Of a stretch of 64,000 bases of DNA, positions 1 to 64,000 are shown in pieces. Positions within the stretch are counted from its first letter, which is position 1. Each line of letters starts with the position of its first letter. Source of the stretch: Tolumonas lignilytica (GTDB taxonomy: Bacteria; Pseudomonadota; Gammaproteobacteria; Enterobacterales; Aeromonadaceae); the NCBI RefSeq assembly GCF_000527035.1, contig NZ_AZUK01000001.1:310001-374000 (forward strand), read 5' to 3'. Position numbers and translations under genes: made by a program. The notes below the pieces were generated by a model. The model had not been told where the DNA came from, did not search any database, and saw only the letters and a list, made by a program, of their open reading frames with translations.

Positions 1-725
<725 letters not shown>

Positions 726-737
726 TCATAACCGCCT

Positions 738-766
738 AGTATAAATCGGGAATTAGGTGATCAAAA
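738..766 (-). promoter_or_regulatory. Candidate sigma70 promoter of pheS
   Basis: Read on the minus strand, TTTTGA (761-766) is followed by a 17-bp spacer and TATACT (738-743), about 95 bp upstream of pheS. It lies downstream of the rplT terminator, so pheS need not depend on read-through. I found no convincing pheM-like phenylalanine-rich leader peptide in this gap. Confidence 0.45.
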
Positions 767-871
767 GGCTGAATCACAGATTCAGGTGTTATGAAGACGA
801 TTAACAGGCAGTTCCTGAGTCAGGAAAAGATAAACAGGGCAAATATCAATAAATTGGCCAGAAATAGAGAT

Positions 872-897
872 AAAAAAAGGGAGGCAAATTGCCTCCC
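872..897 (-). terminator. Intrinsic terminator after rplT
   Basis: On the minus strand a GC-rich stem (GGGAGGC pairing with GCCTCCC, 5-nt loop, two more A-T pairs possible in the loop) is followed by seven U residues. It sits 18 bp past the rplT stop and closes the rpmI-rplT unit. Confidence 0.85.
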
Positions 898-914
898 TCT
901 TCGCACTTGTTCAA

Positions 915-1271
915 TTAAACCAGAGCGGCTTTCGCTTTCTCTACCAGAGCGGTAAAGGTCGCTTTGTCATGAACTGCGATATCGGAAAGGATCTTACGAT
1001 CGATTTCGATAGAAGCTTTCTTCAGACCGTTGATGAAACGGCTGTAAGACAGACCGTTTTGACGAGCTGCTGCATTGATACGTGCAATCCACAGTTGACG
1101 GAATTGACGTTTCTTCTGACGACGGTCACGGTAAGCATACTGACCAGCTTTAGTAACTGCTTGAACAGCTACGCGGTAAACACGGGAACGAGCACCGTAG
1201 TAACCTTTAGCCGCATTCAGAACTTTTTTGTGACGCGCACGAGCAGTCACACCACGTTTAACTCTTGGCAT
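915..1271 (-). CDS. rplT: 50S ribosomal protein L20
   Basis: At 118 residues it has the length and start ([18 protein letters not shown]) of bacterial L20, a basic protein that binds 23S rRNA early in 50S assembly. The highly basic N-terminal arm and the conserved [16 protein letters not shown] block are visible. It lies 15 bp downstream of rpmI, so the two are presumably co-translated. In E. coli, L20 represses translation of rpmI-rplT through an mRNA pseudoknot. The gap upstream of rpmI could hold that control, but I did not fold a pseudoknot by hand. Confidence 0.98.
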
Positions 1272-1286
1272 TTGTCAATCCTTCCC

Positions 1287-1484
1287 TTATGCGTATGGCA
1301 GCATTCTTGAAACTTGAGCCAAATCAGCTTTGGCAACCATGCCAGGCGCACGCAGGTGACGCTTACGCTTGGTAGTTTTCTTGGTCAGGATGTGACGTTT
1401 GTTGGCGTGTTTGCACTTAAAACCACCGGAACCGGTTTTTTTGAAGCGCTTAGCAGCACCACGGTCAGTTTTCATTTTTGGCAT
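1287..1484 (-). CDS. rpmI: 50S ribosomal protein L35
   Basis: This 65-residue, very basic protein has the typical L35 sequence ([23 protein letters not shown], then the [11 protein letters not shown] stretch). It is a structural protein of the large subunit. A GGAG Shine-Dalgarno sequence lies six bases before the ATG. It sits between infC and rplT in the conserved infC-rpmI-rplT order, but a terminator-like hairpin separates it from infC. Confidence 0.98.
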
Positions 1485-1525
1485 TACGAACTCCGCATTG
1501 TGTTTGCCAGTAATGTAATCAGGCG

Positions 1526-1554
1526 AAAAAAACCATCAGATATAAATCTGATGG
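1526..1554 (-). terminator. Intrinsic terminator or attenuator between infC and rpmI
   Basis: On the minus strand a perfect 9-bp stem (CCATCAGAT with ATCTGATGG, 4-nt loop) is followed by seven U residues. It lies inside the translation operon, 22 bp past the infC stop and 42 bp before the rpmI start, so it should reduce read-through into rpmI-rplT or act as a regulated attenuator. Confidence 0.75.
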
Positions 1555-1576
1555 CCTTTTTACTTGTTTGGCCTAA

Positions 1577-2116
1577 TTACCGTTTTTTAGGGGCCAGCAT
1601 CATGACGGCTTGGCGACCTTCCACTTTCGGGAAAGACTCCACTACAGCAAGCTCTTCCAGATCGTTTTTAACACGTTCCAGAACATTCATGCCGAGGTCT
1701 TGATGCGCCATTTCACGGCCGCGGAAACGCAGCGTTACTTTGGCTTTATCCCCTTCTTCAAGAAAGCGAATCAGGTTGCGTAGTTTTACCTGATAATCAC
1801 CTTCATCAGTTCCAGGACGGAATTTAATTTCCTTGATCTGGACCTGTTTTTGCTTTTTCTTCTGTTCTTTAACAGATTTACTCTTTTCGTAGAGGAATTT
1901 GCCAAAGTCCATAATACGACAAACTGGTGGTTCAGCGGTAGGGCTGATTTCTACCAGATCGACGCCGGCTTTAATTGCAGCATCCAATGCCTCTTCAATA
2001 GAGACAATACCGAGCGCTTCACCATCGAGACCAACTAAGCGAATCTCCTTAACACGGATCTCACCGTTGATACGGGTACGTGGTGCTTGTTTTCCAGTTT
2101 TCTTTGCGCCGTTTAT
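1577..2116 (-). CDS. infC: Translation initiation factor IF-3 (AUA start)
   Basis: IF-3 binds the 30S subunit, blocks premature 50S joining and rejects non-canonical start codons. The first in-frame ATG (at 1987) would cut off about 43 residues of the conserved N-domain. The reading frame continues upstream through the family-typical [21 protein letters not shown] to an ATA codon at 2114-2116, which is preceded two codons earlier by the in-frame thrS stop. No ATG, GTG or TTG lies in that stretch. A GGAGG sequence sits 8 nt before the ATA. The resulting 179 residues match the usual length. E. coli infC uses AUU and is autoregulated through it; AUA here should work the same way. Confidence 0.95.
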
Positions 2117-2119
2117 AGC

Positions 2120-4048
2120 TTATTCCTCCACAACATTTAATCCACGAGTGCTGATTTCTTTGCGTAACTTCTCGACTAAATCAGTTACTTTGAATTTACC
2201 TAAATCAACACCTTTACGGGTTCTTACTGCGATTTCGCCTGCTTCCATTTCTTTATCACCGCAGACAAGCATGTAAGGAACGCGTTTCAAAGTATGCTCG
2301 CGGATTTTAAAGCCAATCTTCTCATTTCTCAAGTCCGCTTTTGCGCGAATACCGGATTCATTCAAAGTATTAACTACTTGTTTCACATAATCAGCCTGAT
2401 TATCGGTGATATTCATCACGACAGCCTGTAACGGGGCCAGCCACAAAGGGAAATATCCGGCCGATTCCTCTGTCAGAATACCGATGAAGCGTTCAATGGA
2501 GCCGAGAATTGCACGGTGGATCATCACCGGTACGTGGCGCTCATTATCTTCACCCACATAGGTTGCACCTAAGCGACCCGGTAATGCGAAGTCCAGCTGG
2601 ATGGTGCCGCATTGCCATGCACGATCCAAACAGTCATGCAGGGTAAATTCGATCTTCGGACCGTAGAATGCACCCTCACCCGGCTGATATTCAAACTCGA
2701 TGTCGTTGTGTTTTAATGCTTCGCTCAGGGCTTCTTCGGCGCGATCCCACATATCATCACTGCCGATACGTTTTTCCGGACGAGTAGACAGTTTTACTGC
2801 GATGTTCTGGAAACCAAAGGTGCTGTAGGTGTCATACACCATGCGGATACAGGAAGATACTTCATCTTGGATCTGGTTTTCGGCACAGAAAATATGCGCG
2901 TCATCCTGTGTAAAGCCACGAACACGCATCAGACCATGCAGAGAACCAGACGGTTCATTACGGTGGCAGCTACCGAACTCAGCCATACGCAGTGGCAGAT
3001 CGCGGTAAGATTTCAGACCCTGATTAAAGATCTGTACATGACCCGGGCAGTTCATCGGCTTAATCGCATATTCGCGGTTTTCAGACGAAGTGGTAAACAT
3101 GGCATCGGCATACTTATCCCAATGGCCTGAACGTTCCCACAATACGCGGTCCATCATGAACGGGCCTTTGACCTCTTCATAATCATATTCACGCAGTTTT
3201 TGACGGATGAAGGTTTCCAGCTCACGGAAAATAGTCCATCCATCGTTGTGCCAGAACACCATACCTGGTGCTTCTTCCTGCATATGGTACAGATCAAGCT
3301 GTTTACCAATTTTACGATGGTCACGTTTAGCCGCTTCTTCCAGACGTTGCAGATACGCGCTCAGCTGCTTCTTGTCAGCCCAGGCGGTACCGTAAATACG
3401 CTGCAGCATCTTGTTTTTAGCGTCACCACGCCAGTAGGCACCGGAGGTTTTCTGCAGTTTGAAATGATGGCAGAAACGCATATTAGGTACATGCGGACCA
3501 CGACACATATCAATGTATTCTTCGTGGTGATATAAACCTGGCTGATCATCACGTGCAATGTTTTCATCCAGAATCGCGATTTTGTAAGTTTCACCGCGAG
3601 ACTCAAAAACATCGCGAGCTTCCTGCCAGCTCACCTTTTTCTTCACGACATCGTAGTCTTTCTGCGCCAGCTCCAGCATACGGGCTTCCAGCGCCTGAAT
3701 ATCTTCTTCGGTCAGAGTTCGGTCAAGGTCGACGTCATAATAGAAGCCATTGTCGATGACCGGACCGATAGCCATCTTAGTCTCAGGCCATAATTGTTTG
3801 ATCGCATGACCTAATAAATGCGCACAGGAATGGCGCAGAATCTCCAGACCTTCCTGATCTTTGGCGGTAATAATTGATAAGGTTGAATCTGATTCGATCA
3901 GCTCACAGGCATCGACCAGCTCACCATTAACGCGACCAGCGATACAGGCTTTCGCCAGACCAGCACCGATGCTTGCAGCAACGTCATAAACTGAAACGGC
4001 ATGATCAAATGCGCGTTGACTACCATCGGGAAGTGTAATTACAGGCAT
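2120..4048 (-). CDS. thrS: Threonine--tRNA ligase
   Basis: This full-length, 642-residue class II synthetase charges tRNA-Thr. The domains in order are an N-terminal TGS domain (about 1-60), the editing domain (about 65-225, with the [10 protein letters not shown] zinc/editing motif), the catalytic core (about 240-535, with the class II motif 2-like [19 protein letters not shown]) and the C-terminal anticodon-binding domain. The last codons, GTG GAG GAA TAA, contain the Shine-Dalgarno sequence of infC, so the two genes are tightly linked. The leader contains two hairpins resembling tRNA-Thr anticodon arms (4066-4137), suggesting autogenous repression as in E. coli. Confidence 0.98.
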
Positions 4049-4065
4049 GATGTATCCTTACAGTG

Positions 4066-4137
4066 GTGACACACACCAAGTGTCACTTGTTGATATTGAG
4101 GTTATGTTGAAAGGCAATGTCCGCTACATTCGGACAT
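4066..4137 (-). promoter_or_regulatory. thrS translational operator with two tRNA-Thr anticodon-arm mimics
   Basis: Two perfect 7-bp hairpins, each with a 7-nt loop, lie in the thrS 5' UTR. The upstream one (4117-4137) has loop AAUGUAG, which places UGU at anticodon positions 34-36. The downstream one (4066-4086) has loop UUGGUGU, which places GGU there. Both triplets are threonine anticodons. The second hairpin ends 17 nt before the ATG, next to the Shine-Dalgarno sequence. This matches the E. coli thrS operator, in which two anticodon-like domains joined by a single-stranded linker bind the synthetase dimer and block the ribosome. The loop identities are seen directly; the regulatory role is inferred from E. 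coli. Confidence 0.82.
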
Positions 4138-4147
4138 GTCGGGCAAA

Positions 4148-4176
4148 AGTCTAATGAAATGTGAATGCAGGTGCAA
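4148..4176 (-). promoter_or_regulatory. Candidate sigma70 promoter of thrS
   Basis: On the minus strand TTGCAC (4171-4176), a 17-bp spacer and TAGACT (4148-4153) form a plausible promoter. Its start point would fall near 4141, just before the first operator hairpin, so the transcript would begin with the regulatory structure. Confidence 0.5.
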
Positions 4177-4198
4177 ACAGAGATAACGTTTTACCCCT

Positions 4199-4226
4199 AA
4201 AAATAAAGGCAGCCGAAGCTGCCTTT
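4199..4226 (-). terminator. Intrinsic terminator after rplY
   Basis: A 9-bp stem (AAAGGCAGC with GCTGCCTTT, loop CGAA on the plus strand) followed on the minus strand by a T-rich run ends the rplY transcript 18 bp past its stop. Confidence 0.8.
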
Positions 4227-4243
4227 ATTTCATTATCCGGGCA

Positions 4244-4531
4244 TTACGCGCGGATGAAGTCCAGATGAACTACTTTTGGCTTAACTGGGTGACGTTGAAC
4301 TGCAGCTACTTTAGCTTTCACTTCTTTACCGTCAACAACCAGAGTCAACACTTCGCTGTAGAAAGCTTGTTCTTGCTGAGCAACGATCACTTTGTTGTGA
4401 TCCAGAACCAGAGAAACAGCTTCCTGACCTGCACCGTACAGGATTGCAGGAACTTGTTCTGCACGACGCAGGCGGCGGCTCGCACCTTTCCCCAGGTCTG
4501 CACGAACTTCAGTTTGGAATGTAAAAGACAT
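4244..4531 (-). CDS. rplY: 50S ribosomal protein L25
   Basis: The protein has 95 residues, close to the 94 of E. coli L25, the 5S-rRNA-binding protein (single-domain form, without the CTC C-terminal extension). The chosen ATG at 4531 gives the family start [10 protein letters not shown]. The open frame continues upstream to 4615, but the extra 28 residues are unlike L25. The conserved [19 protein letters not shown] block is present. It is a single-gene unit ended by its own terminator. Confidence 0.96.
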
Positions 4532-4643
4532 AATTATCTCACTTCTTAAATAATGAATGTATGGCATCAGATGCGACCGTCCGATACCTCTTAATAGCGG
4601 CGCGAATACTACCATTCATTCGAGGTAGCAACAAGCAAAACCA

Positions 4644-5021
4644 TTACCACAATCGCAGCCAGTTTTGCCCGATGACGGCACACCAAACGATTGCATTGAG
4701 TGTCAGCGTTATAAATACGGCAGCAGAACCCATGTCTTTTGCTCGTCCTGAAAGAGGGTGCATTTCACCACCGAACCGATCTACGACCGCCTCCACCGCA
4801 GAATTCAGGATTTCCACAATCACCACCAACCATGCCAGTACTAATAAAAGAAGTTGTTGTGTAAGCCCTGTTCCAACAATAAATGCTGCCGGAGTTAATA
4901 ACAGCATCAATATCATCTCTTGCCTGAAGGCAGCTTCATGCCTCCACGCAGCTTTGATACCTTGCATGCTGTAAATGCTAGCTTTATAAACACGATAAAA
5001 GCCTTTGTTCCCCGGTTTCAC
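4644..5021 (-). CDS. dgkA: Diacylglycerol kinase (prokaryotic, membrane)
   Basis: This 125-residue protein matches the small integral-membrane kinase that phosphorylates diacylglycerol in the inner membrane and recycles lipid from membrane-derived oligosaccharide synthesis. It shows an N-terminal amphipathic segment, three hydrophobic helices, and the family signature EILNSAVEAVVDR around residue 70, which holds the catalytic Glu and Asn residues. It starts only 1 bp after the btuD stop, so it is probably translated from the btu transcript. Confidence 0.95.
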   Translation of the reverse strand: MKPGNKGFYRVYKASIYSMQGIKAAWRHEAAFRQEMILMLLLTPAAFIVGTGLTQQLLLLVLAWLVVIVEILNSAVEAVVDRFGGEMHPLSGRAKDMGSAAVFITLTLNAIVWCAVIGQNWLRLW

Positions 5022-5022
5022 T

Positions 5023-5805
5023 TCAATCCCCTTTTGAATGGGTGGTATGACTAACTTGCCATGGAAGAAATAATGCCTGGCCTTCAGCCTGACAACGAAT
5101 GGTTTTTAAACAGAAAACGTCCTCAATTAAACGCTCGTTAAATTGATCTACCGTATCAGAAAAAACGAGCTGGCCTTGTTGTAGACACCAAATCACATCA
5201 CTATGGGCTACCGCCAGATTAAAATCATGAATCGATGTCAGGATTGTGAGCCCCTGACGTTTCAATTCATTTAACAGGGTTAATAAGATGATTTGATGAT
5301 GCCAGTCTAAACCGGCCAATGGTTCATCCAGTAATAGAAAACTTGCATGTGGATTTAATTCAGGCCAAACCTGAAGTAATGTTTTGGCCAACAACACCCG
5401 TTGCTGTTCACCACCCGATAACTGGCTGAAATCACGGTTCAGATAATCGCTTAATTCCAGACGCGAACATACATGTTCAATCGCCGATTGTAACGAAGAT
5501 TCACGAACGTTCAGAGGCATTGCACCTAAGGCAATTACCTGATTGCAGGTGATCGGCAGTAGCTGTGCTGAACGTTGTGGCAGCATGGCTCTTTTAACGG
5601 CGGCATACTGCATCGACCACTGCCGGATATCCTGATGATCCCAAAGTAGTTGCCCTGTGGATCTGACCAACCCTGCCATACCAAGTAATAAACTGGATTT
5701 ACCACTTCCGTTTGGACCAATGATTGCAATGTGCTGACCAGCAGCAACAGATGCGGTAATTGGCCCAACTCGATTTGGAATACGAAAATCAATCAGCGAA
5801 AGCAT
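5023..5805 (-). CDS. btuD: Cobalamin ABC transporter, ATP-binding protein
   Basis: This 260-residue ABC ATPase carries Walker A (GPNGSGKSS near residue 30), the signature LSGGEQQRVLLAKTL, Walker B (FLLLDEPLAGLD) and a switch histidine (TSIHDFNLA). It would power vitamin B12 import with BtuC. Its start overlaps the end of btuC by 17 bp, indicating translational coupling. A siderophore-type ATPase of the same family cannot be excluded from sequence alone. The pairing with a BtuC-like permease favours cobalamin, although no btuF is nearby. Confidence 0.85.
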   Translation of the reverse strand: MLSLIDFRIPNRVGPITASVAAGQHIAIIGPNGSGKSSLLLGMAGLVRSTGQLLWDHQDIRQWSMQYAAVKRAMLPQRSAQLLPITCNQVIALGAMPLNVRESSLQSAIEHVCSRLELSDYLNRDFSQLSGGEQQRVLLAKTLLQVWPELNPHASFLLLDEPLAGLDWHHQIILLTLLNELKRQGLTILTSIHDFNLAVAHSDVIWCLQQGQLVFSDTVDQFNERLIEDVFCLKTIRCQAEGQALFLPWQVSHTTHSKGD

Positions 5806-6871
5806 AACGACGAACTAATAAATAAATAAAGATAGGCGCACCAATCGACGCCGTGACAACACCAACTGGTAATTCACCGGCACTGATAAAAGAACGCGAT
5901 AATATATCCGCGATTAACAATAACAGACTTCCAGCCAACACAGAGGCAGGGATCGTGAAAGCCGGACCATCTTTCCCGGCTAATCGCACCAAATGAGGGA
6001 CAACCAGACCAATAAAACCAATCACACCGGCCAGCGCAACACACATACCACTAATAAAACAGACAGCCCAGACTAACCGGCGTTGTGTTTTGCGAAGATC
6101 TAACCCCATTAGCTGAGCTTGATATGCTCCCAATTGCAACAGTGCCAGTTTGCGATGCTGACTAATCAGCCAAGCGCACACAATAATGAACGGGAGCCAC
6201 CAATATGCCGGTTGGATCTGCCCATAGGCCAGACTGCCCATCATCCAGAACATGATTTCCCGTAGTGCCTGGTCATCAGAGAAATAGAGTAACCAGGTTG
6301 TCAGTGCATTAGTCGCAATGCCGATAGCAACGCCTAATAACAGTAATCGACTGCTGCCAAGTTGCCCGCGATAAGATAAACGCAGTAATAATAACGTGAT
6401 CAATAAAGCCCCGATGAATGCGGCAACACTGATTCCCCAAGCAGGAATCGCGATACCAGAATGGTGTCCGATAAAGATGAAGAAAACAGCAAGAAAACTG
6501 GCGCCACTAGAAATACCAATCAACCCCGGCTCTGCAACGGGGTTATGCAGTAATATTTGCAAGACGGCACCGCATAATGCTAATCCGCCCCCGACCGCAA
6601 TAGCGAGCAATGTCCGAGGCAAACGTAATTCGAGAATGACTTGTTGTTGTATCTGAGACAGTCCATGCCACCAGTCAGCAAAACCAATATGATAACTACC
6701 CGATGAGAGACTGATCATTGACGTCAGTGAGACACAGAGCAATAAGGTGAGCAGCCAAATTTGACGCCGCCTGCGTTGTTGATGCTGGATAGATTGCAAA
6801 GACACAGAGTGGATCCAATTCAACTGTTGTTTATGGCCGGATTGTATCACTCTGCCATCTGATGATTCCAA
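5789..6871 (-). CDS. btuC: Cobalamin ABC transporter, permease
   Basis: This FecCD-family permease of up to 360 residues has about ten membrane helices and the conserved blocks LRLPRTLLAIAVGGGLALCGAVLQ, EPGLIGISSGASF and GFIGLVVPHLVRL. It forms the membrane channel with BtuD. The longest frame begins at a TTG (6871). A GTG at 6805 gives a start closer to E. coli BtuC, so the N-terminus is uncertain. The FecCD family also covers iron-siderophore permeases, but the btuCD-like arrangement favours B12. I saw no cobalamin riboswitch upstream. Confidence 0.82.
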   Translation of the reverse strand: MESSDGRVIQSGHKQQLNWIHSVSLQSIQHQQRRRRQIWLLTLLLCVSLTSMISLSSGSYHIGFADWWHGLSQIQQQVILELRLPRTLLAIAVGGGLALCGAVLQILLHNPVAEPGLIGISSGASFLAVFFIFIGHHSGIAIPAWGISVAAFIGALLITLLLLRLSYRGQLGSSRLLLLGVAIGIATNALTTWLLYFSDDQALREIMFWMMGSLAYGQIQPAYWWLPFIIVCAWLISQHRKLALLQLGAYQAQLMGLDLRKTQRRLVWAVCFISGMCVALAGVIGFIGLVVPHLVRLAGKDGPAFTIPASVLAGSLLLLIADILSRSFISAGELPVGVVTASIGAPIFIYLLVRRYAFAD

Positions 6872-6883
6872 TAAAGCACGACA

Positions 6884-7156
6884 TCAGATAAATATATCAA
6901 TATGTTCCGGGTGTTTTTCATTCTCTGAGTCAGTCGAAGCAGCCTCGGCAACCTCATTTTCCTCTTCCAATATCCCTTGTTCTTTCGCTTCAAAATGATG
7001 AGGTTGTTGCTGCTGAGGATGATGCTGCTCAGTATCAATTTTATCTGCTTTAGATTGCGGCTCTACCTTAGGCACATCATGATGGATGATGTCATTAAGA
7101 TTCACCGGCGGTGTCGGCCTCGGCAATATAGGGAAGAGCATGTCTTGATTGGGCAT
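6884..7156 (-). CDS. Small His/Gln/Glu-rich protein of unknown function
   Basis: The 90-residue frame ends 12 bp before the btuC frame, on the same strand. I do not recognise it. The composition is low-complexity and strongly polar: a proline-rich start, a central stretch with HH, HHP, QQQQ and HHF, then an acidic tail rich in E, N and D. There is no signal peptide or membrane segment. A GAGG sequence nine bases before the ATG supports translation. The histidine clusters could bind metal, perhaps cobalt or nickel given the B12 genes, but that is speculation. It could also be a spurious frame. Confidence 0.5.
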   Translation of the reverse strand: MPNQDMLFPILPRPTPPVNLNDIIHHDVPKVEPQSKADKIDTEQHHPQQQQPHHFEAKEQGILEEENEVAEAASTDSENEKHPEHIDIFI

Positions 7157-7327
7157 ATCGGGTCGCCTCGCTTTAGCTCCCTCAGTATTTAATTATCGAC
7201 CAGCAGGTATAAAAAATAAGCAGAAATAGAAAAAATACCCAGTTCGATCCCTTTTGATTTTCACAAATGAATAATGATGCATTTATTCCATTTTAAAATT
7301 CAAAAATGCTTTTCCTGTATTCTGTAC

Positions 7328-7355
7328 TTGCTTTTTTCGTCAGGCACGGTATTTT
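7328..7355 (+). promoter_or_regulatory. Candidate promoter of the his operon
   Basis: TTGCTT (7328-7333), a 16-bp spacer and TATTTT (7350-7355) lie about 40 bp upstream of the leader peptide start. The match is weak, and other placements in this AT-rich stretch are possible. The rest of 7157-7393 shows no gene. Confidence 0.35.
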
Positions 7356-7393
7356 GTTACCCATTGGGACAATAAAGAAGCAAATTAGCAATC

Positions 7394-7444
7394 ATGACCT
7401 TACTGAAGACTGTGCATCACCATCACCGCCATCATCCGGAATAG
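7394..7444 (+). CDS. hisL: his operon leader peptide
   Basis: This 16-codon frame reads MTLLKTVHHHHRHHPE. Six of seven consecutive codons are histidine, interrupted by one arginine. In enteric bacteria, ribosome stalling at these codons when His-tRNA is scarce lets an antiterminator form and the his genes be transcribed. The frame ends about 70 bp before the terminator hairpin, the usual arrangement. The E. coli peptide has seven uninterrupted histidines, so the arginine is a small difference. Confidence 0.93.
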   Translation: MTLLKTVHHHHRHHPE

Positions 7445-7488
7445 TCTTTCAGGAGGATTGCTGCTGGAAGACACCGACGTGACTTCCC

Positions 7489-7546
7489 AGTGGTTCCCAA
7501 GCCAATCACTAAACCCTCGGAAGCCACTACTTCCGAGGGTTTTTTC
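7489..7546 (+). terminator. his attenuator (terminator/antiterminator)
   Basis: A 12-bp stem (7512-7523 with 7530-7541, core CCCTCGGAAG/CTTCCGAGGG) followed by a run of Ts ends about 20 bp before hisG. The competing antiterminator can be seen: AGTGGTTCC at 7489-7497 pairs, with one bulged base, with GGAAGCCACT at 7519-7528, which removes the 5' arm of the terminator. Confidence 0.92.
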
Positions 7547-7564
7547 ATTTACAAGGATATAACT

Positions 7565-8461
7565 ATGGATAGCAAACGTCTGCGCATCGCGATGCAGAAA
7601 TCAGGTCGCCTGAGTCAGGATTCACAAGAACTGCTGAAAAGCTGTGGTTTCAAAATCAATCTGCGTGAAGACCGCCTGATTGCGCATGTAGAAAATATGC
7701 CAATCGATATTCTGCGCGTTCGTGATGACGACATCCCCGGCTTGGTGATGGACAAGGTAGTCGACCTCGGGATTGTAGGTGAAAACGTTCTGGAAGAAAC
7801 CATGCTGGAACGCCAATCATTGAATCTGGCAACAGCATTCAAGAAGCTGAAAGATCTGGATTACGGTGGATGCCGCCTGTCACTGGCCATTCCTCGTGAA
7901 GAAGAATGGACGGGTGTTGCTGCGCTGCAAGGCAAAAAAATTGCGACGACCTACCCTCACTTGTTAAAACGCTTTCTTGCGGAAAAAGGTGTCACCTTCA
8001 AACCGGTATTACTGACTGGTTCAGTTGAAGTTGCTCCGCGTGCTGGTCTGGCTGATGCCATCTGTGATCTGGTCTCTTCAGGTGCAACACTGGAAGCCAA
8101 CGGCCTGAAAGAAGTTCAGGTTATCTATCGCTCTAAAGCGACCTTAATCCAGGCTGATACCGAACTGTATCCGGAAAAACAGAAGCTGGTTGATCGTCTG
8201 CTGCCACGTCTGGAAGGTATGCTGCAGGCTCGCGAAAGCAAATACATCATGTTGCACGCCCCTAAAAATAAACTGGCTGAAATCACGGCGTTGCTGCCAG
8301 GCGCTGAGAATCCGACTGTAATGCCGCTGGCCAGCGACAGCACTCACGTTGCAATGCATGTTGTGGCTACCGAAACCCTGTTCTGGGAAACCATGGAAAA
8401 ACTGAAAGCGCTGGGTGCCAGCTCTATTCTGGTGCTGCCAATCGAAAAAATGATGATGTAA
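7565..8461 (+). CDS. hisG: ATP phosphoribosyltransferase
   Basis: HisG catalyses the first, feedback-regulated step of histidine synthesis: ATP + PRPP to phosphoribosyl-ATP. The ATG at 7565, with AAGGA just before it, gives 298 residues, one fewer than E. coli HisG. It is the long form with the C-terminal histidine-binding regulatory domain (about 225-298), so no HisZ is needed. The PRPP loop appears as [25 protein letters not shown] near residues 160-180. The open frame upstream to 7490 runs through the attenuator and is not coding. Confidence 0.98.
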
Positions 8462-8473
8462 CGGGAGCAGAAC

Positions 8474-9775
8474 ATGCAGATCGTTCAGTGGGCAAGTCTG
8501 AATGCGGAACAGCGTCGTGAAACGCTGACCCGCCCGGCAATGAGTAACTCTGCGGAAATCACCAGTATTGTCAGTAATATCGTGAGCCGCATTCGCAGTG
8601 AAGGTGATAATGCGCTGCGTGAATTCACGGCCAAATTCGATAAAGTCAGCGAAGGTAATTTACGTTTATCAGCAGATGCGATCAAAGTAGCCTGTGAACG
8701 TACCAGCCCAGAGCTGAAAACCGCTATTCAGCATGCCTATAGCAATGTGGCGACCTTTCATCAGGCACAAAAGCCCGCACCTCTGGCATTAGATACACAG
8801 GCTGGTGTGCGTTGCGAACTGCATTACCAACCGATCAACCGCGTTGGTTTGTATGTGCCAGGCGGCAGTGCGCCATTAGTTTCAACCGTGCTGATGCTGG
8901 CGATTCCGGCCAAAATTGCCGAATGCCGTAAAGTCATTCTTTGCTCACCACCACCCATCGCTGATGAAATCATCTACGCTGCAACACTGTGCGGTGTCAG
9001 TGAAATCTACACCATGGGTGGCGCACAGGCGATTGCAGCGATGGCCTACGGGACTGAGTCAGTATCCAAAGTGGATAAAATCTTCGGCCCTGGCAATGCA
9101 TGGGTGACCGAAGCCAAACGTCAGGTCAGTATGGATTTTCGCGGTGCGGCGATTGATATGCCAGCCGGCCCCTCTGAAGTGCTGGTCATTGCTGATGAGA
9201 CTGCCAACGCGGGATTTGTCGCAGCCGATTTGCTGTCTCAGGCAGAGCACGGTCCGGACTCACAAGTTGTATTGGTCACACCTTCTATCAAATTGGCCAA
9301 CCAGGTCGATGCTGAGCTGGAAAAACAACTGGCAGAACTGAGCCGTGCCGACATTGCCCGCAAAGCTCTGGAAAGTAGCCGCTCTATCATCTGTACCGAT
9401 TTGGCAGAGGCTTGCGTCATTTCCAATGAATATGCGCCTGAGCACTTGATCGTACAGACCGTTGAGCCACGCGCGTTACTGAACAAGCTGGAAAATGCCG
9501 GTTCCATCTTCTTAGGTAACTGGACACCGGAATCCGTCGGTGATTACGCCAGTGGCACCAACCACACGTTGCCAACTTACGGTTATGCCAAAACGGCTTC
9601 CAGTCTGGGTCTGGCTGATTACCAGCGCCGTTATACCGTGCAGGAACTGAGCGCTGATGGTCTGAAAGGCTTGGCAACTACCGTGACAACAATGGCAGAT
9701 GCCGAAGGTCTGACTGCGCACAAACGTGCCGTCACTATTCGTATGGAAAGCATTAACAGCCAGGAGGCGAAATAA
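8474..9775 (+). CDS. hisD: Histidinol dehydrogenase
   Basis: This 433-residue zinc enzyme oxidises histidinol to histidine in two NAD-dependent steps, the last reactions of the pathway. Family signatures include VPGGSAPLVSTVLM, GGAQAIAAMAYGT, DKIFGPGNAWVTEAKRQV and DMPAGPSEVLVIAD. The zinc-ligand and catalytic region SQAEHGPDSQVVLV and the ApEHLIV motif are also visible. It lies 12 bp after hisG, and its stop overlaps the hisC start by one base (TAATG). Confidence 0.98.
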   Translation: MQIVQWASLNAEQRRETLTRPAMSNSAEITSIVSNIVSRIRSEGDNALREFTAKFDKVSEGNLRLSADAIKVACERTSPELKTAIQHAYSNVATFHQAQKPAPLALDTQAGVRCELHYQPINRVGLYVPGGSAPLVSTVLMLAIPAKIAECRKVILCSPPPIADEIIYAATLCGVSEIYTMGGAQAIAAMAYGTESVSKVDKIFGPGNAWVTEAKRQVSMDFRGAAIDMPAGPSEVLVIADETANAGFVAADLLSQAEHGPDSQVVLVTPSIKLANQVDAELEKQLAELSRADIARKALESSRSIICTDLAEACVISNEYAPEHLIVQTVEPRALLNKLENAGSIFLGNWTPESVGDYASGTNHTLPTYGYAKTASSLGLADYQRRYTVQELSADGLKGLATTVTTMADAEGLTAHKRAVTIRMESINSQEAK

Positions 9776-10833
9776 TGAGTCTGACTAAACTGGCTTGCCA
9801 GCGCGTACAGGATTTGACCCCTTATCTTTCTGCTCGTCGTATCGGTGGTAAAGGGCATGTTTTTCTGAATGCAAATGAAGCGCCGAAAAGCGAACAATAT
9901 ACACTGGATTGCAGCCGTCTAAACCGCTATCCGGAATGTCAGCCGCCGGAAGTAATCGAATCTTATGCTGCTTATGCTGGCGTACAACCGGAGCAGGTAC
10001 TGGTCAGCCGTGGTTCTGACGAAGCGATCGAATTGCTAGTACGCACCTTCTGTGAACCGGGCAAGGAAGAGATCCTGATCTGCCCGCCAACCTACGGCAT
10101 GTATTCCATCAGCGCAGAAACCTGTGGTGTCGGTATCAGGACCGTTCCACCATTAGCGGATTTCCAACCAAATGTTCCAGCCATTCTGGAGCAACTGGAT
10201 GGCGTGAAGGTTATTTTCTTCTGCTCACCGAATAACCCGACTGGCACGGTGTTGGATCGGAAAAAACTGATCACCGTACTGAATGCCACACAGAATAAAG
10301 CGATTGTCGTGGTGGACGAAGCCTACATCGAATTCTGCCCGCAATTCAGCATGGTTGACCTGATCAGTGATTATCCGAATCTGGTGGTGACCCGTACGTT
10401 GTCGAAAGGTTTTGCATTGGCAGGACTGCGCTGTGGCTTCACGATTGCGAACCCGGAAGTGATCAGTCTGCTTTTGAAAGTGATCGCCCCCTACCCGATT
10501 GCAGAACCCGTAGCGCAGATTGCCGCACAGGCATTAAGCCCTGCCGGTCTGGAAAAGATGCGCACCCGCATTGCATGGCTGAACAAACTTAAACAGAAAT
10601 TCAAAGCCGACATTGCCAGTTTGTCATGCGTAAAAGATATTTACGATGATAACGGTAACTTTGTGCTGATCCGCTTTACCGATAGCGCCAAAGTATTTGC
10701 TGCTATGGTGGAGCAAGGCATTATTCTGCGTGATTTTGCGAACAAGCCGATGCTGGATAATTCCGTGCGTGTCACGATTGGTGACGAAGCAGAAATGCAG
10801 GCAGTGTTAACTGTGCTGCAATCACTGGCCTGA
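9775..10833 (+). CDS. hisC: Histidinol-phosphate aminotransferase
   Basis: This 352-residue fold-type I PLP enzyme converts imidazole-acetol phosphate and glutamate to histidinol phosphate. It has the substrate-facing NANEAP motif, the [10 protein letters not shown] loop, the VVDEAYIEF segment with the PLP-contacting Asp, and the Schiff-base lysine in [15 protein letters not shown] near residue 210. It starts with the one-base TAATG overlap with hisD, and hisB follows 13 bp later. Confidence 0.97.
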
Positions 10834-10846
10834 CAGGGAGAACGCC

Positions 10847-11920
10847 GTGAGCCAAAAGCAAAAATTTCTCTTCATTGACCGCGACGGTACTTTGATTGAA
10901 GAACCTGTGATTGATAAGCAGGTTGATAGTCTTGATAAACTGCGCTTCGAGCCAATGGTTATTCCGGCGCTGCGTGATCTGCAGGCGGCTGGTTTTGTGC
11001 TGGTGATGGTAACCAACCAGGATGGTCTGGGTACCGACAGTCTGCCATTGGAAAACTTCCAACCGCCGCAAGATCTGATGATGCATATCTTTGAATCACA
11101 GGGTGTGAACTGGGAAGCAGTGCTGATCTGCCCGCACTTCCCACACGATGATTGCACTTGCCGCAAACCGAAACTCGGTATCGTCAAAGATTATCTGCAT
11201 TCCGGCCGAATTGACCACGCCAATTCCTATGTGATCGGCGATCGCATCACCGACGTGCAATTAGCTGAAAACATGGGTATTCACGGTATCCGTTACAACC
11301 CAGAGACCTGCAACTGGAATCACATCCGTGACATGCTGCTAAATCAGGGCCGGAAAGCTCATGTGATCAGAAACACCAAAGAAACTCAGATCAGTGTGGA
11401 TGTCGATCTGGATAAATCCGGTGGCAATCAAATCGCGACCGGCATTGGTTTCTTCGACCACATGCTGGATCAAATCGCGACTCATGCCGGTTTCAGCCTA
11501 CAGCTGACTGTGAAAGGCGATCTGCATATCGATGATCACCACACCGTCGAAGATACAGCACTGGCACTAGGCGAAGCCCTGAAAAAAGCGCTGGGTAACA
11601 AACGCGGTATCGGCCGTTTCGGCTTCCTGCTGCCGATGGATGAATGTCTGGCGCAAGTTGCTATCGATTTATCCGGCCGTCCGTTCCTCGTGTTTGATGC
11701 CAAATTTGGTCGTGAACAGGTGGGTGAATTCAACACTGAAATGGTCGAACATTTCTTCCGCTCACTGACTGATGCCATGGCGATCACGCTAAATCTGTCT
11801 GTGACGGAAGGTAATACGCATCACCAGGTCGAAGCGTTGTTCAAAGGTTTTGGTCGCGCATTACGTCAGGCAATCAATGTAGAAGGCACTGAACTGCCCT
11901 CTTCCAAAGGTGTTCTGTAA
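10847..11920 (+). CDS. hisB: Bifunctional histidinol-phosphatase / imidazoleglycerol-phosphate dehydratase
   Basis: The 357-residue fusion carries two pathway steps. The N-terminal HAD phosphatase (about 1-165) shows DRDGTLI, the VTNQDG motif and a Cys/His zinc cluster ([15 protein letters not shown]). The C-terminal dehydratase (about 168-357) shows the metal-binding [15 protein letters not shown] and [17 protein letters not shown], plus [15 protein letters not shown]. The fusion is typical of gammaproteobacteria. Confidence 0.97.
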
Positions 11921-11930
11921 GGGGTTCAGC

Positions 11931-14017
<2,087 letters not shown>

Positions 14018-14025
<8 letters not shown>

Positions 14026-14638
14026 GATGAAAATTGTTGACCCGAATCGTCTGGATTGGGAAAAAACAGAAGGCATGATCCCGGCGATTGTGCAGCATGT
14101 TTATACGGGTGAAGTGCTAATGCAAGGCTACATGACCCGCGAAGCACTGGAAAAAACCATTGAGACTGGCCATGTGACTTTCTTCAGCCGCAGCAAAGGC
14201 CGCCTCTGGACCAAAGGTGAAACCTCGGGTCATGTGCTGCAGCTGCGAGCTATCACCACTGATTGTGATAATGACAGCCTGTTGGTTGCTGCCGATCCGA
14301 TTGGCCCTACCTGCCACCGTGGTTGCCCATCCTGCTTTGACGAACACCCTACTCTGCCACTGGCTTTTCTGGCTGAACTGGAGCAAATCCTCGCGGGTCG
14401 CAAAAATGCCGATCCGGAATCCAGCTACACAGCCCGTTTGTATGCCAAAGGCACCAAACGTATTGCGCAGAAAGTTGGCGAAGAAGGTGTTGAAGTCGCA
14501 CTGGCGGCAATGGCCAAAGATCGCAATGAACTGATCAACGAATCAGCCGATCTGCTGTATCACCTGACCGTGTTGCTGCAAAACGAAGGTCTGCAATTGG
14601 CTGACGTCGTGAACTGCCTGAAAGAACGTCATAAATAA
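14018..14638 (+). CDS. hisI: Bifunctional phosphoribosyl-AMP cyclohydrolase / phosphoribosyl-ATP pyrophosphatase
   Basis: This 206-residue fusion (HisIE) covers steps two and three of the pathway. The N-terminal cyclohydrolase has the metal-binding [11 protein letters not shown] and CHRGCPSCF motifs. The C-terminal pyrophosphatase (about 115-206) has the [35 protein letters not shown] helices. A GTG at 14018 is nine bases from AAGGAG and is preferred over the ATG at 14027, which is eighteen bases away. The gene overlaps hisF by 8 bp and ends the operon. Confidence 0.96.
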
Positions 14639-14644
14639 TATTAA

Positions 14645-14678
14645 AAACGGAACAGACATTCGTGCTGTTCCGTTTCTC
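14645..14678 (+). terminator. Terminator of the his operon
   Basis: An 11-bp stem (AAACGGAACAG with CTGTTCCGTTT) with a 9-nt loop lies 7 bp past the hisI stop. The T run is short (TTTCTCTC), so termination may be imperfect. Confidence 0.75.
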
Positions 14679-14812
14679 TCCAAAATTACCGCAACAAACA
14701 GTTAACAAACAAACACTCCGCACAGAATCGGAACTCTGCCATCAACAGTCCCGCCCGCTAGGTTTATACTCAAATCAATCACTGATGCATCCTGACTTTA
14801 TGTATTGGGTCT

Positions 14813-16057
14813 ATGAATAAAATACTTTTGATTGAAGACAGCCAGATGATATCTCGCGCACTCAGTTCAAATATCAGTAAAGAACTGGATGTGGAAGTAG
14901 ATAGTGCCTATACCCTGGCAGAAGCTAAAGCTCGCCTTGCAACAACGCATGACTATTTTGCTGCCTTAGTCGACCTGACATTACCTGATGCCCCCGATGG
15001 CGAGGCTTTGGATGAAGTATTGCAATGGCATATTCCAGCCATTGTCATGACCGCCAGTTTCAGTGAAGAAAAACGCGACGAATTACTGGAACGAGGGCTG
15101 GTTGACTACATCATCAAAGATTCCAAAACATCATTTAACTATGTTGTCAGCCTGCTACGCCGCCTCTATCTGAATCAGTTTATCTCTGTGCTGGTCGTCG
15201 AGGATTCATTCACCGGAATGCAATTCGTTACCAAACAATTGAAACGCTGGTTACTGACCGTGCATGAAGCCGCCGATGGCGTAGAAGCACTCACGATACT
15301 TAATCAACATCCTGAGATCAAAATGGTGCTGGCGGATTATCACATGCCCGTGATGAATGGCATGGAGCTGGTTAAAGCCTTACGTGAAAAACGCGATAAA
15401 GAAGACTTGGCCATCATTGGTATTTCTGCAATCAACGAGAAATCATTATCTGCGCGTTTCATTAAATATGGCGCGAATGATTTTCTGACTAAACCATTCG
15501 CTCCGGAAGAATTACAGTGCCGTATCAACCATAATCTGGAAACACTGGAGCTGCTCTCTAAACTGCGCGAAATGACCTATCGCGATTATCTGACTCAACT
15601 CTTTAATCGCCGCTATTTGTTTGAAAAGGTGGAAAAACAGTTCCGTTCTGCCAAATCTGCAGGCCAACCGATCTCGCTCTGTGTCATGGATATTGATCAC
15701 TTCAAACGGATCAATGATTCGTACGGACATCATGCCGGAGACCAGGTTTTGCAAATGGTCTCTGCTCTCTTCATGGAGCATTTTCCAGACTGCATTACCT
15801 TCCGTTTAGGCGGGGAAGAATTTGGTTTGATCACGTTTAACATTCCATTTGAAATTGCATTATCCCGCATTGAACAATTCAGAATAGATTTAAAAGATAC
15901 GCCCATGAATTTAGGGCATCCGGTCTATATTAATGCCAGTTTTGGCGTAACCGATGAGCTAACCGACCGGCTGGATGAAATGCTGCAGGCAGCAGATCGG
16001 TTACTTTATCTGGCAAAACAACAAGGCCGGGATCGGATCTGTACTAATACGGAATAA
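14813..16057 (+). CDS. Tandem-receiver diguanylate cyclase (REC-REC-GGDEF)
   Basis: This 414-residue cytoplasmic signalling protein has two response-regulator receiver domains (about 1-118 and 125-245) and a C-terminal GGDEF domain (about 255-414) that would make cyclic di-GMP. The acidic pocket and acceptor Asp are visible in both receivers (LIEDS/VDLTLPD and VVEDS/ADYHMP), with the conserved Lys in LTKPF in the second. The active site reads GGEEF, a catalytically competent variant. No RxxD inhibitory site precedes it (PDCITFRL), so product inhibition is unlikely. No cognate kinase lies in the window. Confidence 0.93.
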   Translation: MNKILLIEDSQMISRALSSNISKELDVEVDSAYTLAEAKARLATTHDYFAALVDLTLPDAPDGEALDEVLQWHIPAIVMTASFSEEKRDELLERGLVDYIIKDSKTSFNYVVSLLRRLYLNQFISVLVVEDSFTGMQFVTKQLKRWLLTVHEAADGVEALTILNQHPEIKMVLADYHMPVMNGMELVKALREKRDKEDLAIIGISAINEKSLSARFIKYGANDFLTKPFAPEELQCRINHNLETLELLSKLREMTYRDYLTQLFNRRYLFEKVEKQFRSAKSAGQPISLCVMDIDHFKRINDSYGHHAGDQVLQMVSALFMEHFPDCITFRLGGEEFGLITFNIPFEIALSRIEQFRIDLKDTPMNLGHPVYINASFGVTDELTDRLDEMLQAADRLLYLAKQQGRDRICTNTE

Positions 16058-16060
16058 GCA

Positions 16061-16813
16061 TCATCCGGCCTTTCCCTGATTGGCAACAGCGTGTGCTTTC
16101 GCGGCTATCTCTTCAGGGTTACCCAAATAGTAATGTCTAATCGGGTTCATGTTGTCATCGAACTCGTAGACGAGCGGTACTCCCGTCGGAATATTCAGTT
16201 CTAGAATATCTTTCTCACTAATACCATCGAGGTGTTTGACGAGTGCGCGTAAAGAATTGCCATGAGCCGCAATAATGACGCGCTCACCCGATGCCACCCG
16301 GGGCTGAATGACATTCGTCCAGTATGGCAGTACCCGTTCAATGGTGATTGCCAGACTTTCTGTCAGCGGTAATTGCTCTTTGCTTAATTTGCTGTAACGC
16401 GGATCGTGCCCGGGAAAACGTTCATCCTGTTCCGTCAATACCGGAGGCGTTACCGCAAAGCCCCGACGCCACAGCAACACCTGTTCATCACCATATTGCT
16501 GTGCAGTTTCGGCCTTGTTTAACCCTTGTAACGCTCCGTAATGGCGTTCATTCAGATGCCAATCTTTTTCAACCGGAATCCATTCCAGCCCCATCTCTTC
16601 CTGTATATACCAAAGCGTCGCAATAGCCCGTTTAAGTACGGAAGTATAAGCATGGTCGAATGTATAACCTTCGGCCTTGAGCAATTTACCAGCCTGATGG
16701 GCCTCTTCGATCCCTTTTGCCGAAAGCTCTACATCAGTCCAGCCCGTAAACCGGTTTTCCTGATTCCAGACACTTTCACCATGACGAATTAACACTAATT
16801 TTTTAACCGCCAT
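16061..16813 (-). CDS. gpmA: 2,3-bisphosphoglycerate-dependent phosphoglycerate mutase
   Basis: This 250-residue glycolytic enzyme interconverts 3- and 2-phosphoglycerate. It has the phosphohistidine motif [33 protein letters not shown] and the second catalytic histidine in [21 protein letters not shown]. It is convergent with the GGDEF gene, with only 3 bp between stops and no clear terminator. A strong Fur box lies 27 bp upstream of its start. Confidence 0.97.
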
Positions 16814-16839
16814 ATCATTGCCTCACTGTATCGCTATTC

Positions 16840-16858
16840 ATTAATGATAATTATTATC
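16840..16858 (-). promoter_or_regulatory. Fur box upstream of gpmA
   Basis: The 19-bp stretch around AATGATAATTATTATC matches the classical Fur consensus (GATAATGATAATCATTATC) at 16 of 19 positions. It lies 27-45 bp before the gpmA start, where Fur-iron would block transcription. gpmA is a reported Fur target in E. coli, which supports the call. Confidence 0.8.
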
Positions 16859-16933
16859 ACCATGTAATGAGTGACGCAATCTCGTTTGATCTATTAATCC
16901 ATAAACTGATACCTATGGATGCAAATTAGGCTT

Positions 16934-16966
16934 CTCCTCATCCGTACGAGCGATGCTGATGAGGAG
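16934..16966 (-). terminator. Hairpin after the EamA transporter gene
   Basis: A perfect 9-bp stem (CTCCTCATC with GATGAGGAG, 15-nt loop) lies 34 bp past the stop of the exporter gene. It lacks a strong U run, so it may stabilise the 3' end rather than terminate. Confidence 0.45.
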
Positions 16967-16999
16967 ATTGAACATAATATTTGCGATAAAGAATATTCT

Positions 17000-17905
17000 T
17001 TATGCGTCGGCAATGGCTTTATTTTTTCTCCAGTTTCCGGATTTCGGATAAAACACCAGCACATTGCCGGCCATGACCAGAAACAGACCGAACAAACCAC
17101 TCGCCGTCCATTGATAACCTTCAAACCAGACCGAGATATTCAGTGCCACAACAGGAAACAGCACGGTGCTGTATGCCGCCTTTTCCGGGCCGATACGCCC
17201 AACCAGCATCAGATAGGCTGTAAAACCGATGACGGAACCAAAGAATGCCAGATAAACCAATGCACCCCAGTAACGCATTGAAGGATCAAAATTAAAACTT
17301 AATCCAGACACTAAACTCCCCACCAACAATACGGTAGCACCCACCAGCATAGCCCAGCCGTTCGTTTGAATTGGTGTAGCCCCCAGAGCCTGCAAACGAG
17401 CCGAGATCATGTTGCCGGAGGAGAAAAACAGCGTACCCAATAAGGCCAAACCCAACCCTTTTAATACCTCGAATGAGGCGGCATGACTGGTAATTTCCGG
17501 CCAGAACAGGAAAACAAGCCCGACCAGCCCCATGATGCCACCTTGCCAGACTTTAGGCTGGATTTGACGCCCCATCAAAAAACGTCCACACAAGGCATTC
17601 CAAAGTGTGGAGGTAGAAAATATGACCGCAATCAGGCCACTGGGTATCCAATAACTTGCATTATAAAAACAGAGAAAATTACAACAGAACAACAAGACGC
17701 CTTGTAACAGGATCAGGTGCAACACCTTTCCTTTGGGAAAGGTCAGTTTGCCCCGTATTGTCTGATACGCCAGCAACAAAAAGGCGGCCAGCAAAAAGCG
17801 TCCGGCAATGGAAAATGGGATGGCAGTGACACCCAACTGCCATTTCAATGCGATCCACGTTGTACCCCAGATCAAGACAGTAGAGAGATAAAGCAGGCTA
17901 TTCAT
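17000..17905 (-). CDS. EamA/DMT-superfamily exporter
   Basis: This roughly 301-residue inner-membrane protein has ten hydrophobic helices in two EamA repeats. It starts with the family-typical LYLSTVLIWGTTWIALKW segment. Such proteins export small metabolites such as amino acids or drugs; the substrate cannot be read from sequence. Two adjacent ATGs are possible. The one at 17905 is six bases from AAGGAG and is preferred; longer TTG or ATG starts are in frame. It diverges from an AraC-family regulator that probably controls it. Confidence 0.88.
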   Translation of the reverse strand: MNSLLYLSTVLIWGTTWIALKWQLGVTAIPFSIAGRFLLAAFLLLAYQTIRGKLTFPKGKVLHLILLQGVLLFCCNFLCFYNASYWIPSGLIAVIFSTSTLWNALCGRFLMGRQIQPKVWQGGIMGLVGLVFLFWPEITSHAASFEVLKGLGLALLGTLFFSSGNMISARLQALGATPIQTNGWAMLVGATVLLVGSLVSGLSFNFDPSMRYWGALVYLAFFGSVIGFTAYLMLVGRIGPEKAAYSTVLFPVVALNISVWFEGYQWTASGLFGLFLVMAGNVLVFYPKSGNWRKNKAIADA

Positions 17906-18050
17906 CATAAACTCCTTCAAACAACGAATAGCACCATGATGGCCTGTATCTCATAAAAGCCATTGTCTGTTCTTGCGATTATTTTGACAGGAGCCTTTTG
18001 TTTCACCGAATTGACGATACACTGCGATCTCTGACTGAAGGAATGGTGGT

Positions 18051-18971
18051 ATGCCTGATTCACAGTTACACGTTGTTAGTGCGCTGACGGAAGCTAATGC
18101 AACTTTAAAATGTCAATCGCTGCTCGGTGATGGCTTCGTCGCGGCATGCTGGCATCGTAAGCAGTTGAACGATACGGCATATTCACATCCAGGACACCAT
18201 ACCCTCTCTTATTATCTCTCCGGTGGAGATCGTGTCCGGCGACGAGATCAACCAAACAACTGGGGGGCGCCGGGAAAGTTATGCCTGTTACCTGCAGAGC
18301 ATGAATCGTATTGGGAAATTCGTGGAGAAATAAAATTTCTGCATCTTTATATCCCACCAGAACTCTTTTCAAAGCAGATCGTTCAAATATTGGATGCAGA
18401 ACCCCGCCTGTTTTCGCTGGCCGATCGCACCTATATGGACGATGAAAAACTGGCACGCGCCTGTCAGCAACTGGTTCAGATGGATTGGAACAACCCGCTG
18501 CAGCGTTTGTCGGCCAATGCGTTAAGCCATGACATTTTATTCTATCTGCTCAAAACTCAAACTTGTCGTATACCAATGCCCGTCGTTAAGGGCGGATTAT
18601 CCAACTGGCAACGCCGTTTTATCCGTGATTGGATCGAAATACACCTTGCCGATAACATCTCATTGTCAGATATGGCTGATCAGCTGCATCTTTCGGCTTA
18701 TCATTTTGCGCACATGTTCCGTATCAGTTTTGGCCTCCCACCCCATCAGTGGATCATGCATCGCCGGTTGCAATATGCACGGGAACAATTACAACACACT
18801 GATCATGATTTGATGACCGTATCATTAAATAGCGGTTTTGCGACCAGCAGCCATCTTTCCAAAATCATGAAACAGCAACTATCCATCGCCCCCGGCCAAT
18901 ACAGAAGCTGGTCTAAATCGCTGATTTATAGCGAATTATCCTGTCATTTAACCTCTCGCTCCAAATATTAA
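18051..18971 (+). CDS. AraC-family transcriptional regulator
   Basis: This 306-residue protein has a poorly conserved N-terminal sensor domain (about 1-190) and a C-terminal AraC/XylS DNA-binding domain with two helix-turn-helix motifs. The first reads ISLSDMADQLHLSAYHFAHMFRISFGLPPHQWIMHRRL, and the second contains VSLNSGFATSSHLSKIMKQQ. It is divergent from the EamA exporter gene, 145 bp away, so autoregulation and control of that transporter are the natural guess. The ligand is unknown. Confidence 0.9.
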   Translation: MPDSQLHVVSALTEANATLKCQSLLGDGFVAACWHRKQLNDTAYSHPGHHTLSYYLSGGDRVRRRDQPNNWGAPGKLCLLPAEHESYWEIRGEIKFLHLYIPPELFSKQIVQILDAEPRLFSLADRTYMDDEKLARACQQLVQMDWNNPLQRLSANALSHDILFYLLKTQTCRIPMPVVKGGLSNWQRRFIRDWIEIHLADNISLSDMADQLHLSAYHFAHMFRISFGLPPHQWIMHRRLQYAREQLQHTDHDLMTVSLNSGFATSSHLSKIMKQQLSIAPGQYRSWSKSLIYSELSCHLTSRSKY

Positions 18972-18983
18972 TTTTTCATGCGC

Positions 18984-19032
18984 TTGCAAGGTTCAGCATA
19001 GAGGCGCATAATTAGTTGCATAGGCAATTAAT
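18984..19032 (+). promoter_or_regulatory. Promoter and operator of the MarR-efflux operon
   Basis: TTGCAA (18984-18989), a 17-bp spacer and CATAAT (19007-19012) form a good sigma70 promoter. An inverted repeat, ATTAGTTGC-ATAG-GCAATTAAT (19011-19032, one mismatch), overlaps the end of the -10 element and the start point. That is the expected place for a MarR-type repressor dimer, so the operon is probably autorepressed. Confidence 0.65.
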
Positions 19033-19060
19033 GCCTCATCAATTAATGAAAGGTAAACTA

Positions 19061-19564
19061 ATGTCTAAGCAAGCATCTCCTAAAATGGAACCTTTAGCAG
19101 AAAGCCTGGGTTTCTTGATTGGACACACCAATCTATTAAAAGATCGTTTATTAGATAAACATCTGGAACCGGAAGACATCACCGCCGGACAGGCAAAAGC
19201 GTTATTTAACATCTATCGTTTTAATAAAACCCGCCCTTGTGATATCGGAAAATCATTAGGTGTCGATAACAGCGCCATCACCCGCATGCTGGATCGACTC
19301 GAAAAGAAAGGGCTAATTCAACGGACGCCAGCACCGGAAGATCGTCGTGCGTTGATCATCGGCTTAACCGATAAAGGATATGAAACCATCGAACGGGCTC
19401 TGCCGCTGGCAGGCAATGCCATTGCAGAGTTAGCCCATACGTTGACCGATGAAGAACAGTCTCAACTCAAACATTGTCTGAGAAAAATTTTAGTTGCCTC
19501 TGGATGTGCTTTCGCTCAGGAGCATTATTCAGTGCCTGATTCATCCGCTGATCAGCAGGAATAA
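19061..19564 (+). CDS. MarR-family transcriptional repressor
   Basis: This roughly 167-residue winged-helix regulator heads an efflux operon. The DNA-binding segment is typical: CDIGKSLGVDNSAITRMLDRLEKKGLIQRTPAPEDRRALIIGLTDKG, with the wing residues DRRA. The ATG at 19061 has AGGT seven bases before it; upstream in-frame ATGs would lie inside the operator and lack ribosome sites. It is followed after 3 bp by the outer-membrane gene. It is probably released from DNA by the drugs the pump exports, as for EmrR. Confidence 0.92.
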   Translation: MSKQASPKMEPLAESLGFLIGHTNLLKDRLLDKHLEPEDITAGQAKALFNIYRFNKTRPCDIGKSLGVDNSAITRMLDRLEKKGLIQRTPAPEDRRALIIGLTDKGYETIERALPLAGNAIAELAHTLTDEEQSQLKHCLRKILVASGCAFAQEHYSVPDSSADQQE

Positions 19565-19567
19565 AAA

Positions 19568-21016
19568 ATGCGCAGATATTTCATCTTATCTTCATTAACC
19601 ATCGGGGTTTTATTATCCGGTTGCGCAGCGCCAGATAGTATTCATCCTAAAAATACCTTATTTGGTAATAACATTTTGGCTCATAGCCAAAGTCTGAACG
19701 CAGATAGCTTGTCTTCCGCCAACTGGCCTCAGGAAGCTTGGTGGCAGCATTTTGGCGATCAGAATCTGAACACCCTGATCAACGAAGCACTGAAAAACAG
19801 CCCGGATATGCAACTGGCTACTGCCAGATTGAGTCAGGCCGATGCGCAGGTCGCGGCAGCCGACAGTTTGTTTGATCCGACCCTCAACGCCAATGCGAGT
19901 ATGAGTCGCTCCCGCCTGTCTCGGATAGAAGATTATTCCGGTCAGGGCAATCGTTTCGGCACCAGCCGTAATCTAGGTTTAAATTTTAACTACAGTTTTG
20001 ATCTGTGGGGTGGAAAACGTGCGGCCTGGGAAGCCAGTGTCAATAACCTGAAAGCGGCTGAAGTCGATCAACAGGCGGCCCGCATTGCCCTTTCCAGTGG
20101 GATCACGCAAACCTATGTTCAATTAGCCAATGCCTATGCGTTAGAAGATCTGGCGAAGAAAGACCTGGATCGTAACCAGCATATGGTTGAAATCACAACC
20201 AACCTATATAAAAACGGGCTGACCTCGGAAGATCGTCTGTATGCGGCACAAAGCAGTGCTGCCAGCGCAAAACAAACACTGAAACAACGGACTTTAGCCG
20301 TCGCCCAGTTAAAAAATGCCTTAGCCGCGCTGGTGGGAACCGGCCCGGATAAAGCAGCCAGTATTGGCCGACCTAATGTCTCGGTACAGGCTGATTTCCA
20401 TTTGCCAAGTGACTTACCGGCAGCCTTAATCAGCCACAGACCCGACATCACGGCTGCGCGTTGGCGTGTTGAGGCGGCCAGTAAACAAATTGATGTCGCC
20501 AAAACCCGCTTCTATCCCAATTTCAATCTGAGTGCGATGGCAGGTTTCAAATCTGTCTTAGGCGATGCGGTATTTGCAGACGTCAGCCGTTCATGGAATG
20601 TGACACCGGCTATTTCCTTGCCGATCTTTACTGCGGATCTGAAAGCGAATCTGCTGTCAAAAACGGCGGATTACGATACGGCAGTAGCACAATACAACCA
20701 GACCCTGATCCGTGCGCTGAATGAGGTTAGCGACAATGTGTTGGCGCTGAAATCTGTAGAGCAGCAATTGGTGGATGCCAAGGACAGTATGGATCTGGCC
20801 GAGAAAAGTTATCAAATCACGGAGAAACGTTATCAGGCCGGTATGGGCAGCCAACTGGAAGTCTTGATGGCGGAACAACAGGTTCTCCAGGCGGAATCTG
20901 TCTTTACTTCGCTGAAAAATCATCAGCAGGAAACACAGGTTCAGCTGATTCAGTCATTGGGGGGCGGATTTTCAATCCCAGCGTCAGCCCCTACTCAACA
21001 TATCCAGAATAATTAG
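19568..21016 (+). CDS. Outer-membrane efflux lipoprotein (NodT/TolC family)
   Basis: This 482-residue protein has a lipoprotein signal peptide (lipobox LLSGC, Cys near residue 19) and two OEP repeats rich in alanine coiled coil, such as ALKNSPDMQLATARLSQADAQVAAADS. It forms the outer-membrane tunnel of the tripartite pump encoded downstream. It lies between the regulator and the EmrA-like adaptor with 3-15 bp gaps, so the pump brings its own channel instead of relying only on TolC. Confidence 0.93.
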   Translation: MRRYFILSSLTIGVLLSGCAAPDSIHPKNTLFGNNILAHSQSLNADSLSSANWPQEAWWQHFGDQNLNTLINEALKNSPDMQLATARLSQADAQVAAADSLFDPTLNANASMSRSRLSRIEDYSGQGNRFGTSRNLGLNFNYSFDLWGGKRAAWEASVNNLKAAEVDQQAARIALSSGITQTYVQLANAYALEDLAKKDLDRNQHMVEITTNLYKNGLTSEDRLYAAQSSAASAKQTLKQRTLAVAQLKNALAALVGTGPDKAASIGRPNVSVQADFHLPSDLPAALISHRPDITAARWRVEAASKQIDVAKTRFYPNFNLSAMAGFKSVLGDAVFADVSRSWNVTPAISLPIFTADLKANLLSKTADYDTAVAQYNQTLIRALNEVSDNVLALKSVEQQLVDAKDSMDLAEKSYQITEKRYQAGMGSQLEVLMAEQQVLQAESVFTSLKNHQQETQVQLIQSLGGGFSIPASAPTQHIQNN

Positions 21017-21031
21017 TTTTTGAGGTTTTCT

Positions 21032-22222
21032 ATGAGCCATACTCAATCTGAAAAAAAGGTCTCAACACATTCCGGCCAGCGTAAAAAAAGCCTGATGATC
21101 TTCGCAGCTGCATTAATCGTTGCCGGTGTGGGCTCTGCTTACTGGTATTTCAATTACGGAGTAGGTACTGAGTCTACTGATGATGCCTATGTCAACGGCA
21201 ATCTGGTTCAAATCACTCCTGAAATTGCTGGCACAGTAACCAGCATCACCGCCGATGACGGCGACTATGTGCAACAAGGCCAGGAATTGGTGCACTTTGA
21301 CAGCAGCGATGCCGATATCGCGTTCGACAATGCAGAAGCCAATCTGGCGCACGTCGTCCGTCAGGTTCGTACGCTGTTTAATAATGTTGAACAAGCCAAA
21401 GCCGTTGTTGCCGAACAGAAAATTGCACTACGTAAGGCAGAGGCGGATCTTGCTCGTCGTAAAAATATGGTAAAAGCCGGCGGCCTGTCTCAGGAAGAAT
21501 TAAGCCACGCACAAGACATGGCCAATTCTGCCGAGAAATCATTGGCGGTCGCAGAACAGCAGTTGAAATCACAAGAATCACTGATCAACAACACCACCGT
21601 CAGCACGCATCCTCTGGTTAAAACGGCCATTGGTCAGTTACGTCAGGCGTATCTGTCCAAACAGCGTACCAGTCTGGTCGCGCCAGTCTCTGGCTACATC
21701 GCGCGCCGTAATGTTCAGGTAGGCCAGCGTGTCACCCCGGGTTCTGCACTCATGGCGGTCGTGCCTTTGGATCAAGTATGGGTTGACGCCAATTTCAAAG
21801 AAACACAACTGACCACCATGCGCATTGACCAGCCAGCGATCGTGACTGCCGATCTCTATGGCGATAAGGTTAAATATCACGCCAAAGTGGAAAGCTTAGG
21901 GATTGGGACTGGCAGTGCGTTCTCATTGTTGCCCGCACAAAATGCAACCGGCAACTGGATCAAGGTTGTGCAGCGTCTCCCTGTCCGCATTCAGTTGGAT
22001 GCAAATGACCTGAAAGCACACCCGCTTCGTGTCGGTTTGTCGATGGTGGTCGATGTTGATACGCATGATACCAGCGGTCAATTGCTGGCTCAGGCAGCAC
22101 CGTCTAAACCTCGCTACCAGACGGATGTTTACACCCGTCAGATGGATGGTGCAGACACTATTATCAACCAAATCATTGCAGCTAACGATGTTCCGTCATC
22201 CACGCTCTATGTGAAGCAGTAG
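21032..22222 (+). CDS. emrA: EmrA-type membrane fusion protein
   Basis: This roughly 396-residue periplasmic adaptor of the HlyD family links EmrB to the outer-membrane channel. It has one N-terminal membrane anchor (about residues 20-45) and the biotinyl-lipoyl-like half-motifs ESTDDAYVNGNLVQITPEIAGTV and LVAPVSGYIARRNVQVGQRV. Between them lies a long alanine-rich coiled coil. The ATG at 21032 follows TGAGG and is preferred over an in-frame TTG at 21020. Confidence 0.93.
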   Translation: MSHTQSEKKVSTHSGQRKKSLMIFAAALIVAGVGSAYWYFNYGVGTESTDDAYVNGNLVQITPEIAGTVTSITADDGDYVQQGQELVHFDSSDADIAFDNAEANLAHVVRQVRTLFNNVEQAKAVVAEQKIALRKAEADLARRKNMVKAGGLSQEELSHAQDMANSAEKSLAVAEQQLKSQESLINNTTVSTHPLVKTAIGQLRQAYLSKQRTSLVAPVSGYIARRNVQVGQRVTPGSALMAVVPLDQVWVDANFKETQLTTMRIDQPAIVTADLYGDKVKYHAKVESLGIGTGSAFSLLPAQNATGNWIKVVQRLPVRIQLDANDLKAHPLRVGLSMVVDVDTHDTSGQLLAQAAPSKPRYQTDVYTRQMDGADTIINQIIAANDVPSSTLYVKQ

Positions 22223-22234
22223 CAGGTCTTTGGT

Positions 22235-23752
22235 ATGAGTCAACAGCAAGGGTTCCAGCCGGCGAATCTCGGGCTCTGTACGTTTGCAATTGCACTGGGT
22301 GTATTCATGCAGGTGCTCGACACCACCATTGCAAACGTATCGTTGCCAACGATTGCCGGCAATATGGGGGTCAGTCTCAACCAAGGCACTTGGGTGATTA
22401 CCTCTTTTACAGTCAGTAATGCGATCGGCTTACCGGTTACCGCTTGGTTAAGCCGCCGCATCGGTGAAGTACACTTATATGTCGGCGCGTTGATCTTCTT
22501 CCTGACGACCTCCTTTCTTTGCGGGATATCTCAGTCGATGGGCGAATTGGTCATCTTCCGGACATTGCAAGGGTTGGCCGCCGCACCGCTTTTCCCGATG
22601 AGTCAGGTTTTGCTGATGTCTATCTTCCCGGCAGCCAAACGCAGTATGGCACTGGCTTTGTTAGGCATGGTGGCGGTCGTTGGCCCCATCGTCGGGCCCA
22701 TCTTGGGTGGCTGGCTGACTTATGACTACAGTTGGCCCTGGATCTTCTTTATCAACATTCCGATTGGTATTTTTGCCGTGATGGTAGTGTTGTCTCAGTT
22801 AAAGGATCGGCCACATAAACCAGCAAATGCACCACTGGATTACATTGGTTTTAGCGCACTGATATTAGGTGTCGGCGCTTTGCAAATTGTATTGGATAAA
22901 GGTAACGACCTTGATTGGTTCAACGATCCCTGGATCATTGCCGGTACAGCCTTTGCCGCCATCATGCTGGTCTTCCTCGTGATCTGGGAACTGACAGATG
23001 ATCACCCGATTATCAATCTGCGACTGTTTTCGAATCGTAATTTCCGGATCGGTACCATATTGCTGACATTGGGTTATGCCGGGTTCTTTAGTATTAACCT
23101 GATCCTACCGCAGTGGTTACAAAGTCAGATGGGATACACCTCGGTTTGGGCTGGTCTCGCAGCCGCGCCCATGGGTGTCATACCTCTGTTTTTGACCCCG
23201 GTTTTAGGCCGTCTGGGCCCCAAACTCGATATGCGGAAATTGGCTGCGCTTTCGTTTCTGGTGATCAGCCTGAGCTGTTTCTTCCGCTCAAACTTTACCA
23301 CCGATGTTGATTTCCACACGGTTGCACTCATTCAGCTCTTTATGGGAATTGGTATTTCGCTGTTCTTCATGCCAATGACCACGATCCTGCTCTCGGATCT
23401 GACAGGTGCAGCCATTGCGGATGCGGCGTCGTTATCGACCTTTATTCGAACTTTAGGTGCCAGTTTTGCCTCTTCCATTACCACTTGGTTCTGGACACAC
23501 AATGCGAGCCTGCACCATTCGATACTGGCCGAGCCGATTAATTTGTATAACCCGCTGGCGGCGGCGTTCCAGGGTCGTAACTCAGGCACGGCATTGATGA
23601 GTATCAACAACACCATCAATCATCAGTCGTATATGCTTTCTACGCTGGATCTGTTTGATATTCTGATGTGGTTGTTTGTGGCACTGATCCCTTTTGTTTT
23701 CCTGACTTCACGTCCAAGGGCAACTCAAGGGGGTGGCGGAGCCGCACATTAA
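22235..23752 (+). CDS. emrB: EmrB-type multidrug exporter (MFS, DHA2, 14 helices)
   Basis: This 505-residue proton-driven exporter has 14 predicted membrane segments. Family motifs are clear: LDTTIANVSLPTIAGNMGVSLNQGTWVITSF in helix 1 and the following loop, WLSRRIGE (motif A), and GPIVGPILGGWLTYDYSWPWIFFINIP (motif C). With the preceding EmrA and outer-membrane proteins it forms a complete drug efflux system. A terminator follows 15 bp later. Confidence 0.95.
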   Translation: MSQQQGFQPANLGLCTFAIALGVFMQVLDTTIANVSLPTIAGNMGVSLNQGTWVITSFTVSNAIGLPVTAWLSRRIGEVHLYVGALIFFLTTSFLCGISQSMGELVIFRTLQGLAAAPLFPMSQVLLMSIFPAAKRSMALALLGMVAVVGPIVGPILGGWLTYDYSWPWIFFINIPIGIFAVMVVLSQLKDRPHKPANAPLDYIGFSALILGVGALQIVLDKGNDLDWFNDPWIIAGTAFAAIMLVFLVIWELTDDHPIINLRLFSNRNFRIGTILLTLGYAGFFSINLILPQWLQSQMGYTSVWAGLAAAPMGVIPLFLTPVLGRLGPKLDMRKLAALSFLVISLSCFFRSNFTTDVDFHTVALIQLFMGIGISLFFMPMTTILLSDLTGAAIADAASLSTFIRTLGASFASSITTWFWTHNASLHHSILAEPINLYNPLAAAFQGRNSGTALMSINNTINHQSYMLSTLDLFDILMWLFVALIPFVFLTSRPRATQGGGGAAH

Positions 23753-23766
23753 CATTCAACCTTCTA

Positions 23767-23789
23767 GGCGGGGTTCTCCCGCCTTTTTT
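23767..23789 (+). terminator. Terminator of the efflux operon
   Basis: GGCGGG and CCCGCC pair around a 5-nt loop and are followed by six Ts, 15 bp past the emrB stop. Confidence 0.88.
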
Positions 23790-23867
23790 CTGCCTCTTGA
23801 TCGTCCCTGACTTCCCTCCATCCCTTGCGATTGATAGCCATCGCCTATGACATTAATTATTCCCACC

Positions 23868-23908
23868 AATGAGAATAAATCTCATTTAAGCGTATACTAT
23901 TAGTATAT
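23868..23908 (+). promoter_or_regulatory. Two palindromic operators in front of mntH
   Basis: The first is a perfect inverted repeat, AATGAGA-ATAAA-TCTCATT (23868-23886), with a Fur/Mur-like look. The second is GTATACT-ATT-AGTATAT (23892-23908, one mismatch) and contains a TATACT that could be the -10 box. They end 26 bp before the preferred mntH start. Manganese- or iron-dependent repression is likely; which regulator binds which site is unknown. Confidence 0.55.
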
Positions 23909-23933
23909 CCACGATTGTGACAGGATGTTTCTT

Positions 23934-25220
23934 ATGCTCAGTGCCATGTCAGATGACCGAGTAAGACTTCAGGCGCAGAAGGCGTTTGTTACCCCTAAAA
24001 AACAGATCAGCCTGAAGAATATTCTTCCCTTTATTGGCCCAGCCATGATTGCTGCGGTGGCTTATATCGATCCCGGTAATTTTGCGACCAATATTGAAGC
24101 GGGTTCCCGCTATGGATATTCCCTGCTGTGGGTGATCTTATTTGCGAACATAATGGCGATGTTGATCCAGACATTGTCTGTCCGGCTAGGATTGGCAACA
24201 GGGAAAAATCTGCCGCAGTTGATCCGACAGCACTATTCGCCCAAAGTCGTCTGGTTTTATTGGGTACAGGCTGAAATTGTGGCCATTGCGACCGATCTGG
24301 CGGAGTTTCTGGGCGCATCGCTGGCCTTCAATTTGTTGTTCGGCATGTCGTTATTTGAAGGTGCTTTATTAACCGGCGTCATCACTTATGCCGTGCTTTA
24401 TTTGCAGCGCTATGGTTTCAGAACGCTGGAGCTGGTTATCGCGGCAATGATCATGGCGGTCTCGCTGGGTTTTGCTTTCCAATTAGTCAGCACCCAGCCC
24501 GATAGCCACGCCGTGCTGCAAGGTCTGGTGATACCGCAATTTCCTGACTCTTACGCTGTTTATCTGGCGGCAGGCATGTTAGGTGCCACGGTGATGCCGC
24601 ATGTGATTTATCTGCATTCTGCTTTGGCGCAAAACCGGATCATCACTGGGAACGATGCTCATCGTATCACGGCCATGCGCTATTACCGGTTGGATGTGTT
24701 TATTGGCATGAGCTTAGCCGGGCTGATCAATATGGCGATTCTGTTGCTGGCAGCCGCAGTGTTTTTCTCACGGGGAGAACACAACATTGCCTCGATTTCT
24801 GATAGCTATAAATTGCTGACGATTGTACCGGGCGAAACATTACCACAAATCATTTTTGGTGTGACGTTACTGATCAGTGGCCTCTCCTCTTCCATTGTCG
24901 GCACGCTTTCTGGCCAGGTGATCATGCAGGGGTTTGTGCAGTTTACCATTCCCCTCTGGTTACGCCGGGCAATAACCATGGTGCCTGCACTGGTCATCAT
25001 CATGCTGGGATTGTCTGAGCAAAAAGTATTGGTCTTCAGCCAGGTAATTTTAAGTTTTGGTATCCCGTTTGCTTTGATCCCTTTGGTCTATTTCACGGCG
25101 AAAAAGTCGCTAATGGGGAATCTGGTCAATCAGAAATGGGTCACGTTTTGTGGCGTGTTATCGGCTGTCGTGATCATTATCCTGAATATTTATGTGATCA
25201 GTTACAGTCTGCTGGTTTAA
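23934..25220 (+). CDS. mntH: Nramp-family manganese/divalent metal importer
   Basis: This roughly 428-residue inner-membrane proton symporter imports Mn2+ (and Fe2+). The metal-site helix 1 motif AYIDPGNFATNIEAGS and the helix 6 motif GATVMPHVIYLHSAL (the MPH metal ligands) are intact, within eleven hydrophobic helices. The ATG at 23934 lies eight bases after AGGA; an earlier ATG at 23925 overlaps that ribosome site. It is a single-gene unit with its own operators and a downstream terminator. Confidence 0.95.
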   Translation: MLSAMSDDRVRLQAQKAFVTPKKQISLKNILPFIGPAMIAAVAYIDPGNFATNIEAGSRYGYSLLWVILFANIMAMLIQTLSVRLGLATGKNLPQLIRQHYSPKVVWFYWVQAEIVAIATDLAEFLGASLAFNLLFGMSLFEGALLTGVITYAVLYLQRYGFRTLELVIAAMIMAVSLGFAFQLVSTQPDSHAVLQGLVIPQFPDSYAVYLAAGMLGATVMPHVIYLHSALAQNRIITGNDAHRITAMRYYRLDVFIGMSLAGLINMAILLLAAAVFFSRGEHNIASISDSYKLLTIVPGETLPQIIFGVTLLISGLSSSIVGTLSGQVIMQGFVQFTIPLWLRRAITMVPALVIIMLGLSEQKVLVFSQVILSFGIPFALIPLVYFTAKKSLMGNLVNQKWVTFCGVLSAVVIIILNIYVISYSLLV

Positions 25221-25226
25221 CACTGA

Positions 25227-25255
25227 CAGAGATACCTCCCGCCGGGGTATCTCTG
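25227..25255. terminator. Hairpin between convergent mntH and the MerR gene
   Basis: A perfect 10-bp stem (CAGAGATACC with GGTATCTCTG, 9-nt loop) lies between the two stops and probably terminates both genes. Only short T runs flank it. Confidence 0.65.
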
Positions 25256-25256
25256 C

Positions 25257-25691
25257 TTATTTACTCAGATGACTGTGGTGCTCCGTTTTTTCCGGCAATG
25301 CCAACGCTGACAAGCCTTGTACGATCCCGCATTCAGCAATTCCTTGCTGTTGCTGGCAACTCTCCCGCAGTGTTCTTAATTGACCCACTAACAGATTAAG
25401 TTCGGCAATACGATCTTCAATATGGTGGATATGCTCATCCAGTATCAGATTGACCGATTCGCAGCTTTCGGCATGAGCATCGACCAATGAGATCAACTGT
25501 CGGATCTCATCATGCGACATATCAAATGCCCGGCAATTGCGGATGAAACGTAAACGCTCCAGATGGAGTGCCTGATATTCCCGATAGTTGCTTTCTGTGC
25601 GCAGCGCCAACGGCAGCAACCCGATTTTCTCGTAAAACCGAATCGTCTCTACCGAACAATGGGTCAGTTTCGCTAATTCGCCAATTTTCAT
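25257..25691 (-). CDS. MerR-family heavy-metal regulator (CadR/PbrR-like)
   Basis: This 144-residue regulator starts with the MerR DNA-binding signature MKIGELAKLTHCSVETIRFYEKIGLL and continues into the dimerisation helix. The metal-sensing cysteines are present: one before the long helix (AESCESVN, about residue 77) and a C-terminal pair (ESCQQQQGIAECGI). This is the three-cysteine arrangement of Cd/Pb sensors, and a His-rich tail (EHHSH) follows. The frame is open to 25832, but the MerR domain fixes the start at 25691. It diverges from the P-type ATPase and binds the shared promoter. Confidence 0.93.
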   Translation of the reverse strand: MKIGELAKLTHCSVETIRFYEKIGLLPLALRTESNYREYQALHLERLRFIRNCRAFDMSHDEIRQLISLVDAHAESCESVNLILDEHIHHIEDRIAELNLLVGQLRTLRESCQQQQGIAECGIVQGLSALALPEKTEHHSHLSK

Positions 25692-25710
25692 TATTCTCTC
25701 TTTTTGCCGC

Positions 25711-25741
25711 TTGACTCTATAGTTACTATAGGGTGTTAACT
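25711..25741 (+). promoter_or_regulatory. MerR-type metal-responsive promoter with 19-bp spacer
   Basis: TTGACT (25711-25716) and TTAACT (25736-25741) are 19 bp apart, the over-long spacer characteristic of MerR-family promoters. Between them lies the dyad ACTCTATAG-TTA-CTATAGGGT (one mismatch). Metal-bound regulator would untwist the DNA and activate the ATPase gene. Confidence 0.92.
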
Positions 25742-25791
25742 GATAAAAGCTATCATTTATCGGTTTCATCGTGTTGTCGGAGACGTTGGAT

Positions 25792-27927
25792 ATGGGACAA
25801 CCAGAGATTAAGAAAATCAGTAAAATTTCCACCCCGGCGGCGGGTCATCCGTTTACGCCAGGTAAACGCAATGCGGTACGTCGCCCTTCCGTCGAATCTG
25901 CTTCAGAACAGGCCTCGCCGGCATTGAATGTCAGCGGCATTAGCTGTGGCTGTGGATCTTGCGATGATGAACCACAAACCAGTGAACCTTCGCCAGTTAA
26001 GGTTGAAGCGATAAGTTGCGGTTGCAGCACCTGCGGTGAAACAGAGACGGCCCCTTCAGACACGGAACAGAATTTCATATCAGCCGCTAACCAGAAACTG
26101 CTCGTGGCTGGTCTGTTTGCTGTTGCCGCAGAAGCCATCAGTTGGTTTGGCTTTTCCGAATGGCTGGCCGCCCTATTTGCACTGATTGCCGTCGGATTCA
26201 GTGGTGCCACCACCTATAAAAAAGGCTGGCAATCGTTACGACGTTTTGACCCCAACATGCATGCCTTGATGAGTATTGCCGTCACCGGCGCTTGCCTGCT
26301 GGGCCAATGGCCAGAAGCCGCCATGGTGATGGTGCTGTTTAATATTGCTGAATATCTAGAAGGAAAATCGCTGGCGCGTGCTCGAAATGCCATTCGGGAA
26401 CTGATGTCACTGACCCCCGGACAGGCCTTGGTACAGCAAGCCGATGGCACCTGGCATGCTCGTGATACGCATACCGTGAAAATTGATGAGATTGTCAGAG
26501 TGAAACCCGGTGTCCGAATTCCTTTAGACGGCATCGTTATCCGGGGAAGTTCCAGCATTGATCAAGCCCCTATTACCGGTGAGAGTTTGCCGGTGGAAAA
26601 AAAGGAAGGCGATGTCGTCTATGCAGGCACCATCAATCAGCAAGGCTCTTTCGATTACCGGGTCACCACGACAACCCAACACACCCTGCTCGCCCGGATC
26701 ATCCAATCGGTCGAACAGGCACAAGGCAAACGCGCCCCGATTCAACGCTTGGTTGATCGTTTCGCTCGGATCTACACGCCGATCATACTGGGGATCGCCA
26801 TTTTAGTGGCGTGCATCCCTCCGTTGTTTTTTGCCGCACCTTGGTTTCCTTGGATCTATAAAGCGCTGGTGCTATTGGTCATCGGTTGCCCTTGTGCATT
26901 AGTGTTATCGACGCCTGTGGCGATTGTCACCGCATTATCTGTGGCTGCCCGTAACGGCATTCTGATTAAGGGTGGACACTACCTTGAGCTGGGCCGACGC
27001 CTTGAGGTATTGGCACTGGATAAAACGGGAACGCTTACCCGCGGTAAACCCGAACTAACTGATGTGATCCCTCTGGCTGATGAACATCGTGACAACTGCC
27101 TGCACTTGGCGGCGGCACTGGCGGCACATTCCGATCACCCGGTGTCTCAGGCCATTGCTAAAGGGGCTGCATCAGCGACAGATTTCCACGTTGAAAATAT
27201 AACTGCATTAAGTGGTTCAGGCATTCAGGGGATGGTGAATGAACATCACCTGCGTATCATTAACCCCAAAGCACTGGCCGCTACCATCGGACAGCCGCTC
27301 GCGTTCTCCGAACAAATCACACAACTGGAACAGCAAGGTAAAACCGTGGTGGTGCTGGTGAAAAATGAGCTGCCACTGGCACTGTTTGCGGTCGCTGATA
27401 CGCTGAAAACCAGTAGCCAGCAAGCGGTTGAGGAATTGCATCGCCTGCGGATCCAGACCGTGATGCTAACCGGCGATAACGCATATACCGCGGCACAAAT
27501 AGCATCACAAGCCCATATTGACCAGGTTTTCAGTAACCAGTTACCCGAAGACAAACTGAAGCACATTGCACAACTTAGCCAGCAGAAAACGGTGGGAATG
27601 GTTGGCGACGGAATTAATGACGCTCCGGCTCTGGCGCGGGCTCATATCGGGTTCGCAATGGGTGGCATGGGCAGTGACACCGCGATTGAAACGGCTGATA
27701 TCGCCCTGATGGACGATGACTTGCGTAAAATTCCGCTGTTTGTACGACTCTCACTGGCAACCTGGCGCAATATGCTGCAGAACATCACGGCTGCACTGGG
27801 GATCAAAATGCTATTTCTGATAGCCACATTACTGGGTTTGGGTACATTGTGGATGGCTGTTTTTGCCGATGTTGGCACCAGCCTGTTGGTCGTGGCCAAT
27901 GCCATGCGACTATTGCGCTTTAAGTAG
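25792..27927 (+). CDS. Zn/Cd/Pb-exporting P1B-type ATPase
   Basis: This roughly 711-residue heavy-metal pump has all P-type motifs: TGES (ITGESLPVEKKEGD), the CPC metal site (GCPCALVLSTPVAI), the phosphorylated DKTGTLT, the SDHPVSQAI loop and GDGINDAPAL. The DVGTSLLVVANAMRLLR tail is typical of ZntA/CadA. The N-terminus has no GMTCxxC domain. It carries instead two SCGCxxC motifs about 35 residues apart (SCGCGSC and SCGCSTC). The ATG at 25792 is chosen; an in-frame GTG lies 21 bp upstream. The adjacent sensor and promoter make heavy-metal detoxification nearly certain, but the exact metal is open. Confidence 0.93.
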   Translation: MGQPEIKKISKISTPAAGHPFTPGKRNAVRRPSVESASEQASPALNVSGISCGCGSCDDEPQTSEPSPVKVEAISCGCSTCGETETAPSDTEQNFISAANQKLLVAGLFAVAAEAISWFGFSEWLAALFALIAVGFSGATTYKKGWQSLRRFDPNMHALMSIAVTGACLLGQWPEAAMVMVLFNIAEYLEGKSLARARNAIRELMSLTPGQALVQQADGTWHARDTHTVKIDEIVRVKPGVRIPLDGIVIRGSSSIDQAPITGESLPVEKKEGDVVYAGTINQQGSFDYRVTTTTQHTLLARIIQSVEQAQGKRAPIQRLVDRFARIYTPIILGIAILVACIPPLFFAAPWFPWIYKALVLLVIGCPCALVLSTPVAIVTALSVAARNGILIKGGHYLELGRRLEVLALDKTGTLTRGKPELTDVIPLADEHRDNCLHLAAALAAHSDHPVSQAIAKGAASATDFHVENITALSGSGIQGMVNEHHLRIINPKALAATIGQPLAFSEQITQLEQQGKTVVVLVKNELPLALFAVADTLKTSSQQAVEELHRLRIQTVMLTGDNAYTAAQIASQAHIDQVFSNQLPEDKLKHIAQLSQQKTVGMVGDGINDAPALARAHIGFAMGGMGSDTAIETADIALMDDDLRKIPLFVRLSLATWRNMLQNITAALGIKMLFLIATLLGLGTLWMAVFADVGTSLLVVANAMRLLRFK

Positions 27928-27941
27928 AGGGATTAGAGAAC

Positions 27942-28355
27942 ATGACCATTCGTTATGCCGTTAATGAACATATTACGTCAACCCAGTTTATCGATTTACT
28001 GAAAGAAACCACCTTGGGTGGACGTCGCCCGGTTGATGATGCCGAACGCATTCAGGGTATGTTGGATCACGCCAATCTCATGGTCACAGCCTGGCAGGAT
28101 GACAGACTGGTCGGTATTGCCCGCTCAGTCACTGATTTTCATTTTTGCTGTTATCTGTCTGATCTGGCGGTATCGGAAAAAGTACAGGCCACCGGGATCG
28201 GCAAGGAACTGATACGCCAGACTTTTCTGCAATTAAAACCCGGCTGTAAACTGAACTTACTGGCTGCACCACAGGCGGTTAATTACTATCCTAAAATCGG
28301 TCTGACACGGCATGACAGCGCCTGGATATTGGATGATATCAGCGCACTGAAATAA
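27942..28355 (+). CDS. GNAT-family N-acetyltransferase
   Basis: This 137-residue protein has a GNAT fold. The acetyl-CoA loop reads VSEKVQATGIGKELIRQTF (Q/RxxGxG/A pattern near residue 85), preceded by the beta strand CCYLSDLAV. The acceptor is unknown. It starts 14 bp after the metal ATPase stop and is probably co-transcribed with it, though a role in metal resistance is not evident. Confidence 0.85.
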   Translation: MTIRYAVNEHITSTQFIDLLKETTLGGRRPVDDAERIQGMLDHANLMVTAWQDDRLVGIARSVTDFHFCCYLSDLAVSEKVQATGIGKELIRQTFLQLKPGCKLNLLAAPQAVNYYPKIGLTRHDSAWILDDISALK

Positions 28356-28360
28356 AAAAA

Positions 28361-28382
28361 CCAGTGATCAACCGATCACTGG
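28361..28382. terminator. Bidirectional terminator between the GNAT gene and fumarase
   Basis: A perfect 9-bp stem (CCAGTGATC with GATCACTGG, loop AACC) has seven As on its left and a T-rich run on its right, so it can serve both convergent genes. Confidence 0.85.
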
Positions 28383-28406
28383 CCTTTCTCTATCTACCAC
28401 AAACAA

Positions 28407-30056
28407 TCACTTCTTGCTGCAAGTGCCACATTGTTGGCTCTGGATCTGCTGGAAGAAATCGTTGCCTTTATCATCGACCAGAATGAATGCCGGGAAGTTT
28501 TCCACTTCAATTTTGTAGATCGCTTCCATACCCAATTCAGGGTATTCCACACATTCCAGACTCTTGATGCTCTGTTGCGCCAGCACAGCAGCCGGGCCGC
28601 CAATGCTACCCAGATAGAAACCACCGTGTTTATGACAGGCATCGGTTACCTGCTGACTGCGGTTGCCTTTCGCCAACATGATCATGCTGCCGCCATGCGA
28701 TTGCAGCAGATCAACATAAGAATCCATGCGCCCTGCCGTCGTTGGGCCTAGAGAACCTGAAGCATAACCTTCCGGCGTTTTGGCCGGGCCTGCGTAATAG
28801 ATCGGGTGATCTTTCACGTATTGCGGTAAACCTTCACCGTTATCGATACGCTCTTTCAGCTTCGCATGAGCAATATCGCGCGCCACGATGATGGTACCTG
28901 ACAACGACAGACGTGTTGAAACCGGATATTGAGACAACTGCGCCAAAATCTCCTTCATCGGGCGGTTCAGATTCACCTGCACGGCTTCACCTTCCCCCTG
29001 TTGACGCAGTTCTTCCGGGATGAACTGACCAGGATTTGTTTCCAGTTTCTCGATCCAGATACCATCGCGGTTAATTTTCGCTTTGATGTTACGATCCGCC
29101 GAGCAGGAAACGCCCATCGCCAGCGGGCAGGATGCGCCGTGGCGTGGCAAACGGATCACGCGGATATCATGCGCGAAATATTTACCGCCAAATTGAGCAC
29201 CCAGCCCCAGATTCTGTGCTTCTTTCAGCAACTCTTGTTCCAACTGAACATCACGGAACGCCTGACCATGTTCATTCCCTTCCGTTGGCAGACCATCATA
29301 ATAACGGGCAGAAGCCAGTTTCACAGTTTTCAGTGCGTTGTCGGCGGATGTGCCGCCAATAACGAAGGCAATATGATATGGCGGGCACGCAGCGGTACCC
29401 AATGAGCGCATCTTGTCCACCAGGAATTTTTTCAGTTTTTCCGGTGTCAGCAGTGCTTTAGTTTCCTGATAGAGATAAGTTTTGTTGGCGGAACCACCCC
29501 CTTTGGCAATACACAGGAATTTGTATTCGCCCCCATCCACGCTATACAGGTCGATCTGCGCCGGCAGGTTAGTACCGGTGTTAATTTCCTTATACATATC
29601 CAGCGCCACTGTCTGAGAATAGCGCAGATTTTGTTCGGTATAGGTATTGTAAACACCACGCGTCAACGCAGCTTCGTCGCCACCACCGGTCCAGACACGC
29701 TGACCTTTTTTCCCCATAATGATAGCCGTGCCGGTGTCCTGACAGGTTGGCAGCACACCTTTGGCGGCGATTTCTGAGTTACGCAGGAATTGCAGTGCTA
29801 CGTATTTGTCGTTTTCACTGGCTTCCGGATCGTCCAGAATCGCGGCAACTTGCTGCTTATGGGAAGTCCGCAGTAGAAAAGAGGCATCGTAGAAAGCCTG
29901 TTGCGCCAGTAGCGTCAAACCTTCCGGCGCGACTTTCAGGATCTCCTGACCTTCAAATTCGCTGACTGAAACGTAATCGCGAGTCAGCAGATAGTATTCG
30001 GTATCGTCTTTAGCGAGGGGAAATGGATCTTGATAATGAAAAGGCTTATTCGACAT
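28407..30056 (-). CDS. fumB: Class I fumarate hydratase (4Fe-4S)
   Basis: This 549-residue iron-sulfur fumarase of the FumA/FumB type interconverts fumarate and malate. The cluster cysteines lie in [11 protein letters not shown], in [13 protein letters not shown] and in the C-terminal domain (about 350-549). It lies downstream of a C4-dicarboxylate-type transporter on the same strand, with a 116-bp gap containing a hairpin. The FNR box upstream of the pair suggests an anaerobic role, hence FumB rather than FumA. The symbol is my choice; sequence alone does not separate the two. Confidence 0.92.
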
Positions 30057-30143
30057 TGCTGTATTCTCTCATCATTTTTATGGCACTTTAGCAAAAATTT
30101 TCTTCTCTGCGAGAAGTTGCTGGCGTTAATTGCAAAATGATAG

Positions 30144-30165
30144 CAGCCGCCTGGAAGGGCGGCTG
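30144..30165 (-). terminator. Hairpin between the DASS transporter and fumarase
   Basis: A GC-rich 8-bp stem (CAGCCGCC with GGCGGCTG) lies 8 bp past the transporter stop with only a weak U tract. It may reduce read-through into fumarase or protect the upstream mRNA. Confidence 0.5.
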
Positions 30166-30172
30166 TTCATAA

Positions 30173-31693
30173 TCAGAACATCATCACCATCCATGGATAG
30201 CCGATGACTAACAAGGCTACCAGGAAGATGGCACCAAAAATGGTTCCCAGTCGCCAGTAATCCGCTGTTGGCAGATAACCGCTACCATAGTAAATCGGGC
30301 TCGGACCAGTGCCATATGGGGTAATAACACCCATAACCCCCAGAGAGGTGACCATCAACAGACAGAACACCTGCATGTTGATCCCCGGAATGGTCGCACC
30401 AATCGTCAGTACCGCAGGCAGCAGCGCCGTGGTGTGTGCGGTGGTGCTGGCAAACAGATAATGCAGCAGGTAGAACGCCAACAACAACACAATAGTAGCC
30501 ATAGTGGGCGAAATACCATTCATCAATGTACCGCCCTCTTTGCCCAACCAGGCAATGAAACCGGTCGCAGAAAGGCCGTCAGCCAGAGCTACCAGCGTCG
30601 CAAACCAGAAAAAGGTGTTCCACGCCGCTTTATTGCCCGTAATATCATTCCATTCCAGCACACCCGTCCATAACATCAGACCGATGATCAGTAATGCGGC
30701 CATTGCTGGTTCAATGAAGTTTGCAGCAAAAATCCACATGATCAACGCCGCACACACAAACACCAGCAGCAGCAATTCGTTACGGCTCAACCGACCCAGC
30801 TTAGCCAGTTCGGCACTCGCCCAGCGAGGTACTTCATCATTAAATTTCACTTCTGGCGGATAGAAAATATAAGCCAGCAGCGGCATAGTCAGGATCAACA
30901 GAATACCCAATGGCAGGAAGGCTACAAACCAGTTTCCCCAGGTAATATTGATGCCCACAGTGCTCTTGACCAGTGCCAGTGCCAGCAGATTCGGCGCCAA
31001 AGCAGACAGGAACATCGAACTGGTGATACAGGTTGCCGTAATGGCCACCCACATCAGGTAAGAACCGATCTTGCGGGCACTTGGATCATGAGGTTTTGAG
31101 CCATACAACGGTGGCAGGTTGGCAATAATCGGGAAGATCGTGCCACCACTGCGTGCCGTGTTAGAGGGTGTAAACGGAGCCAGCAGCAAATCAGCAAAGG
31201 TGATCGCATAACCCAGCGTCAGGCTGCGACGGCCAAGATATTTCACCAGAATCAGCGCCAGACGGCGGCCGAAACGGGTCTTATCATAGCCAGCCGCAAA
31301 CATGAAGGCGCCAAAAATCAGCCACACGGTTGAATTGCCAAATCCACTGACAGCCCATTTGAATGACTGTGCCGCCAGTTTGAATTTAGGCGCCGCCATT
31401 TGTTCAGGGCTGAACAACACCCATTGGCTCGTCAGCGCAATAGCAACAACCCCGGTCAAACCAATCACCGCCCCCGGCAACGGTTCGAAGATCAGGCCAA
31501 CAATGACGCCGACAAAAATGGCAAAGTAATACCAGGCGTAAGGATGTAACCCTGTTGGCACTGGCACCACCAACAACAGCGCAGTGACCACGAACGGTAA
31601 CAACAAAAACAGGAGGCGGTTTTTCTTGCCGCCTGCTACCTTGTCGGCCTTATCGCCTGATTTGGCATCAATTGGAACGCTTATTTCTTTCAT
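30173..31693 (-). CDS. DASS-family (CitT/TtdT-like) dicarboxylate transporter
   Basis: This 506-residue inner-membrane protein has about twelve hydrophobic helices and the DASS/SLC13 SNT-type substrate motifs: TPSNTARSGGTIFPI near residue 175, and the second repeat ASTTAHTTALLPAVL with GVITPYGTGPSPIYYGSGY. It resembles anaerobic citrate/succinate and tartrate/succinate exchangers. Next to fumarase and a fumarate-reductase-like enzyme, a succinate antiporter for fumarate, malate or tartrate is likely. The exact substrate is not readable. Confidence 0.88.
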   Translation of the reverse strand: MKEISVPIDAKSGDKADKVAGGKKNRLLFLLLPFVVTALLLVVPVPTGLHPYAWYYFAIFVGVIVGLIFEPLPGAVIGLTGVVAIALTSQWVLFSPEQMAAPKFKLAAQSFKWAVSGFGNSTVWLIFGAFMFAAGYDKTRFGRRLALILVKYLGRRSLTLGYAITFADLLLAPFTPSNTARSGGTIFPIIANLPPLYGSKPHDPSARKIGSYLMWVAITATCITSSMFLSALAPNLLALALVKSTVGINITWGNWFVAFLPLGILLILTMPLLAYIFYPPEVKFNDEVPRWASAELAKLGRLSRNELLLLVFVCAALIMWIFAANFIEPAMAALLIIGLMLWTGVLEWNDITGNKAAWNTFFWFATLVALADGLSATGFIAWLGKEGGTLMNGISPTMATIVLLLAFYLLHYLFASTTAHTTALLPAVLTIGATIPGINMQVFCLLMVTSLGVMGVITPYGTGPSPIYYGSGYLPTADYWRLGTIFGAIFLVALLVIGYPWMVMMF

Positions 31694-32509
31694 AGTGTTT
31701 ATCTACTGTAGTTGAGAATTTCGGTTTTCCGGTATGCCATAGTTGTTACCTTGAAAAACTATGACGTCCTGCAATTAATTCCGCTTAATTTAATTACTTT
31801 AGTTTTTTTAATTAATTTAGTTTCAAAAGGGTGACATTTAAAATTTATTGACCTAGACAAATACAGATTAATAAACAAGATCATTTCTCGCTTATATATT
31901 CAGTATAATCACTTCAAAAAACACAGACTGTTGATCTTGATCAAAAATAAACAACAATAAATAAAACACAACAATTAAATAAATAATTATGTGAAACAAC
32001 ACCTGATTTTAATTAATAAAAAAGACACCCCATATCATGGGTGTTTCAGCACAAATAATTATTAACTTTGATTTATCACCAGATTACCAGATTTCTAACA
32101 AACACAAAAATACAGGCGAGCAACAAGATAAATACCATAAAAATCAATAAAATAAAAACACAACAAAGAAACTTTGTTAAAATTGTTAATAGATTTGTCA
32201 TTTAATGTTGCCTTTTATTTTTAAACCATCGCATTTAAATAAATATGAATTACCAAACACGAAAAAAAGTTATTTAACTAAAGTAAGCAACTCTCAAATC
32301 AAAAAATAAAATACTATAAATCCCATACGTTGACTGAATTCAACCAAGACCAATCAATCTCGATTGGCAACAAAAGTTAACCAGTTTTTAAAATTAGTTT
32401 TTATTGCAATAAGAATTACCCCTATACCATTCTGAAATTATAAAAATATTCAACGGGAACCAGTTTCTTAAATCTATCTATTAAGTTTTTTAGTTTGGAG
32501 ATGATATTT
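31694..32509. other. Long AT-rich intergenic region between divergent units
   Basis: About 800 bp without a plausible gene, clearly richer in A and T than its surroundings. It holds the FNR promoter listed separately, a weak hairpin near 32028-32046 (ACACCC with GGGTGT), and an inverted repeat, CCAATC-AATCTC-GATTGG, at 32350-32367 about 145 bp before the flavin reductase gene. No clear promoter for the plus-strand genes could be fixed. Confidence 0.6.
31902..31944 (-). promoter_or_regulatory. FNR-dependent promoter of the DASS transporter-fumarase genes
   Basis: TTGAT-CTTG-ATCAA at 31931-31944 is a perfect FNR consensus site. On the minus strand a TATACT -10 box lies at 31902-31907, placing the FNR site centre about 42 bp before the predicted start, the canonical class II position. 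The resulting 5' UTR is about 200 nt. This predicts anaerobic activation. Confidence 0.75.
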
Positions 32510-35287
32510 ATGTACTCTAAAAACGACATTCTGAGTCCATTCACTCTTCCCAATGGCATTCAACTGAAAAACCGCATTCTGATGGCCCCCATGACCACGT
32601 GTACCGGTTATTTCGACGGCAGTGTGACCAACGAGTTGGTTGAATACTACCGCGAACGTGCTGGCAGCATTGGTACGGTGATCGTTGAGTGTGGTTTTGT
32701 TGATGACCGAGGGCTCGCATTTCCTGGTGCAATCGGCATCGACGACGACAATAAAATTGAAGGCTTGGCGAAAATTGCCGAAGCGATCCAATCCAAAGGC
32801 TCTAAAGCCATTCTGCAAATCTATCACGGCGGCCGCATGGTCGAACCGTCACTGATTGGTGGCCGTACACCAGTTGGTCCGAGTGCCATTGCAGCACCGC
32901 GTGATGGCGCGGCCACACCAGAAGCCCTGACAGCCGAAGAAGTGGAAGGCATGGTCACCAAATTTGGTGAAGCCGTCCGACGTGCCATCAAAGCCGGTTT
33001 TGACGGTGTCGAAATTCACGGCGCTAACACCTATTTGATCCAGCAATTCTTCTCGCCCAACTCCAATCAACGTGACGACCAATGGGGTGGCAGCCGGGAA
33101 AATCGCGCCCGCTTCCCATTAGCGGTGCTGGAAATCACCCGGAAAATGGTGCGCCAATATGCGACACCGGCATTCATCATTGGTTATCGTTTCTCTCCAG
33201 AAGAGATGGAAGTGCCTGGTATTCGCTTTGATGACACCCTGTTCCTGCTGGAAAAACTGGCCGAGTTAGGCCTGCATTACCTGCATTTCTCCATGGGCTA
33301 TACCTTACGTCCGTCCATCGTTGATAAAAATGATGCCACGCCGCTGATTCATAAGTATGTGCAGATGCGTTCTGAGACACTGGCACAAATTCCTGTTATA
33401 GGGGTCGGTGGTATTATCAATAAATCAGACGCTGAACTTGCCATCGAAAACGGCTATGACCTTATTGCCGTTGGGAAAGCCTGCATCGCCTACCCTGACT
33501 GGACGGATCGCATCGCCCGGGGTGAAACGCTGGAATTATTCATCGACAGCACACAGCGTGAGGAATTAACCATTCCTGAACCGCTCTGGCGTTTCTCACT
33601 GGTTGACGCCATGATCCGTGACCTGAGCAGCATGCCGACCGGCAAATTCAAAAGCGGCGTATTTCAGGAAAAAGTTCAGGCTGATGATCATGAACTGATG
33701 ATTCATGTCAATCTGGAAACAGACCGGATTGCCGATATTCATCTGGAATCTCACGCGGATCTCGACGTTACTTTTGTTTCCAGCTTTGAAACGATCCGTT
33801 CCCGCATTCTCGATGCCAACACACCGCTGGTTGACGCCGTTTCTGGTGCCACCACACAGAGTGAAGCGGTGAAAAAAGCGGTGACGAAGGCGATGGCCAA
33901 ATCCTGCAAAGCCTTGGCACTTGAAGAAGGCGGTAGCCTAGAACCACCTCACTATGATGTGGTTGTACTCGGTAGTGGTGGTGCAGGTCTGGCGGCAGCC
34001 ATTCAGGCCAGCGACCGCGATGCCAGTGTGCTGATTGTTGAAAAAATGCCGAGCCTTGGCGGCAATACGCTCAAGGCCTCTGTCGGTATGAACGCCGCAG
34101 GTACCCGCTTCCAGAAAATGCAAGGGATCAATGACTGTAAAGAAAAGTTCTACCATGAAAGCCTGAAAGGCGGAAAAGGGATGAACAACCCGGCATTACT
34201 GCGCAGCTTCGTTGATAATGCAGCCGAAGCCATCGAATGGCTGGCGGATCGTAACATTGTGCTGAACGATATCACCATCACGGGGGGAATGAGTATTGAC
34301 CGTACTCACCGTCCGGCGGATCGTTCTGCTGTTGGCGGCTTCCTGATCAGTGGGCTGGTGCGCAACATCAACCAACGTGAAATTGATGTCATGCTGGATA
34401 CGGATGTCATCGAAATTCTGATGGAAAATGGGGCCGTCAGCGGTTTGCAGGTCAAGAATGATGACGGTGAAGTGCTCACCATTCATACGAAAAGCCTTGT
34501 CGTGGCCACCGGTGGTTTCAGCGCCAATCATGACATGGTTGTAAAATACCGTCCGGAACTTAAAGGCTTTGTGACAACCAATCACAAAGGGGCTACGGGT
34601 TCAGGCATTGCGTTGCTGGAAAAGATCGGAGCCGGTACTGTCGACATGGGTGAAATCCAGATCCACCCAACCGTTGAACAAACCACCTCTTATCTGATCT
34701 CGGAAGCGATCCGCGGTGGTGGTGCAATTCTGGTCAATCAGAAAGGCGAACGTTTCTTTAATGAACTGGAAACCCGTGACAAAGTTTCCGCCGCCATCAT
34801 TGGCTTACCGGAACACTATGCCTATATCGTCTTTGACGAGCAGGTTCGTCTGAATAATAAAGCAGCAGATGAATACATTGGCCGGGGCTTTGTCGTCAGT
34901 GCCGACAGTCCACGTCAGTTGGCTGAAAAACTGGGTCTCGACATGCACACCTTCCTGGCCACACTGGAACGTTACAATGTCTTTGTGGAAAAACAGCACG
35001 ACGAAGATTTTGGCCGTCAGACGGCACTGCGTCATCCAATTCATGAAGGTCCGTTCTACGCAATCCAGATTGCACCGGGTGTCCATCACACCATGGGTGG
35101 TGTCACCATCAACACCAACACGGAAGTGTTGGATGTGAATCAGCAGGTGATTCCGGGAATTTTCGCGGCAGGTGAAGTGACCGGCGGTCTCCACGGCGGT
35201 AACCGGATTGGCGGGAATGCGGTGGCGGATATCATCATCTTCGGTACGATGGCCGGACGAAACGCCGCCACCTGGGCGCGTAACTAA
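32510..35287 (+). CDS. Three-domain flavin reductase (OYE-like / FMN-bind / FAD-binding), fumarate- or acrylate-reductase type
   Basis: The protein has about 925 residues. Residues 1-345 are an Old-Yellow-Enzyme-like NADH:flavin oxidoreductase barrel (LMAPMTTCTGYF, HGGRM, DGVEIHGANTYLIQQFFSP). About 375-465 is an FMN-bind domain whose DAVSGATT motif marks a threonine for covalent FMN attachment. About 480-925 is a fumarate-reductase FAD domain (VVVLGSGGAGLAAAIQASD, ERFFNELETRDKVSAAI with the catalytic Arg, HHTMGGV, HGGNRIGGNAV). No signal peptide is present, so it is cytosolic. The layout matches soluble NADH-dependent fumarate reductase of Klebsiella and Vibrio acrylate/cinnamate reductases. 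The ATG at 32510 lies nine bases after GGAG. The substrate is not certain. Confidence 0.9.
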   Translation: MYSKNDILSPFTLPNGIQLKNRILMAPMTTCTGYFDGSVTNELVEYYRERAGSIGTVIVECGFVDDRGLAFPGAIGIDDDNKIEGLAKIAEAIQSKGSKAILQIYHGGRMVEPSLIGGRTPVGPSAIAAPRDGAATPEALTAEEVEGMVTKFGEAVRRAIKAGFDGVEIHGANTYLIQQFFSPNSNQRDDQWGGSRENRARFPLAVLEITRKMVRQYATPAFIIGYRFSPEEMEVPGIRFDDTLFLLEKLAELGLHYLHFSMGYTLRPSIVDKNDATPLIHKYVQMRSETLAQIPVIGVGGIINKSDAELAIENGYDLIAVGKACIAYPDWTDRIARGETLELFIDSTQREELTIPEPLWRFSLVDAMIRDLSSMPTGKFKSGVFQEKVQADDHELMIHVNLETDRIADIHLESHADLDVTFVSSFETIRSRILDANTPLVDAVSGATTQSEAVKKAVTKAMAKSCKALALEEGGSLEPPHYDVVVLGSGGAGLAAAIQASDRDASVLIVEKMPSLGGNTLKASVGMNAAGTRFQKMQGINDCKEKFYHESLKGGKGMNNPALLRSFVDNAAEAIEWLADRNIVLNDITITGGMSIDRTHRPADRSAVGGFLISGLVRNINQREIDVMLDTDVIEILMENGAVSGLQVKNDDGEVLTIHTKSLVVATGGFSANHDMVVKYRPELKGFVTTNHKGATGSGIALLEKIGAGTVDMGEIQIHPTVEQTTSYLISEAIRGGGAILVNQKGERFFNELETRDKVSAAIIGLPEHYAYIVFDEQVRLNNKAADEYIGRGFVVSADSPRQLAEKLGLDMHTFLATLERYNVFVEKQHDEDFGRQTALRHPIHEGPFYAIQIAPGVHHTMGGVTINTNTEVLDVNQQVIPGIFAAGEVTGGLHGGNRIGGNAVADIIIFGTMAGRNAATWARN

Positions 35288-35292
35288 TGACG

Positions 35293-35324
35293 AAAGCCAG
35301 TGGGCGATGCTCACTGGCTTTTAA
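35293..35324 (+). terminator. Hairpin after the flavin reductase gene
   Basis: A 10-bp stem (AAAGCCAGTG with CACTGGCTTT, 9-nt loop) is followed by a short T run. It lies before apbE, so it may cut apbE expression relative to the reductase. Confidence 0.7.
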
Positions 35325-35348
35325 TCATACTGCTGTCGGAGTATCGCT

Positions 35349-36320
35349 TTGTCATCGGAAAAACACGTTTATTCCTACTCTGTCGTACTAATGGGGTCCC
35401 CCATCGTCTTGAAGCTTTTTGAAAATAATCAATCTGCTGCTCAAACCGTGTTCCGCCTGATCAAACAACAGGAAGATTTACTGACGGTCAACCGTGAACA
35501 TTCTCAGCTTATGGCGGTCAATCATGCTGCTGGACAACATCCCGTTGTGGTCAGTCGTCCGGTTTTTGATCTGATCAGTAAAGCAAAAGAAGTCAGCCTG
35601 CTGGAAGGCAGTTGCTTTAATGTCGCCATTGGCCCCTTGGTTAAACGCTGGAAAATCGGATTTCAGGGGGACACGGTGCCATCGCCGGAAGCGCTTCGCG
35701 CATTGCTGCCACTGACCGATCCTGCTCACGTTGTGCTCGACGCTCAAGCCTGTTCGGTGTTCCTCACCCAGCTAGGAATGGAACTTGATCTCGGGGCGAT
35801 CGCCAAAGGATACATTGCGGATCGGGTGCGGGAACAATTACGCCAGATGGGTATTGAACAGGCGCTGATTAATCTGGGCGGCAATGTGCTGACATTGGGT
35901 ACGCCCGCGTATGACGATCAGCACACCTGGGGGATCGGGTTACAAAAACCGTTCTCGCCCAACGGCACCATGCTTGGCGTGATCGCGGTTACAGGCAAAT
36001 CGGTAGTCACGTCAGGTATCTATGAACGGTATTTTGAGAAAGACGGCATGCTTTATCACCACATTCTCGACCCTAAAACCGGCTATCCGCTCGATAACGA
36101 ACTGCTCAGTGTCACGGTGATCTCTGACAATTCAATCGATGGTGATATCTATACAACTCTGCTGTATGGCATGGGGGTAGAAAAAGCCCTGCATCATCTC
36201 ACCACACAGCCACAACTTGAGGCCATCTTCGTGACGAAAGCCGGTCAGGTTATTTGTTCCTCGCAACGCCACTGCCAATTCACACTGACCGATAACGACT
36301 ACCATCTGGTTTTGAAATAA
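35349..36320 (+). CDS. apbE: FAD:protein FMN transferase (ApbE family, cytosolic)
   Basis: This 323-residue protein transfers FMN from FAD to the threonine of SGAT-type motifs. Family features are present: MELDLGAIAKGYIADRV, INLGGNVLTLG, SGIYERYF and HHILDPKTGYPLDN with the metal and flavin ligands. It has no signal peptide, unlike periplasmic ApbE, which fits a cytosolic substrate: the SGAT-containing reductase encoded just upstream. The start is a TTG at 35349, seven bases after CGGAG; the next in-frame ATG would lose 14 residues. Confidence 0.92.
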   Translation: MSSEKHVYSYSVVLMGSPIVLKLFENNQSAAQTVFRLIKQQEDLLTVNREHSQLMAVNHAAGQHPVVVSRPVFDLISKAKEVSLLEGSCFNVAIGPLVKRWKIGFQGDTVPSPEALRALLPLTDPAHVVLDAQACSVFLTQLGMELDLGAIAKGYIADRVREQLRQMGIEQALINLGGNVLTLGTPAYDDQHTWGIGLQKPFSPNGTMLGVIAVTGKSVVTSGIYERYFEKDGMLYHHILDPKTGYPLDNELLSVTVISDNSIDGDIYTTLLYGMGVEKALHHLTTQPQLEAIFVTKAGQVICSSQRHCQFTLTDNDYHLVLK

Positions 36321-36334
36321 CCAGAATAGGCATC

Positions 36335-37072
36335 CTAATTCTGCGCGTACAGCTTCAGTTGTGCGTGCTGCGATGATTGTAAATGGTAACGATACATTGG
36401 CCGGCCGGTGACACCATAATGCACACAGGTATGCAAAATATGGCTTTCCTCCAGCCAGACCAGATATTTACGGCAAGATACCCTGGAAATCATGACCGCA
36501 CTGGCCAGATCATCCGTGGAGAACTCCTGCGCTGAGTGGGCATCTATCCACTGACAAATTGTACGCATTGTTTGTGAAGTTAACCCCTTAGGTAACACGC
36601 GTTTAGTATCATTTGCCGGAATGGGAATTAGAGCACTCCCCCCATGAATAATTTGATCTAATTCAGATTGTTGGTAAAACTGCTGGTTATCAAGCAGTTC
36701 TCGTTTCCGTTTCCAGTTGGTCAGGGCTTCTTCAAATCGGGAGAACTGAAAGGGTTTGAGCAAATAATCGACGACACCATAATGCAGCGACTTTTTGATC
36801 GTCATCGCATCGGAAGCAGAAGAAATAATAATCACATCAATCGAACGGTGGGAATCATGCAGCACAGGCAGCAGATCCAGACCATTCTCGCGCTGCATGT
36901 AGATATCAAGCAGAATCAGATCGATTGGGTAGTCTGGGTTGAGCACAAACTCTTTTGCCTGCGCTAAAGTTAACGCCACACCACAACATTGAAAACCATC
37001 AAGTTGTGTCACATACCGATGGTTCAGTTCTGCCACCATTGCGTCATCATCGACGATTAAAACATTGATCAC
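36335..37072 (-). CDS. CitB/DcuR-type response regulator (orphan)
   Basis: This 245-residue regulator has an N-terminal receiver (VLIVDDDAMVAELNHRYV, phosphorylatable Asp in LILLDIYM, Lys in YLLKPFQF) and a C-terminal winged-helix region of the DcuR/CitB type (about 185-230). The family normally pairs with a citrate- or C4-dicarboxylate-sensing kinase (CitA/DcuS), but no histidine kinase lies in the window. It converges on apbE with 14 bp between the stops. The context suggests control of the neighbouring fumarate genes. Confidence 0.88.
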   Translation of the reverse strand: MINVLIVDDDAMVAELNHRYVTQLDGFQCCGVALTLAQAKEFVLNPDYPIDLILLDIYMQRENGLDLLPVLHDSHRSIDVIIISSASDAMTIKKSLHYGVVDYLLKPFQFSRFEEALTNWKRKRELLDNQQFYQQSELDQIIHGGSALIPIPANDTKRVLPKGLTSQTMRTICQWIDAHSAQEFSTDDLASAVMISRVSCRKYLVWLEESHILHTCVHYGVTGRPMYRYHLQSSQHAQLKLYAQN

Positions 37073-37284
37073 TTGGTCACCCCTTCCCTATTCCCGCAAA
37101 GTGTACAAAAAAATAGAGGGGACTGCTCGGGATCTGTTTCAAGGTTAACTTTATTGCTGATTTATCTCAGGAATACAATGAGCTACTTATATGTTTGAAT
37201 TTATTAAATACAATATTGATAGGCGGTATTCTTGACACGAAAAACCCATTTGGATCTTAATTGTTTTGGCCACAGAAAATATCA

Positions 37285-37301
37285 GTCAGCACAAGGCTGA
37301 C
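37285..37301 (-). terminator. Small hairpin after the secreted-protein gene
   Basis: GTCAGC and GCTGAC pair around a 5-nt loop 23 bp past the stop. No strong U tract follows. The rest of 37073-37323 is AT-rich and shows no gene. Confidence 0.35.
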
Positions 37302-37323
37302 CGGATATGTTCGTCAATAAAGA

Positions 37324-38208
37324 TCACTTAGAACGCTCAAAAACTATTGATGGTATCTTATTTTCTTTTCCTTCCTTTTTCATTAACTCAATGTATTTTT
37401 TATATTTTGTTCTTGCGCTATCAAAAGACTTAATATCCCAATATGCATCAGCCAAATTTAAATAAGCAACAACCCGCTCAGGGTCTCTGTTTATTATTCC
37501 ATTCAAAATAATAATTGCAGGAATTGGCTGACCATATTTTTCAGCATAAAAAGCATAGTCATTAAGCATCCCGATATTTTCTTTTTTTATTATTTTTGTA
37601 AGCTCATAAGCAAAATCATAAGGTATCAATTTCGGATTTTCTGCATTTTTTGAAAATAAAACATCAAATTGCTTTTTCCTTAAAGCATTTGTTACAAACT
37701 TAAAATCTTCATTGATAGCATTCTTAGTGGTAACCTCATCATCAACTTTCATAGAAATCTGTTTATCATTAAAACTAGAGAGATATACACAACAACTATA
37801 TCTTTTCACTGAAAAATTCATTGGCAAATCATTTGTTGACTTAGTCTCTCTAAACGGTTCTTCCCATGAAGAAACTTTACTTAAAAACCACGATTCTTTA
37901 TTTTTATCCCAGTAAAAATCTAGTCTATTGATATAAGGGTTTGATGTAGATTCGAAATCAATACTTATCACCAAATGATTAGGTATATAACCGCTACCAA
38001 CTCCACCACCTTGTAGACTAAATAACCCTGTTGATGTTCTCCCTGATACTCCATCAATTATAGTTATAGAGTCAAGGTCATCTGAGCTTCTTATTATTTT
38101 TACTTGTTCATCATTTCCATCACAATTAAAATCATGGTATGAGCATATTTCTGACGCAATGGTTTTTGTTATAAATAAAAAAAACAAGAAATAAATTTTA
38201 AATTTCAT
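37324..38208 (-). CDS. Secreted protein with TPR-like tail, candidate immunity protein
   Basis: This 294-residue protein has a clear N-terminal signal peptide (a lysine, a hydrophobic run, then ASEI), so it should be periplasmic. I do not recognise the central part. The C-terminal third contains TPR-like helices (VVAYLNLADAYWDIKSFDSARTKYKKYIEL). It starts 2 bp after the stop of the cell-wall hydrolase gene, with AAGGA inside that gene's last codons, so the two are translationally coupled. Base composition is much more AT-rich than the surroundings. A periplasmic partner coupled to a peptidoglycan hydrolase fits an immunity protein; this is inference from position. Confidence 0.75.
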   Translation of the reverse strand: MKFKIYFLFFLFITKTIASEICSYHDFNCDGNDEQVKIIRSSDDLDSITIIDGVSGRTSTGLFSLQGGGVGSGYIPNHLVISIDFESTSNPYINRLDFYWDKNKESWFLSKVSSWEEPFRETKSTNDLPMNFSVKRYSCCVYLSSFNDKQISMKVDDEVTTKNAINEDFKFVTNALRKKQFDVLFSKNAENPKLIPYDFAYELTKIIKKENIGMLNDYAFYAEKYGQPIPAIIILNGIINRDPERVVAYLNLADAYWDIKSFDSARTKYKKYIELMKKEGKENKIPSIVFERSK

Positions 38209-38210
38209 AT

Positions 38211-40685
38211 TTAAAGTTCCTTTATTCTTTGCTCTGCAAACAATTTTGCTTGTGTGAATGTTTTCCCATAGAATTTTTTGAGTGTTGGAGAATATTCAAC
38301 ATATCCATTATCACATAACTCTATAAACCGTTGATAACCAGCTTTAGCATCGATTAAACTCTTTTCCTTTCCAATTTTATTGCCATGAGGGTCTGACCAA
38401 AGTCCCCACCCATAAGCTAGTTTTATTTTATTAAACACTTCACTTTCAGAAAAAACATATTTCCCCTTTTTGTTTTTTATTGCTTCATCCTCAATACCCA
38501 AGATTCTTATTGAATTATTCAAAAATCCCAATCGATCATCAAACCCATTAAAGCCACCGTTAACTATTGCTGTGCACATAATAAAATCATCAGCATTAGA
38601 ATATTGAGTTAAATTTTTAAACTCACACCAAAACCAGCCAGCGGAGTTTATGTAATGAGGATCATTTTCCAGTTTAGCCATATTGCATTCCGAGCCAACA
38701 AATATCTCTCCAATAAAATCACCATAAGCTTTATAGTTATCATAATAAGTTACTTGTAAAGCCCCTCTTCCAATATATGGATAGTAATCAGGTATATTAG
38801 TGGATTTTATAGATTCTTTCTTACAACGAAATGATGCGCTTTCATGTAACATTTGTGCTAAAATGTGAGCCCTTGATATGGTTTTTTCCAATTTAAATTT
38901 TTTAGGTAATTCATTTATTGAACCTATGTATAGGTCACAATTACTTGAGGATATACTAGGAGCTATTAACTTTAACTGCTCTTTGTTTATCCAGTTTTGA
39001 CAGCAATCTAAACTCTTTAAACTTAATATTGGATGAAAATGCCAAAACTGATGTGTTAATCCCTCAATCTGACTGGCAAACTCGCATTTAAGAAACCGGT
39101 CAATTTCAAACTGAATGGCATTTTTATATTCCTCTTCTGTATTTTTCGCTTTGATTTCTTCAAACAATTTTTTGATATTATCTTGCGAGGTGCGATGCCA
39201 TTCGCTAGGGTGACAAGCGATAATTTTATACAGATCATTACGCAACGCATGATCTTGTTGCAACGTATCTTGTATTTCCTGACCGGTTAATATGCCATCG
39301 CCCACCCCTTTATTGTGAATACCATCAACCAGTTTGAAGATCGATTGAAACATTGGTGATGGTATTTTTTCCGGATCAATATAACCATTGGAATGCGTGT
39401 CGTTTTCTTCCAGCATGGTAAACCCCAGATCCTTCCAGTCGTATTGTGTGACCAGTTTTACATCGTCTTCCAGTTTGACATACGCTGTGTCGATCGGACC
39501 GCTGGCCATTTTGCCAATACGAATGCCTTTTATATTGTAAAACACAGTGCCCGCCTTATCTTTTACCTGCGGACAATTGCTTTCTTCAAATACATAATCC
39601 CGTGCTGCATTCAACAATGGATGCGGGTTTACAAATTCGCCATGACCGTCGCCGCTATACAGTTTGCTGCCTTGAGGGACTTTCAGATATTTTTTCCCAC
39701 CGAGGAGTTTGGCATCATTATTGAGAAATTTATCGAGAGCCGTTTTGTCGTCAACCGTAAACAATTCGACATGCATTTGATATTTGGTTTTTGTGCTATC
39801 TGTTCCGACAGCGAGAAACGGGCTTTCCCAGATGCCCATAAAACCGATGGGATCGCCTGCTTTAATGGGAAAATGGCATTTAACAATGTCATCAAATTCT
39901 GAGGGTTCGGCGTGTTTCCAGCTCACTTGGCTTTCATCAACAATCATCCAGCCTTCGTGTAAACGGGAGTGATGCGCAAAAGTAGCCGCATCGTCGATTT
40001 TGCACAGTGCTATTTTTAACTTCCGCCCATGGATTGTAGCCCACTTAACTTTATCACTGTCAAACGTTACGGTTTGCTGTTCATTGAGTAAAGCATCATG
40101 GGGAGTCGTTCTTGTTTTACAGGCATGTTCGGTTCGATACACCTTCATGCGCTCTTTTGATTTACCAACAATGCTGGATTTCCAATAACCGGGGAAAGCC
40201 TTTTTTTCTGTACTCGTACTGTCTGCGCTATAGGTGTGATAATCAGCCAGATGCATGTAGAGGCTGTAAAAGGTGAGTTTGTTGGTTTTACCCTTATTCT
40301 CACCGTCTATGAGATTGGCAGGGCTTTCATATTCGTGTTTGATCAGACAAAAACCATTACTGAATTTTAAGTCTACTGACGGGCTGGAACTCTTTGCCTG
40401 CCATTGTTGGTTCGGATAGTTTTTATTAAGGCGATATGCGATGACAGTGCCATCCATCATGCAGCGGACGGGATGCGTGTTTTTATGATGAGCGAATTTT
40501 TCATCGGTGATGTGAATTCCCCCATGCCAGCAGTTATTGTTTCCTAACAGATAATAACCGCCCGATTGCTGACCTAAGGCATCCAGCAATTTTTCTGGAT
40601 CCGTGAACTCTTTTCCTTCTGCCGTGACAAACGGCATTTTAACGGCAAGTGGAATTTTCGTTGCCGGTGACTGTGTTGCTGTCAT
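38211..40685 (-). CDS. Peptidoglycan hydrolase: M23-like N-terminus and GH19/lysozyme-like C-terminus (candidate secreted effector)
   Basis: This roughly 824-residue protein has no signal peptide. The N-terminal half (about 40-400) looks like an M23/LytM-type amidase or peptidase fold: WHGGIHI, HPVRCMMDGTVIAYR, FYSLYMHLADY and YQMHVELF supply histidine ligands. The C-terminal part (about 600-770) resembles GH19/lysozyme-like enzymes: AHILAQMLHESASF with a catalytic Glu, YIGRGALQVTYYDNY and GWFWCEF. The arrangement recalls the dual amidase-lysozyme type VI effector TseP of Aeromonas. The C-terminal half is far more AT-rich than the N-terminal half, suggesting domain exchange. The ATG at 40685 follows AGGA; the open frame extends to 40853. 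No vgrG, PAAR or T6SS genes are present. Confidence 0.78.
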   Translation of the reverse strand: MTATQSPATKIPLAVKMPFVTAEGKEFTDPEKLLDALGQQSGGYYLLGNNNCWHGGIHITDEKFAHHKNTHPVRCMMDGTVIAYRLNKNYPNQQWQAKSSSPSVDLKFSNGFCLIKHEYESPANLIDGENKGKTNKLTFYSLYMHLADYHTYSADSTSTEKKAFPGYWKSSIVGKSKERMKVYRTEHACKTRTTPHDALLNEQQTVTFDSDKVKWATIHGRKLKIALCKIDDAATFAHHSRLHEGWMIVDESQVSWKHAEPSEFDDIVKCHFPIKAGDPIGFMGIWESPFLAVGTDSTKTKYQMHVELFTVDDKTALDKFLNNDAKLLGGKKYLKVPQGSKLYSGDGHGEFVNPHPLLNAARDYVFEESNCPQVKDKAGTVFYNIKGIRIGKMASGPIDTAYVKLEDDVKLVTQYDWKDLGFTMLEENDTHSNGYIDPEKIPSPMFQSIFKLVDGIHNKGVGDGILTGQEIQDTLQQDHALRNDLYKIIACHPSEWHRTSQDNIKKLFEEIKAKNTEEEYKNAIQFEIDRFLKCEFASQIEGLTHQFWHFHPILSLKSLDCCQNWINKEQLKLIAPSISSSNCDLYIGSINELPKKFKLEKTISRAHILAQMLHESASFRCKKESIKSTNIPDYYPYIGRGALQVTYYDNYKAYGDFIGEIFVGSECNMAKLENDPHYINSAGWFWCEFKNLTQYSNADDFIMCTAIVNGGFNGFDDRLGFLNNSIRILGIEDEAIKNKKGKYVFSESEVFNKIKLAYGWGLWSDPHGNKIGKEKSLIDAKAGYQRFIELCDNGYVEYSPTLKKFYGKTFTQAKLFAEQRIKEL

Positions 40686-40874
40686 TTTCCTGTGCTCTTT
40701 ATATTTATAAGAATGACCAGTGACTACCGAATACCGAAGTAGTAGATAGCGCAAAATTATAAACTTAAGAGCTGCATATGGATATGAACCATACCCCGTC
40801 AGGAATGACGGGACGACGCGGATTACATGGCCATCCGCGTACAAATCCAACATCGATTGATCTTAAAACCCACG

Positions 40875-41705
40875 CTATTTAGATGACGCCAACGTCTGCT
40901 TGAGAAAAGTAATGGTGGTCGCCCATGCATTGCGGGCCGCTTTCAGGTTTGCGCCATTCATCCCATTTTGCTGACGTAAAAAAGCATGACCGGCACCAGG
41001 GTATATTTTTACCTCATAGCGTTTTCCCAGCCGGAGCATTTCTTGTTGTGCCGATGGAACGGTGGAGGTCACTCGGGCATCAGCACCACCGTACAGACCC
41101 AAAACAGGTGCATGCACAGCTTTCAAAGTTTCTGTCTTGGGAGACACCCCGTAGTACACAACCGCCGCACTCAGCGATGGTTGTTGCGTTGCCCAGTTAA
41201 ATGCCACACCACCGCCCCAGCAAAAACCAACGACAGCATAGTGTTTGTCTGAGGCTGGTTGCTGTGATGCCCACATGGCGGCACCGTCCAGTCGTCGCTG
41301 CAGTTCTGCGACATCAAGCTGACTGATAGCTTTGCGCACATCATCACCGGTAAATGACGCGGTGCCTGCCCCAGCTTTACCTTTTCCACTGAGAAAATCA
41401 GGAGCAATCACCAGAAATCCTTCTGCCGCCAATTGGTCTGCGGTGGCTCTGGCCCAATCCGTGAGGCCAAAAATCTCGTGGATCAGGATGACAACCGGCG
41501 CCTTATCACTACGCTCAGGATAAACCACCCAGGCATCAACTTTATCACCATCGCCGGCATCATATTTTACCCACTCCCCATGACGAGGAGATGCCGTCAA
41601 TGAGGCAATGGCACCCGCCTCCATCGGCGGTAATTTTAATGGCTGTGCATTTGCGGAAGCCAACGCCAGTATTAGCATGAGTATCGTGGATAGCAGGAAT
41701 CGCAT
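40875..41705 (-). CDS. Secreted dienelactone hydrolase family protein
   Basis: This 276-residue alpha/beta hydrolase has a signal peptide (MRFLLSTILMLILALASANA). The dienelactone hydrolase triad is visible: nucleophile Cys in GFCWGGG, Asp in YGGADARV and His in GAGHAFL, plus HEIFGLTDW with the conserved Glu. The natural substrate is unknown; many homologues are generic carboxylesterases. It lies between the hydrolase pair and the moa genes with no operon link. Confidence 0.9.
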   Translation of the reverse strand: MRFLLSTILMLILALASANAQPLKLPPMEAGAIASLTASPRHGEWVKYDAGDGDKVDAWVVYPERSDKAPVVILIHEIFGLTDWARATADQLAAEGFLVIAPDFLSGKGKAGAGTASFTGDDVRKAISQLDVAELQRRLDGAAMWASQQPASDKHYAVVGFCWGGGVAFNWATQQPSLSAAVVYYGVSPKTETLKAVHAPVLGLYGGADARVTSTVPSAQQEMLRLGKRYEVKIYPGAGHAFLRQQNGMNGANLKAARNAWATTITFLKQTLASSK

Positions 41706-41811
41706 AAATACCTCACCAATCCGAAAACTGAAATCTGATTGAGTATGAGTATAGGCAATTTTGGCTATGGTACAGGTCTCGTGACTGCGACCGAGTCAAT
41801 ATACGATTCGC

Positions 41812-42234
41812 TTAGGAAGGAGTGACCCAACGCAGAGAACCGTCGCTCAAACGTTCTTTTTTCCAAAATGGCGCGCTGGTCTTCAACTCATCAATCAGAA
41901 ATTCACACGCTGCGAATGCGGCTTTGCGATGTGCACTGGCCACCAGAATCAGCACGATTTGATCATTGATGGTGAGATCCCCCACTCGATGAATCAGCGT
42001 GCAGCCTTGGATTGGCCAACGTTCATGGGCCTCTGCCACCAGCTTTTCCAGACTTAGCTGCGTCATGGCCGGATAATGTTCCAGATGTAATCCGGTCACA
42101 TCGCTGTTTTGGTTAAAATTCCGCACTTTACCAATGAAGCTGACGATGGCGCCGGTTTCCAGGTTATCACTCAGCCGGGCATATTCCGTTGCCACATCAA
42201 AATCTTCTTGCTGAACCAGAATTCGATCACTCAT
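41812..42234 (-). CDS. moaE: Molybdopterin synthase catalytic subunit
   Basis: This 140-residue large subunit of MPT synthase transfers sulfur from the MoaD thiocarboxylate to cyclic pyranopterin monophosphate. Conserved parts include GAIVSFIGKVRNFNQ, LEHYPAMTQ, HRVGDLTINDQIVLILVASAHRKAAFAACEFLIDELKTSAPFWKKE with the active-site Lys pair. It starts 1 bp after the moaD stop and is the last gene of the moa operon. Confidence 0.97.
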   Translation of the reverse strand: MSDRILVQQEDFDVATEYARLSDNLETGAIVSFIGKVRNFNQNSDVTGLHLEHYPAMTQLSLEKLVAEAHERWPIQGCTLIHRVGDLTINDQIVLILVASAHRKAAFAACEFLIDELKTSAPFWKKERLSDGSLRWVTPS

Positions 42235-42235
42235 A

Positions 42236-42478
42236 TCAGCCTCCGGTTACCGGTGGGAAAAAGGCCACTTCATCATTCGCTGATAAGGGGGTATTCCACG
42301 GCACCAGGCATTGATTCACCGCCACCAGCAACGCAGAATCCCGCAATGCCAGTTGCCATTTATCGCCCCGTTCTGCCAGTGCATCCCTGAGTTGTTGTGC
42401 CGTCACATCTTGTGCGTCGATGATCAGTTCATCAACGCCCACCAGTTCGCGGGTTTGAGCAAAAAATAATACTTTCAT
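42236..42478 (-). CDS. moaD: Molybdopterin synthase sulfur carrier subunit
   Basis: This 80-residue ubiquitin-like protein ends in the required Gly-Gly (PPVTGG), which MoeB adenylates and which is then converted to the thiocarboxylate. The ATG at 42478 has GGAGG a few bases upstream; the open frame to 42517 runs into the intergenic hairpin. It is coupled to moaE. Confidence 0.97.
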   Translation of the reverse strand: MKVLFFAQTRELVGVDELIIDAQDVTAQQLRDALAERGDKWQLALRDSALLVAVNQCLVPWNTPLSANDEVAFFPPVTGG

Positions 42479-42507
42479 CTGTTCCTCCGACGTCCTTGTA
42501 GTAACAC

Positions 42508-42526
42508 TTCCCGGCAAAGCCGGGAG
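42508..42526 (-). other. Stable hairpin between moaC and moaD
   Basis: TTCCCGGC and GCCGGGAG pair around an AAA loop (6-8 bp). There is no U tract, so it is more likely an mRNA-stability or processing element than a terminator. Confidence 0.4.
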
Positions 42527-42556
42527 AATACCGGCTGTATCAGGATGATCGGGCGG

Positions 42557-43036
42557 CTAAACCTGAAAATCGCCGGATTTACCGCCGGTTTTACTCAACA
42601 GCCGCACCGACTCAATCACCATGTCTTTTTGCAACGCCTTGCACATATCGTAGATGGTCAGTGCAGCAACTGAGGCAGCTGTCAGCGCTTCCATCTCCAC
42701 ACCGGTTTTGCCGTTGAGTTTGCACAATGTCTCGATACGCACCTGATTGCGCTGCGTGTCTGCGGTCAATTCCACCTCGACCTTGCTCAGGGCCAGTGGA
42801 TGACACAGCGGGATCAGATCGGAGGTCTTTTTCGCTGCCATGATCCCAGCGATACGGGCGGTCGCAAACACATCGCCCTTATGATGATCGCCCGCCATCA
42901 CGATGCGCAGCGTTTCGGCTGACATCGACACGATTGCTTCGGCACGTGCAGTGCGCGTGGTGATCTCTTTTTCGCTGACATCCACCATGTGCGCTTCGCC
43001 GCTGCTGTTGATATGCGTTAACTGATTTGACTGCAT
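42557..43036 (-). CDS. moaC: Cyclic pyranopterin monophosphate synthase
   Basis: This 159-residue enzyme converts the MoaA product, 3',8-cyclo-GTP, to cPMP. Family motifs are present: [46 protein letters not shown], and [25 protein letters not shown] with the catalytic Lys and Asp. It lies in the moa operon between moaB and moaD. Confidence 0.97.
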
Positions 43037-43045
43037 GGAGTTTCC

Positions 43046-43558
43046 TTAGCGGCGCAGGTGTGGCACGAAGTTACAGGGTTTATGACGGGAATCGAGCTGT
43101 GACTGAATGATGTGCTCCCATGCGGTCCGGCAGGCATTGGTTGAGCCTGGCATACAGAAAATCAGTGTCTTGTTGGCCATGCCCGCCAGTGCACGACTCT
43201 GAATAGTCGAAGTGCCAATTTCATTAAAGGAAACCTGACGAAACAACTCACCAAAGCCTTCGATGGTTTTATCAAACAACGGGGCTACTGCTTCCGGCGT
43301 GGTATCGCGACCGGTAAAACCGGTGCCGCCAGTGACCAGTACCACTTGCACGTTTTTATCGGCGATCCAGCGCGACAGAATGGCGCGGATGTCATATTTG
43401 TCATCGATGACAATCTGTTTTTCGACCAGATGATGACCAGCCGATTGCAGATTATCGACCAGTGAACGACCGGAGGTGTCGGTTTCTTCGTTGCGGGTGT
43501 CCGATACAGTGAGTACAGCAATATTGAGCGGCACAAAGTCAGTCGCAGCATGAGACAT
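43046..43558 (-). CDS. moaB: MoaB family molybdenum cofactor protein
   Basis: This 170-residue protein has the MoCF fold with VTGGTGFTGRDTTPEAV and the PGS motif (CMPGSTNA). MoaB relatives adenylate molybdopterin in some organisms, but in E. coli MoaB is dispensable and MogA does the job. No mogA lies in the window. The ATG at 43558 gives the E. coli length; the open frame continues to 43609 and would overlap mobA. Confidence 0.95.
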   Translation of the reverse strand: MSHAATDFVPLNIAVLTVSDTRNEETDTSGRSLVDNLQSAGHHLVEKQIVIDDKYDIRAILSRWIADKNVQVVLVTGGTGFTGRDTTPEAVAPLFDKTIEGFGELFRQVSFNEIGTSTIQSRALAGMANKTLIFCMPGSTNACRTAWEHIIQSQLDSRHKPCNFVPHLRR

Positions 43559-43569
43559 AGTGATATTCC

Positions 43570-44139
43570 TTAATAAGTTCCGTTTAACAGAAGCTGGCAC
43601 TGTTGCCACTCTTCCGGGGTATTCGTATTGCTAAAACAGTGGTGATATTTCGGCGATACCGGTAATTCGGTGATATGGGCTCGCCGATAAAACTGAGTGA
43701 TACTGCGCTGGTTGGCCGGAATTTCCGGCGCTAATAATTCAGCCAGAATTTCACGATTCGTCTCATTATTCAGCAGCAGTAATGGGAATTGTGCATCGGC
43801 ATAGCTGACACCGTTACCTTCAAATCGAAAATGCATCAGCAGTTGTACCAACTCAATAGTCATATACGGCATATCGACCGGCAGGATCAGTAATCTCTCG
43901 GTTTGGCAGGCTTCCAGCCCAGCGGCGATGCCAGAAAGTGGCCCGAGTTGTTCGGTATCAATGACACAACGATAGCCATAATAATTACCGCTGATCAGCA
44001 CCTGCCGACAACCGGCCAACTCCAGTAATTGCATGGCTCGATTTAACAAGGTTTCACCATTAATCTCGAGTAAGGCTTTGTTGGTCCCCATCCGGCTGGA
44101 ACGGCCGCCAGCCAGCACTAATCCGGTTGTTTTGTGCAT
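43570..44139 (-). CDS. mobA: Molybdenum cofactor guanylyltransferase
   Basis: This 189-residue nucleotidyltransferase adds GMP to molybdopterin to make bis-MGD, the cofactor form used by the assimilatory nitrate reductase in this window. It has the LAGGRSSRMGTNKALLEI nucleotide loop and the VDMPYM metal-binding Asp motif. Its start is 1 bp from the moaA stop. Confidence 0.95.
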   Translation of the reverse strand: MHKTTGLVLAGGRSSRMGTNKALLEINGETLLNRAMQLLELAGCRQVLISGNYYGYRCVIDTEQLGPLSGIAAGLEACQTERLLILPVDMPYMTIELVQLLMHFRFEGNGVSYADAQFPLLLLNNETNREILAELLAPEIPANQRSITQFYRRAHITELPVSPKYHHCFSNTNTPEEWQQCQLLLNGTY

Positions 44140-44140
44140 A

Positions 44141-45118
44141 TCAGCCTCCGATTGATGCTAGATGTGGTGTCACGCCACTGTTCCCTTCATGCAAGAAATG
44201 GGTTTCCCGTTTCTGGGTTAAGCCTTGCAGAATGCGGCTTTGTAATTCGCTGTTTTGTTCATCGGTTTGCAACAGATCGCGCAGAGGCACGCCTTCTTCA
44301 CCAAACAGACAAAGATGCAGTTTGCCGATGGATGAAACCCTCAGCCGATTACAGTTCGCACAGAAATCTTTGCTGTAAGGCATGATGAGGCCGATTTGCC
44401 CTTGATAATCCGGGTGCGAAAACACCTCCGCCGGGCCATCGGTCAGATCGCGGTTTTGCTGCACCCAACCCTCCCGCAGCAGACGCGCTTTCACCGGCAG
44501 ACCACTCTGGTGGTGTTTCTGAAAACGGGCATCCATCTCACCAGTTTGCATCAGTTCGATTAAGCGTAGCTGGATCTGCTGGTTTTTCAGCCAGAACAGG
44601 AATTGCGAAAACTCGTGGTCGTTGAGGTTTTTCAGCAATACGGTGTTCACTTTGATTTTGCGAAACCCGGCTTGCTGCGCGGCATCCAGCCCGGCCAGGA
44701 TCTCCGCCAGTTTGTTTTCACCAGTAATGAGTTGAAACTGACGTGGGTCGAGACTGTCGATGCTGACATTGAGGGAGCGTAACCCGGCATCAAACCATTG
44801 CTGCGCCCGCTCTTTCAGGCGATAACCGTTGGTGGTCATCGCCACATTTTCGATACCGGTGATGTTGGCCACGGTTTCAATAATCGCTGGCAGATCACGG
44901 CGCATAGAGGGTTCACCACCGGTGAGGCGGATCTTCTTCACGCCCAATTCGGCAAAGCTGGTCGCCACCCGTCGAATTTCGTCGACAGTGAGGAAAGATT
45001 TGCGTCCGTCGGGGCGATAGCCATCCGGCAGACAATAAGTGCAGCGAAAATTACAGGCTTCTGTCACGGACAGACGCAGGTAATGAAAGCGGCGGGAAAA
45101 ACCGTCTTCTAATATCAT
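44141..45118 (-). CDS. moaA: GTP 3',8-cyclase (radical SAM)
   Basis: This 325-residue enzyme performs the first step of Moco synthesis. The radical-SAM cluster motif CNFRCTYC is near residue 23, and the C-terminal cluster appears as [21 protein letters not shown]. The usual C-terminal GG is replaced by a slightly longer tail that still ends SIGG. The frame is open to 45286, but the start at 45118 (AAAGGT upstream) gives the family length. It heads moaA-mobA-moaB-moaC-moaD-moaE, an unusual order with mobA and moaB inside. Confidence 0.96.
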
Positions 45119-45136
45119 AAACACCTTTCCAAATTC

Positions 45137-45220
45137 GGGAGGCCAGTGCATTTCTTTACTGACCCTCGCAGTGTTAACTGCTCGGCTGTATGACCTTATC
45201 GGAGACTTAGGTAATACAGC
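45137..45220 (-). ncRNA. Structured moaA leader, candidate Moco riboswitch
   Basis: Three stems can be traced in the 5' UTR of moaA on the minus strand: a 7+3-bp stem (GCTGTAT/ATACAGC with an ACC/GGT extension, 45185-45220), GCAGT/ACTGC with a 4-nt loop (45168-45181), and a GAGG..CAGT/ACTG..CTCC arm (45139-45167). A compact multi-stem leader in front of moaA fits the Moco RNA motif known upstream of moaA in E. coli. I could not verify the conserved nucleotides from memory, so family membership is inferred. Confidence 0.5.
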
Positions 45221-45241
45221 TCGGTGTGTGTTTTGTATTCC

Positions 45242-45353
45242 GGAAGACCCGGCTTCTATTCTGCGACCGACACGCGGTGAATCCATCCTTGGACGCTTGT
45301 ACGCCGCATCCTTGCGGCGTACAGTCGTCTGCAGAACAAAAGCCGAATCTTCC
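45242..45353 (-). repeat. Structured repeat, copy 1 (66-bp core with 23-bp arms)
   Basis: A 66-bp core (45265-45330) has a 10-bp GC-rich hairpin with AGGA loop and is flanked by 23-bp arms (45242-45264 and 45331-45353) that pair with each other with only four transitions, mostly G-U compatible. The core, read on the minus strand, is about 75% identical to copy 2, while the arms are unrelated to those of copy 2. Confidence 0.8.
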
Positions 45354-45389
45354 TCCTCTTTGTTTGTTAACTAACCATATTTTCAGATT

Positions 45390-45493
45390 GGATGAACTCA
45401 TACTCTGAAGGCGACTGTGTGCCGCAGGGATGCGGCACTCAAGCCCCCATGGATGGGTTTACGGCGTGTCGATCTCAGAGTATGAGTTCGTCC
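45390..45493 (+). repeat. Structured repeat, copy 2 (66-bp core with 19-bp arms)
   Basis: The core (45409-45474) is again 66 bp and contains GTGCCGCA-GGGA-TGCGGCAC and a CCCAT/ATGGG hairpin. The arms (45390-45408 and 45475-45493) are perfect inverted repeats except for one base. Differences from copy 1 in the main hairpin are compensatory (TAC/GTA pairs against TGT/ACT-type pairs). The right arm and part of the core lie inside the 3' end of moeB. Confidence 0.8.
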
Positions 45494-46253
45494 GAGCATC
45501 ATCCCCGCATACAACACAACTACTATTTTTCTGTAATTTCATTGCCCGGAATTGCCCGTTTAAGCCATCAATCAACAACAACTGACTGCTTAACGGTGTT
45601 CCGGCCTTGGTCAGCAGTTTCAAGGCTTCCACCGCCTGTAAACTGCCGACCACCCCCACTATCGGGGCCAGCACGCCAGCTTCGACGCAGCTTTGGCCCA
45701 CTTGGTTAGAAGAAAAAAACTGGCTGAAGCAGTGGTAGCAGGGTTCGTCTTGCAGCCAGCGAAAAACGGTAACCTGACCTTCAAAGCGGATCGCCGCACC
45801 GGACACCAGTGGGGTTTTCTGCATAAAACAGGTCAGATTTAATAAATTACGGGTATCCAGATTGTCACTGCAGTCGAGCACCAGATCGTGTGCCGCCACT
45901 AACGCCAGAGCGGATGACTCATCCAGATAGTGTGGTATAACTTCAAACTGACAATTCGGATTTAAAACTGTTAGGGTTTGACGCGCGGATTCCGCTTTGT
46001 TCATGCCTATGCGGGAATCGTGGTGCAGCACTTGCCGTTGCAGATTGCTGACATCAACCGTGTCGCCATCCACCAGCGTAAGTTGCCCGACACCGGCCAC
46101 CGTCAGATATTGCGCGGCAGCACAGCCAAGACCACCAAGACCGACCACCAGTACACGTGCATTTTTCAGCGCCGTCTGACCATCGAGATCAACACTGCGC
46201 AGATTGATCTGACGGTGATAACGCAGCAATTCCTGATCAGTCAGCTCTTTCAT
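45459..46253 (-). CDS. moeB: Molybdopterin-synthase adenylyltransferase
   Basis: This 264-residue E1-like enzyme adenylates the C-terminal glycine of MoaD. It has the nucleotide motif VVGLGGLGCAAAQYL, the Arg finger region, the Cys zinc ligands (CYHC and CVVCG) and the conserved loop with LVSGAAIRFEGQV. MoeB normally ends soon after the last zinc cysteines. Here about 15 extra residues (DARTNSYSEIDTP) are encoded by the arm and core of repeat copy 2, which also supplies the stop codon. Confidence 0.94.
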   Translation of the reverse strand: MKELTDQELLRYHRQINLRSVDLDGQTALKNARVLVVGLGGLGCAAAQYLTVAGVGQLTLVDGDTVDVSNLQRQVLHHDSRIGMNKAESARQTLTVLNPNCQFEVIPHYLDESSALALVAAHDLVLDCSDNLDTRNLLNLTCFMQKTPLVSGAAIRFEGQVTVFRWLQDEPCYHCFSQFFSSNQVGQSCVEAGVLAPIVGVVGSLQAVEALKLLTKAGTPLSSQLLLIDGLNGQFRAMKLQKNSSCVVCGDDARTNSYSEIDTP

Positions 46254-46261
46254 TTGCCACC

Positions 46262-47482
46262 TCAGTTCACGATCTCGTTAAACAATTCCACGGTGACAGA
46301 TGTGCCGACTGGTACATCGTTTTCCACAATAACGAAACAATTGGCAGCACACAGCGACGTGAACATGCCGGAGCCTTGTGCACCGGTCGAACGCACGGTG
46401 ATCTGACCTTCGGTATTGACGCTCATGTAGCCACGCTGAAAATCAACACGGTTTTTCGCACTGCGGAAATTGTGTTCCGCAATGGCCGGAATACGTAATG
46501 GCGCAACAGAGATTTCACCCGCCAGTTTGCGTAATGCCGGTTGCACTAGCTGATAGAAAGTAACGAATGCAGACACCGGATTTCCTGGCAGACCAAAGAA
46601 GTGTTTATCGCGGATCTTGCCAAACGCAAACGGCTTGCCCGGTTTCATCGCCACCGACCAGAAGCCGACTTCGCCCAGCTCCAGCAGCAGATCTTTGGTG
46701 TAATCGGCTTCACCCACCGAAACGCCACCGGAAGTGATGATGGCATCGGCCGTTTGCGCGGCCTGAATAAAGGTGTCACGCAGTTGTGCCGGATCATCAG
46801 GAATAATGCCGAAATTCAGGCATTCGATGCCCATCCGGTTCAGCATGGCCTCGATGCCGTAACGGTTGGAATCGTAGATTTCACCCTCGTGCAGAGGCGT
46901 TCCCGGCAGTTTCAGTTCATCACCCGTGCTGAAAATCGCGACTTTCAGACGACGGTGAACCTTGACCTCTGGCAAGCCTAATGTCGCTAGCAACGGCAAA
47001 GCACGGGCATGTAACCGCGTACCCGCAGTCAGCACAACATCACCGATGCGGATCTCTTCGCCCAGATAACGGATATTGGCTTTGGCTTTTGGCTGCTGAG
47101 TAAACAACACGCCTTCCGAAGTCTGCGCCGTATGTTCTTGCATGATCACGGTGTCTAACCCCGCAGGCACTTGCGCACCGGTCATGATGCGCAGGCAGGC
47201 GCCAACTGGGATCTCACCGCTAAAGGGTTGTCCGGCTAAAGCGGTGCCAGCAACTGGCATGACTATGCCATCACGCCAGTCGGCAAAACGGAAGGCGTAG
47301 CCATCCATCGCGGAATTATCAAACGGAGGCATATTCAGCGGAGACAACACATTCTCCGCTAAGATATGCCCCTGTGCGGTTGTCAGTGGCACAGTGATGT
47401 GTGCGCTCACTGGCGTGATTTGCGCCAGCATGGTCGTTAACGCGTCCTGAACGCTCATAGCTCCTGCATCGCAACAACTCAT
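46262..47482 (-). CDS. moeA: Molybdopterin molybdenumtransferase
   Basis: This 406-residue enzyme inserts molybdate into adenylated molybdopterin. Conserved features are PPFDNSAMDGYAFR near residue 60, RIMTGAQVPAG, the MoCF motif TSGGVSVGEADYTKD and the PGNPVSAFVTFYQLV loop. It lies 8 bp upstream of moeB and 10 bp after nirD, so Moco insertion genes ride on the nitrite reductase transcript. Confidence 0.96.
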   Translation of the reverse strand: MSCCDAGAMSVQDALTTMLAQITPVSAHITVPLTTAQGHILAENVLSPLNMPPFDNSAMDGYAFRFADWRDGIVMPVAGTALAGQPFSGEIPVGACLRIMTGAQVPAGLDTVIMQEHTAQTSEGVLFTQQPKAKANIRYLGEEIRIGDVVLTAGTRLHARALPLLATLGLPEVKVHRRLKVAIFSTGDELKLPGTPLHEGEIYDSNRYGIEAMLNRMGIECLNFGIIPDDPAQLRDTFIQAAQTADAIITSGGVSVGEADYTKDLLLELGEVGFWSVAMKPGKPFAFGKIRDKHFFGLPGNPVSAFVTFYQLVQPALRKLAGEISVAPLRIPAIAEHNFRSAKNRVDFQRGYMSVNTEGQITVRSTGAQGSGMFTSLCAANCFVIVENDVPVGTSVTVELFNEIVN

Positions 47483-47492
47483 AATGATTTCC

Positions 47493-47822
47493 TTATTCCG
47501 CTTTTAACCAGACTTCGTTATCACGCACTTCCACCGGCCAGCTTTTTACGGCGATCCCTGGCGCGTCTAAACAACGACCGTCGCTCAGTGCGAAATGCTG
47601 CTTATACAAGGGCGATGCGACACACAGTTCATCCTGAATATCGCCGATAATGCCGCGGGAGAGCACAAAGGCCTCACCCAGCGGATCCCAGTTATCCAGT
47701 GCATATACCGATGGAATTTCATTCGGTATATAAAACACCGCAACCTGTTTCCCATTTACTAATGCAGTACGGCCGGAATGTTCAATCAGGTCGTTCAACT
47801 CACAAATTTTTTGCCAGCTCAT
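47493..47822 (-). CDS. nirD: Nitrite reductase small subunit
   Basis: This 109-residue protein has the Rieske-like fold of NirD. It has none of the Cys/His cluster ligands, as in E. coli NirD. It partners NirB in reducing nitrite to ammonia with NADH. Its start overlaps the nirB stop by 4 bp (ATGA). Confidence 0.94.
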   Translation of the reverse strand: MSWQKICELNDLIEHSGRTALVNGKQVAVFYIPNEIPSVYALDNWDPLGEAFVLSRGIIGDIQDELCVASPLYKQHFALSDGRCLDAPGIAVKSWPVEVRDNEVWLKAE

Positions 47823-50338
47823 ACCAACTCCTTGATTAAAATTAACTCTTCATCCGCCATAGGGATCGCCTGCTCACGCACGATCTGACGTGGTGGCATA
47901 TATGCCTCATCGCTATTCACGAACGGTGCAAAGCGTTTCAGTTTTTCCTGATCTTCAATGGTGGTTTTCCATTCACACTGATAGGTCGCGATCAGGTGCT
48001 GCATCTGCGTATCCAGCTCAGTGGCAATCCCAAGTTTGTCGTCGATGACCACCGATTTCAGGTAATCCAGACCGCCTTCCATGTTTTCCATCCACACGGA
48101 GGTACGTTGCAGACGATCACCGGTGCGGATGTAGAACATCATCAGGCGATCGATATATTGGATCAGCAATTCATCGGTGAGATCGGTAGCGAACAGATCG
48201 GCATGCCGTGGACGCATCCCGCCGTTGCCACAAATGTAAAGGTTCCAGCCTTTATCGGTCGCGATCACGCCAAAGTCTTTGCTTTGTGCTTCGGCACATT
48301 CACGTGTGCAACCGGAAACAGCCATCTTGATCTTGTGCGGTGATCTGACGCCTTTGTAGCGATTTTCCAGCAGTACCGCCATGCCGACTGAATCTTGCAC
48401 GCCATAACGACACCAGGTCGAACCGACGCAAGATTTCACAGTACGCAGCGATTTGCCATAGGCATGACCGGTTTCAAAACCGGCATCGACCAGTTCTTTC
48501 CAGATCGCCGGTAATTGATCCGCTCGCGCACCAAACATGTCGATACGCTGACCACCGGTCACTTTGGTATAAAGGTCATATTTCTTCGCCACCTGCCCCA
48601 ACACAATCAGCTTGTCGGGAGTAATTTCCCCGCCGGCGATACGCGGTACGACCGAATAGGTACCGTCTTTTTGCAGGTTGCCGAGAAAAGCATCATTAGT
48701 GTCCTGCAATGGCTGATGCGGCTTTTCCAGGATGTGATCGTTCCACAGTGATGCCATGATAGAGCCGATCATCGGTTTGCAGATATCACAGCCGCGGCCT
48801 TTGCCGTGCTTGCTTAGCACCTGTTCAAACGTTTTCAGTTCGCCAACGCGGATCTGATGAAACAGTTCCTGACGGGTAAACGCAAAGTGTTCACAAACAT
48901 GGTTGTTTGCTTCCATGCCCATTTCGGTCAGCGTCTGATCAACCACCTGTTTCAACAGGTTCGAGCAACCACCACAACCGGTGCCTGCCTTGGTGCAGGC
49001 TTTCACATCGGCAACGGTATGGTTACCCGCTTTCACCGCCGCAACCACATCACCTTTGGTGACGTTATGGCAGGAACAGATGGTGGCGGTATCCGGCAGC
49101 GCCAGTGAGGTCGGTTTCGCACTACCGCCTTCCGGCAGCAGCAGTGACAGCGCAGGATCAGGCAGTTCCATCTTGTTCAGATAGAATTGCAGCAGTTGAT
49201 CGTAATCGCTGTTATCGCCAATCAGGATCGCACCCAGCAGGATTTTACCGGTTTCATCGGTCACCAATTTTTTGTAGATGCCGGACGGACGATCCAGCAG
49301 CAGTAATTCCTGCGCACCTTCACTGGCCGCATGGCTGTCACCGATAGCACCGACATCGACACCCATCAGTTTCAGCTTGGTGCTCATGTCGGCACCTTTA
49401 AAGCGGGTGTCACCACCCAGTAACGTACTGACTGCAGAGCGCGCCATCTGGTAGCCCGGTGCCACCAGACCAAAAATTTTGCCTGACCACAGTGCACATT
49501 CACCGATCGCCAGAATATCCGGATGCGAGGTTACGCACTGTTCATCAATCGTTATGCCGCCCCGTTCGCCCACAGCCAGACCGGCCTGACGCGCGAGACG
49601 ATCTTCCGGGCGGATACCGGCAGAGAACAGGATCACGTCAGTTTCGAGATGGGTACCATCTTTGAACATCATGCGGTGCAGTGCGCCTTCACCATCGACG
49701 ATTTTGTCAGTGGCAGTATCGACATGCACTTTCACACCCAGACTCTCAATTTTGTTTTTCAGCATGTCGCCAGCAACCGGGTCGAGCTGAACCGGCATCA
49801 GGCGTGGCGCAAACTCGATGACATGCGTTTCCAGACCGAGTAGGCGCAGCGCGTTAGCCGCTTCCAACCCCAGCAAACCGCCACCAACAACCACACCGGT
49901 ACGGCCACCAGCACAGGCATCGCGGATTTCATCAAGGTCAGCCAGTGTGCGATAGACATAGCAGCCCTTACGCTCATGACCAGGAATAGGTGGAACGAAC
50001 GGATAAGAACCGGTTGCCAGAACCATTTTGTCGAATGCATAGATATCACCATGTTCAGAAACAATCTGTTTTTTGTCCAGATCCAGCGCTTCGGCTTTAC
50101 AGCTCAGGATCAGGGACACGCCTTTCGCGGCATACCATTCCGGATCGGCCATCTGCAGCTCTTTCGGCGCCCGTCCGCCAAAGACTTCCGACAGATGTAC
50201 CCGGTCATAGGCGCTATCAGGCTCGGCACCCAATACCGTGACGTCGAATTGTTCCAGACCACCAGCGTTGACCAGTTGTTCCACGAAGTGATGGCCAACC
50301 ATGCCGTTTCCGACGACTAACAAACGTTGTTTGCTCAT
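47819..50338 (-). CDS. nirB: NAD(P)H nitrite reductase large subunit
   Basis: This 839-residue cytosolic flavo-siroheme enzyme carries out the six-electron reduction of nitrite to ammonia. In order: an FAD/NADH-binding oxidoreductase part (LVVGNGMVGHHFVEQL, VVGGGLLGLEAANAL), a BFD-like [2Fe-2S] domain (CSCHNVTKGD, GTGCGGCSNLL, about 420-470), and the sulfite/nitrite reductase core with the 4Fe-4S/siroheme ligands (CVGSTWC and CTRECAEA). An antitermination leader precedes it. Confidence 0.97.
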   Translation of the reverse strand: MSKQRLLVVGNGMVGHHFVEQLVNAGGLEQFDVTVLGAEPDSAYDRVHLSEVFGGRAPKELQMADPEWYAAKGVSLILSCKAEALDLDKKQIVSEHGDIYAFDKMVLATGSYPFVPPIPGHERKGCYVYRTLADLDEIRDACAGGRTGVVVGGGLLGLEAANALRLLGLETHVIEFAPRLMPVQLDPVAGDMLKNKIESLGVKVHVDTATDKIVDGEGALHRMMFKDGTHLETDVILFSAGIRPEDRLARQAGLAVGERGGITIDEQCVTSHPDILAIGECALWSGKIFGLVAPGYQMARSAVSTLLGGDTRFKGADMSTKLKLMGVDVGAIGDSHAASEGAQELLLLDRPSGIYKKLVTDETGKILLGAILIGDNSDYDQLLQFYLNKMELPDPALSLLLPEGGSAKPTSLALPDTATICSCHNVTKGDVVAAVKAGNHTVADVKACTKAGTGCGGCSNLLKQVVDQTLTEMGMEANNHVCEHFAFTRQELFHQIRVGELKTFEQVLSKHGKGRGCDICKPMIGSIMASLWNDHILEKPHQPLQDTNDAFLGNLQKDGTYSVVPRIAGGEITPDKLIVLGQVAKKYDLYTKVTGGQRIDMFGARADQLPAIWKELVDAGFETGHAYGKSLRTVKSCVGSTWCRYGVQDSVGMAVLLENRYKGVRSPHKIKMAVSGCTRECAEAQSKDFGVIATDKGWNLYICGNGGMRPRHADLFATDLTDELLIQYIDRLMMFYIRTGDRLQRTSVWMENMEGGLDYLKSVVIDDKLGIATELDTQMQHLIATYQCEWKTTIEDQEKLKRFAPFVNSDEAYMPPRQIVREQAIPMADEELILIKELV

Positions 50339-50412
50339 GTTTATGTTCCTTAAACTACGGCACTATTTGCAATTAAATCCGTTTTAGTGGTGTTCGCACC
50401 CGTTGGTGTCCG

Positions 50413-50664
50413 GCTCAAAAAAAAACGCCTCACTGGATAATTCCAGTGAGGCGTCATTGCCTGAGTAACCAAATTCTTCGGTAGCCAGTTGGCTGATCCG
50501 TTAACAATTTAGATACATTCAGCTTTCATGCCAATTTTAAAAACCTCTTAAAACATAGCCTTTAGATGCATTTTTAGGTTTTTTGCCGGGTTTCCTGCGC
50601 TTTTCATGGTTCACGACGGTGCAACTGCACCAGATCAGTCAACCAGCATGGCGAAGGTTTTGCG
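50413..50664 (-). repeat. Duplicated nasT-tail plus leader block, copy at nirB
   Basis: This ~250-bp block is a diverged copy of 57136-57378. It begins, on the minus strand, with a remnant of the 3' end of nasT: the codons for LVD and the TGA stop (50635-50637) plus a few bases before them. The conserved GGTGC-NNNN-GCACC hairpin, a diverged AT-rich middle and the near-identical leader then follow. The remnant does not encode a protein. Confidence 0.85.
50417..50494 (-). promoter_or_regulatory. nirB leader: ANTAR-type antitermination site and terminator
   Basis: On the minus strand a 12-bp terminator stem (ACGCCTCACTGG with CCAGTGAGGCGT, 50425-50454) runs into nine Us about 80 nt before nirB. 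A small hairpin, AGGC-AATGAC-GCCT (50449-50462), uses the first bases of the terminator arm and has a hexaloop with A at position 1 and G at position 4, the ANTAR recognition pattern. An upstream hairpin at 50483-50494 (AGCC-AACT-GGCT) has only a 4-nt loop. NasT is the likely ligand. Confidence 0.78.
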
Positions 50665-50666
50665 AT

Positions 50667-52394
50667 CTAACCCGAGTGAAAAATCCGGTAGAACAGTTGC
50701 ATCAGATTGCCCAGTAGCAAAATCAAAGCAGTGAATTTCCAGAATAAAAGCGGGTTCTCTTCCAATATGGGTCGATGCTGTAAACCAGCTTCCAGTTCCC
50801 GGTTGGGTGCTGAAATATCCGTTAAAAATTCAGAGAACGCCTCATAACGGTTTTCCGGTACCGGCTGCAATGCCTTTTGCAAAGCAGCATCGACCCAGAC
50901 CGGCAGATCCGGGCGAAAATATTTCGCCGGCGTATAGGTAAGCTCCGCGTAACTTTTCAGTTTCCCAGCACGCGGAGAACGTTCTTTATAGGGCAGCTTT
51001 CCGGTCAGCATTTCATAGACAATAACCGCCAGCGAGAACAGGTCGGAACGCATGGTGCCGCTAACCCCCATTAAATATTCCGGCGCAATGTAATTTACAC
51101 TGCCCTGCGGGATCGATTTATCTAGCGGCGAATTCATCTCCTGACTACCAGCGACCAGCACCGTTCCAAAATCGAGGATTTTGACCTTGCCCTCGGGGGT
51201 GAGCATGATGTTTTCCGGTTTCAGATCCTGATGCACCATGTCGTTTCGCTGAAAGGCGCGCAGCCCGGCAATGATTTGCTTGGTGATATCCCGCACCGTC
51301 GTTAAATCAGGTGCCGGATGTTCATTCATCCAGGTTCGTAAATCACAGCCAACAATGTATTCCCCCAGATAATACATAAACTGTTTCGGCCGCAGCGGTT
51401 TATAGGTCTTCATCACATTGGGATGGTCAATGGTCTGCCCGACCCACTCTTCGCGGATAAAACCATCCAGATAGAGCAGATCTTCGGTGAAATATTCCGA
51501 AGGTGCCTTGAGCACAAACAGCGCACCGCTTTCAGTGTCTCTGACTTGATACATATGGCTGCGGGTGCCGTTGAAGATGATATCCAGCACTTCATACCCG
51601 TCGATTTTATTGCCGATCAGCAATACGGGCGGGATCGGTAATTGCGTCAGTCGTTGCTGCGTTTCATCCAGTGTCTCATTCGGCAGTGAATCGACCGCGA
51701 GTACCAGCACCGTCAGATTATCTTCACTGCCTTGATACAACGCGAGATCAACCAGCGCTTTAGCTTGTGCTTCTGGATCTTGTGCCCGAAAAAGGATTTC
51801 CTTCATCGTGGCGGATGTCAGCACACCGTGTACACCATCGGAGGTAAGAATGATGCGGTCGCCTTCATTGAGCACGCGTTTCAGATAATCGACTTCGAGG
51901 TGTGAATCCGCCCCCAGCGCACGGGTCAGGTGTGTGCGTTTACCGCTGGTGGCCACATGATCAGTAGTGAGTTTTTCGAGTTGTTGCTGGCTATATAGAT
52001 AGATCCGGCTGTCACCCACATGAAAAATATGCAGCGTGGCCGATTTCACTACCGCCGCAGAAAAGGTCGTCAGCATGCTGTCTTTGATGCCGTGATTCTG
52101 CTGGTTTTTCTGATAGAGCCAACGGTTCAGGCTGGAAATGACCTTGGAGGCACTGGTACTGACACTCCAGCTCGGCGAGGTGCTGAGATAATCATTGATG
52201 AAACTGGTGACGGCGGTCTGACTGGCAATGTGTGAATCTTCACAGCTGCTGACACCATCAGCAATGACCGCAACCCCCCCTTTCTGCTCCAGCTCGCAGC
52301 CATCCGGGATCTTAACGGCAAAGGCATCCTGATTGATGGACTTTTGCCCGGCGATGGAATAGCCACCAACCCGAACCTTGAGGGATTTTGCCAT
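50667..52394 (-). CDS. PP2C phosphatase / Ser-Thr kinase fusion, membrane-anchored
   Basis: Residues 1-235 form a PP2C-type phosphatase (NQDAFAV, VIADGVSS, LTSDGVHGVL, SEDNLTVLV). Residues 265-530 form a Hanks-type kinase with the ATP-site Lys in FVLKAP, the catalytic HQDLKPENIML loop, DFGTV and an APE-type APEYL. A single C-terminal membrane helix (LILLLGNLMQLFY) would anchor it in the inner membrane. It lies between the nitrate transporter and nirB, as I recall for a similar gene in Pseudomonas aeruginosa. It may adjust nitrate uptake or reduction by phosphorylation; the target is unknown. Confidence 0.92.
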   Translation of the reverse strand: MAKSLKVRVGGYSIAGQKSINQDAFAVKIPDGCELEQKGGVAVIADGVSSCEDSHIASQTAVTSFINDYLSTSPSWSVSTSASKVISSLNRWLYQKNQQNHGIKDSMLTTFSAAVVKSATLHIFHVGDSRIYLYSQQQLEKLTTDHVATSGKRTHLTRALGADSHLEVDYLKRVLNEGDRIILTSDGVHGVLTSATMKEILFRAQDPEAQAKALVDLALYQGSEDNLTVLVLAVDSLPNETLDETQQRLTQLPIPPVLLIGNKIDGYEVLDIIFNGTRSHMYQVRDTESGALFVLKAPSEYFTEDLLYLDGFIREEWVGQTIDHPNVMKTYKPLRPKQFMYYLGEYIVGCDLRTWMNEHPAPDLTTVRDITKQIIAGLRAFQRNDMVHQDLKPENIMLTPEGKVKILDFGTVLVAGSQEMNSPLDKSIPQGSVNYIAPEYLMGVSGTMRSDLFSLAVIVYEMLTGKLPYKERSPRAGKLKSYAELTYTPAKYFRPDLPVWVDAALQKALQPVPENRYEAFSEFLTDISAPNRELEAGLQHRPILEENPLLFWKFTALILLLGNLMQLFYRIFHSG

Positions 52395-52468
52395 GTGTTA
52401 CCCCACAGCATGATTTCTGAAAAGAGAAAAACGGCTATTGAACAATAGCCGTTTGAATTACCTTAAGA

Positions 52469-53941
52469 TTAACCGACTTTGATAAGTTCTACCGTGCCGT
52501 CATCGTTGATTTCGGCCATATGGCCGCGCGGTTCGTTCATAAACAGGATGGCGATGATCCCGAGAATCGCGGTGGCCGCAATCACCAGAAAGAAGGTTGA
52601 ATAATCCACCAGCGACAGCACCGTCAGGAAAAATACCCCGCCGGTATTGCCATACGCCCCAGTCATGCCGGCGATTTGGCCGGTCAAGCGGCGTTTAATC
52701 AGCGGCACAACCGCAAACACGGCGCCACACCCCGCCTGCACACAAAAGGAACAGGACATGGCAACCAATACCGCGATCAACAATGGCCAGGCACTGTTGA
52801 TCATCGACATGGCGCAGTAACCCATCGCCAGCCCGGCGATGACGAACATCAGGGTCTTTTTGCGACCGAAATGATCACTGAGCCAGCCCCCGCAAGGACG
52901 CGCCACCAGATTCATAAAGGCAAACATCGAGGCCATCAGACCGGCATAAACCATATCGAGTTTAAACACTTGGGCAAAGAACATCGGCAGCATGGAAACC
53001 ACCGCCAGCTCAGAACCGAACGTCGTGAAATAGAGAATATTGACCGCAGCGACCTGTTTAAACTGGTAACGCTGAATGGCGGGTACTGGCGTATGGAAGA
53101 TCTCTTTATTGACCTTATAAACGCAGGAACAGTCGTAAATCAGAATCGCCGCGAGAATGACATACACCACCGAAGCCATGGATTCGGAAATCAGCGCCAC
53201 CCCGTGCGGCGACAATTTCCAGCCAACCAGCACCAGCGCGATATACATTGGCAGTTTCATCAGCAGCAGGAAGAAAAAATCGCCCTTACTGGTGACTTCC
53301 AGCCCGCCCATTTTTTTGGATTTAAAATAGGTGGAACCTTTCGGCGAATCAGAGACGTTGAAATACCAGATCACGCTGAACACCAGACAAATCAGACCAG
53401 ACAACGCCACCGCATAACGCCAGCCATTGTCGCCCCCAAAGAAGAGCGCCAGCGTCGGCATAGAAATCGCTGCAGCAGCCGAGCCAAAATTGCCCCAGCC
53501 ACCGTAGATACCTTCAGCGATTCCCAGTTCATTGGCCGGAAACCACTCGCTGACCATGCGGATACCGATGACGAAGCCGGCACCGACAAAACCGAGCAGT
53601 AAACGGGCCATTGCCAACTGAGTAAAATCGGTGGCAAACGCAAACCAGAAGCAGGGCAGACTGCCTACAAACAATAAAAACGCATAGGTCAGTCGCGGAC
53701 CGAACTTATCGGTCAGCATACCGATAATAATGCGGGCCGGAATGGTTAACGCGACATTCAGGATCAGCAGTGTTTTCACCTGTGCCATGCTGATATCCAG
53801 TGACTTGGCGATCGCCCCCAGCAGCGGCGCATGGTTAAACCACACCACAAATGAAATGAAAAATGCCATCCAGCTCAGATGCAGGATCTTCATCTTGCCG
53901 CTAAAGGACAGCATATTAAATTTATTCTCTTGTCTCATCAT
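52469..53941 (-). CDS. NarK/NasA-type nitrate/nitrite transporter (MFS)
   Basis: This 490-residue inner-membrane protein has 12 hydrophobic helices and the nitrate-porter signatures GFVGAGFVIGIRMVSEWFP and GAYGNTGGVFFLTVLSLV (the second NNP motif). It would import nitrate by proton symport or exchange nitrite. It is coupled to the upstream ABC genes by a 6-bp gap, so the block encodes two independent nitrate uptake systems. Confidence 0.93.
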   Translation of the reverse strand: MMRQENKFNMLSFSGKMKILHLSWMAFFISFVVWFNHAPLLGAIAKSLDISMAQVKTLLILNVALTIPARIIIGMLTDKFGPRLTYAFLLFVGSLPCFWFAFATDFTQLAMARLLLGFVGAGFVIGIRMVSEWFPANELGIAEGIYGGWGNFGSAAAAISMPTLALFFGGDNGWRYAVALSGLICLVFSVIWYFNVSDSPKGSTYFKSKKMGGLEVTSKGDFFFLLLMKLPMYIALVLVGWKLSPHGVALISESMASVVYVILAAILIYDCSCVYKVNKEIFHTPVPAIQRYQFKQVAAVNILYFTTFGSELAVVSMLPMFFAQVFKLDMVYAGLMASMFAFMNLVARPCGGWLSDHFGRKKTLMFVIAGLAMGYCAMSMINSAWPLLIAVLVAMSCSFCVQAGCGAVFAVVPLIKRRLTGQIAGMTGAYGNTGGVFFLTVLSLVDYSTFFLVIAATAILGIIAILFMNEPRGHMAEINDDGTVELIKVG

Positions 53942-53947
53942 GATGTC

Positions 53948-54778
53948 CTACGCTACCGCACTGCTTTTACTGTGCTTGCTACTTTTCAGCCGTGTTACTT
54001 TGCTGTGTTTTTCATACAAGAAACTCAGCACCTGTTGGCGTAAATGGTGGTAATGCGGGTTATCCGCCAGCTCAACCCGATCACGCGGACGCGGCAGATC
54101 AATATTCAAAATTTCACCTACCGTAGCCGATGGCCCGTTGGTCATCATCACTATGCGATCTGACAGCAACACGGCTTCATCGACATCATGGGTGATCATG
54201 ATGACGGTGTTATTCAGTTCAGCTTGGATTTCCATCACCGAGTCTTGCAGATGCGCACGGGTCAGCGCATCGAGTGCGCCAAACGGTTCGTCCATCAGCA
54301 GCACCTTGGGTGACAGTGACAGTGCACGTGCGATACCGACACGCTGTTTCATCCCCCCGGAGATCTCATGCGGCTTCTTATCCAGCGCGTGATCCATCTG
54401 CACCAGCGACAGGTAATAACGCACTTTCTCGTCAATCTCTTTTTTGCTGGCCTCTTTCATTACCTGCCGGACTGCAATTTCGACGTTTTGGTACACCGTC
54501 AGCCAGGGTAATAACGCATGGTTCTGGAACACAACCGAACGTTCCGGGCCGGGGCCATCGACCTCACGACCATCGAGAATGATGCCGCCGGAAGTAGCTT
54601 CGGTCAGACCCGCAACCAGATTCAGCACGGTACTTTTGCCGCAACCGGAGTGACCGATCAGGGAGATAAACTCCCCTTTGGAGATCTTCAGATTGACGTC
54701 AACCAATGCCTCAAAGAAGCCTTTGTCGGTTTTGAAACGCATGCCTACGGCACTTAAATCGAGATAGGTTTTGCTCAT
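53948..54778 (-). CDS. nrtD: Nitrate ABC transporter, ATP-binding protein
   Basis: This roughly 276-residue ATPase has Walker A (GHSGCGKSTVLNL), the signature SGGMKQRVGIARAL, Walker B (VLLMDEPFGALD) and the H-loop (MITHDVDEAV). It belongs to the NrtC/D-SsuB-TauB group and energises uptake through NrtB. There is no C-terminal substrate-binding domain, hence the NrtD-like label. The ATG at 54778 lies eight bases from AGGGA; an in-frame TTG lies 6 bp upstream. Confidence 0.92.
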   Translation of the reverse strand: MSKTYLDLSAVGMRFKTDKGFFEALVDVNLKISKGEFISLIGHSGCGKSTVLNLVAGLTEATSGGIILDGREVDGPGPERSVVFQNHALLPWLTVYQNVEIAVRQVMKEASKKEIDEKVRYYLSLVQMDHALDKKPHEISGGMKQRVGIARALSLSPKVLLMDEPFGALDALTRAHLQDSVMEIQAELNNTVIMITHDVDEAVLLSDRIVMMTNGPSATVGEILNIDLPRPRDRVELADNPHYHHLRQQVLSFLYEKHSKVTRLKSSKHSKSSAVA

Positions 54779-54796
54779 TTTCAATATCCCTATTAA

Positions 54797-55738
54797 TTAG
54801 CGCAGTTCACTGCGTTTATCCCAAGAGAACCATTTCTGTAATTGCAACATGCCGCGATCCAGCATGAAACCGATCACACCGATGGTGAACACCGCCACCA
54901 TGATGCGCGCCAGAGACTGCGAGCTGCCGTTCTGGAACTCATCCCACACGAACTTGCCCAAGCCCGGATTCTGCGCCAGCATTTCAGCGGCAATCAGCAC
55001 CATCCACGCCACCCCCAGCGACAGGCGCAAGCCGGTAAAGATCATCGGAATGGCCGATGGCAGCACGATTTTGCGAACATGCGTGATGGGGTCGAGTTTC
55101 AAGACTCGGCTGACGTTTTTTAAGTCCGGCTCGATGTTGGCGACCCCGACAATGGTATTCAGCAAGGTTGGCCACAGGCTGCACAACGTGACGGTGAAAG
55201 CCGAGTTGATGAATGATTTCGCCACCAGTGGGTTATCGGTCGAATACACCGCACTCACCACCATGGTCACCAGCGGCAGCCAGGCCAGTGGCGATACCGG
55301 CTTCAGGATCTGAATAACCGGGTTGAGTGCCTGATACATCCAACGGTTCAGCCCCAGAATGATGCCCATTGGAATGGCGATCAGGCTGGCGATGCCGAAA
55401 CCGGTCGCAACGGTCAGCAGACTGGTTCCAATCTGGTCAAAGAAGGTGGGCCGCCCGGTATAAGGGCGGATCATCACTTTTGCATCCGGATTTTCTTTCA
55501 GCTTGTCAGCATTACGCTGCTCCTGACGCTGATAAAAGGCAGTTTTTTTTACCTGTTCGGCTTCATGTTCATGCACCAGCCCCATGAATTGCTGCGCGGT
55601 GGCCACCGGGCCCGGTAAAGCGCCCAATGTTGTTTTCACCTGACTGGCCGCGATCTGCCAAAAGAACAGGAATACAAGTAATCCAATCAGCGGGAACGCC
55701 ATGTTCTTCCACTTAATTTGCTGCAGTAATGCTGACAT
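54797..55738 (-). CDS. nrtB: Nitrate ABC transporter, permease
   Basis: This 313-residue inner-membrane permease of the NrtB/SsuC type has six hydrophobic helices and the EAA-like loop NVSRVLKLDPITHVRKIVLPSAIPMIFTGLRLSLGVAW. A charged stretch of about 50 residues after helix 1 is a little longer than in many homologues. AGGAG precedes the start. It lies between nrtA and nrtD. Confidence 0.92.
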   Translation of the reverse strand: MSALLQQIKWKNMAFPLIGLLVFLFFWQIAASQVKTTLGALPGPVATAQQFMGLVHEHEAEQVKKTAFYQRQEQRNADKLKENPDAKVMIRPYTGRPTFFDQIGTSLLTVATGFGIASLIAIPMGIILGLNRWMYQALNPVIQILKPVSPLAWLPLVTMVVSAVYSTDNPLVAKSFINSAFTVTLCSLWPTLLNTIVGVANIEPDLKNVSRVLKLDPITHVRKIVLPSAIPMIFTGLRLSLGVAWMVLIAAEMLAQNPGLGKFVWDEFQNGSSQSLARIMVAVFTIGVIGFMLDRGMLQLQKWFSWDKRSELR

Positions 55739-55763
55739 GGTGGTATCTCCTCTTTACTGAAAC

Positions 55764-57128
55764 TTACAGCTTCTGATCGCCTTTCAAGCCAATCGGGAAT
55801 TGCTTCAGGTAATCGTTTGGCTTGTGCCCGTCATAGGTGATGCCATCGATGAAGTGGTTGTCCGGCGCTTTGTAGCCAGTTTCTTTGGCAAAATCGGGGA
55901 AGTCGCTGGCTTTCATTTTGCCTTCCGCAATCAGCTCTTGTGCCGCTGCACGATAGATGCCCGGTTGATACACTTTTTTCGCGATCTCGGCATACCAGCT
56001 ATCCGGTTTGCCTTCCGGGATCTGGCCCCAGCGACGCATCTGGGTCAGATACCAAATTGCATCGGAGTAATAGGGATAGGTGGCGTTATGACGGAAGAAA
56101 ATGTTGAAGTCAGAAGCCGGGCGTTTATCGCCTTTCTCAAACTCAAAGGTGCCGGTCATGGAGTTGGCGATCACTTTGGCATCGGCACCGACATATTCCG
56201 GTTTCGCCAGCAGGTTTACAGCTTCCTGACGATTGGCGTTGTTGTTCTGATCCAGCCAGTAAGCGGCACGAATCAGCGCCATGATCAGATGAATGTGCGT
56301 GTTCGGGTATTTATCCGCCCAAGCTTTTGAAACACCGAATACCTTTTCCGGGTTGTCATGCCAGACATCATCATCGGTCACCACCGGGACACCGATACCC
56401 TTGAATACCGCCGCCTGATTCCACGGCTCACCCACGCAATAGCCGGAGATCGTGCCCGCTTCCAGTGTGGCTGGCATTTGTGGTGGCGGAGTCACTGACA
56501 GCAACACATCAGCCTGTAATTGCCCGGCGTTATCGCCTTTCTTCGGCGCATAGTAGCCGGGGTTCAGACCACCCGCGGCTAACCAATAACGTAACTCGTA
56601 GTTATGCGTGGAAACCGGGAAGACCATGCCCATATTGAAGGGCTTACCCTGATCTTTGTAAGACTTGATTACCGGCTTCAGCGCATCTGCCTTGATCGGA
56701 TGAACAATCTTACCGCTCGCATCTTTCGGCAGATTGGCCTTCATGGCATCCCAGACTGAGTTGGAAACAGTAATGGCATTGCCGTTCAGATCCATACTAA
56801 AGGCAGTCACCACATCGGCTTTGGTTCCAATGCCGATGGTTGCACCCAATGGCTGCCCTGCCAGCATATGCGCCCCATCCAGCTCACCATCAATGACACG
56901 ATCCAGTAACACTTTCCAGTTAGCCTGCGCCTCCAACGTGACGTACAGCCCTTCGTCTTCAAAATAACCTTTCTCATAGGCGACGGCCAAAGGGGCCATG
57001 TCAGTCAATTTGATAAAGCCGAGTTTCAGTTCTTCCTTCTCTGGCGCCCCTACTTTGGCCTGTGCCGAAGTAGACAACAGCACCGCACTGACCATCCAAG
57101 CTACTGCATTGTGTTTTAATTTGATCAT
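55764..57128 (-). CDS. nrtA: Nitrate ABC transporter, substrate-binding protein
   Basis: This roughly 454-residue protein with a signal peptide (cleavage after STSAQA) matches periplasmic NrtA/NasF nitrate binders. Typical segments are [56 protein letters not shown] and WDAMKANLP. The related regulator NasS lacks a signal peptide, so this is the transporter form. The ATG at 57128 has GGAG seven bases before it and lies just past the leader terminator. Confidence 0.94.
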
Positions 57129-57135
57129 TCCATTG

Positions 57136-57378
57136 CTCCAAAAAAAACGCCTCACTGGTTAATTCCAGTGAGGCGTCATTGCCTGAGTTACCAAATTGTT
57201 GGAAAGCCGCCGTTGGCTGATCCGTTAACAAATTTGATACATTCAGCTTTCATGCCAATCTTCAAATTCATTAAAAGATGGCTTTTTTATGCATTTTTAA
57301 CCAATTTTGTAAAACTTTATGAGTCAAATCGGTGCATTCGCACCGGATCAGTCAACCAGCGTGGCGAGAATTCTGCGT
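57136..57378 (-). repeat. nasT-tail plus leader block, original copy at nrtA
   Basis: This is the source or sister copy of the block upstream of nirB (50413-50664). It includes the last codons of nasT, a GGTGC-GAAT-GCACC hairpin just past the stop, and the complete nrtA leader. The identity is highest in the leader and in the nasT tail. Confidence 0.85.
57140..57218 (-). promoter_or_regulatory. nrtA leader: ANTAR two-hairpin antitermination site and terminator
   Basis: The terminator (12-bp stem, 57147-57176) runs into eight Us and ends only about 12 bp before the nrtA start. Two ANTAR-type hairpins precede it: P1, AGCC-AACGGC-GGCT (57205-57218), and P2, AGGC-AATGAC-GCCT (57171-57184). Both hexaloops have A1 and G4. 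P2 shares bases with the terminator arm, so the two structures exclude each other. This is the architecture of the Klebsiella nasF leader. Confidence 0.87.
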
Positions 57379-57908
57379 GCCAGATCGGCCATCGACTGGT
57401 TGTTTTTCATGGCGGTGGAACGCATGACTTTGTAGGCCGTTTCTTCATCCAGCCCCTGAACCTTCATCAGACGCGCCTTGGCTTGCTGGATCAGCTTATT
57501 TTCTTCCAGACGTAACGTCAGATCGTCAACAGCCAATTGCTGTTTCCGCATGACGTCTTGTTGCAGACGGGCCTGTTTCAGCCAGCTTTCTACCGGTTCT
57601 TTCTCTTCCACCCGATGTGGCACCAGGGTAACCCCTGCCTCTAACAAGAGTTGTTGTTGATTTTCAGGCAAGTTTTCCATAAACAGCACCACCGGCAGCC
57701 CCTGACTGGCCAGTGTGGTCGCAATTAATCGCCATTCTGCGGGTAAGCGCCGGCAGTCGAGCATCGCGCCATTGATGCCGCCCGGCGGATGCATTGGGTC
57801 GATCTGTTTCACCAGAAAAGGCTCATGACCATAGCGACTCAATAACAAACCCAGGCGGTTTGCCTGGGCAATGTCATCGCTATAAATCAGGATCTTCGAA
57901 TAACTCAT
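57348..57908 (-). CDS. nasT: NasT-like ANTAR antiterminator
   Basis: This 186-residue RNA-binding regulator has a receiver-like N-terminus (about 1-115), a coiled-coil linker and a C-terminal ANTAR domain (about 125-182; LRLEENKLIQQAKARLMKVQGLDEETAYKVMRSTAMKNNQSMADLARRIL). An Asp is present at the acceptor position (MLDC), but the conserved receiver Lys is not evident. The length fits NasT rather than NasR, which has a nitrate-sensing NIT domain. NasT normally works with NasS; no nasS is in the window. Its probable targets are the three leaders in this cluster. Confidence 0.9.
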   Translation of the reverse strand: MSYSKILIYSDDIAQANRLGLLLSRYGHEPFLVKQIDPMHPPGGINGAMLDCRRLPAEWRLIATTLASQGLPVVLFMENLPENQQQLLLEAGVTLVPHRVEEKEPVESWLKQARLQQDVMRKQQLAVDDLTLRLEENKLIQQAKARLMKVQGLDEETAYKVMRSTAMKNNQSMADLARRILATLVD

Positions 57909-57929
57909 CCATGATTCCTAATAGAAGAT

Positions 57930-58691
57930 CTAGGCGACCGATTGCAGCAGTGTTTCGGCCATGTCACCTAACTCGGCACGCAACTGAACGACCTCACCCA
58001 TGATCATCAAAACCGGCGTTAACCCGGTTAAAGTATGGGCGGTTTGTTCCAGACACGCGAGTGTCGTGACTTCAACCCGTTGCTGACGTGTGGTGCCAGC
58101 TACCACCAGCGCCACCGGTAAATTTGCCGGTGCACCTGCCTGTAATAAGCCGCGACGCAATTCCGTTGCCCGCTCAAGCCCCATGTAAAAAACCAGTGTA
58201 CCACCACTTTTGACCAGACCACTCCAGCCGTGGAACTCGCCACCATCCTGCACATGCCCGGTCACCAGCGTCACCGAACGAGACAGGCCACGGTGCGTCA
58301 GTGGAATACCAGTCGCCGCCGAGCAACCAATCGCGGCGGTAATACCCGGCACAACATCAAATGGCACACCATTGGCCACCAGCAGTAAAGCTTCTTCACC
58401 GCCGCGGCCAAAGACATACGGATCGCCCCCTTTAAGACGCACAATCCGCTGATATTTCCCGGCCAGCGTCACCAGTAACTCCGAGATGGCTTCCTGTTTC
58501 AGGCTAGGCTCGCCACAACGCTTGCCCACATCGTAACGGGCCGCTGAGGCCGGGATCAGCGCCAAAATGTCTTCACTGACCAAGCGGTCATACACCACTA
58601 CGTCGGCTTGCTGAATACAACGCAATGCCTTGACGGTCAACAAATCCGGATCGCCGGGGCCCGCACCGACTAACGAAACAAATCCACTCAT
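57930..58691 (-). CDS. cobA: Uroporphyrinogen-III C-methyltransferase
   Basis: This 253-residue SAM-dependent methyltransferase makes precorrin-2, the precursor of the siroheme needed by NirB. It has the SUMT signatures VGAGPGDPDLLTVKALRCIQQADVVVYDRLV and RLKGGDPYVFGRGGEEA. It lacks the CysG dehydrogenase/ferrochelatase domain, which must be encoded elsewhere. The ATG at 58691 is eight bases from GGAG; a GTG 9 bp upstream is too close to it. Confidence 0.95.
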   Translation of the reverse strand: MSGFVSLVGAGPGDPDLLTVKALRCIQQADVVVYDRLVSEDILALIPASAARYDVGKRCGEPSLKQEAISELLVTLAGKYQRIVRLKGGDPYVFGRGGEEALLLVANGVPFDVVPGITAAIGCSAATGIPLTHRGLSRSVTLVTGHVQDGGEFHGWSGLVKSGGTLVFYMGLERATELRRGLLQAGAPANLPVALVVAGTTRQQRVEVTTLACLEQTAHTLTGLTPVLMIMGEVVQLRAELGDMAETLLQSVA

Positions 58692-58723
58692 TTGCCACAC
58701 TCCTCTGCTTCGTTCTTCGTCAT

Positions 58724-61342
58724 TTAAGCGTCGTTACTGCGGGTATGTTTATGAAGTAATTTCTTCAGTTCAACCACACACGTACCGCAATTGGTGCCGC
58801 AACGCAGCAAGCTCTGCAAGCCACTCAATTCCCCAATGCCCTGCTCACTGATCGCATCGACAATCTGTTTTTCGCTGACACGGAAGCAGGAGCAGATCAT
58901 CCTACTCTCGCCAGCCAAAGCCTGTTCTAGCGTGGTCGATAACGCCGTACTGTTCATCGGCAAGCCTAATAAACCAGCCAGTAAATCAATATTGACCTGC
59001 TGATGCGTAGTACTGACCATCAACAAACCAATGATGCGCCCCTGATTCAGTTTCACAGCCAGCCAGCCACCTTTCAGTGGTAGACGTAACCAGCGTCCCT
59101 GCTGGGCAATCTGGAACCAGACCTCTTCGGCCGTGCGGGTTTCATCGGTCAGACGACGACATTCGCCGGCATCCAGCGGACGACGCGCCCACCAGCTTAC
59201 GTCCAGTTCCGGATCATGCTGGCCGACCCACAAGCCATGCCATTTAACATTCACCGCCTCCGGCATCACTTCGGTTTGCTTGAACTGTGGCTGCCCCGAA
59301 ACCGCATCGGTCACCGGCGCCACCAGCCGGTTGACACCGGAGCAGGAGGAAAAATCATCCGACCAGTGCATCGGCATAAACGCTTCGCCATCCCGCAAGC
59401 CATCGTCGCGCCCCAACAACGTCATGACGGAACCCTGCAACGAGTTAATGCGGATCAGCGCACCTTCACTGAATCCGCTCGCCAGCAGAGTTTGCTGGTT
59501 CACATAGACCTTCGGCAGCGGTTCGGTTTCCATCAGTCGGGGTAAATGACCAGTACGGGTCATGGTATGCCACTGATCACGCAACCGACCGGTATTCAGT
59601 AACCAACTCCCCGCCTGCCGTTCTGCCTTGCGTTTCAGCACGGGTTCTTGTGGCACCACGGCCAGCAGATTGGCCTTGCCATTCGGGGTAGAAAAACGGC
59701 CATCAGCAAATAAGCGCTGACGGACACCACTTTCACCAGCCGGTAACGGCCATTGCCGTGGCGTGAACTGCTCGTATTCTTCATCGGTCATCGTCGCCAG
59801 CGAGGAAATATCAAATTGCCGACTGTAGTTTTCAAAACCGGAAAGTGCCGCATGTTCTCGGAAGATATCGACCGTATCGTGGTAGTTAAATGCCTCGGCG
59901 AAGCCCAGACGTTTACCCAGTTCCGCCATTGCCCACCAGTCGGGTTTGGCCTCACCGGGTGCCTGAGTAAATGCACGCTGGCGGGTGATGCAGCGTTCTG
60001 AGTTGGTCACCATGCCACCCCGCTCACCCCAACCCGCCGCAGGCAGCAATAGATCGGCAAACTGGGCAGTGTCGGTTTTCGGGGTCATTTCAGAAACCAC
60101 CAGAAATTCGCATTTTTCCAGCGCTTCGCGCACCATCACCGAATCTGGTAATGAGACTGCCGGGTTGGTCGCTACCACCCACAACGCACGGATCTTGCCA
60201 TTGCGCACCGCTTCAAACATATCCACCGCTTTTAAGCCCGGTTGACGGGCAATATTCGGCGCACTCCAGAAGCGGGCAACCCGATCGCAGTTTTCGTCGG
60301 TAAAGGTCATGTGCGAAGCCAGTTGTGTCGCCAGCCCCCCCACTTCGCGTCCGCCCATCGCATTCGGCTGGCCGGTCATCGAAAACGGAGACGCACCCGG
60401 TTTGCCAACCCGTCCGGTCAGCAGATGCGGATTAATTAGCGCATTGCCCTTGTCTGTCCCCTGATTGGACTGGTTGATCCCCTGACAAAACAGCGTCACC
60501 GCTTTTTCGTTCTCGCCAAACCAGCGATAGAATGTCTGTAACTCACTGACCGTGAGACCACATTTCTGCGCCACGTTCTCCAGCGTGTAGTCCGGTGTCA
60601 TCACCAGCGCATGCAGCTCACTGAAGCCGTTGACGTGATCTTCGATATAGGCGTTATCCACCAGATCATGTTCCAGCAGATAGCGGCTTAAGCCGTTAAA
60701 CAGCCAGACATCGCTGCCGGGGCGAACCGCCAGATGCAGATCGGCCTGCTCCGCCGTCATGGTCTTGCGAGGATCAATCACCACCATTTTCATGTCAGGA
60801 CGCCGCGCCCGCGCCTGCTGGATCCGGCGGAAGATGACCGGATGCGTCCATGCGGTATTGGCACCGGCAATGACCAGCAGATCGGTGATTTCCAGATCTT
60901 CGTAACAGCCGGGCACCACGTCTTCACCGAAAGCGCGACTGTGCGCCATGACAGCAGATGACATACACAGGCGCGAGTTGGTATCGATATTGGCAGCACC
61001 AATGAAGCCCTTCATCAGCTTATTGGCAATATAGTAATCTTCGGTGAGCAACTGGCCGGAAACATAAAAGGCCACCGATCCCGGGCCGGTTTCCGCGATG
61101 ATGCGGCTGAACTGAGCTGCCATTTCATCCAGCGCCTTATCCCAGCTCACCTGTTGCCGGTGCAAACGCGGGTACAGCAGACGATTCGGAAAAGCCAGCG
61201 TCTCCATCAAACTGCCGCCTTTGACACATAACGCCCCGCCATTCGCCGGGTGTTCCGTATCACCAGACAAGGTTTTGGCATCCTCTACGGTAATGCCGCA
61301 ACCGACTCCACAATAAGCGCAACTGGTATGAACGCGACTCAT
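58724..61342 (-). CDS. nasA: Assimilatory nitrate reductase catalytic subunit
   Basis: This 872-residue cytosolic molybdoenzyme binds bis-MGD and reduces nitrate to nitrite. The N-terminal [4Fe-4S] motif is CAYCGVGCGI with a later Cys in GALCVKGG. Further motifs include DTNSRLCMSSAVMA, the GQPNAMGGREVGGL active-site region and TVxR-type cofactor loops. A C-terminal BFD-like [2Fe-2S] domain (CSCFRVSEKQIVDAI, CGTNCGTCVVELKKLL) is fused, as in Klebsiella NasA. It heads the cluster and is followed by the methyltransferase and nasT. Confidence 0.95.
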   Translation of the reverse strand: MSRVHTSCAYCGVGCGITVEDAKTLSGDTEHPANGGALCVKGGSLMETLAFPNRLLYPRLHRQQVSWDKALDEMAAQFSRIIAETGPGSVAFYVSGQLLTEDYYIANKLMKGFIGAANIDTNSRLCMSSAVMAHSRAFGEDVVPGCYEDLEITDLLVIAGANTAWTHPVIFRRIQQARARRPDMKMVVIDPRKTMTAEQADLHLAVRPGSDVWLFNGLSRYLLEHDLVDNAYIEDHVNGFSELHALVMTPDYTLENVAQKCGLTVSELQTFYRWFGENEKAVTLFCQGINQSNQGTDKGNALINPHLLTGRVGKPGASPFSMTGQPNAMGGREVGGLATQLASHMTFTDENCDRVARFWSAPNIARQPGLKAVDMFEAVRNGKIRALWVVATNPAVSLPDSVMVREALEKCEFLVVSEMTPKTDTAQFADLLLPAAGWGERGGMVTNSERCITRQRAFTQAPGEAKPDWWAMAELGKRLGFAEAFNYHDTVDIFREHAALSGFENYSRQFDISSLATMTDEEYEQFTPRQWPLPAGESGVRQRLFADGRFSTPNGKANLLAVVPQEPVLKRKAERQAGSWLLNTGRLRDQWHTMTRTGHLPRLMETEPLPKVYVNQQTLLASGFSEGALIRINSLQGSVMTLLGRDDGLRDGEAFMPMHWSDDFSSCSGVNRLVAPVTDAVSGQPQFKQTEVMPEAVNVKWHGLWVGQHDPELDVSWWARRPLDAGECRRLTDETRTAEEVWFQIAQQGRWLRLPLKGGWLAVKLNQGRIIGLLMVSTTHQQVNIDLLAGLLGLPMNSTALSTTLEQALAGESRMICSCFRVSEKQIVDAISEQGIGELSGLQSLLRCGTNCGTCVVELKKLLHKHTRSNDA

Positions 61343-61359
61343 CCTTGCCTCTCAAAAAT

Positions 61360-61403
61360 AAAAAAACGTCCGGCCCCACGAGAGAGCACGGACGTCGATG
61401 TCC
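61360..61403 (-). promoter_or_regulatory. nasA leader: ANTAR-type hairpin overlapping a terminator
   Basis: A terminator (ACGTCCG with CGGACGT, 61366-61395, 16-nt apical part) runs into six Us plus a T-rich stretch about 20 bp before nasA. A hairpin, GGAC-ATCGAC-GTCC (61390-61403), uses its 5' arm and has the A1/G4 hexaloop. The sequence differs completely from the nirB/nrtA leaders, so this is an independent site, not a duplicate. No P1 hairpin is evident upstream. Confidence 0.72.
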
Positions 61404-61426
61404 CAAATCTAATTTAATATTTTTGA

Positions 61427-61442
61427 TACAAGTTTCATGCCC
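61427..61442 (-). promoter_or_regulatory. Weak sigma54-like element before the nasA leader
   Basis: On the minus strand GGGCAT-N5-TTGTA has the exact -24/-12 spacing of RpoN promoters but lacks the invariant -12 GC. Similar GGCATGAAA elements precede the nrtA (57242-57257) and nirB (50518-50533) leaders, with CTGAA at -12. Nitrogen control by NtrC would make sense; the matches are weak. The rest of 61404-61555 holds no gene. Confidence 0.3.
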
Positions 61443-61555
61443 GATTTAAACAATCTGATAACACTCGATTTTTCGGGGAAAAGGCGGAGAAACGCACCAT
61501 GATTGAACAACAAAAGAAACGAAGCGCACTAATAATGCTCATATTCGTGCACCGA

Positions 61556-61969
61556 TCAACTCTTCACACTCAGCGGACTCCACAACGCCAGCCAGCGTTC
61601 TGTTTTTTCTTCAGGGCTTAAACGCTGAGGCGATACCGATACGGCCGGTTGCAGCAAAGCCTTGTCGTCGAGTCGGGTCGCATTGACCGTACCGACGCGC
61701 ACACTGCCCTTGCTATAGGTCACGCACATGATCGTGGAACAGGTTGAGCAACTCAAAAAAGTCGCCTGATTGGAACCCTGCTGCAACGAATGCAGCGGCA
61801 CCCGGCTCTTTATTTCAATCACACCCTGCGGGTCAGAGAGATAAGCGGTCTGATGACGGGTACAGAAATCACAATCACAGGCTCTGGGGGCGTAATGACT
61901 CAGCTCCATCGGTAAAGAAATTGCCACTTCTGTGGCACCACAGTCACATTTTCCCAAATATGTGTTCAT
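61556..61969 (-). CDS. GFA-family zinc-binding protein
   Basis: This 137-residue protein has the Mss4-like GFA fold with cysteines in the expected places (GKCDCGATEV, CDCDFCTRHQ, LSCSTCSTIMC). The family includes glutathione-dependent formaldehyde-activating enzymes and many proteins of unknown role; function here cannot be assigned. It diverges from the glycosylase-like gene. Confidence 0.85.
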   Translation of the reverse strand: MNTYLGKCDCGATEVAISLPMELSHYAPRACDCDFCTRHQTAYLSDPQGVIEIKSRVPLHSLQQGSNQATFLSCSTCSTIMCVTYSKGSVRVGTVNATRLDDKALLQPAVSVSPQRLSPEEKTERWLALWSPLSVKS

Positions 61970-62050
61970 CGAATTCCCACTGAAAGTAGAGGTTCATAAC
62001 CGAATGCTCCACTATAGAATCAACACTACGATAAAAGAATCAAGAAAAGC

Positions 62051-62641
62051 ATGGCCTCTCTCGAATCACTGCTGACCCGTGTCCGCGCCTGTACCATCTG
62101 CTCCGAACAGTTACCGCTTGGCCCGCACCCAGTATTGCAGATCCATGAATCAGCGCAGATCCTGATCGTCGGACAAGCTCCGGGGCGCAAGGTGCACGAA
62201 ACCGGTATTCCCTTCAATGATGCCAGCGGTGACCGACTGCGCAGTTGGCTCGGCATTTCACGTGATGATTTTTACGATGAACAGAAAGTCGCCATTCTGC
62301 CGATGGGTTTCTGTTTTCCCGGAACCGGAAAATCGGGCGATCTGCCACCGCGCCCGGAATGTGCACAGGCCTGGCGCGCGGCTTTGTTGTCCTACCTCAA
62401 AAATATCAAGCTGACCCTGATTATTGGCCGCTATGCGATGGCTTATCACCTGCCGGATGAACAGAGCTCAGTGACAGAAGCCGTGCAATCCTGGCAGAAA
62501 TACTGGCCACAGCAGGTTCCTTTACCGCATCCCAGCCCGCGGAATAATCTCTGGCTTAAACGTAATCCCTGGTTTGAACAAACGTTGCTGCCCAGCCTTC
62601 AACAACAGGTGGCGAACATTCTTAACGATAAAGAGGTTTGA
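62051..62641 (+). CDS. Uracil-DNA glycosylase superfamily protein
   Basis: This 196-residue protein has the UDG-fold signatures: motif 1, LIVGQAPGRKVHETGIPFNDASGDRL, near residue 40, and motif 2, HPSPRN, near residue 165. Cysteines near the N-terminus (CTICSEQ) and in the centre (CFPG, PRPEC) could be cluster ligands as in family 4 enzymes, but the pattern is not the classical one. The UdgX insertion (KRRIH) is absent. Substrate specificity is unknown. Confidence 0.85.
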   Translation: MASLESLLTRVRACTICSEQLPLGPHPVLQIHESAQILIVGQAPGRKVHETGIPFNDASGDRLRSWLGISRDDFYDEQKVAILPMGFCFPGTGKSGDLPPRPECAQAWRAALLSYLKNIKLTLIIGRYAMAYHLPDEQSSVTEAVQSWQKYWPQQVPLPHPSPRNNLWLKRNPWFEQTLLPSLQQQVANILNDKEV

Positions 62642-62704
62642 AATGAAAGCAGCCGATTATGCACCGGCATGCCTGAGTCATAACTACCAGCAGGAAGAGA
62701 ATAA

Positions 62705-62737
62705 ATTACCGCAGCCACGCAATCTGACTGCGGTAAT
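62705..62737. terminator. Hairpin after the fieF-like gene
   Basis: A perfect 10-bp stem (ATTACCGCAG with CTGCGGTAAT, 13-nt loop) lies between the convergent glycosylase and CDF genes and has A/T runs on both sides. Confidence 0.7.
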
Positions 62738-62751
62738 TAGCGGTTATCCAA

Positions 62752-63672
62752 TCAGTTCGCTGATTTGATCTCGGCTGGGTCAACGTGCGTCATGACGTTT
62801 AATACTGGGTGCTGCGCTAAAACAGCCTTACGGGCCGCAACCGCAATATCGTGCCCTTCTTTGACTGACAATGTGCCATCAATTTCAAGATGCACATCGA
62901 CAACGATCAGATCGCCCATTTTGCGGGTTTTCAAATCATGAATGCCTGACACCCCAGTCGTGTTCAGCAACGTCGTTTTGATCTTATCTTCAGTCTCGGT
63001 ATCAGCCGCGCGATCCATCAGATCATGCAGCGAATCCCACATGAAGGAATAACCCATTTTCGCCACCATCAGGCCGACAATCAGTGCCGCCAGCGGGTCA
63101 AACAAGCCATAGCCCATCAGGTTACCAACGATACCGATTGCCACCACCAACGAAGATGCGGCATCAGAGCGAGCATGCCAGGCATTTGCCACCAGCATGC
63201 TGGAGCGGACACGTTTAGCGACTGCCAGCATGTAGCGGAACAGTAACTCCTTCATCACTAATGCCGTCAGCGCCACCCACAATGCGACAATCTGAACCTT
63301 GGCAATGGTTTCCGGATGCTGGATTTTATGAATCGCCGATCCCAGCATCCCCAATCCCACAGCCAGCAATAAGACACCTAATACCAGTGATGCGGCATTT
63401 TCATAACGATGATGGCCATAAGGATGATCGTCATCGGCTGCTTTTTTGCTTTTATGGTTTGCCAGCAAGACCACAAAGTCGGCCACCAAATCGGATAACG
63501 AGTGGATACCATCTGCAATCAGACCTTGAGAGCCGGAAATAAAACCAACAACGACTTGACCAGCCGTCAGCAGGCAGTTGACGAAAACGCTGACCCAGGT
63601 GCTTTTCTTTGCCGCTTGATAACGTTCCGATTGTTTATTGTCATGTTCATCAAACAGGATGTCTTTTTCCAT
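62752..63672 (-). CDS. fieF: Cation diffusion facilitator (FieF/ZitB-like metal exporter)
   Basis: This roughly 306-residue proton-coupled exporter has six membrane helices and a C-terminal cytoplasmic domain. The transport site reads HSLSD in helix 2 and HARSD in helix 5. The first ligand is His where FieF has Asp, which favours Zn or Cd. A DDDHPYGHHRYE loop follows helix 2. The ATG at 63672 gives the start MEKDILFDE; an in-frame TTG lies 15 bp earlier. The symbol marks the closest family and is not a specificity claim. Confidence 0.85.
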   Translation of the reverse strand: MEKDILFDEHDNKQSERYQAAKKSTWVSVFVNCLLTAGQVVVGFISGSQGLIADGIHSLSDLVADFVVLLANHKSKKAADDDHPYGHHRYENAASLVLGVLLLAVGLGMLGSAIHKIQHPETIAKVQIVALWVALTALVMKELLFRYMLAVAKRVRSSMLVANAWHARSDAASSLVVAIGIVGNLMGYGLFDPLAALIVGLMVAKMGYSFMWDSLHDLMDRAADTETEDKIKTTLLNTTGVSGIHDLKTRKMGDLIVVDVHLEIDGTLSVKEGHDIAVAARKAVLAQHPVLNVMTHVDPAEIKSAN

Positions 63673-63913
63673 ACGAGTGACCCGCAAAAAAGTTGATATG
63701 ACTAACGCGCATCGTTATTCACTTCGGAATTACTTCAGGATGGTGAGGGTTTAACGCAGAAATTACACCATTAGCCTCGGCCAGCGGTGCACTATCAGGG
63801 CAGGATGGCTAAGACTCTGAAGATAATCCAGTTTTAGGACTGGGATTTCTGTCCAAAGTAATAACCAATGATTTACATGACTATTTTCTTTGTTTACTCA
63901 CCGCCTGTAAACC

Positions 63914-64000
63914 TTATTTATCATGGCTGAGGAAGTTACGACGGAAATGCCATATGGCCGGCAGCAGTGAAACCACAACGATACCGAACACCAGCAAAGA
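63914..64000 (-). CDS. C-terminal end of a DedA-like membrane protein (partial)
   Basis: Twenty-eight codons before a TAA at 63914-63916 read as a hydrophobic helix followed by a basic tail (SLLVFGIVVVSLLPAIWHFRR). This resembles the C-terminal end of DedA/VTT-domain inner-membrane proteins. The rest lies beyond the window. Identification rests on one helix and is tentative. The stretch 63673-63913 upstream of fieF shows no gene. Confidence 0.5.
   Translation of the reverse strand, partial: SLLVFGIVVVSLLPAIWHFRRNFLSHDK

Follow-up and report, generated by a model that had tools for sequence, protein, structure and literature searches.

The DNA analyzed here, a stretch of 64,000 nucleotides from Tolumonas lignilytica (the window), carries leaders upstream of nasA, nrtA and nirB in which, judged by sequence, the three RNA switches predicted to turn on nitrate-use genes are real; two of them lack the second loop, and so do their counterparts in relatives. 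We consider it probable that all three leaders are controlled by the ANTAR protein NasT, at nirB and nasA through one hexaloop. A predicted sigma-54 promoter would drive each gene separately, with a transcription attenuator behind it. Unless NasT acts, the growing transcript would form the terminator and RNA polymerase would halt; active NasT would grip the A1/G4 hexaloop of a hairpin (P2) that has one arm in common with the terminator, and with this arm held the polymerase would read into nasA, nrtABC or nirBD. The nrtA leader would represent the characterized two-hexaloop switch, and NasT would have to act via a single hexaloop both at nirB, whose leader is a later copy of that of nrtA, and at nasA, which has a separate leader common to other genera. 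We infer that nitrate regulates all three leaders.

Table 1. Features of the three leaders and their genes, in window coordinates
Feature	Position	Strand	Description and basis
nirB	47819..50338	minus	nitrite reductase large subunit; Pfam
nirB terminator	50425..50454; U-run 50417-50425	minus	intrinsic terminator hairpin; sequence, folding, scan
nirB P2	50449..50462	minus	hexaloop hairpin AGGC-AATGAC-GCCT; pattern scans
nirB reduced P1	50483..50494	minus	tetraloop hairpin AGCC-AACT-GGCT, no hexaloop; sequence, scan, folds
nirB sigma-54 element	50518..50534	minus	predicted; copied along with the leader; score 18/26
duplicated promoter-leader cassette	50413..50654	minus	5′ of nirB; 78% identity to 57135-57367
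nrtA	55764..57128	minus	substrate-binding protein of the nitrate ABC transporter; start codon ATG at 57128; PF13379 (Pfam), 337 bits over 55764-57155
nrtA terminator	57147..57176; U-run 57140-57147	minus	intrinsic terminator hairpin; sequence, folding, scan
nrtA P2	57171..57184	minus	hexaloop hairpin AGGC-AATGAC-GCCT; pattern scans
nrtA extended P1 stem	57196..57231	minus	encloses hexaloop hairpin AGCC-AACGGC-GGCT, 57205-57218
nrtA sigma-54 -24/-12 element	57242..57258	minus	predicted; TTGGCATGAAAGCTGAA; score 18/26
nasT	57348..57908	minus	ANTAR protein, 186 aa, between the nasA and nrtA leaders; Pfam PF03861, 61.9 bits (cut-off 27.3)
nasA	58724..61342	minus	assimilatory nitrate reductase, C-terminal BFD-like domain; Pfam; name from family and context
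nasA terminator	61366..61395; U-run 61360-61366	minus	intrinsic terminator hairpin; sequence, folding, scan
nasA P2	61390..61403	minus	hexaloop hairpin GGAC-ATCGAC-GTCC; sole A1/G4 hexaloop found in the nasA leader
nasA sigma-54 element	61427..61443	minus	predicted; CGGGCATGAAACTTGTA; score 17/26; predicted +1 near 61416

An earlier note on this DNA had described, at nirB, nrtA and nasA, a terminator whose 5′ arm overlaps a hairpin of 4 bp that carries an A1/G4 hexaloop. Our pattern scans bore this out: each leader contains a P2 hairpin (at least 3 bp, hexaloop, A1 and G4) with a 3′ arm that doubles as the 5′ arm of an intrinsic terminator; the two structures are mutually exclusive, and the design is conserved in relatives. 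The hairpins and their overlap, like the conservation, the duplication and the missing P1 treated below, are established by the letters themselves. A first scan returned two P2-overlapped terminators (nirB and nrtA) among 24 terminators of the window and one in 12 shuffled strands; nasA, with its imperfect terminator, escaped it. A looser second scan of 158 upstream regions, which skipped genes with a match starting past residue 60 or with <120 nt upstream, revealed P2-terminators in 25 of 41 nasA, 40 of 62 nrtA, 7 of 46 nirB and 2 of 9 narK regions, the corresponding shuffle means being 0.05, 0.05, 0 and 0. No P2-terminator was found in 16/41 nasA and 22/62 nrtA regions, including the two nrtA regions of genus g5 and the five g4 regions. 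The nirB and nrtA stretches folded better than 200/200 shuffles (z −7.3 and −4.5, respectively). The nasA stretch did so modestly (z −2.5, with 4/200 shuffles as good), which counts against our reading.

None of the leaders matched an Rfam family at gathering score, and sub-threshold matches (PyrR, Spot 42, ctRNA) were judged to be due to chance. Searching the genome itself with model R1 recovered nrtA (64.8 bits) and nirB (63.8 bits) plus three weak matches, one of which (1600080, 27.7 bits) was rejected for its 5-nt loop and its place behind an rpoH-like frame; the other two (2276472 and 2829348) read as ordinary terminators from their letters. Model R2 recovered nasA (60 bits) and one weak match at 672395 (18.1 bits). 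A fourth leader was not found among the 150 of its first-look candidates in this genome that each model scored, both models being blind to unrelated stems. That one genome may hold more than one ANTAR leader is known already.

The leaders differ in the second, upstream A1/G4 hexaloop hairpin (P1) of ANTAR-target RNAs, which exists in the window solely at nrtA. The P1–P2 linker there spans 20 nt; too long at first sight, it shrinks to 11 nt once the folded outer stem is counted as part of P1. The nirB leader is evidently a copy of the nrtA promoter-leader with P1 cut down to a tetraloop, and the region matched by the copied cassette takes in the last 20 nt of nasT. At nasA, 24 nt separate the −12 position from the start of P2, and about 13 nt of predicted RNA precede P2, so that there is no room for P1; no hairpin was predicted before P2 in the window fold. 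In the nirB and nasA stretches scanned, P2 was the only A1/G4 hexaloop closed by a stem of 3 bp or longer, and we therefore did not file them as dual-hexaloop members. They should, however, work like such members even without the dual hexaloop. The promoters were scored with a weighted sigma-54 consensus (maximum score 26); on this scale the eight nasA orthologues with a leader in the Aeromonas-like genus g2 reached 21–22/26, and at the nasA of locus L049 the best-scoring site was located elsewhere.

As to origins, the earlier note had held that the nasA site evolved separately. Its stem indeed differs from that of nirB and nrtA, but the GGAC/GTCC hairpin is common to the nasA leaders of other genera in the family. 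Given that the nirB and nrtA leaders are related by copying and that the nasA hairpin is common to other genera, the three leaders are not independent inventions. The two-hexaloop nature of the characterized motif, the restriction of P1 to nrtA and the nirB–nrtA copying had been overlooked.

Among relatives, P1 was called when its stem reached 3 bp and included 2 or more G-C pairs, and relatives inside one genus are non-independent counts. P1 was found in 22/24 nrtA leaders outside g2, in favor of our reading, and all nine nrtA leaders of the window's genus carry it with A1 and G4; the nrtA leaders of L104 and L078 were without P1, and for L083 and L088 the pattern scan found a P1 that is missing from the predicted folds. 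It was found in none of the 16 g2 nrtA leaders and, also without the G-C demand, in none of the 18 nasA leaders of the window's family (genera g1, g2 and g5); these zeros also speak for our reading. The nasA leader of L077, which lies outside the family, showed a P1-like hexaloop at a linker distance of 38 nt, and that of L073 showed a 3-bp one. For the nirB leaders of the window's genus, the count of 0/9, which points the same way, depends on the demand for 2 G-C pairs: once this was dropped, 7/9 showed a weak A1/G4 hairpin (GTTA-ACGGAT-TAGC/T), which counts against our reading. This hairpin lies 30–46 nt before P2, is A-T closed, is absent from the predicted folds and is missing from the window nirB and from L007. 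The narK leader of G001 and the nrtA leader of L058 likewise showed a weak candidate without the G-C demand.

In a search without the A1/G4 demand, loops of six nucleotides occurred most often, and all 23/23 nasA loops kept A1 and G4 with positions 2, 3, 5 and 6 variable, which argues for our reading. So does an alignment of 19 nrtA/nirB-type leaders (18 of the 21 distinct g1/g2 nrtA and nirB leaders, plus the L007 nirB), in which all P2 and terminator cells pair, the nrtA terminator pairing thus being present throughout. Both sides had changed in 1/4 P2 pairs and 5/10 terminator pairs; the P2 count was matched by 467/500 shuffles, which speaks against our reading. The nasA P2 stem gives no covariation because all 13 aligned leaders (of 17 distinct ones; L048, L059, L061 and L066 were left out) share the same stem sequence.

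Known systems resemble this arrangement in part. In Klebsiella oxytoca, nasF/NasR likewise serves a nitrate assimilation operon, with C:G-closed A1/G4 hexaloops and a P2 that overlaps the terminator; NasR, unlike NasT here, possesses its own nitrate-sensing domain, and the paper describes one leader with both hexaloops, compared with three leaders here (PMC7496416). The two f19 loci examined (ANTAR frames of 433 and 448 codons) had the dual form, as in K. oxytoca nasF. The eut system of Enterococcus faecalis also pairs one ANTAR protein, EutV, with several terminators (four in eut) and shares the P2 overlap and the receiver-ANTAR fold; its leaders are dual-hexaloop with linkers of 5–12 nt, in contrast to the single hexaloop of nirB and nasA, and EutV, in a further difference from the window system, is phosphorylated by EutW (PMC3369931, PMC8934654). 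The claim of the earlier note that the ANTAR rules apply at all three sites therefore held for the P2-terminator switches but not for P1, which the published rules include and which is missing at nirB and nasA.

The nrtA leader alone might be a working NasT switch, with P2 at nirB and nasA belonging to plain or degenerate terminators, or to basal attenuators that NasT binds too poorly for any effect. The missing P1 and the origin of nirB as a copy with a reduced P1 would suit this explanation, as would published data, which favor two hexaloops: for EutV, both are reported to be needed in vivo (PMC3369931, PMC8934654), and NasR bound P2-only RNA at ∼12 μM, poorer than two-hairpin RNA (PMC7496416). 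Both reports count against our reading; in its favor, the affinity of EutV for isolated P1 is given as about that for isolated P2 (PMC8934654). We nevertheless regard the nrtA-only explanation as unlikely, since A1 and G4 are kept in every nasA P2 loop examined as the other positions vary, and since P2 and terminator occur in the nine nirB leaders found in the genus despite several P1 forms.

Somewhat less likely again is that nirB and the Aeromonas-like nrtA continue to use P1 in a form other than the C:G-closed A1/G4 hexaloop, an upstream stem or weak alternative loop recruiting NasT, or some other factor, by a mechanism new to the literature. A hairpin lacking an A1/G4 hexaloop is indeed predicted upstream of P2 in 9/9 genus nirB and 16/16 g2 nrtA leaders, the weak candidate recurs in most genus nirB leaders, and 5/8 g2 nasA leaders have, immediately upstream of P2, a hairpin of 4–5 bp whose loop spans 7 nt. 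The upstream loops, however, vary freely in size and sequence, the window nirB lacks the weak candidate, and the short RNA before P2 at the window nasA has no predicted hairpin.

The NasT-like ANTAR gene that the earlier note had placed among the leaders lies between those of nasA and nrtA, and the genome search returned this ANTAR gene and no other; its product has the ANTAR domain (PF03861) expected of an AmiR/NasR-type antiterminator. The first PDB matches of its AlphaFold model (pLDDT 83.6) were AmiR (1qo0), Rv1626 (1s8n) and EutV (6ww6), in support of our reading, and the TM-scores of the model matches (0.47–0.63) point to a receiver-like N-terminal domain; Pfam gave no receiver match in NasT. 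The AmiR–AmiC system of Pseudomonas aeruginosa, akin to ours through this first fold match, differs in serving an amidase operon, and its AmiR has AmiC as partner. The conserved RNA-binding arginine is replaced: by our own residue mapping, Asn137 occupies the place of NasR R340 and EutV R142 in 8/8 genus sequences aligned, which counts against our reading (an ANTAR alignment was obtained from 50/63 loci). In NasR, R340A is reported to abolish antitermination and R340K to weaken binding ∼10-fold. The NasS–NasT systems of Paracoccus denitrificans and Bradyrhizobium likewise place a NasT-type antiterminator on nitrogen-oxide genes, and for Paracoccus, binding of NasT to the nasA leader was demonstrated in vitro; the sensor NasS is present there, in contrast to our genome, where the NasS gene of such a two-component pair was not found (PMC3795266, PMC5424462, PMC6759348). 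The PF13379 matches of the own genome were NrtA and one substrate-binding protein, the latter rejected as NasS in view of its ∼40 bits, a signal-like N-terminus and a permease-like frame behind it; this lack of NasS counts against our reading, and weaker matches in other genomes reached up to 71.5 bits. That the genus NasT no longer binds RNA, leaving all leaders as constitutive partial attenuators, is very improbable: the lost arginine, the missing NasS and the three other arginine exceptions (L076, L105 and L108), where no P2-terminator was found before nrtA, would fit, but A1 and G4 persist in the genus P2 loops and in all nine nrtA P1 loops, and the equivalents of EutV K149, E160, Y164 and M172 are kept in 8/8 genus sequences aligned.

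Extended to the family, single-hexaloop ANTAR antitermination might run nitrate reductase, in some members also nitrite reductase or the transporter, and in Tolumonas with a NasT devoid of both NasS and the arginine regarded as essential to bind RNA; we advance this tentatively, as a possibility just short of probable. If true, the two-hexaloop requirement would be a property of some leaders and not of the mechanism. The 2022 EutV structure paper holds that antitermination needs both loops and leaves the role of single-hexaloop sites to further bioinformatic and experimental work (PMC8934654). The leaders offer a natural, conserved set in which one protein would meet dual (nrtA), copied and reduced (nirB) and very short (nasA) designs side by side, making the question of single-hexaloop sites testable; they also raise the questions of how NasT might sense nitrate without NasS and bind RNA without the usual arginine.

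An inverted repeat, GGTGC-N4-GCACC, was seen upstream of both nrtA and nirB; the order of its half-sites differs from that of NtrC sites.

The cluster runs on the minus strand in the order nasA, cobA-like, nasT, nrtA, nrtB, nrtC, narK-like MFS, PP2C-kinase fusion, nirB and nirD (six proteins named by Pfam scan, the rest by reading and by matches to relatives). Matches to narK and the PP2C-kinase also co-occur in L083, L089 and L090, loci from other families. Pattern scans confirmed that the three hairpins which an earlier note had placed at nirB, nrtA and nasA are present with the loops given there, and that each has one arm in common with an intrinsic terminator; after shuffling, the upstream sequences showed almost no such overlaps. 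The three-leader finding holds and is for the most part of a familiar kind. ANTAR regulons with several leaders have already been described (four eut sites, Pelobacter, Desulfotomaculum; PMC3369931, PMC7496416), so that the presence of three within a single cluster is not new in itself.

The characterised ANTAR motif consists of two hexaloop hairpins, P1 and P2, both with A1 and G4 in the loop, of which P2 overlaps the terminator (PMC3369931). Both hexaloops are needed in Enterococcus faecalis, where linkers measure 5-12 nt (PMC3369931); a survey of actinobacteria worked with linker lengths of 2-25 nt (PMC8164766), and SELEX with NasR recovered these same loops, closed by a C:G pair (PMC7496416). 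Scanning the window's three leader stretches for hairpins with an A1/G4 hexaloop and a stem of 3 bp or more gave two at nrtA, one at nirB and one at nasA. The nrtA P1 reads AGCC-AACGGC-GGCT, and predicted folding adds an outer stem to it, so that it ends 11 nt before P2. At the corresponding position nirB carries a tetraloop (AGCC-AACT-GGCT), while at nasA a predicted sigma-54 element would place the transcription start about 13 nt before P2. Two of the three switches have a reduced leader form, and current models do not predict such leaders to work. A literature search for single-hexaloop attenuation leaders, with subscription journals mostly outside its reach, found no paper.

We surveyed 158 upstream regions from 64 loci. 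P1 was counted among leaders with a P2-terminator overlap and had to comprise at least 3 bp with at least two G-C pairs within 60 nt. It accompanied the nrtA leaders of the window's genus (9/9), of family f22 (3/4) and of other families (10/11), and none of 16 in the Aeromonas-like genus g2, which we infer to be Aeromonas. Among nasA leaders, P1 was absent from the window's genus (0/8), g2 (0/8) and g5 (0/2) and occurred in one of six from f22 and in the single one from elsewhere; the reduced form of the nasA leader is conserved in the window's family. No P1 was found in the nirB leaders (genus 0/6, or 0/9 once three more were added; other 0/1) or in two narK leaders. Shuffled sequences gave P1 fractions of 0.00-0.09. 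Without the G-C demand, counts shifted only for genus nirB (7/9), narK (1/2) and g2 nrtA (1/16). The weak nirB/narK candidate, GTTA-ACGGAT-TAGC or -TAGT, is A-T closed and lies 29-46 nt before P2; it did not form in predicted folds and is missing from the nirB leader of the window. Dropping the demand makes the case for nirB weaker among relatives; for the window's nirB and for nasA the case stands as before. Five of the eight g2 nasA leaders (L058, L060, L061, L092, L094) have, directly before P2, a weak hairpin of 4-5 bp whose loop is 7 nt long, perhaps an atypical P1 or the remnant of one.

P2 itself was tested for loop size in hairpins overlapping terminators, with A1 and G4 not required. 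Hexaloops occurred in 23/41 nasA, 37/62 nrtA and 8/46 nirB regions, and loop sizes of 4, 5, 7, 8 and 9 nt each came up in 1-6 regions. A1 and G4 were both present in all 23 nasA hexaloops; A1 was found in 37/38 and G4 in 38/38 at nrtA, and in 7/8 and 8/8, respectively, at nirB. Across 19 aligned nrtA- and nirB-type leaders every P2 and terminator cell pairs, with changes on both sides in one of four P2 pairs and five of ten terminator pairs, although these leaders are related and the changes are not independent events. The covariation score was reached in none of 500 shuffles for P2 and terminator alike; 467 of 500 shuffles reached the observed number of doubly changed P2 pairs.

The nirB leader region and the nrtA upstream region share 78% identity over about 240 nt. 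The duplicated stretch comprises a predicted sigma-54 promoter and the leader, together with the last 20 nt of nasT; the same similarity search found no third copy in the genome. Gene order in relatives suggests a stepwise origin: in locus L004 and the Aeromonas-like genomes nirB follows nrtC and no leader was found; L007 has the nirB leader, and neither narK nor the kinase gave a match between nrtC and nirB; in L047-L050, as in the window, narK and the kinase gene lie between these two in addition to the leader. Genome G001 carries a further leader ahead of narK, a similar copy of the nrtA/nirB cassette. Before narK in L050 (position 9212, plus strand) there is an A1/G4 hexaloop, GAGC-AAAGGC-GCTC, which overlaps a terminator-like repeat and is unlike the copied leader.

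Features located in the window
Feature	Position	Strand	Remark
nirB leader region	50413-50654		
nrtA upstream region	57135-57367		
GGTGC-N4-GCACC inverted repeat	57331-57344		upstream of nrtA promoter; copied with cassette
GGTGC-N4-GCACC inverted repeat	50618-50631		upstream of nirB promoter; copied with cassette
nasT	57348-57908	-	
PP2C-type phosphatase and Ser/Thr kinase fusion gene	50667-52394	-	between narK and nirB
Molybdenum cofactor riboswitch	45106-45238	-	Rfam RF01055, 86.9 bits; near moaA-like gene
Histidine operon leader	7420-7548	+	Rfam RF00514, 75.5 bits

The only ANTAR gene found in the genome is nasT. A structure model of its product built from five sequences (pLDDT 83.6, pTM 0.64) first matched AmiR, Rv1626 and EutV, and its ANTAR part aligns with the solved chains of NasR and EutV. 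By our own mapping, which combines this alignment to solved chains with the published residue numbering, NasR R340 and EutV R142 would correspond to Asn137. Among 50 aligned sequences, all 8 from the genus carry Asn at this position; of the remaining 42, 39 carry Arg, two Gln (L076, L108) and one Val (L105). No P2-terminator was found in the nrtA regions of these last three loci. R340 is termed near-universally conserved and essential in the NasR report (PMC7496416). Since the genus keeps its P2 loops, Asn137 may be read as altered rather than lost RNA binding.

For NasS, the nitrate sensor partner of NasT in other bacteria, a PF13379 family search, on which its absence rests, found no candidate in the window's own genome, where the family matched NrtA and one weak substrate-binding protein. 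The search was extended to 13 further genomes. Ten related ones (four from the genus, four g2, two f22) likewise gave no NasS: each had one strong match (324-334 bits; NrtA by place), and the remaining matches reached at most 71.5 bits. All three outgroup genomes had a strong match adjoining nasT, in G143 as a second one (248 bits). Those in G603 and G462, the proteins of loci L083 and L088 (370 and 307 bits; 34-36% to NrtA), are taken for NasS by place.
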